The position numbers were made by a program, and so were the translations under genes. A stretch of 27,411 nucleotides of DNA, from positions 1 to 27,411 of IMG/VR virus record IMGVR_UViG_3300006752_000170; one strand, written 5' to 3'. Source of the DNA: a virus. A model generated the notes under the pieces. It was given only the letters and a program-made list of their open reading frames with translations, was not told where the DNA came from and made no database searches. This document shows, one piece after another, positions 1 to 27,411 of the stretch (within the stretch, counting starts at the first letter, position 1; each line of letters opens with the position of its first letter).

Positions 1-3000
1 AACTACACTATCAACCAAGACTTAGGTCTATTACAGTTTGCTTTCCCACATGGAATTCAAAATGGTTCTGAGATTACTTTGGATGTAGTTGATATTGGTG
101 ATGGTGCAGAACTTCCGATTGCATCTGGTGCTGTTGGTAGACTTACTAAAACAAATACTTACTATGCAATTGCTGGTGCTGGAAACTCCCTTGAGGATGA
201 CCAATTAAAAATTGCAATCACTGCAGCAAACGCAGAATTGGGTGATGCATTAGCATTCGTTAACCCTGGTACTGGTCGCCAACAAGTACTTACGTTCTCT
301 TTCGGTGGCGCAGCAGTTGGTAATGTTATTACTTCGACCTTCTTAGAAGGAGAACTGGTTTACCAGGGCGATGCCTTAGAAACAGCAACAGCAACTGGAT
401 ATGTTTCTACTAACTCTGGATGGCAAGTTGGACCTAGAATTCTTAAGATTGTAGATTATACAGGATCCTTTAACTTAGGCAATAGTGTTACTGGCGTCAT
501 TTCTAAGTCTTCTGGTAATATTTCTGACCTGAAGATTGCAAGAGGTGTTCTTGAAGTTGGTCCTATCACTAAGACAACTGGTCAATTTATTGATGATGTC
601 GGCAAACCTTCCGAGATTGTACAAAAAATTCAAGACTCTTACTACTATCAAGATTTCTCTTATGCAGTTAAGTCTTCAGTATCTATTAGTGAGTGGAAGG
701 ACATTTTAATCAGAAATGTTCATCCAGCATCATTCAAGGTTTTTGGTGAACTCAGTATTAATGAATTTACTACAATCCCCAACAAGGTAACTGATTTTGA
801 ATTAACCAAGTCCGTTGAACTTGCTAATGAGGCAATTGTTCCTAATATTCAGAACTTCACTCTAGTAGAACCAATCTATGAAGATTTTAACAATAGTGAA
901 ATTCTTTTCCGTCAAAAAAGACTAACTTCTTCGGAGAATATTCTAACTTCGATTGTTCAAAGAGTCGATGATATTTCAACTCTCTTTGACGGTGTTAGAA
1001 CAGCATTCCCACTTACCGTTAATAATGGTGATTCGGTAATTGCAAATGCAAATCAATTGATGGTTATTTTGAATGGTGTTGTACAAACACCAGATACTTC
1101 CTTCCAAATTCAAAGTGATTCTATTGTATTTGCTGAAGCACCTCAACCTCCTGCAAGTGTCAAATATGTAAATGTTGAGATTTCTCAAATTACTACTGTC
1201 CGTCTTGAATTTACTAGTATTAGTGGTATTTTCCCTCTCGTCGGTAATTCTATTAATGGTGTTAGTTCTGGGTCTAGACTTACAGTAACCTCAGTCGTTG
1301 GTAATACAATATTTGGATTCTTTACTGAAGGAACTCAATTCCTTGCTAGTGAACTTGTTCTAGGTAATGTTACTGGATTCAGTGCATTATTTGCAACTGG
1401 GACAACAGTCGTGAATAATGGTTTGTTCATTTTTGGCGAGAGTATTAAAAACTTAACGGGTGATACTGCTACTGTTGAAGATGTCAACCTTGAGAAGGGC
1501 GCAGAAACACCAGTTGCTAAGTTACGCTATACAGTAGGTATTTCTACTACTGATTTTGAAGTTATCGCAACAGATTCGGATTTAAATAATCCAGCGGCTG
1601 TTGCTAGTACTGCATTCACTATTGGTGATAACTATCAAATCGGAAGTGAGATTGTACTCGTTAATTCTGTTACTAATAATTCAGAATCTACAACTATTAA
1701 TGTCACTAGGGCACAGTTAGGAACTACTTCTTTACAGCACCAAGAAAATTCTCCTTTCTATGGTACAGACATTACTATTACCGATGACCTTATCTTAAGT
1801 AAGACCACTGGTACATATCAATCTACTCCTGGATTATTTGACATTCAATTGAATGATGTTATTGTCGCTTCACAATCTGGGGTTGTTGCTAGAATCACAT
1901 CTACAGCACCATATACAGACCCAACCACTTTGGAAGTAGTTGAACAAGTAGAAATCTCTGAAGGTTCTACATTCTTTGGTCTGCTGTTTGATAGAATTGC
2001 TTCTATTACATATCCTAATGTTGTTATTGACGATATCTCACGTTCTCAAGTTTCTGTTGTTGAAGTTGGTGATAATGTAACCGAGTTCAATAGCAAATTC
2101 CCTGAAAATGAAAATGTAAATCATTACATCATTCCTTATGACACTTCTTCGGGTGCTTTCACTGAAGGTGAATTCATCAGAAATTACAAATTAGAATTTG
2201 GTAACGAAAGTGGTAATTTTACTGATAACGAAGATCTTTCTGTAAGAAAACTTACATTAACCAATGAATTTGGAAATGGATTCTTCACTCTTGGACAAAC
2301 TATTCGTACCAGAGACACTAAAGCAGAAGTTCTTGGATTCAATCAAGCACAAAAAGTAGTTTATCTCGGTAAACTTGCTAATAGTTTAACGATTGGAACG
2401 GATGCACATACAGTTAACTTTAATGCTGGTGCTCAAATCAATACTTACAATAAAAAGTATGGTTCTGGTTCTTTATCTCTTTCTAAAGGAACTGATGTTC
2501 ATACATTTGTAAGTGGAACTGCAGATTCTATTTCTGATGGGTCTCTTACATATACCGCAGCTACAGGAACAACATACGACCCATTCACTGGAGTCTTATT
2601 ATTAGAGATTGGAGCGCACGCGCTTACCACATCGGATACAGTAACTATTGTCGATAATACACTTATATTCACTTGTGGATCTGATAATAATACTAATAAT
2701 TACACATATCCTCGTGCTACTGATCCTGCCTCTGGTAGTGCTCGTGCTATTAGTGCAGTTACCGCTACCACAATTACAGTTAATGTAGGTGCAGTTCCTA
2801 TTGACGAATATCTAGATATTGCAACGTCATCCAATTTTGGTTTCGGTACGGGTGAATTTACTCTTGAATGTTACATCAAAACAACCACTATTGCTACGGG
2901 AGCAAAAGTTATTTGCGACTTTAGGTCTGTAGTCAGCGATTCTGCTGCACAGTTGGTCCTTAATGGCAATACAATTCAGTACAATAGAACTAACGGTGGA

Positions 3001-6000
3001 ATCACTATTAATGGCGCTACAACGCTCCTAGTGGACACCTGGTATCACGTTGCAGTGTCTAGAACTGCAGGTGTTGTAAGACTTTATTTGGACGGCGTAC
3101 AGCAAGGTACAGACACTGCTGACGTTACCAACTATGGAACAACTAGACCCGTACATATCGGTTCTGATTACGCTGGCAGTGATAATTTCGCTGGATACAT
3201 TGACGAATTTAGAGTTTCTAATATTGGTCGTTATTCTGCTGCCTTTACTCCACGTAATGGCATGTTCCAAGGTGATACAAATACAAAACTATTACTCCAC
3301 TTCGACGAAACACAGGGAGCAACATCTGTTCAAGATTGGTCTGGTACTGAAGACTTTACCAAAGGTGAGTTCTTTAACAATGATGCAATTAAAGCAAATA
3401 CCGATGCTAACGGTAGTGCAGTAGTTGCTGGATTCACTGGAAATTCTCACAGATACTTGGATGCTGCAACTTTACTAGAGAAGAATAAAAACTTTATTGC
3501 TAAAGAAACTGTTTATCTCTTGACTCAACAGTATCCTTCTCTAGCAATCCCAGGTGGTAATGTAAATTGTGAAGATGATATTGAAGATATTGTCCAATCT
3601 ATTGTTGAGGATCTTCGTAATGGTTCAAATAGTCACATCTGGGATGCAGCAGAACTTTATGTTGACAGAACAGACCTCAATGCCATAACTCTCAACCATG
3701 TTGAGACTGAGATTGATGAAACTGTATGGGCATACAATAAGGTTGGAGATATCATTCCTTATATTGTTAACAATGTTCTTTGGAGCGTATCTGGTTCTCA
3801 TGGGGTATCACAATTTACTGATACTACTCTCACAGATTCTGATAATACAGTATATACACAATTCACTCCTACGGGAGCGACATATGATTCGGCAACAGGT
3901 GATATGGTTCTGACCATTGGTAGTCATAGTTTAACTACTTCAGACCAAATTTCTATTGCTGCAGCAAGTCTTACTTTCACCTGCAGTTCTGACAATAATG
4001 AAACACAGCATTCATATCCTAGAATTGACGACCCCTTCTACAATAAAGTTCTTGCCATTACTGCAGTAGCTGCTACTACAATTACAGTTAATGTTGGTAT
4101 TTCTCCTGAGGGTCAAAGATATACTCATGTATTTGTTTCTGCCTCTTCTAATGCTATTAGTAAGTTAAATTACTCTACAGGAGACTGTGCTGATGTTAAG
4201 ACTACGGCAGATAATTTACTTGATATTGTAATTGACACTCTAACTAATGCTGACCTCTCTACTCCAGTTGATCACTTAGGAACAATCACTAGAGTTGCTC
4301 CTGTTGTTGAGTTTATCGGTGCTACGGTAGATGAATACTTAGAGATTCCTTTCGATGGTGATTATGTACTGAATGATAGTGATACCCTCTACACTAATAA
4401 GATTGATGAGGCATCGCAGTATAGATTCCGTGATGCTGCAAATCTTATTAATTATAATAGAACGGCAATTGTTGATAAAGCAGCAGCAGATATGATTTCT
4501 AGATATCCAGACCTTTCTTTGGATATGCCAAGAAATACTGATGGTAGTGGTTCTGGAACTGAAAGATGCAAGCAAGACCTTGGATTAATCCTTGATGGTA
4601 TTGCTAAAGACATTGAAAATGGCGGCAATAAGAACACACTTACTGCTGGTAAGTTCTATCTTGGTAATAATAATGAAATTCAGCATGTTAGATTGCAGTT
4701 ATTCCAATCGATTTACGCTCATGAGCGTCTTGGTTTCTATTCCAAGCAAGCAATTACTGGCGACTTAACCACTGCAAATACTACAGCACTAATTATTGGT
4801 GATTGGGGTATTACAAATGACGCAGGTAACTGTGCAAACGTCCAATCTGCAATTGATACTTTAATCACTCAGTTAAATGATCTTATTGCTCCTACTGGTG
4901 CTGATTTTGCCACTGCAGCAGATAGACTATACTTCAATAAAGAGTATATTGCTACTGAAGCAACAGGACTTACCGATGCTGAGTTTACTTATATCTTAAA
5001 TGGTATTACATACAGAGCATTCGATTATCCTGGCGTTGGTACTGCAGGCAAAGTAAAATGTGAAAGAGACCTTAAACTCATTCTCCTTAGTGCTATTTCC
5101 GACCTTCAAACTGGTGGCACCAATAGTACAATTGAAGCAATCGAGTTATACTTAACTGCAAATCTCGCTATTGACCACATTGAAGAGCAACTGACATCTA
5201 CGATTTATGCAATCGAGAGATTGAGAGGACTTGGTATTTCTGCTATAGAAAACGTTCTTTATAATGCTGGTAGTGTGGTATCTGCTGGAGAATATGCTGC
5301 ATTATATACAGCAGAAACGGCATATCGCGATGCAATATCTGTAACTGATATTGAACCAGTTAAAGCAAAGTTTGGTGAGTTAATTGATATTGCAGTTAAG
5401 ATTCTTTCTCCTGCAGGTATCAAAGGTAGATATGCTGCTCAACAGATTCTCTTCAATAAAAATTACTATAAGACCGAACTTGCCCTAACAATTGATAATG
5501 AGTTTGGGACAGGCAGTTGGGTTTATAATGATTATGTTGATGGAATTATCGATAATCTCTCTCATGATTTTGTAATTACCGATGTGACTTCTGGTAATAC
5601 TCAACAATCAAGAAGAATTGCTGTTACTAAACAGGGTGTTATTAGTGAACTTCAGTTTACTTCTGGTGCTGGTTATAGAACCACTCCTACGATTACAATT
5701 CCTGCACCTGTATCTGGTGGAATTACAGCAACAGCAACAGCAGTATTAGAAGCATCTGGTTTAATTGATACTATCACTATTGATAGTGCTGGTTCTGGAT
5801 TTGATATGCCTCCAGTTGTTATTATGTCTGGTTCTAATGTATCGAATGATGGCATTACGGCAACTCTTTCTGGAGGTACTGTTAATTCTCTAACTTATGA
5901 TGGTCGAGTATTCGATGCCGACGATTTCATTGGATTTGGTAGTGGTACTGAAGTTACCGATAGTGGTTCTGCTATTGGTACTGTTGGTGGGTTTAAGACT

Positions 6001-9000
6001 GGCGTCAGACACATTAAATTTGGTGCTGCAAGTGGTACTCGTGAAGCAACCGTATCTGATACCAATACCGAAAACTTAGACACTATCAGAGTATATGTCA
6101 TTGCTGGTACTGGTTCTAATGGTGCTGCTGCACCTGGTGATAATGAGGACTTGAAGTTCCAATATTCCACTGACCAGGGCGGCACTTGGACTAATGCAGC
6201 AACTTTAATTTATGGCGGTTCTAATGGTGGAGCACAGAACTACACTAACTTCTCTGAAATTACTCCCGTCACGGTTTCAGTTCCTGTTGGAGCAAAAACC
6301 GAGGCAACTAGATTTAGAATCATCCAACCAACTTATACTGATGGATTCTTATATGACCACTATGCTGTTACTAGACTTGGTTTAGTAAGCAATAGTAAGC
6401 AATTTGAAGGTGTAGTAACTCTTAGTTTCGAGAATGCTCCTTCTGATTCTGGAACAACTACGGATCCTACAGCAACATTTAGCACTTTGAGAGTAGTTGA
6501 AAATATCATCATTACCGAACGTGGTAGAGGTTATGTTCCTGCAACTCCTCCAACCGTTACAATCAGTGGTGGTAGTCCTGACAGTGCAGCAACAATTACA
6601 AACGTTAACGTTGTTCTTGATACTGCAAGATTTAATAAAGGAGAAACTGTCACTTCTAGCGGTGGCGGAACTGCAACTGTCTTGGAAGATGTTGAATCCG
6701 TAATCTTTATTGGAAGTGTTACAGGTACGCTATTTGCTGATGGCGATTCTTTAACTGGTAGTATTAGCGGAACTGTTGCTGACATCAACGTCAGTGGAGT
6801 TGGTAGTGAGTTTGATTATTACACTAATGTTGGTAATATCCAGACATTTGCGGATGCTAGACTAATTACTTCGCCAATTGAGGGTGAATTCTCAACCACA
6901 AATCTATATACTAATCCTGAAGCATTCCAAGTCAATTGGACTCAGACTCGAACAACATTTGCTGCTAATACTGCCGTTGCACCAGATGGCACACTTACTG
7001 CAGATAAACTAAGAGCATCTACTGATGATGCTTCACACATTGCTTCTAGAGATTATGCATTAGCGTCTTCCAACACATTCGATGATGGATCTCTTACATT
7101 CGATAATTCCTCCAACTCTTTTGATGAAGGTTCTTTAAGTGAAGGTGAGTCCCAAGTTTATACAATATCCACTTTCGTTAAGAAGGGAGAATATGAAAAT
7201 GTTAGATTTGATGTCCGATTAGACAGTGGAACACCTGGTGTACAGAGATTGTTCTTTGATGTCGATCTTAACAATGGTGATACTGGTTCTATCTTCCAAC
7301 CTCAAGGTGGATTGATTGTTAAAAATAGAGAACTGTTAACTGTCAAAGAAATTGTAGTTAATACTAGATCTGCTATGACAGGAACTTATACAGGAGTTAC
7401 TGGTTCATCGACTGGTGGACTTGGTGGAGTATTTGATATTGTCATTGACCACGAAAATGCACCAAATACTGCAGTAGTTACCGTTACTGATGGTGGTTCT
7501 GCATGGATTGTAGATTCGGAAATATTGATTGATGGTGTCAGCATTGGTGGCGTATCAGGTCAAGATAATTTGAGATTTAATGTTGCCACCACAGAACCTG
7601 CTGGTGTGGGTGTTATTCCTTACGGTAATGGATGGTTTAGAGTCTATTCTACTATTGAATTCTCATTCGGATTCAGTAGCATTAGAAATCGGATACTCAT
7701 GCGAGGTCCTAATAACGTCCCCACCTTTGCTGGAAACGGTAGTGATGGCATTTATCTTTGGGGTTCTAAACTCAATAAGGGGCAATTTGATGCTTATACA
7801 TCTGTCGGTGGTGAAGTGTTCTATTCCAACTCTGAATATAACGCTAAGAGATATACTTTAGAAGTCCTAGAATCATATCTAGAATCTGCACTTGACGGAA
7901 CCTTAACTTCTCCAGCACCACAATCAACATTCTTGGCATTTGATAATGCTACTTGGAGAGCGGGATATGACACCGACCCGTTCTTAAGAATTGCCAGAGA
8001 AAATATAGACTTCTACAGACAGCAATTAGATAATGCAACATATTATGTTGGTGTCACTCAAAACAGTGGTATTGTAGTTCCATCTAAGGAATATGGAATT
8101 ACATACGTTCCTCCTGGAATTTCTGGTGGTCTTGGTAGAGCAGACTTCTTCTATGGTTTGTATAGTGATACCAATGCTGAAATTAAGAGAATCAATGTAA
8201 ATGAGGCGAAAATCGCTAAAGTTTATAAGAGATTCCGTATTGATGGGGATATCACTGATGGTCCATTCACGATGGGCGAGGTAGTTCAGAAACAGGGTGA
8301 TGTCAGTATAACTGGCACAGTATATCAATTCCATGAAGATGAAAATTACAAGTATTTGGATGTCGAAGTTACCGCAGGAACCTGGCAAATCTCTGATATT
8401 ATTGAAGGTCAGGAAAATACCACTACGGCAACGTTGAGTTCAATTGAAGATAGACTGCATGTTATTAAACTTGTAGGTGACTTTACTGAGGATATTCCTT
8501 TCCTTGGTTATACCTCTGGTCAAACAGCACAACCTACAACGTTCTTGAAGAGTGAAGCAGCAGTTCTCGATAATTCTGGCGGTAGATTGACCGTAGATAC
8601 TGAGACTTTAGTTGGCACCTTTGATAAAACCGCTGTTGTATATGGCGGCACAACTGACTTGTACATCGAAGTTCAGTCATACCAAGGACTTGACGTTACA
8701 ATTGGAGATAGAATTATCTCAGGTGGTTATGTTCGCTTTGGTGTAAATTCTGCCGCTGATTTCACTGTAGGCAATTATGTTTACAAGTATGTTGGTGGTA
8801 AGGATGCTAGTAAGCGAGCTATTATTACGGGAGTAGACACCGATAATAATTATGTTTATGTTGCGCCTATTGATGGTGATTTCTCAATTACTGAGCAAAT
8901 CGCAGACTTTGGTACTGGAGGTGGCGGTGTAAATTATGAAGCACTTGCGACAATCTCTACTAAAATTACTGTTGAGGGTGGAGCATCTGCTAGGATTAAT

Positions 9001-10068
9001 AACATCAGTGCCGTTGGTATTAACAAGCGCCTCTTCTTAAATGAAATCGTGGGAGCTTGGACAGAAAATGATTACGTTGTTGCTGCTGATAATTACAAGT
9101 CTGTAATTTTGGATCTTGTTACTTCAAACGCTCGCGTTAAGAGAGCATCTAGAGGATTTGATGGTGTACAAACTACCTTCAATCTTACTATCAATAACGG
9201 AACATCATATCTACCTGACCCTGCAGGTCATATGCTCATCTTCGTTAATGGTATCCTACAACCTCCTGGTGCAGGTAATGCATACAATGCATTCTCTGAT
9301 AAGATTCAGTTCGCTGAACCTCCTGATATCGGGTCCACATTTACAGGATTCTATGTTGGTAAATTGAGACAACTTGATAACATTGGATTTGAGTTTGATT
9401 CTTTACGCCAATCATTCAACCTCAAGAGAGATGAAGTGTTCTACTCATTGACACTTACGGAAGGTGTTAGATCTAGTACTATCAGACCAGAAAATAATAT
9501 CATTGTTTCCTTGAATGGAGTCATTCAAGAACCTGGAGTTGGTTTTAGTATCGTTGGTTCGAGGATTATCTTCTCTGAAATTCCTCGCGTAGGTTCTACA
9601 TTCGTAGCGTTCTCATACGTTGGTTCTGAAGCTGACGTTGATGCTTCGGAAGTTGTTCCTCCTATCGAACCAGGAGATTTGCTTTCCATTGAAGGCGAAA
9701 CTGAAAACCGCGAGGTTGCTGTTATTGAATCGTCCAACTCCTTGATTACATTTGATTATCTTGGGTCTGTATTTGGACAAAATGCTGAAGCAACAGCAGT
9801 TCTTACTAATGGATTTATCGAAACCGTCAGTATTACTGCACCAGGTTCTGGTTATACTTCACGACCTATTGTGAGAGTTGACTCTATCAGCGGATTCAAC
9901 GCACAGATTAGGGCAATCGTTGGTATTGCTAATGTAGAAGTTAATTCTACTGGCAGTAACTACAAGAATCCTAATGTCTTAGTTGAAAGTGAAGTTCCCG
10001 ATGATTGGACAGCACCAAATCTTGCAGATTACGGTGAAGAGATTATCGATCCTGAAGTCCTTCCATAA
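1..10068 (+). CDS. Giant modular virion structural protein, 5'-truncated by the window edge
   Basis: The reading frame is open from base 1 with no stop, so the gene begins upstream; the TTG at 79 is only an internal codon. At least 3,355 residues are present. Modules in order: a conserved segment with YYYQDFSYAVKSS (616-765); an LNGV repeat (985-1185); a LamG-like lectin domain (about 2400-3330); cysteine-containing helical repeats (3460-5560); a reelin-like jelly roll (5920-6400); a CBM-like jelly roll (6890-7810); and two more LNGV repeats near the C-terminus (9157-9630). Gly-rich 'GSGY..PP' modules lie at 5640-5855, 6500-6640 and 9800-9990. No enzyme motif or membrane segment is visible. 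Lectin-like domains and linkage to gp8 suggest a baseplate-peripheral or fibre-like virion protein that may bind host-surface glycans; this is inferred. It occupies the position of T4 gene 7, but I see no gp7 similarity. Confidence 0.85.
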   Translation, partial: NYTINQDLGLLQFAFPHGIQNGSEITLDVVDIGDGAELPIASGAVGRLTKTNTYYAIAGAGNSLEDDQLKIAITAANAELGDALAFVNPGTGRQQVLTFSFGGAAVGNVITSTFLEGELVYQGDALETATATGYVSTNSGWQVGPRILKIVDYTGSFNLGNSVTGVISKSSGNISDLKIARGVLEVGPITKTTGQFIDDVGKPSEIVQKIQDSYYYQDFSYAVKSSVSISEWKDILIRNVHPASFKVFGELSINEFTTIPNKVTDFELTKSVELANEAIVPNIQNFTLVEPIYEDFNNSEILFRQKRLTSSENILTSIVQRVDDISTLFDGVRTAFPLTVNNGDSVIANANQLMVILNGVVQTPDTSFQIQSDSIVFAEAPQPPASVKYVNVEISQITTVRLEFTSISGIFPLVGNSINGVSSGSRLTVTSVVGNTIFGFFTEGTQFLASELVLGNVTGFSALFATGTTVVNNGLFIFGESIKNLTGDTATVEDVNLEKGAETPVAKLRYTVGISTTDFEVIATDSDLNNPAAVASTAFTIGDNYQIGSEIVLVNSVTNNSESTTINVTRAQLGTTSLQHQENSPFYGTDITITDDLILSKTTGTYQSTPGLFDIQLNDVIVASQSGVVARITSTAPYTDPTTLEVVEQVEISEGSTFFGLLFDRIASITYPNVVIDDISRSQVSVVEVGDNVTEFNSKFPENENVNHYIIPYDTSSGAFTEGEFIRNYKLEFGNESGNFTDNEDLSVRKLTLTNEFGNGFFTLGQTIRTRDTKAEVLGFNQAQKVVYLGKLANSLTIGTDAHTVNFNAGAQINTYNKKYGSGSLSLSKGTDVHTFVSGTADSISDGSLTYTAATGTTYDPFTGVLLLEIGAHALTTSDTVTIVDNTLIFTCGSDNNTNNYTYPRATDPASGSARAISAVTATTITVNVGAVPIDEYLDIATSSNFGFGTGEFTLECYIKTTTIATGAKVICDFRSVVSDSAAQLVLNGNTIQYNRTNGGITINGATTLLVDTWYHVAVSRTAGVVRLYLDGVQQGTDTADVTNYGTTRPVHIGSDYAGSDNFAGYIDEFRVSNIGRYSAAFTPRNGMFQGDTNTKLLLHFDETQGATSVQDWSGTEDFTKGEFFNNDAIKANTDANGSAVVAGFTGNSHRYLDAATLLEKNKNFIAKETVYLLTQQYPSLAIPGGNVNCEDDIEDIVQSIVEDLRNGSNSHIWDAAELYVDRTDLNAITLNHVETEIDETVWAYNKVGDIIPYIVNNVLWSVSGSHGVSQFTDTTLTDSDNTVYTQFTPTGATYDSATGDMVLTIGSHSLTTSDQISIAAASLTFTCSSDNNETQHSYPRIDDPFYNKVLAITAVAATTITVNVGISPEGQRYTHVFVSASSNAISKLNYSTGDCADVKTTADNLLDIVIDTLTNADLSTPVDHLGTITRVAPVVEFIGATVDEYLEIPFDGDYVLNDSDTLYTNKIDEASQYRFRDAANLINYNRTAIVDKAAADMISRYPDLSLDMPRNTDGSGSGTERCKQDLGLILDGIAKDIENGGNKNTLTAGKFYLGNNNEIQHVRLQLFQSIYAHERLGFYSKQAITGDLTTANTTALIIGDWGITNDAGNCANVQSAIDTLITQLNDLIAPTGADFATAADRLYFNKEYIATEATGLTDAEFTYILNGITYRAFDYPGVGTAGKVKCERDLKLILLSAISDLQTGGTNSTIEAIELYLTANLAIDHIEEQLTSTIYAIERLRGLGISAIENVLYNAGSVVSAGEYAALYTAETAYRDAISVTDIEPVKAKFGELIDIAVKILSPAGIKGRYAAQQILFNKNYYKTELALTIDNEFGTGSWVYNDYVDGIIDNLSHDFVITDVTSGNTQQSRRIAVTKQGVISELQFTSGAGYRTTPTITIPAPVSGGITATATAVLEASGLIDTITIDSAGSGFDMPPVVIMSGSNVSNDGITATLSGGTVNSLTYDGRVFDADDFIGFGSGTEVTDSGSAIGTVGGFKTGVRHIKFGAASGTREATVSDTNTENLDTIRVYVIAGTGSNGAAAPGDNEDLKFQYSTDQGGTWTNAATLIYGGSNGGAQNYTNFSEITPVTVSVPVGAKTEATRFRIIQPTYTDGFLYDHYAVTRLGLVSNSKQFEGVVTLSFENAPSDSGTTTDPTATFSTLRVVENIIITERGRGYVPATPPTVTISGGSPDSAATITNVNVVLDTARFNKGETVTSSGGGTATVLEDVESVIFIGSVTGTLFADGDSLTGSISGTVADINVSGVGSEFDYYTNVGNIQTFADARLITSPIEGEFSTTNLYTNPEAFQVNWTQTRTTFAANTAVAPDGTLTADKLRASTDDASHIASRDYALASSNTFDDGSLTFDNSSNSFDEGSLSEGESQVYTISTFVKKGEYENVRFDVRLDSGTPGVQRLFFDVDLNNGDTGSIFQPQGGLIVKNRELLTVKEIVVNTRSAMTGTYTGVTGSSTGGLGGVFDIVIDHENAPNTAVVTVTDGGSAWIVDSEILIDGVSIGGVSGQDNLRFNVATTEPAGVGVIPYGNGWFRVYSTIEFSFGFSSIRNRILMRGPNNVPTFAGNGSDGIYLWGSKLNKGQFDAYTSVGGEVFYSNSEYNAKRYTLEVLESYLESALDGTLTSPAPQSTFLAFDNATWRAGYDTDPFLRIARENIDFYRQQLDNATYYVGVTQNSGIVVPSKEYGITYVPPGISGGLGRADFFYGLYSDTNAEIKRINVNEAKIAKVYKRFRIDGDITDGPFTMGEVVQKQGDVSITGTVYQFHEDENYKYLDVEVTAGTWQISDIIEGQENTTTATLSSIEDRLHVIKLVGDFTEDIPFLGYTSGQTAQPTTFLKSEAAVLDNSGGRLTVDTETLVGTFDKTAVVYGGTTDLYIEVQSYQGLDVTIGDRIISGGYVRFGVNSAADFTVGNYVYKYVGGKDASKRAIITGVDTDNNYVYVAPIDGDFSITEQIADFGTGGGGVNYEALATISTKITVEGGASARINNISAVGINKRLFLNEIVGAWTENDYVVAADNYKSVILDLVTSNARVKRASRGFDGVQTTFNLTINNGTSYLPDPAGHMLIFVNGILQPPGAGNAYNAFSDKIQFAEPPDIGSTFTGFYVGKLRQLDNIGFEFDSLRQSFNLKRDEVFYSLTLTEGVRSSTIRPENNIIVSLNGVIQEPGVGFSIVGSRIIFSEIPRVGSTFVAFSYVGSEADVDASEVVPPIEPGDLLSIEGETENREVAVIESSNSLITFDYLGSVFGQNAEATAVLTNGFIETVSITAPGSGYTSRPIVRVDSISGFNAQIRAIVGIANVEVNSTGSNYKNPNVLVESEVPDDWTAPNLADYGEEIIDPEVLP
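985..1185 (+). repeat. LNGV module, copy 1 of 3
   Basis: The encoded segment starts with FDGVRTAF, has LMVILNGVVQTP in the middle and ends around IVFAEAP. Copies 2 (9157-9360, FDGVQTTF, LNGV equivalent VNGILQPP, FAEPP) and 3 (9394-9630, FDSLRQSF, SLNGVIQEP, IIFSEIP) follow the same pattern near the C-terminus of the same protein. It is a small beta module that I recognise from other phage structural proteins; its function is unknown. Confidence 0.7.
2401..3330 (+). other. LamG/concanavalin-like lectin domain interrupted by a YPR module
   Basis: The LamG-type sandwich is recognised from KKYGSGSLSLS (about 2452-2484), EFTLECYIK (about 2854-2880), DTWYHVAVSRTAG followed by VRLYLDGVQQG (3034-3110), and HIGSDY with GYIDEFRVSNIGRY (3154-3235). 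These are the usual strand-ending motifs of this fold in phage adhesins. Between the first and second motif lies about 300 bases encoding the YPR module (about 2500-2805), which is not part of a LamG fold. A glycan-binding role is inferred from the family. Confidence 0.75.
2500..2805 (+). repeat. YPR module, copy 1 (nested in LamG)
   Basis: The encoded sequence contains the order GTTYDP, then TSDTVTIVDNTLIFTC, then YPRATDPASG, then TTITVNVG. A second copy with the same order lies at about 3830-4110. The two are clearly related in protein but well diverged in DNA, so this is not a recent duplication. I know this module from other marine phage virion proteins; its function is unknown. Confidence 0.75.
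3460..5560 (+). repeat. Cysteine-containing alpha-helical repeats (three units and a degenerate fourth)
   Basis: Unit 1 starts with DAATLLEKNKNFI (3460), unit 2 with DAANLINYNRTAI (4432), unit 3 with ADRLYFNKEYIA (4918), and a short fourth with QQILFNKNYYK (5437). Units share a first cysteine before an acidic/helical stretch (CEDDIEDIV, CKQDLGLIL, CERDLKLIL; codons at 3568, 4567, 5059), a following N/D-rich turn (LRNGSN, IENGGN, LQTGGT), and in units 1 and 2 a second cysteine (CADV at 4186, CANV at 4831). Predicted helical, in contrast to the beta-rich rest of the protein. Confidence 0.7.
3830..4110 (+). repeat. YPR module, copy 2 (nested in helical unit 1)
   Basis: The encoded order is GATYDS, TSDQISIAAASLTFTC, SYPRIDDP, TTITVNVG, as in copy 1. 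It interrupts helical repeat unit 1: the two conserved cysteines of that unit are 206 codons apart, against 88 in unit 2, an excess of 118 codons that the module and its flanks account for. Confidence 0.7.
5920..6400 (+). other. Reelin-like jelly-roll domain, copy 1
   Basis: The encoded segment has RHIKFGAASGTREATV, then NLDTIRVYVIAGTGSNG, then NEDLKFQYSTDQGGTW, then VTVSVPVGAKTEATRFRI and a D-H-Y ending. The order 'surface strand, G-N-E-x-L-x-x-Q-Y-S-T-D-G-x-T-W, ATRFR, D-x-Y' resembles reelin-repeat jelly rolls. A paralogous copy lies at about 12860-13290 in the YHYH protein. Function is not known; ligand binding is a guess. Confidence 0.55.
6890..7810 (+). other. CBM-like jelly-roll domain with an internal Gly-rich insertion
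   Basis: The start reads TNLYTNPEAFQVNWTQTRT followed by APDGTLTADKLRAS, the middle has YTISTFVKKGEYENVRFDV and FFDVDLNNGDTGS, and the end has YGNGWFRVYSTIEF and DGIYLWGSKLNKGQFDAYT. This is the pattern of a carbohydrate-binding-like jelly roll common at phage fibre tips. Between 7375 and 7590 an extra segment (GTYTG, FDIVID, VTVTDGGS, NLRFNV) splits the domain; it resembles the third Gly-rich unit of the DUF4815-type protein at about 19770-19970. Confidence 0.6.
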
Positions 10069-10070
10069 CA

Positions 10071-10078
10071 TATAAATA
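10071..10078 (+). promoter_or_regulatory. T4-type late promoter box TATAAATA
   Basis: A perfect match to the T4 late promoter (gp55 sigma) consensus, placed two bases after the stop codon of the upstream gene (TAA 10066-10068) and 17 bases before the ATG at 10096. No -35 element is expected for this class. Transcription would start about 10 bases downstream and give a very short leader. Activity is inferred. Confidence 0.65.
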
Positions 10079-10095
10079 ACTAAAAACCTACAACG

Positions 10096-11322
10096 ATGAC
10101 AAAACAATCACTTGGTTTAGGTACTACAGCAAATGACAATACGGGGGATACCCTCCGTGTTGGTGGTGATAAAATTAATGACAACTTTGATGAAATTTAT
10201 TCTGCTTTTGGTAACGGAACTAATCTAACCCTTAACGTTAGCAACGCTGCAAATAACCAAGTGTTGAAGTATAACGGAACCAATTTTGTACCTGGAGACC
10301 TGAATCTCCTAACAACAGCATTAGATGTAAATAATAATAATATTACATCATCAAGTAATAATAACATTTCTTTAGTTCCAAATGGCACTGGAGATTTGAG
10401 GATTCTTGCAGGTTCTATCACTTCAACCTTTGATGGTGATGATGGGACTATAGATTTTCCTACAAAAATTAGATATATCAATGAATACACCAGTCTTGGT
10501 GTAGCTCCTACATCATCAACATATACTGGATATTTCTTCACTGTTGATGGTGATGATAACCCCTATGTAAATATTAATGTAACTGCGGGTGGTGTTGGTG
10601 ATACTGCAGCGAAGATAGCGACAGAATATTCGAGTATTGATTTTTTAAATGATGTTGACACTACTACAGTTGCACCTACTAATGACCAGGTATTAAAGTG
10701 GAGTGCTTCTTCCGCCAAGTGGATTCCTCAAGACGACCAGTCTGGACTCACAGCATTAAATTTGTTCCAAACTGTTACTGCTGATGCAGGTAGTACTACT
10801 GCAAATAGTGGAACTGATACTTTAATTATTGCGGGGGGTAATGATATTGATACAGCAATTGTTGGAGATACAGTAACAGTTAATTTTTCTGGAGTTGTTC
10901 CAAGTACATTAGAAACTCTATCAAATGTTGATTTGAGTAGTCTTGTACAAGGTGATAGTATCTATTATAACGGCACAAATTGGGTTAGAAGTCAAAGTCC
11001 TTTAACTTGGTTTGAACTGGGTTCTAATGGATCTAATCACTTTACTTTCAGTGGTGCTGGATTCCCTGTAACACAAGAAGACCCAACAATTTACGTTTAT
11101 AGGGGATTCACTTACGCCTTTGACAATAGTTCAAATGGCGCAAGTCATCCACTGAGAATTCAATCAACAACGGGTCTTGCTGGAAATCCATACACGACTG
11201 GACAGTCTGGTAATGGTACTTCAGTTCTTTATTGGACTGTTCCTATGGATGCTCCTACAACACTGTATTATCAGTGTACACAACACGCCGCCATGGCTGG
11301 CACTATCGTCGTAGTAAACTAA
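10096..11322 (+). CDS. Fibre-like virion protein with C-terminal cupredoxin-like domain
   Basis: 408 residues. The N-terminus (GLGTTANDNTGDTLRVGG, then DKINDNFDEIYSAFGNG) is a motif I know from the start of many marine phage fibre and baseplate proteins. The middle holds fibre-like strands with recurring phrases (QVLKYNGTNFVP, QVLKWSASSAKWIP, DSIYYNGTNWV). Residues about 315-408 look like a cupredoxin: YVYRGFTYAFDN, His351 in SHPLRI, then YYQC, with Cys394, His397 and Met400 in CTQHAAM, close to the plastocyanin C-x2-H-x4-M loop. That gives a plausible type-1 copper set, although binding is not shown. The ATG follows a late promoter; no good Shine-Dalgarno sequence is seen. The next gene starts 8 bases after the stop. 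Alternative: the fold is kept only as a structural beta-sandwich. Confidence 0.85.
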   Translation: MTKQSLGLGTTANDNTGDTLRVGGDKINDNFDEIYSAFGNGTNLTLNVSNAANNQVLKYNGTNFVPGDLNLLTTALDVNNNNITSSSNNNISLVPNGTGDLRILAGSITSTFDGDDGTIDFPTKIRYINEYTSLGVAPTSSTYTGYFFTVDGDDNPYVNINVTAGGVGDTAAKIATEYSSIDFLNDVDTTTVAPTNDQVLKWSASSAKWIPQDDQSGLTALNLFQTVTADAGSTTANSGTDTLIIAGGNDIDTAIVGDTVTVNFSGVVPSTLETLSNVDLSSLVQGDSIYYNGTNWVRSQSPLTWFELGSNGSNHFTFSGAGFPVTQEDPTIYVYRGFTYAFDNSSNGASHPLRIQSTTGLAGNPYTTGQSGNGTSVLYWTVPMDAPTTLYYQCTQHAAMAGTIVVVN

Positions 11323-11330
11323 TAAAGTAA

Positions 11331-14300
11331 ATGGCAAGAACAGTTCCTGGCTCTGGCGCAGAGATTAAACCAATCTTTGACAAATTATTTGGCGTTCGCG
11401 CAGTAGAGGTCATTAATCCTGGAAGTGGATATGACCCTGAAGATCCTCCAAGATTAACGGTCACTGGTTGTGGGACACCTAGTGAAGAATGTTTATTATA
11501 TCCTATCATTGATGGTCCTTCAGGTAAGATTGTTCATGTACGTGTTCTTAGTAGGGGTCGGGGGTATGACCCACTAAGACTTAATATTATCCCCTCGGCA
11601 GAAACTACTGGTGTTGTAGATTCTTTTGATATTAATAGAATTTGGCAAAGTCATCCAAACTCACTAACTTCAGGAACCTTCCAATCCGATACGGATAGAC
11701 TCAGAATTGTATCTGACAATGATCCCAAACCCGCTGATATTTTCTCAGAACGTTCTGGCGGAGCGGGTCTTATTGCAGATAGAAGTTTCGACCAAACTTT
11801 CATTTATAGAGGGGGTAAACAAGTACCTTTTGGTCAGAATAGACCTTTTCAGAAAAATAAATCACTTGGCATTATGGCCAATGGTACATTACTCCATACA
11901 CCAGAATGGGGAAATGCACTTGGTAATGCTCCAGAAGGATTTGAATTAGATACAGTCTATAATGATAACCCTAAGAATACTGATGTATACGATGGAATTA
12001 TCGATAATCAAACTTATTACTATCAGTCATCTAAATTAGTTGAGCATTTTAAAACTACACATGGAGTACTTGATTGGGGACTTCATGAAGTTTTTACTTG
12101 GTATGTAAAAACTGAGCTTGATAATGTATTACTAACTGTATCTGGTATCGATGAAGTTCTTAATCCTATAGAGGTAGGAAGAACAGTATTGAAGATTGGG
12201 GATAATTCTGTATCTGGAGAAATTGCAAAGATTATAAGAGATGATAATAATATAATCACCTCGGTTTATGTTAGACAAGTAACTGGAGTGTTTACTGTAG
12301 AAGATAGAATATTGGGTTCTACTGGATTTTCATTCACAGTTTCTGCAGAACCCAGAGCATTTCCTTCAGGTATTTTTTATATTGACTTTGGTGAAGAAGC
12401 TCATGAGTTTGGTAATTTCATTCCTGGAGTATATTACCTTTCCCCAGAAAATATTCAAGTTCAACAGAATTATGTAATTATTTGGAATCAGGATGATCCT
12501 AGTAATCAAGTTAGTGCCGCTTTTCCTTTAGGGCATCCAATGCAATTCAGTACCACACAAGATGGTATATTGAATTCTGGTACTTTATATTATAATAGTA
12601 CTGGAGCATCAGGTGCTCTCGGAACCGATTATGAAAATCCGTTCCGATCAATATTCATTATGAATGCTGACGAATCTAATAGAATTTACTATTATTGTAA
12701 GAATCACCGTTATATGTCTGGTTATGCTGGACATGAAGGGTATATGGTTCTTAATAATGAAATTGAAGATGAAGAACCCGAAAATAATTATTATATCAGA
12801 GATTACTACAATGAAGATATTGTAATTCTACCTGATGATATTCAAACTCAGTATACAGGTTCACTCTCTAGTTTTCAAAGAATAACAATCGAAGATAGTG
12901 GAAGTGGTACTGGTTCAACTGGCGGATTTGATATCGGTAGGCATATTGTATTTGGAAGACAAAGTGGTAACAGACAACTCAGACTATATTTAGATCTTCG
13001 TAATGTGTCTACATTGACATTTGAAGTTATCAGGGGAAGTGATTCCAATGGCGGTGAAAATCCTGATGGTAATGCAGAAAGTCTTAGAGTCTTTTTTGGT
13101 GGTACTGCATATGGTTCTAGTGTCCTAGTCGCATATAACAACTCCAACTTCAATACTTTAAATAATGTAACTATAAGTATTCCTCCAGACTCCAGAAAAG
13201 AAAATCAACTTGTTTACGTTTATCAATTTAGCAACAGTGGTACTAATTTTGATTCATATGGACTTAAGTCCATAACCTATGGTGGTGGAGAACAGGATTT
13301 ATCTCGTCATCCTGACGGACATTCTAAAATTCTAGGTATGTCTTTTGACGGTTATCCCATTTATGGACCATATGGATATTTTGGAACCAATAACTCTGTA
13401 GTAAGAGCATCATCCTCATATCGTCTCAAATCTGGTATTGAAGTAGACGGAGCAAGACCCGAACAAGTTGCTGCAGAAACAGTCACATATGCTGTTACTG
13501 TTAGTAATAATAAATTTTTATATGATGCTACCTCCCCATCCTTCCTGAATCTGAAGCGAGGTAAAACTTACGTTTTTAATCAGGATGATTCTTCTAATGA
13601 TGGAAATATTTTACTACTATCTACTGCTGAAGATGGTTGGCATCCTACATCAGACGTTGAGGATATTTCAAATAAAGTGAATTTATATGAACATCCAAGT
13701 ATTACATATACTCTGAATGGTTCTTCTGTAACTTATGATAATTATGTTTCAGGATTTACTACTGCAACTACAAGGTCATTATCTATTGCAATGCCTTCGG
13801 ATTCGCCTAGAGTTTTAAATTCTTTTAGTTATGCTAATGCATCCTATGGAGTAAGAACTGTTCAAGATGGTTATGCCATGGGTAGTCTTTATCAAGATTA
13901 CATCTATGATGAGACTGAAGGCACCCTAGATGAACATAATGGTGTTTACATATCTACTCCAGAATATCCTAATGGAACATATGCATATTTTTTAACAGAA
14001 GATTCTTCAGGCAATCCAACTTTTCCATATTGCGTCGGACCAACATATTTTGGAACACCTTTGTTTGAAGGCGATGATGTTCCTGATTTAGCAACAGAAG
14101 TTCCTACTATTGCTGAGGGCAATGTAGTTTTAGAAGACGATGGAACTGTATCCTATATTCAAATGACTAAAACTGGAGATGGATATTTTTCTCCTGCAGT
14201 GGCACAAATTATCGGTGGAGAAGGTTCTGGTGCAACCGCATCTCCTGTAGTTCAATCAGTTACAGGATTAACTCTACTTAATGAAGGTAAATCATTTGCA

Positions 14301-15965
14301 ACCCCTCCAACTTTGATATTTGAAGGTGGTGGTGGACAGGGTGCTCAAGGTGCTGCTTCTATTAGTTCTTTAGGTAAAGTTACTAGTATCAATATTATTG
14401 ATGAAGGTGATTTTTATCAAACTTCTCCATACATCCTAATTGATGGTGGTGGTGGACAGGGTGCGAAGGCAATTGCCAATATTAATCAAGGTGTAATAAC
14501 AAGTATAGATATTCTTGACCAGGGTGGCGGTTATGTAAATCCTCCTAATATCATCTTCACAAAACTGATTAACTTGAAGAGGACTACAAAAGCCAGACAA
14601 TCATTTAACAGTGCCTTCCAATACCTTACTGGTCTTACTAAAGATATTGACGCATCTTCTGAAGAAATTTTTGTATCATCTACAGATGCATTTCCTGGTT
14701 CTGGTACATTCCTTCTCAATAATGAGATTGTTACATACACTGGAAAAACCAGAGGAAAGTTTACAGGTCTTACTAGAGGAACGAACTTTAATTATGACCA
14801 AAGGATAATTCTTGATACATCACAAGATGTTGCTGGCATTTCCAACTACAACTTTAATGTTGGTGATAGAGTTATTAGAAGGGTTGAAACTGCTAGTAGT
14901 AAAATTGCCAAGGTTTACGATTGGAGACCAAGCACTAGGGAATTATTTGTAACTTTTGAAGTTGACGAACTAGCATTTATTGATGCTGGTATTGCCTCTA
15001 CAGAAGACGCTATTGTTCAATTTAATGCTGGATTACCAGATAGTGCTGGAGGATCAGCACTTCCACATACAACAGAAGTTAGTATAGGTTCTCAAATCTT
15101 TAGATTGCAGTTGACTGGAATTACAGTTGCTCCTGATATCGACTTTGTTGACATTGCAGAGAACGATGGTGCTGGAGATGGTATTCCTGATTTGTCAAAT
15201 ACAGGAACGGATTACGAAAATCAAATTAGTTTGGACGGCGGAATCTACAATTCACTATATGGTATTGAAGAAACACAAGGTGGTACAAATACCACTCTAT
15301 TTGCTATTGGTGATAATATCCTAGATGCAACTCCATTCCCTGAGCAAAAATTCGCAACCGTTTCTACTGCGGGTGGATTATCCGAAGGTGTCGAACATTC
15401 GGCACAAGTTAAGATTACCTTAGATAAGACCGATGGAAACGGTCAAAATTATGGAGTGAATGAGATTGTCACGGGCGATCTTTCTGGAGTTACTGGAACA
15501 GTAGTTTCTTGGGATACCTCAACGGGCATATTGGTTGTTCAAAGTATTACACCATTTAATACAGGTAATGTTAATATTGGTGTTAATGGTTTCCTAAATG
15601 AATTTTCTGCTAAGAGTTCAATTGTTGATATCGTCGTACAAGAACCTGGTACAAACTATTCAGCACCACCAACTGTAGTTATTGAAAATGCTGGCGATAT
15701 TCAATCAACAGCGGTTGCAGTAATGACAGTAGCAGGTGACCAAGTTAGTTCTGTAACTATTAGTAATGGTGGATATGGTTATAAGCAGGAAATTACAACT
15801 AATATTTTACACCCAACAATTACATTTACTAATGACGCATCAGATACAACTGGTTCTGGTGCAGTAGCATATGCAATCTTGGGAGGAGAGAAAATAGCAG
15901 GTAGTGCTGGTGCTTCTTATCGCATTAAAAATATTGAATATCAGACGGTTGTACAAACCTCATAA
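11331..15965 (+). CDS. YHYH-domain virion structural protein with cupredoxin-like domains
   Basis: 1,544 residues; ATG 8 bases after the previous stop. Domains in order: N-terminal Gly-rich modules (GSGYDPEDPP, GRGYDP); cupredoxin-like A (nt 12349-12765) with His402 in GHPMQFST and Cys456, His459, Met462 in YYYCKNHRYM; a reelin-like jelly roll (12860-13290); a YHYH-type domain recognised by HPDGHSKILGMSFDGYPIYG (13309-13368) and EYPNGTYAYFLTED with PYCVGPTYFG (about 13960-14055), split by a third cupredoxin-like segment; three Gly-rich 40-residue repeats (14140-14560); an NNEIVTYTG module (14640-14850); and a final GTNYSAPP module. No enzyme signature is seen. It sits directly before gp8, so a baseplate role is likely. 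YHYH domains are of unknown function. Confidence 0.85.
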   Translation: MARTVPGSGAEIKPIFDKLFGVRAVEVINPGSGYDPEDPPRLTVTGCGTPSEECLLYPIIDGPSGKIVHVRVLSRGRGYDPLRLNIIPSAETTGVVDSFDINRIWQSHPNSLTSGTFQSDTDRLRIVSDNDPKPADIFSERSGGAGLIADRSFDQTFIYRGGKQVPFGQNRPFQKNKSLGIMANGTLLHTPEWGNALGNAPEGFELDTVYNDNPKNTDVYDGIIDNQTYYYQSSKLVEHFKTTHGVLDWGLHEVFTWYVKTELDNVLLTVSGIDEVLNPIEVGRTVLKIGDNSVSGEIAKIIRDDNNIITSVYVRQVTGVFTVEDRILGSTGFSFTVSAEPRAFPSGIFYIDFGEEAHEFGNFIPGVYYLSPENIQVQQNYVIIWNQDDPSNQVSAAFPLGHPMQFSTTQDGILNSGTLYYNSTGASGALGTDYENPFRSIFIMNADESNRIYYYCKNHRYMSGYAGHEGYMVLNNEIEDEEPENNYYIRDYYNEDIVILPDDIQTQYTGSLSSFQRITIEDSGSGTGSTGGFDIGRHIVFGRQSGNRQLRLYLDLRNVSTLTFEVIRGSDSNGGENPDGNAESLRVFFGGTAYGSSVLVAYNNSNFNTLNNVTISIPPDSRKENQLVYVYQFSNSGTNFDSYGLKSITYGGGEQDLSRHPDGHSKILGMSFDGYPIYGPYGYFGTNNSVVRASSSYRLKSGIEVDGARPEQVAAETVTYAVTVSNNKFLYDATSPSFLNLKRGKTYVFNQDDSSNDGNILLLSTAEDGWHPTSDVEDISNKVNLYEHPSITYTLNGSSVTYDNYVSGFTTATTRSLSIAMPSDSPRVLNSFSYANASYGVRTVQDGYAMGSLYQDYIYDETEGTLDEHNGVYISTPEYPNGTYAYFLTEDSSGNPTFPYCVGPTYFGTPLFEGDDVPDLATEVPTIAEGNVVLEDDGTVSYIQMTKTGDGYFSPAVAQIIGGEGSGATASPVVQSVTGLTLLNEGKSFATPPTLIFEGGGGQGAQGAASISSLGKVTSINIIDEGDFYQTSPYILIDGGGGQGAKAIANINQGVITSIDILDQGGGYVNPPNIIFTKLINLKRTTKARQSFNSAFQYLTGLTKDIDASSEEIFVSSTDAFPGSGTFLLNNEIVTYTGKTRGKFTGLTRGTNFNYDQRIILDTSQDVAGISNYNFNVGDRVIRRVETASSKIAKVYDWRPSTRELFVTFEVDELAFIDAGIASTEDAIVQFNAGLPDSAGGSALPHTTEVSIGSQIFRLQLTGITVAPDIDFVDIAENDGAGDGIPDLSNTGTDYENQISLDGGIYNSLYGIEETQGGTNTTLFAIGDNILDATPFPEQKFATVSTAGGLSEGVEHSAQVKITLDKTDGNGQNYGVNEIVTGDLSGVTGTVVSWDTSTGILVVQSITPFNTGNVNIGVNGFLNEFSAKSSIVDIVVQEPGTNYSAPPTVVIENAGDIQSTAVAVMTVAGDQVSSVTISNGGYGYKQEITTNILHPTITFTNDASDTTGSGAVAYAILGGEKIAGSAGASYRIKNIEYQTVVQTS
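12349..12765 (+). other. Cupredoxin-like domain A with His-Cys-His-Met
   Basis: The encoded segment runs from FPSGIFYIDFG through YVIIWNQDDPSN, GHPMQFSTTQDG and SGTLYYNSTG to IYYYCKNHRYMSG. The HP and C-x2-H-x2-M residues (His402, Cys456, His459, Met462) match in order those of the C-terminal domain of the preceding gene. Related domains with GHP..ST..DG and YYYC..H..M are known in marine phage virion proteins. Copper binding is inferred only. Confidence 0.6.
12860..13290 (+). other. Reelin-like jelly-roll domain, copy 2
   Basis: RHIVFGRQSGNRQLRLYLD, then STLTFEVIRGSDSNGGENPD, AESLRVFFGGTAYGSSV, NNVTISIPPDSRKENQLV and FDSYGLKSI match copy 1 at 5920-6400 in order and spacing. The pair shows that neighbouring giant proteins share domains. 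Confidence 0.55.
14281..14520 (+). repeat. 120-bp direct repeats (40-residue Gly-rich units)
   Basis: Two full units lie exactly 120 bases apart. ATGAAGGT occurs at 14281 and 14401, and a 20-base block GGTGGTGGTGGACAGGGTGC occurs at 14325-14344 and 14445-14464. A third partial unit begins near 14515 (DQGGGYVNPPNI). The encoded unit has the form E/Q-G-x-x-(Y/F)-x-x-x-P-x-(I/L)-x-x-(D/E)-G-G-G-G-Q-G-A. The identical block points to fairly recent duplication or recombination. Confidence 0.85.
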
Positions 15966-15968
15966 ATA
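15961..15968 (+). promoter_or_regulatory. T4-type late promoter box CATAAATA
   Basis: It matches the T4 late consensus at 7 of 8 positions. It overlaps the stop codon (TAA 15963-15965) of the YHYH gene and lies 30 bases before the gp8 ATG. A purine-rich GAGGAA at 15977-15982 could be part of the ribosome-binding region, but it is 16 bases from the ATG, farther than usual. Confidence 0.55.
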
Positions 15969-15998
15969 GACTAGTAGAGGAACGTATCCCCTTATCAA

Positions 15999-17531
15999 AT
16001 GGCAGCTTTACTTACTGATCAGTTTAGAATTTATTCCGCGAATAAATTTATCAAATCGCTTGAAGGTCCCGATGCTAACCAAAGCGATGCAGCTGCGGGT
16101 GAGGACAGAGACAGAGTGTACCTATTCATTGGTAGACCCCAATCTTGGGATAATGAAAATTCTCCCCCTCAAGCAGTAGATTCTTTTCAAGAATTCTCAA
16201 ATTCTTTCGATGACATGATTTCTCTGAAGCGAGTTCTTGCTTCAGACACAATTCAGGTTGTTAGAAGAATCGATTGGGTTTCTCCTGAAGAAACTACGGG
16301 TGGACTAGGTTTTACTTATGACATGTATCGTCATGACTATTCTCCTAGTAAGACAGCATCTTCTGGTGCCACCAAATTATATGATTCGGATTTCTATGTT
16401 GTAAATTCTCAATATCAAGTATATAAGTGCATTTATAACGGAACTTCCCCATCAGATCCTAACGGCAAACCCTCTACAGTTGAACCTACTGGTACTTCTA
16501 CATCTATTATTACTACTGGCGATGGATATCGTTGGAAGTATATGTACACTATTCCAGTTGCTTCAGTTCTTAAGTTCTTCTCGAACGATTACATGCCCGT
16601 CTTTGCAAATGACGCGGTAAGAACTAATGCTGTTGCTGGAGAAATTGATAGCGTTGTTATCAACTCTTCTGGTTCTGGATATAATAATGGAACTTATGAT
16701 AATGTTGCCATCAATGGTGATGGTGCTGGTGGTAGATTATCTATTGTTGTTGATGGTGGTAAGATTATTTCTTCTACCGTTACATCTGGCGGTACTGGAT
16801 ACACGTTCGGTAAAGTTAGTGTAGATAATATTACTGGTATTGGTACAGGTACTGGTGCTCAAATTGACGTTATTATTCCTCCCCCAGGTGGACATGGTGA
16901 GTCTCCATCGATTGAGTTGGGTGCTTTCAGGGTTATGATTAATGCCAAACTTTCATACGATGAAGGTGCTGGCGACTTCCCAATTGACAATGATTATCGT
17001 CGTATTGGTCTGATTACTAACCCATTAAAGTTCGGCACCGAAGAACTTATTGCAGACCTCACAGTGTCTGCAGCAAAAGCAGTTATCTTCTCTCCAACTT
17101 TCCAGGGAAATTATGCACCTGATGAAATTATCACTCAAAGTAGGGTTGTTGGTGGTCAAACTACAACTGCTCGCGGACGAGTAATTTCTTGGAATCCCAC
17201 AACCAAACTTCTGAAGTATTATCAGAACGCTGTTGATGGTATTTTCCCAGAAGTTACAGGTACACAAAACGAATTCGATGGTTCTAATGCCATCGCTGGT
17301 GCAACTTCAGGTGCAGCTGGGCAACCAGATGTAAATTTTCCTGCAGTTCCCAATACTTCTTCTAGAACTATTAACAATACCGAATATGATTTGGGTATGA
17401 AATTTAATAATGGATATGCTAAACCAGAAATTAAATCTGGGAGCGGTCAAGTTGTTTATATAGATAATAGAAGAGCAATTAGTCGTGCAAACGACCAAGT
17501 AGAAGACATCAAAATCGTAATCGAGTTCTAA
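15999..17531 (+). CDS. 8: Baseplate wedge subunit gp8 (T4 gp8 homologue), enlarged
   Basis: 510 residues against 334 in T4. Several blocks match T4 gp8 in order: FIGRPQSWDNENSPP (T4 FITFGRSEPW.NEN), VVRRIDWV (T4 VIPRRDWG), GDGYRWKYMYTIP (T4 GDGYVWEYLFEIP), NDYMPV (T4 NEYIVV), YRRIGLITNPL (T4 FRQISIITNPL; residues 339-343 are ITNPL) and the C-terminal VVYIDNRRAISRANDQ followed by EDIKIVIEF (T4 MIYMENRPPIIMAMDQTEEINILFTF in part). In T4, gp8 dimers form part of the baseplate wedge around gp7 and gp10, and this is expected here. Two stretches have no T4 counterpart: about residues 211-305 (SSGSGYNNG, SGGTGYTFG Gly-rich modules) and about 345-475 (DEIITQ..GRVISWNPTTKLL). The stop codon overlaps the next ATG. 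Confidence 0.92.
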   Translation: MAALLTDQFRIYSANKFIKSLEGPDANQSDAAAGEDRDRVYLFIGRPQSWDNENSPPQAVDSFQEFSNSFDDMISLKRVLASDTIQVVRRIDWVSPEETTGGLGFTYDMYRHDYSPSKTASSGATKLYDSDFYVVNSQYQVYKCIYNGTSPSDPNGKPSTVEPTGTSTSIITTGDGYRWKYMYTIPVASVLKFFSNDYMPVFANDAVRTNAVAGEIDSVVINSSGSGYNNGTYDNVAINGDGAGGRLSIVVDGGKIISSTVTSGGTGYTFGKVSVDNITGIGTGTGAQIDVIIPPPGGHGESPSIELGAFRVMINAKLSYDEGAGDFPIDNDYRRIGLITNPLKFGTEELIADLTVSAAKAVIFSPTFQGNYAPDEIITQSRVVGGQTTTARGRVISWNPTTKLLKYYQNAVDGIFPEVTGTQNEFDGSNAIAGATSGAAGQPDVNFPAVPNTSSRTINNTEYDLGMKFNNGYAKPEIKSGSGQVVYIDNRRAISRANDQVEDIKIVIEF

Positions 17532-20500
17532 TGGCACAAAATACAAATCTCAACGTCTCTCCTTATTACGACGACTTTGATAAGGATAAGAATTTCTATA
17601 GGGTATTGTTTCGTCCTGGATTTCCAATTCAGGCAAGAGAACTTACTACGATGCAAAGCGTCCTGCAAAGGCAGGTAGAGAGTGTAGGTCAGCATTTATT
17701 TAAAGATGGCGCAATGGTCATCCCAGGTCAAGTTGGTTATGACCTGAATGTTGATGCTATTATGCTCCAAGAGTCGTTTCTTGGTGCTAATGTTGAAGAT
17801 TATAGAACTCAACTAGCTGGAAAAATTATTGAAGGATTGACTTCTGGAATTAAAGCAAAAGTGCTTTATACTGTCTCAGAAACAGAATCCGAAAAGAATT
17901 ATATTACACTGTATGTAAAATATATCGAATCTGGTGGTGAAGGAAACACCCAGACAGTATTTTCAGATAATGAGCAGTTGGTCACCGATACAGAAATTAC
18001 TTTCGGTACTTCATTGATTGAGGTTGGATCGCCTTTTGCACAACTTCTTCCAACAAGCTCGATTCAGTCTGGTTCTGTTGCCTACGTCCAGGAAGGTGTA
18101 TACTTTATTAGGGGTTTCTTTGTAGACGTTCCCTATCAGTATATTCTTCTTGATCAGTATGGAACTACTCCTCAATACAGAATTGGTCTAGATATTTTAG
18201 AGTCTATTGTAACACCAGAAGATGATAGCAGTCTGAATGATAATGCAGCAGGAACTTCAAACTATGCTGCTCCTGGTTCTCATAGATTTAAAGTTAGCAC
18301 TAGATTAAGTAAGAAACTTCTTTCTGATGACGCAGACAAAGATTTCATCGAACTACTTCGTATCAATGGTAGTAATGTTGAAAACCTCGTAGATAGAAGT
18401 GCATATAATGAACTTGAAAGGACAATGGCCACCAGGACTTATGAAGAGTCTGGTGACTATACTGTCAACGATTTCCAAATTTTGATGAGAGAAAATTTGG
18501 ATGATGGATTTAATAATGGTGTCTATGATACTGGTGCGATTACTTCGGGTGGAAACGTAGCAGCAGAAAAATATTATTCAGTTGAAATTGGACCAGGTGC
18601 TGCATATGTAAAGGGATATAGAATTAAAACTTTATCTCCAACATATGTCGATCTCTTAAAACCAAGAGTTACTGATGCTAGGCAAAATGGTATCGTTCCT
18701 TTTGAATTGGGGAACTACAGTAATGTTGATAATATTTGGGGATTCCCAAACTTTACAGGTTCTTCTGTTAGCAACGCATATCAAACAGTAGAATTTAGAG
18801 ATAGTGCTACTGTTAATCCTGGTGTATCTGCTGGAAATATCATTGGTTATGGTCGATTCAATTCACTAGAATATTCTAGTGATACAGATCAAAACTTTGG
18901 TAATGCCAATGACAGGTACAAAGCAAATCTGTTTGATGTGCAGATGATTACCATTTTGCAACTTGCTTCTGAGGTTAATATTAACGAAGGTTCTTTGATC
19001 AGAGGTTCATCTTCTGGTGCAACAGGACTAGTTGTAGGTGCAGAATCGTCGGATGACCACATTCAAGTCTATCAAGTAAATGGTTCTTTCCAAGATGGTG
19101 AGATGACCACCATCGATGGTATCGCTCTAGATGTTATTGTTGATACTTACAAGTATCAGTATTCAGATGCAAGACAGATTGTTGGTAGAGATGAGTCAAC
19201 TCAACAAATTGAATTTACTGCAGATTTAATTTTAGAAGATGTCTACTCCATTAATGGTGCAACATTCACCTATGATGACGTTGATGGTGACGTATTAACT
19301 GTTGATACTCTTGTAGGTGGTACTGGTTACCCTGATACTGGTACTGCAATTGTCACAACTTCTTCTGGTTCGGGTACAGGGTTAACTTTAGATTTCACTG
19401 CATCCAGTGGAGTTATCACGTCAACTACTATTAATGTTCCTGGAACAGGATATTCTGTTGATGAAACTATTACTATTACAAACTCCAGATCTACTGGTGT
19501 TAATACATTAGGTGCTATTGCTACTGCAGGCACTGGATATACTGCTACTACTGGACTTGCAACAACTTCTTCTGGTTCTGGTACTGGTCTTATTGTTGAT
19601 ATTACTGCGGATGCTAATGGTGCGGTTCAAACAGTAGCAGTTAATTCTACAGCATTATCTGATGGTAGTGGATATGCAAATGCAGAATTAATTACGATTA
19701 CAAACGTAAATGCAACTGGAATCGATACTATTGACACTATCAGTGCTGCTGATGCCAGTAGAACAGAAGGAACATATACGATTACAGCATCCGATTACAC
19801 TACAGATGGTTCTGGTAGTGGTGCTACATTTACTATTGCTGTTGATGGTACAGGTGCAGCAACTATTGTTATTACTGACGACGGTACAGGATTTGCAGTA
19901 GATGAAACCTTTACAATTGTTGATGGAAACCTTGGCAGTGGCGGTGCAGCATCACTGACGTTTGATGTAGCGACAATTCATGGGAATGGATGTACGATTC
20001 CAGTGTCTGCCATCCATGGAAATGGAGGGACTGTAGATATTGCATCTGTTGGTACTCATCAGATTACAGGTCTTAATTCCAATTTTGGAGCAGATTTAAG
20101 ACCTGGCGATAGAATCTATTTTAGTGAGACAACATATGTTGATGTTGATAAAGTAAATCCAGCATCATTAATTACATCTTCAGATAACTTTATCTTTGAT
20201 AATGCAAATCAAATTGTCAATGTTACTCCTCCTTCAGTAAACTTCCCAACACCAGGAACATTCACTGCAGCAATTCGCTATCGCTCTACTCTCTTTGGTA
20301 ATGAAGAGACAACAGATCTTATTACTCAAATGCCAAAAGAGTATATCAGGTCTATTTCTGACGAATCTATGACTGTCAGAAGAACATTTGATTCACAGAC
20401 ACCTGCAGGCGATTCTGTTTCTATCACCTTGCCAGAAAACGAACAGTTCTCTGCAATTTCAGCAGTCAATTTCTCATTCACTGTATTGGGTAGTAGTAAT

Positions 20501-23500
20501 GCATCTTATCCTGTAGGTTCTCAGATACCACTTGCAACTAGCGATGCTGGTGCTTTTGGTTTCACCTCATTCACTTCTGCAGATAGAACAACTCTCCAAA
20601 TTGATAATTTAACTAATATATCGTCAATTAAAGTTACTGCAACTATCTCTAAAAATGTTGTGCAGAGAAAAACAAAATCTCCTCAAGAGATGTTTGTTTT
20701 AAAAGTCAATAAGACTATCGATAACTTAGATAAGCAAAATTATAATTTAACGTATTCCAACCTTTATGGTACTAGAATTCAAGATCAAGAAATTTCCTTA
20801 GGTCTTACAGATGCATATAAATTACATGCTGTTTATGAATCTTTAGACAACAACGATCCTGTAATTCCTTCAATCACTTTAGTTGAACCTAAGTTCTTTA
20901 AGACTGGTTCTGTTATTTCTGGCAAATCTTCTGGTGCAAGAGCTCGTGTAGTTGAATTTGATTCATCTACATTAAAACTTACTCTCGTTTATATTTCAGG
21001 TAAGTTTACTTTAGGGGAAACTGTTAATGGTGTTGATAGTAACGAAGATGCAGTTGTCGGAATTATTAATGATGCCGATGGTTCTGTTATTGATGGATCT
21101 AAAGAAGTAACTAATAGATATGCATTATCCCCATCTCAAACAGGATTTATGTATGATTGCTCCAGACTTATTCGTCTGAAAGGATTTGCACTTCCTATTA
21201 GAAAGTTAAAAATTGTTATTGATTACTATAGTCATTCTGCTACAGGTGATTATTTTGGTGGTCAGTCCTATCTGAACACCAGTTATAAAAACATTCCTTT
21301 CTTTGGATCTAAGTATCTTGCCGATTATCTAGATTTCCGTCCTGGAATTAAGAGTCTGTATAACGGTGATGGAACTGTAGCATCTCCTGCATTTGTAAAT
21401 TGTTCCACATTCGATTTCAAATCAAGAGTATTCAATGTTAGTGGTAATCCTACTGGAACCATTTTCGATATTCCTAAGTTGGATAGCGATTTCCGTTGTG
21501 ATTATGATTGGTATCTTTCTAGAATTGACAAATTGTTCTTGACTCCTGATGGAGACTTTCAGGTTATTAAGGGTAAGGATGCAGAAGAACCGATTTTCCC
21601 TGATGATATTGCCGAAGGTATGCTTTTAGCAACACTTCAGCACAAACCATATGGATTTGAACCTGATCAGGATGTTCTGATTACTCTTTCTGAGAACAAA
21701 CGATTTACCATGAGAGATATTGGTAAAATTGAAACTCGTTTAAATCAGGTCGAATACTACACCTCCCTTAATATGTTGGAGAGTAATACATTATCATTAG
21801 AACTTACTGATGCTGATGGATTTAATCGTTTGAAGAATGGATTCTTTGTAGATGACTTTACAGATCATTCTAAGTGTGAGATGTCAGACCCCGATTTTGC
21901 TAGTTCTCTAGATTTACAGGAAGGTTCGTGCCATCCTTCTCATTACACAACTAATGTCACAATGGAGGTTAATGAAGCATTATCTGCAAATTATCAAATT
22001 ACAGGACCACTAATTACTCTCCCCTACACAGAACTCAATATTATTGAGCAACCATATGCTTCTCGTGTTGAAAATGTCAACCCATTCAATGTATTTACAT
22101 ATATTGGAAGAATTGATTTGACACCAGCTTCAGATGATTGGGTAGATACTACCAGAATTCCTAGAAGAGTGACTAACATTGAAGGAGACTTTAATTCAAC
22201 AGCAGACAGATTAAATATCGACCAAAATGGATTTGCTCCTACTCAATGGAATTCTTGGAATACTACTTGGACTACAAGAAGGAGAAGAAGACGCACATGG
22301 CGTTCTGGACGACGCTCTGCGTGGGGAAGAGGTCGCGCAGTTATGCGTAGAACGAGGATTACTACCACACGAGGTCAAGTTAGGACTGGTATCAGAACTC
22401 AAGTTACTCCTAGAATTGATGAGCGTAGTTTAGGTGATTCCGTCGTCGCAAGAACAACAATTCCGTGGATTCGTTCCAGGAATGTACGACTTGATGTTGC
22501 AAGGATGAAGCCAAGAACTAAGTTCTTTGCATTCTTTGATGGTAAAAAGATTGATGATTACATCACACCAAAACTCATTGAATTGATTAAAGACCCTTCA
22601 GTTGATAACAGAACAAATTCTACTCCATTTGTTGTTGGTGAGACTGTAACTGGTCTTACTAGTGGTGCTAAGTTTGTTGTGGTGGCACCAAATGGTTTCT
22701 ATACCTATAGTCCATATGATGATTCAGAACTTCCGAGTTCGTATTCTTCTACAACTGCGCTTCTGAATGTTAATGTTTTGAGAGCGGCACAGCAATCAGC
22801 AGGTAAGTCTTATGGCAATTTCCAAGTAGGTGAAATTATCGAAGGTGAATCTGGGGCACGAGCAGTCATGGCAAACAGGAGATTGGTATCTGATAGAACT
22901 GGTAAATTTAGAGCATCATTCTTTATTCCTCCAGCAACACCTGATATCGCAGTGACTGGAGGTCCTGGAGAACCTGCACCTCCAATTTCAGACCCTGCTC
23001 CTCGTTGGGCAACTGGCACAAGAACAATTCGTCTGACTACTAATGAAACTGATAGTCGTTTAGCTGGTGCTGTAGATTCTGCTGCAGAAGCAGAATACCA
23101 AGCAACGGGCACATTGAATACTTTGCAAGAAAATGTTCTTGCTGTTCGTAATGCCGATATTGTTCGTGATACAGTAACTCAATCCAGAACTGTTCGTACT
23201 ACTCGTACTCGTCGTAGGCAAGTTGGTTGGTGGGATCCTCTTGCACAATCATTCTTGATTGAAGAAGAAGGTGGTGTATTTGTATCGTCTGTAGACATTT
23301 ATTTCAACACAAAGGATACTAATATTCCAATCTCTATGCAAATTAGAACTATGGAGAATGGTTATCCTACTGCAAATATCCTTCCATTCTCTGATGTTAC
23401 TATTGTTCCTGACGATATTCAAACTTCAGAAACAGGTGCTATTGCAACCAACTTTGTTTTCAGAGCACCTGTCTACATTCCACCATCAATTGAACATTGT

Positions 23501-25525
23501 TTTGTCTTGTTCTCTGACTCTAATGAATATAAAGTCTGGATTTCAAGAATGGGTGAAGTTGATATTACTGGAGATAGAACAATCTCTGAGCAACCATATG
23601 CAGGTGTCTTGTTTAAGTCACAGAACGCAACAACATGGACTGCTGACCAGTACGAAGACCTCAAATTCAATCTTTATAGAGCAGATTTTGATACAACTTC
23701 AACTTCTACAGTAGTCTTTAATAATGCAGAACTTGATATTGGTAATAATGGTAAGTTGAAATTGAGAGCAGAACCTGTTCAAACTTTCCAACCATCTTTG
23801 AAACTAGTTCTTAATGACAACTCATTGAATTACACAATTGGTGCAAGATTGTATCAAAAAACTACTCTTTCTGAGGGTACAATTACTGCAATTACTGATG
23901 TAGGATCAGTAAGAACTTTAACCATTAACGATGTTAGTGGTGCTTGGCAAGCAGGTTCTGATACAGGTGGTGTAATTACAAATAGAATTGTGTCATCTAA
24001 GACTACTGCAACACTGGTCGTTACTGGAACTTCAGGTGATTTCACTGTTGGTGAAACTATTACAGGAAATTCTTCTACTTCTCCCACTGCAGAAATTGTA
24101 ACTTGGACCTCTGGAACTAATACTTTGACACTGAAGTATGTTTCTACAGAGTTTACTCCTTCGACAGAAACTATTACAGGTGGAACTTCTGGTGCTACTG
24201 CAACAGTTAATACTATTGCTTATAGTGGAGATACCACTTCAGGAAGTCCTGCATCTATCACTGATTCGTATGCAACTACTACTCCAACTTATGCTACAAG
24301 TGAAAAACTGGTTAGAATCTTACATTCAAATCATGGTATGCACGACCTTGATAACAATGTAACTATCGAGGGGATTGCATCTGAAATCAATCCCACCTTC
24401 TTGACTTCTTCTATCTCAACTAGCGACTTATCGGTACTCGTTAATGACGCCATTGCATTCCATTCAAGAATCGATGGTGCTAATATCGGAGTATCCAATC
24501 TGGGTTATATTAAGATTGAAGATGAGATTATGTCATATTCCGCTGTCAGTTCGGATGGTAAGACAATCACTGTTGCTGAAAGGGGTGTTGATGGAACTAC
24601 TGCTGTAGCACATGCAGATGAAACTGTAGTTGAATGTTATAACTTAGATGGTATTCCTCTAACTGAAATTAACAAAACACACTCCAATATCAGCAATCCA
24701 ACTTTAGATTCTTACGATATTACAACTACATCAATTTCAACATCTGGTATTATTAGTGGTGGAGTCGCAGGAATTGCAACGCAAAACCTGCAGTATGAAA
24801 TTATCGTACCTTCTCTACAAACTATGATTCTACCGAATACTGAAATTAACGCTAGAATTAATACTGTCACGGGCACATCTATCAATGATGGAGTTCAACT
24901 CAGTCAAAATTCCTTTGTTAATAATGGATTATTCAAAGATGTAGTCCTTGGAGATGACAATTACTTTGATGAACCTCAGATGATTTGTTCTAAGGTTAAT
25001 GAAGATGCAGAACTTGCTGGTGCTAAATCTTTTAGAATGGACGTATCATTAACTTCCAGTAAGACTAATATCACACCTGTAATTGATACGGATAGAATGT
25101 CTGCTACTCTCGTTAGTAGTAGAATTAATAGTCCTGCTGATGAGAACACTGCTCTGTTATCAACTGGAGATACTCACGATGCAGTATATATTTCTAAGGT
25201 GGCATCATTGAGCAACACTTCAACTTCACTCAAGGTTCTCTTTGCGGGTTTCCGTCCACCTGGAACATCAATTAAAGTGCTATATAGAACACTTCCTACT
25301 GGATCTACTGGGGTAATTGAAGACGAAGGATATAATTTCTTCTCTACTGCGTCAGGAGATGCCACTGTTCCTGGAACGGATGAAACTGAAATCTTCCGAG
25401 ATTATGAGTATGAAGCTACTGGTTTAGATTTTGTCGAATACCAAATTAAAGTGGTATTCGTATCTGATAATCAGGCATATACACCTTACATTAAGGACCT
25501 TCGCGCAATCGCTCTTGCTGTATAA
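17531..25525 (+). CDS. Giant virion structural protein with DUF4815-type N-terminus
   Basis: 2,664 residues. The start codon overlaps the gp8 stop (TAATG), so translation is probably coupled. The N-terminus (SPYYDDFDKDKNFYRVLFRP, IQARELTTMQSVLQRQVE, HLFKDGAMVIPG) matches the DUF4815 pattern of marine phage structural proteins. Gly-rich repeats occupy residues about 590-820. A very basic stretch begins with six arginines at 1583-1588 and continues with many Arg to about 1640. A second basic run (RTTRTRRRQ) precedes W1900-W1901-D in GWWDPLAQSF, the start of a conserved module ending around ISRMGEVDITG. The C-terminal part has several SGATA/GETITG modules (23850-24200), an IKIEDEIMSY module (24500-24640) and a final FRPPGTSIKVLYR module. 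By position and size it is likely a baseplate-periphery or fibre-attachment protein, perhaps occupying the place of T4 gp9/gp10; no sequence match to those is seen. Confidence 0.85.
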   Translation: MAQNTNLNVSPYYDDFDKDKNFYRVLFRPGFPIQARELTTMQSVLQRQVESVGQHLFKDGAMVIPGQVGYDLNVDAIMLQESFLGANVEDYRTQLAGKIIEGLTSGIKAKVLYTVSETESEKNYITLYVKYIESGGEGNTQTVFSDNEQLVTDTEITFGTSLIEVGSPFAQLLPTSSIQSGSVAYVQEGVYFIRGFFVDVPYQYILLDQYGTTPQYRIGLDILESIVTPEDDSSLNDNAAGTSNYAAPGSHRFKVSTRLSKKLLSDDADKDFIELLRINGSNVENLVDRSAYNELERTMATRTYEESGDYTVNDFQILMRENLDDGFNNGVYDTGAITSGGNVAAEKYYSVEIGPGAAYVKGYRIKTLSPTYVDLLKPRVTDARQNGIVPFELGNYSNVDNIWGFPNFTGSSVSNAYQTVEFRDSATVNPGVSAGNIIGYGRFNSLEYSSDTDQNFGNANDRYKANLFDVQMITILQLASEVNINEGSLIRGSSSGATGLVVGAESSDDHIQVYQVNGSFQDGEMTTIDGIALDVIVDTYKYQYSDARQIVGRDESTQQIEFTADLILEDVYSINGATFTYDDVDGDVLTVDTLVGGTGYPDTGTAIVTTSSGSGTGLTLDFTASSGVITSTTINVPGTGYSVDETITITNSRSTGVNTLGAIATAGTGYTATTGLATTSSGSGTGLIVDITADANGAVQTVAVNSTALSDGSGYANAELITITNVNATGIDTIDTISAADASRTEGTYTITASDYTTDGSGSGATFTIAVDGTGAATIVITDDGTGFAVDETFTIVDGNLGSGGAASLTFDVATIHGNGCTIPVSAIHGNGGTVDIASVGTHQITGLNSNFGADLRPGDRIYFSETTYVDVDKVNPASLITSSDNFIFDNANQIVNVTPPSVNFPTPGTFTAAIRYRSTLFGNEETTDLITQMPKEYIRSISDESMTVRRTFDSQTPAGDSVSITLPENEQFSAISAVNFSFTVLGSSNASYPVGSQIPLATSDAGAFGFTSFTSADRTTLQIDNLTNISSIKVTATISKNVVQRKTKSPQEMFVLKVNKTIDNLDKQNYNLTYSNLYGTRIQDQEISLGLTDAYKLHAVYESLDNNDPVIPSITLVEPKFFKTGSVISGKSSGARARVVEFDSSTLKLTLVYISGKFTLGETVNGVDSNEDAVVGIINDADGSVIDGSKEVTNRYALSPSQTGFMYDCSRLIRLKGFALPIRKLKIVIDYYSHSATGDYFGGQSYLNTSYKNIPFFGSKYLADYLDFRPGIKSLYNGDGTVASPAFVNCSTFDFKSRVFNVSGNPTGTIFDIPKLDSDFRCDYDWYLSRIDKLFLTPDGDFQVIKGKDAEEPIFPDDIAEGMLLATLQHKPYGFEPDQDVLITLSENKRFTMRDIGKIETRLNQVEYYTSLNMLESNTLSLELTDADGFNRLKNGFFVDDFTDHSKCEMSDPDFASSLDLQEGSCHPSHYTTNVTMEVNEALSANYQITGPLITLPYTELNIIEQPYASRVENVNPFNVFTYIGRIDLTPASDDWVDTTRIPRRVTNIEGDFNSTADRLNIDQNGFAPTQWNSWNTTWTTRRRRRRTWRSGRRSAWGRGRAVMRRTRITTTRGQVRTGIRTQVTPRIDERSLGDSVVARTTIPWIRSRNVRLDVARMKPRTKFFAFFDGKKIDDYITPKLIELIKDPSVDNRTNSTPFVVGETVTGLTSGAKFVVVAPNGFYTYSPYDDSELPSSYSSTTALLNVNVLRAAQQSAGKSYGNFQVGEIIEGESGARAVMANRRLVSDRTGKFRASFFIPPATPDIAVTGGPGEPAPPISDPAPRWATGTRTIRLTTNETDSRLAGAVDSAAEAEYQATGTLNTLQENVLAVRNADIVRDTVTQSRTVRTTRTRRRQVGWWDPLAQSFLIEEEGGVFVSSVDIYFNTKDTNIPISMQIRTMENGYPTANILPFSDVTIVPDDIQTSETGAIATNFVFRAPVYIPPSIEHCFVLFSDSNEYKVWISRMGEVDITGDRTISEQPYAGVLFKSQNATTWTADQYEDLKFNLYRADFDTTSTSTVVFNNAELDIGNNGKLKLRAEPVQTFQPSLKLVLNDNSLNYTIGARLYQKTTLSEGTITAITDVGSVRTLTINDVSGAWQAGSDTGGVITNRIVSSKTTATLVVTGTSGDFTVGETITGNSSTSPTAEIVTWTSGTNTLTLKYVSTEFTPSTETITGGTSGATATVNTIAYSGDTTSGSPASITDSYATTTPTYATSEKLVRILHSNHGMHDLDNNVTIEGIASEINPTFLTSSISTSDLSVLVNDAIAFHSRIDGANIGVSNLGYIKIEDEIMSYSAVSSDGKTITVAERGVDGTTAVAHADETVVECYNLDGIPLTEINKTHSNISNPTLDSYDITTTSISTSGIISGGVAGIATQNLQYEIIVPSLQTMILPNTEINARINTVTGTSINDGVQLSQNSFVNNGLFKDVVLGDDNYFDEPQMICSKVNEDAELAGAKSFRMDVSLTSSKTNITPVIDTDRMSATLVSSRINSPADENTALLSTGDTHDAVYISKVASLSNTSTSLKVLFAGFRPPGTSIKVLYRTLPTGSTGVIEDEGYNFFSTASGDATVPGTDETEIFRDYEYEATGLDFVEYQIKVVFVSDNQAYTPYIKDLRAIALAV
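19305..19990 (+). repeat. Tandem Gly-rich GSGTG modules in the DUF4815-type protein
   Basis: About three units of 65-80 residues follow each other. Units 1 and 2 share TTSSGSGTGL; the 16 bases ACAACTTCTTCTGGTT recur at 19355-19370 and 19562-19577, 207 bases apart. Unit 3 is more divergent (GSGSGATFTIAVDG, DDGTGFAVDETFTI). Each has G-x-GY/F followed by a DETITI-type strand. A short IHGNG doublet follows at about 19977-20030. Probably stacked beta modules. Confidence 0.75.
22249..22470 (+). other. Arginine-rich segment of the DUF4815-type protein
   Basis: Codons from 22277 encode six arginines in a row (residues 1583-1588), followed by further Arg, Trp and Gly (TWRSGRRSAWGRGRAVMRR) and RITTTRGQVRTGIRTQ. 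The rest of the protein is acidic to neutral and beta-rich, so this is a sharp local change. Arg codons are mixed AGA and CGN, so it is not a simple nucleotide repeat. Confidence 0.8.
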
Positions 25526-25752
25526 TGAAACAACCAATCAAAGATAATACTGGGTGGGTGAGAGAATCCACCTCTGGTGCGTTTGAATACACTGACAGTG
25601 GTGAGTATACGGAATATATGAAAAAATATAATTCCAGACAAAAGCAAGCACAGACTCAACAGGCTTTACAAGATGATGTTTCTGCGCTAAAATCAGAGAT
25701 GAGTGAAATCAAATCACTTTTACTAACGTTAGTTCAAACTCAAAAAGGTTAA
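25525..25752 (+). CDS. Small coiled-coil protein, unknown function (75 aa)
   Basis: Its ATG overlaps the stop of the giant gene (TAATG), with no Shine-Dalgarno sequence in front, so coupled translation is likely. The N-terminal half is polar with GWVRESTSGAFEYTDSGEY; the C-terminal half (residues about 45-72, DDVSALKSEMSEIKSLLLTL) has heptad spacing of Val, Leu, Met, Ile and Leu and should form a coiled coil. There is no signal peptide or membrane helix. The product is not recognised from a named family. Its place between a giant virion protein and a fibre gene would fit a small assembly factor or minor virion protein, which is only a guess. Confidence 0.75.
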   Translation: MKQPIKDNTGWVRESTSGAFEYTDSGEYTEYMKKYNSRQKQAQTQQALQDDVSALKSEMSEIKSLLLTLVQTQKG

Positions 25753-25755
25753 ATT

Positions 25756-25983
25756 ATGACGATTGAAAAAGTTTCTCAAGAAGAAATGCTAACTCAGTTT
25801 ACTGAGAGAATGAATAATCTTCTTGAAGAAAACAAGTCACTCTCTAAAAGAATTAGAGATAATGAGGTTACTGCATTGAAACTTCAGGGTGCTATTGAAA
25901 CACTTCAATACTATTCGGAGACTCCTCAGGAGGAAGAAACTATGTCCAATCCTCCCGAAGAAGAAGTAACAGAAACAGAATAA
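25756..25983 (+). CDS. Small coiled-coil protein with acidic tail, unknown function (75 aa)
   Basis: It starts three bases after the previous stop, behind AAGG at 25745-25748 (7 bases from the ATG), one of the few reasonable Shine-Dalgarno sites here. Residues about 10-52 (QFTERMNNLLEENKSLSKRI, LKLQGAIETLQYY) have coiled-coil heptads; residues 53-75 are very acidic (PEEEVTETE end). It has the same length as its upstream neighbour but no obvious sequence similarity. The gene ends five bases before a terminator hairpin. Function unknown. A chaperone analogous to T4 gp57A (79-residue coiled coil) is possible but not supported by sequence. Confidence 0.75.
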   Translation: MTIEKVSQEEMLTQFTERMNNLLEENKSLSKRIRDNEVTALKLQGAIETLQYYSETPQEEETMSNPPEEEVTETE

Positions 25984-25987
25984 TGAC

Positions 25988-26013
25988 AGGGGGGTTTAAT
26001 TCCCCCCCTTTTT
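25988..26013 (+). terminator. Intrinsic terminator
   Basis: Six G (25989-25994), a seven-base loop TTTAATT (25995-26001), seven C (26002-26008) and five T (26009-26013) form a strong GC hairpin followed by a T tract. It lies five bases after the stop of the second small gene and ends the transcription unit that includes gp8. Confidence 0.9.
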
Positions 26014-26018
26014 AATGG

Positions 26019-26026
26019 CATAAATA
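26019..26026 (+). promoter_or_regulatory. T4-type late promoter box CATAAATA
   Basis: The same 8-base box as the one before gp8, six bases after the T tract of the terminator and 32 bases before the fibre ATG at 26059. Its position directly behind a terminator supports a real promoter. Confidence 0.65.
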
Positions 26027-26058
26027 ACTCAGAAGCATAATCTCAGCAATTTTCGGGA

Positions 26059-27411
26059 ATGGCAAATAGAATTCAGTTACGACGTGGTTCAGCTACCCAA
26101 TGGAGTAATGCGAATCCAACTCTTGCTCAAGGTGAACTTGGGATTGAACTTGATACGGGTCGCATAAAAATTGGGGATGGTGTTACTGCATGGAACTCTC
26201 TTAGGTATGGAAGACCTATTGAATCAGTTTCATCCACTGCAAATACGTTGGTGCAGCGAGATGCTGACGGAAACTTTCAAGCAGGTACTGTTACTGCAAC
26301 ACTAATTGGTAATGCTTCTACTGCATCGAGATTATCTTCAACTCGTCAGATTCAATTATCACAAGACGTTACTGGTTCTGGTATTTTTGACGGTTCTGCA
26401 AACCTCAATATCAATGCTGTTCTCGGTCTAATCTCAACACTCCCTCATTATGACGGAACAGAGAATTCTTCTGCAACTTATACAAAAGTTACTGTTGATT
26501 CTAAGGGTAGGGTAACTAATGCTGAAAATCCAACAACAATCCAAGCATATGGATTAGATGGTACTGTTGTTGGAAGTTCTGCACAACCATATGACAACGA
26601 TTTAACAGCAATCACAAACCTTACTGATGGTTCTGCTGGTTTTGGTTTAATTTCTAGAACATCGATTGGTAATATCACAGTTAGAGATATTGACTCTTCA
26701 TCAGGAAGAACTGTCGTTAGTAATGGGGACGGCATTAATGGCAATCCTACAATTGACTTAGCAAATACCACTGTTGTTCCAGACCCATCCGCTCATTCTG
26801 ACGGTGACTATAATACAGAAAGTCTCACATCTGTAAATTCTGTTGGATCAAAAGGAGAACTCTTAGGAACCGAAACTGTAAACACTGTTAAATTTACAGT
26901 AGATAAGTACGGTCGTCTTCAAAGTTCAACAAATGTGCCTATTGCTACTGCTACCGAGGGTAGTAAGTATGCTAACTATGATGCAGGCACTGCTTATTCC
27001 AGATATGCAATCATTCAGAATGCATCAAAAGTCTACCAAGCGATTGCAGACATTGGTGCTGGCGTTGGTGCTCCTACTCATTCCAGTGGTGATACTGGAT
27101 CATGGCGTTACCTCGCGGCTGAGGCAACGGAGCAGAAGGGACTGGCTAGTTTTGCACAGGAAGATTTCGACGTTGACAGCAACGGGCATGTCACAATCGC
27201 CGCAGTAGGTGTTGATAATACACAATTACAGAATAATAGAGTCTCTTTTGCTGATGGAAATACAAAAGAAGATTTTGAACTTGATCAGGAACTTACTGCA
27301 ACCACTGGATACAGAGGATTCAATTATCTTAACTATCTTAAAGTTAATGATACGAGCGGTAATCTACTTGTTGGCGCTAATAATACGGGGGACAGCGGAG
27401 CTGGCGAACTT
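26059..27411 (+). CDS. Tail fibre/adhesin, N-terminal part (3'-truncated by the window edge)
   Basis: The frame is open for 451 codons to the end of the window. The ATG at 26059 begins MANRIQLRRGSATQWSNANP; the following LAQGELGIELDTGRIKIGDG and TAWNSLRYG complete a domain like the N-terminal domain of the major tropism determinant, common at the base of phage fibres. Next come tail-fibre-repeat-like segments: LIGNASTASRLSSTRQI, LSQDVTGSGIFDGSANLNI, and YTKVTVDSKGRVTNAENP; a second VKFTVDKYGRLQSS follows near 26890-26930. Such repeats form trimeric beta fibres. The receptor-binding end is outside the window. No good Shine-Dalgarno sequence is seen. The gene has its own late promoter and an upstream terminator. 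Confidence 0.88.
   Translation, partial: MANRIQLRRGSATQWSNANPTLAQGELGIELDTGRIKIGDGVTAWNSLRYGRPIESVSSTANTLVQRDADGNFQAGTVTATLIGNASTASRLSSTRQIQLSQDVTGSGIFDGSANLNINAVLGLISTLPHYDGTENSSATYTKVTVDSKGRVTNAENPTTIQAYGLDGTVVGSSAQPYDNDLTAITNLTDGSAGFGLISRTSIGNITVRDIDSSSGRTVVSNGDGINGNPTIDLANTTVVPDPSAHSDGDYNTESLTSVNSVGSKGELLGTETVNTVKFTVDKYGRLQSSTNVPIATATEGSKYANYDAGTAYSRYAIIQNASKVYQAIADIGAGVGAPTHSSGDTGSWRYLAAEATEQKGLASFAQEDFDVDSNGHVTIAAVGVDNTQLQNNRVSFADGNTKEDFELDQELTATTGYRGFNYLNYLKVNDTSGNLLVGANNTGDSGAGEL

Follow-up and report, generated by a model that had tools for sequence, protein, structure and literature searches.

The window, by which is meant the whole stretch of DNA that was analysed, is a virus record of 27,411 nt (27.4 kb) that matches marine T4-like cyanophages, and its gp9 protein is 95.6% identical to the gp9 of Synechococcus phage ACG-2014g (Kyanoviridae). 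The gene for this gp9-like protein is followed on its 3' side by a gp7-like baseplate gene and then by gp8 (Table 1). The first-pass annotation had described the gp9 gene product as a fibre-like protein; it is more exactly a gp9-type connector, and it belongs to the T4 gp9 connector family both by a PF07880 match above the cut-off (37.9 bits against 25, E 2.5e-9) and by a match to PHROG 677 along its length. The N-terminal segment, the neighbouring gp8 and gp7-like genes, and the connector annotation are common to T4 gp9 and the window protein, though phmmer similarity to T4 gp9 is limited to residues 4–61 of the latter, whose C-terminal end is a predicted cupredoxin domain instead. Twelve passages of PMC3004832 that deal with T4 gp9 and gp7 mention no metal site in T4 gp9. 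Elsewhere in the window, a fibre-type open reading frame (26059–27411) carries a major tropism determinant N-terminal domain (PF18454) and runs off the end of the record.

Table 1. Features of the gp9, gp7-like and gp8 genes, in window coordinates.
Feature	Position	Strand	Evidence
gp9-like baseplate wedge / tail-fibre connector, 408 aa	10096..11322	+	phrog_677 'baseplate wedge tail fiber protein connector', E 1.3e-185; PF07880; ACG-2014g identity
T4 gp9/gp10-type N-terminal segment of gp9, residues 3–61	10102..10278	+	PF07880 T4_gp9_10_N; phmmer to T4 gp10 and gp9 structures
Predicted C-terminal cupredoxin domain of gp9, residues 304–408 (~105 residues)	11005..11319	+	AlphaFold model; VIA-align; plastocyanin and amicyanin profile matches
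His351, predicted first copper ligand (HP motif)	11146..11148	+	81/81 rows; aligns to plastocyanin His
Cys394, predicted copper thiolate ligand; sole Cys of this gp9	11275..11277	+	81/81 rows
His397, predicted copper ligand	11284..11286	+	81/81 rows
Met400, predicted axial ligand	11293..11295	+	81/81 rows
gp7-like baseplate wedge protein, 1544 aa, next gene	11331..15965	+	phrog_708 'baseplate wedge subunit', E 0
Second cupredoxin-like copy, in gp7-like protein; predicted ligands H402, C456, H459, M462 (12534, 12696, 12705, 12714)	12360..12776	+	profile A1 E 1.5e-7, cup HMM E 4.1e-5 (both from searches of this window alone)
Third, degenerate copy in gp7-like protein, ligand-free here	13461..13880	+	aligned relatives; sub-threshold HMM match, domain i-Evalue 0.38
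gp8 baseplate wedge protein	15999..17531	+	PF09215 E 3.8e-20; phrog_438

The last ~105 residues of gp9 are a cupredoxin domain, as judged from a structural model and from profile comparisons. The AlphaFold model of this part of the protein has a mean pLDDT of 97 and places the first His just ahead of one strand, with the Cys, His and Met of the second motif running from the end of the penultimate strand into the loop that precedes the last one, as in cupredoxins. Structure prediction was the check that the first-pass annotation had named for its proposal of a cupredoxin-like domain, and the model is confidently of that kind, with the His before a strand and C-H-M near the last one. When the model was compared with solved structures by VIA-align, the best match (Z 10.9, 2.0 Å over 91 residues) was to residues 25–132 of the Hyphomicrobium copper nitrite reductase (CuNIR; 2dv6), the first domain and a type-1 copper domain, and rusticyanin was matched with Z up to 9.9. 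Each of the 50 PDB matches listed by Foldseek is either a copper protein or coagulation factor VIII; their TM-scores by query are moderate (0.40–0.57). A profile built from 18 relatives (A1) matched plastocyanin (E 5.3e-6) and amicyanin (E 1.9e-5) among solved structures, and a second profile from 75 sequences (A2) matched 1bxu, a plastocyanin from Synechococcus, at E 1.9e-5, in an alignment that puts the four ligands on the H, C, H and M of that protein. The first ligand falls on the plastocyanin His with profile A2 and is out of register in amicyanin in the HMMER alignment of profile A1. A Greek-key beta-sandwich and a profile relation to solved cupredoxins, two of the features by which membership of the cupredoxin superfamily was judged, are both present.

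With gp9 as a single sequence, the best copper protein in the PDB was a CuNIR at E 0.14, amid antibodies; the antibody light chains that topped this search are regarded as beta-sandwich noise and are missing from the profile match lists. The domain of the window gp9 matched none of the Pfam copper models, PF00127 included. Among its relatives, that of the Prochlorococcus phage P-SSM2 exceeds the PF00127 gathering score (23.6 bits against a cut-off of 21.2), and 45 of 75 members match PF00127 at E <= 0.1. The amicyanin equivalog TIGR02657 gave no match for the window protein and 23.8 bits for the P-SSM2 relative, against a curated score of 110.2, so that what is shared with amicyanin is loop length only.

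H351, C394, H397 and M400 are located where the first-pass annotation had put them and form a His-Cys-His-Met set in type-1 topology, being aligned to the plastocyanin ligands with C-H-M before the last strand. That annotation had also described the C-x2-H-x2-M loop as one residue shorter than the C-x2-H-x4-M loop of plastocyanin; it is indeed shorter, but by two residues, which gives it the length of the amicyanin loop. Correspondingly, HMMER aligns the gp9 loop with amicyanin gap-free and with plastocyanin across a two-residue insert in the latter. The 2,2 spacing is found in all 216 rows in which the pattern could be read (216/216, out of 234 rows in total). Two features of the site set it apart from amicyanin and plastocyanin: the first ligand stands in an HP context rather than HN, and there is no Pro between the Cys and the His. 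The window gp9 contains three His, one Cys and two non-initiator Met, and among these only the four predicted ligands are invariant (81/81 aligned rows), the non-ligand M384 being conserved in 80/81 and H315 in 23/81. C394 is the sole gp9 cysteine in 77 of the 81 rows, and the remaining four rows have two.

The conservation of the four residues was counted in several ways that differ in how far the search itself favoured the ligands. The 81 gp9 rows (57 distinct proteins) consist of the window and the best 80 of 584 relatives, collected with search words that contained no ligand, and H351, C394, H397 and M400 are invariant in all of them. To avoid circularity, the ligand columns were then masked in the profile with which the collected loci were searched; this yielded 158 distinct hits, full or partial, with the set H-C-H-M (HCHM) in 143, and among the distinct domains covered to more than 85% it is present in 139/140, the exception reading FAVM. 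These full-length domains have a median pairwise identity of 37% (minimum 21% in 3000 sampled pairs), and their median column is 46% conserved. One of the relative sets that feed the census, the best 80 of 102 loci, includes 40 loci for which the sole route of recognition was a search word with Cys and His in it, a figure that is approximate since it rests on exact matches. Once these 40 are left out, HCHM is found in 101/102, in a subset that still holds loci L082–L127, which came from BLAST or from an unmasked whole-domain profile, both of which score the ligands. A count without this ligand-scoring bias comes from two scans with search words from the part of gp9 upstream of the domain, in which HCHM is present in 47/47 distinct full-length domains. 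The second of these scans covered 70 gp9-type loci, of which 63 have a full HCHM domain; two end within the domain but still include the first His, and in five the cut lies ahead of the domain. The named gp9 proteins of S-WAM1, P-RSM6 and Syn9 also retain HCHM.

The 15 masked-profile hits that do not read HCHM comprise four copies without three or four of the ligands, one copy in S-SZBM1 (L117) and ten partial hits, the last being pieces of gp7-type copies, intact or degenerate, together with stretches of loci L142 and L166. Among the phage copies that have lost ligands, the one in RB11-B (L111, 203661–203987) belongs to a tail fibre repeat protein that carries the domain with F-A-V-M in place of H-C-H-M, and it is possibly a natural metal-free control; the others read TSS- in L165 and ANFS or ANF- in L187 and L195. 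In S-SZBM1, a 735-aa open frame retains the GHPF segment with the first His, and the Cys-His-Met loop is absent. The cellular relatives (15 loci) came from ligand-containing search words, and 12/14 of their domains at more than 85% coverage carry HCHM, with HCHQ in L221 and NCHM in L218; the cellular loci L220 and L222, at coverage 0.79–0.80, also carry HCHM. One gp7-type hit reads LCHK at 0.79 coverage in a locus (L372) whose gp9 copy has HCHM. Because such single-ligand deviations exist (L221, L218, L372), 'all or none' loss of the ligands is a trend in few events and not a rule.

The first-pass annotation had named free loss of Cys or His by homologues as the outcome that would speak against a metal site, and this is not the case, as all four ligands are kept in 139/140 and 47/47 domains. 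The fold apparently survives the loss of the ligands, yet phages very rarely lose them, and this sequence pattern is that of a metal site. The preference stated at the outset for a metal-binding role over mere reuse of a fold is likewise supported, because the ligands are almost never lost and the model is confidently that of a cupredoxin. A type-1-copper-like site is therefore very likely preserved here. That the gp9 domain holds a preserved functional metal site can be stated with high confidence, and copper is the probable metal of that site in vivo.

A related arrangement is predicted in the gp7-like protein, where the region of the first of its two copies is annotated 'baseplate wedge initiator' in S-CAM22. 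The ligands of this copy read HCHM in 84 of 96 rows and are gapped in the other 12 (two cut, nine from three phages that lack the copy and one unaligned), and in 40/40 selected rows they are invariant. By hhalign this copy is related to the gp9 domain family (E 4.8e-6), and its model reaches a pLDDT of 91, with a weak match to the cupredoxin fold (best VIA Z 5.4, again to CuNIR). As a profile search with this copy against the PDB returned nothing meaningful and its Foldseek list was headed by immunoglobulins, its fold is termed just cupredoxin-like. At the aligned place of the other, degenerate copy, ACG-2014d and S-SSM4 have HPL...C-x2-H-x2-M and S-RIM14 has GHG...C-x2-H-x2-M; ACG-2014d and S-SSM4, with their ligand set at this second place, are without the copy that is intact in the window. 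In S-SZBM1, S-WAM1 and P-RSM6 the gp7-like protein is shorter, and the C-x2-H-x2-M motif was not found in its visible parts, so that the gp7 site is not general. By sequence comparison, the gp9 site is the constant one and the gp7 site is limited to some lineages, at one of two places. The gp7-like protein of the window also contains a YHYH domain (PF14240, residues 828–892; 56.5 bits against a 25-bit cut-off).

The domain recurs in several tail proteins besides gp9. All 17 phage records scanned gave a profile match (17/17), and 12 gave between two and four matching segments, some of them belonging to a single copy; these records were chosen because they already matched, and the count is no frequency. 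A protein of P-SSM2 has two copies and corresponds by length to the BFVD entry 'putative T4-like proximal tail fiber', and tail fibres with the domain occur in an uncultured Autographiviridae phage and in a Pelagibacter phage. In ACG-2014j (L091, 776–2824) a subtilase (PF00082) is fused to the same cupredoxin domain, and the BFVD fold matches include S8/S53 peptidase-domain proteins of ACG-2014e and ACG-2014h. Among 74 loci that resemble gp9 in the N-terminal part only, eight have the domain (six full, two cut) and 66 show none in the DNA fetched, and a gp9/gp10-type protein can therefore do without it. Four records of Methylophilales phages match the whole gp9 query, and these phages are missing among the organisms returned by the domain-only search.

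Outside the phages, the 15 cellular loci come from MAGs and genomes of Bacteroidetes, Acidobacteria, Myxococcales and others, and cellular relatives of the domain occur in large proteins of marine bacteria. Some small cellular open frames consist mostly of the domain (stop to stop, 160 aa in L215 from an Acidobacteria MAG, 149 aa in L219 from a Bdellovibrionales MAG and 180 aa in L222 from a proteobacterial MAG), and NCBIfam gave no match for L215 and L219. 'Beta-sandwich proteins' of giant viruses in BFVD also match the model of the phage domain, with a TMq of 0.67 for A0A481Z6J5 of Pithovirus LCPAC302 and 0.71 for A0A481YWX9 of Marseillevirus LCMAC201.

The place of gp9 in the virion can be approached through T4. 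According to the passages of PMC3004832 on these proteins, T4 gp9 is a trimer present in 18 copies per tail and gp7 is present in 6 copies; the N-terminal domain of gp9 binds gp7, the long tail fibre docks coaxially on the C-terminal domain of gp9, and gp9 swivels along with the fibre. For the marine phages, the LC-MS rows of PMC9146016 list S-SZBM1_206, a homologous connector, in CsCl-purified virions, apparently with 9 peptides and 24.9% coverage, and the gene for this protein (L084) carries the domain with HCHM. By homology to T4, the gp9 of the window would form trimers, six per virion, with the N-terminal part seated on gp7. If the T4 geometry holds here, the copper domain would stand at the fibre socket, since it is on the C-terminal end of gp9 that the long tail fibre of T4 docks.

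A mechanism consistent with this placement can be proposed. Each gp9 domain would bind one copper ion, and with the partner gp7-like protein of this phage bearing its own predicted site, a virion would have ~18 + 6 sites if T4 stoichiometry holds. Because virion assembly takes place in the copper-poor cytosol, the copper would probably be loaded at or after lysis. The metal would then tie the loop that joins the last two strands to the one with the first His, and the outcome would be a rigid, stable socket that passes fibre movement on to the baseplate. We give the whole of this explanation, a copper-stabilised fibre socket at the C-terminus of gp9, a probability of roughly 0.55, and for a mainly structural role of the metal, taken by itself, the odds seem about even. 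Cupredoxins fold without copper, and a purely structural metal would therefore be unusual. The invariant axial Met and the exposed C-terminal His would be equally expected of an electron carrier.

The main rival to the copper-stabilised socket is a redox-active site, in which the copper of the virion would cycle between Cu(I) and Cu(II) at the cell surface and, by sensing or by exchanging single electrons, alter the state of the fibre or baseplate. The completeness of the type-1 ligand set, axial Met included (139/140; 47/47), is what such a site would have, and the nearest folds are those of CuNIR and rusticyanin, whose sites are electron-transfer sites; one cellular relative (L221) has Gln instead of Met, a replacement that still gives a type-1 site in stellacyanin. 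However, that a podophage tail fibre and several structural proteins share the domain is more like the distribution of a building block, and the Met is retained even in the FAVM copy that has lost the other three ligands, so that its invariance is no proof of redox use. On balance we regard the redox-active site as rather unlikely. A broader picture, more doubtful still, is that marine T4-like cyanophages, and some other marine phages, have tails that are metalloprotein assemblies. In these, type-1 copper centres in the connector, some gp7-like proteins and fibres would form a redox-sensitive joint, and the fibre/baseplate switch would be armed or released by copper or by electron status, either at the host surface or in the lysate.

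Two further readings keep the site and change its metal or its task, and both seem improbable. The first is that another metal, for example zinc, is bound in vivo, or that Cu(I) is held without redox use. Little free copper is available in the cytosol, the place of virion assembly, and cupredoxin sites take other metals in vitro; the ligand set and the loop, however, are those of copper proteins. The second, of still lower standing, is metal-dependent adhesion, with the copper site or its face binding a host receptor such as a metal-uptake protein or a surface polysaccharide. Such a role would suit the occurrence of the domain in fibre and connector proteins, the Pelagibacter phage tail fibre included, and that of its relatives in large proteins of marine bacteria, but the gp9 domain would be at the fibre socket and not at the tip if the T4 geometry holds, and its ligands are conserved far above the other positions of the domain (median column 46%), a pattern unlike that of a receptor-binding face subject to changes of host range. 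Metal-free reuse of the cupredoxin fold, with the four residues retained for packing only, is very improbable: site-less copies do exist (FAVM in L111, TSS- in L165, ANFS/ANF- in L187/L195, the first His only in L117, and the degenerate gp7 copy here) and the non-ligand M384 is likewise kept in 80/81 rows, but those same copies suggest that the fold tolerates ligand loss, and near-invariance elsewhere (139/140; 47/47) therefore calls for a reason other than folding.

Plastocyanin, amicyanin, rusticyanin and the first domain of the Hyphomicrobium CuNIR have the same fold, ligand order and ligand position as the gp9 domain, and amicyanin has the same C-x2-H-x2-M loop, but the gp9 domain is the end of a baseplate protein and no free periplasmic carrier. 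The plastocyanin PetE is likewise a type-1 copper protein, with the longer plastocyanin loop. Passages of PMC3037559 and PMC10436341 describe it as an auxiliary metabolic gene carried by cyanophages, where it is a separate small protein (genes of 324–369 bp in those of PMC3037559) and no part of a structural gene. Keyword searches of open-licence papers, judged from listings and passages, turned up no description of a cupredoxin domain in a phage tail. Both fold and site are already known, and their use as a conserved part of the virion baseplate/fibre joint appears to be undescribed in that literature.

Matches labelled 'cupredoxin' or 'plastocyanin-like' in viral metagenomes can be parts of tails and not metabolic genes. 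Judging from the sequences and the model, copper sites are probably built into virus particles with the gp9 domain. Should copper be bound, the machine with which abundant ocean viruses sense the host would contain copper sites in fixed number, the blue-copper fold would have a new use within virions, as a structural component or a switch, and the infectivity of these phages would be linked to copper.
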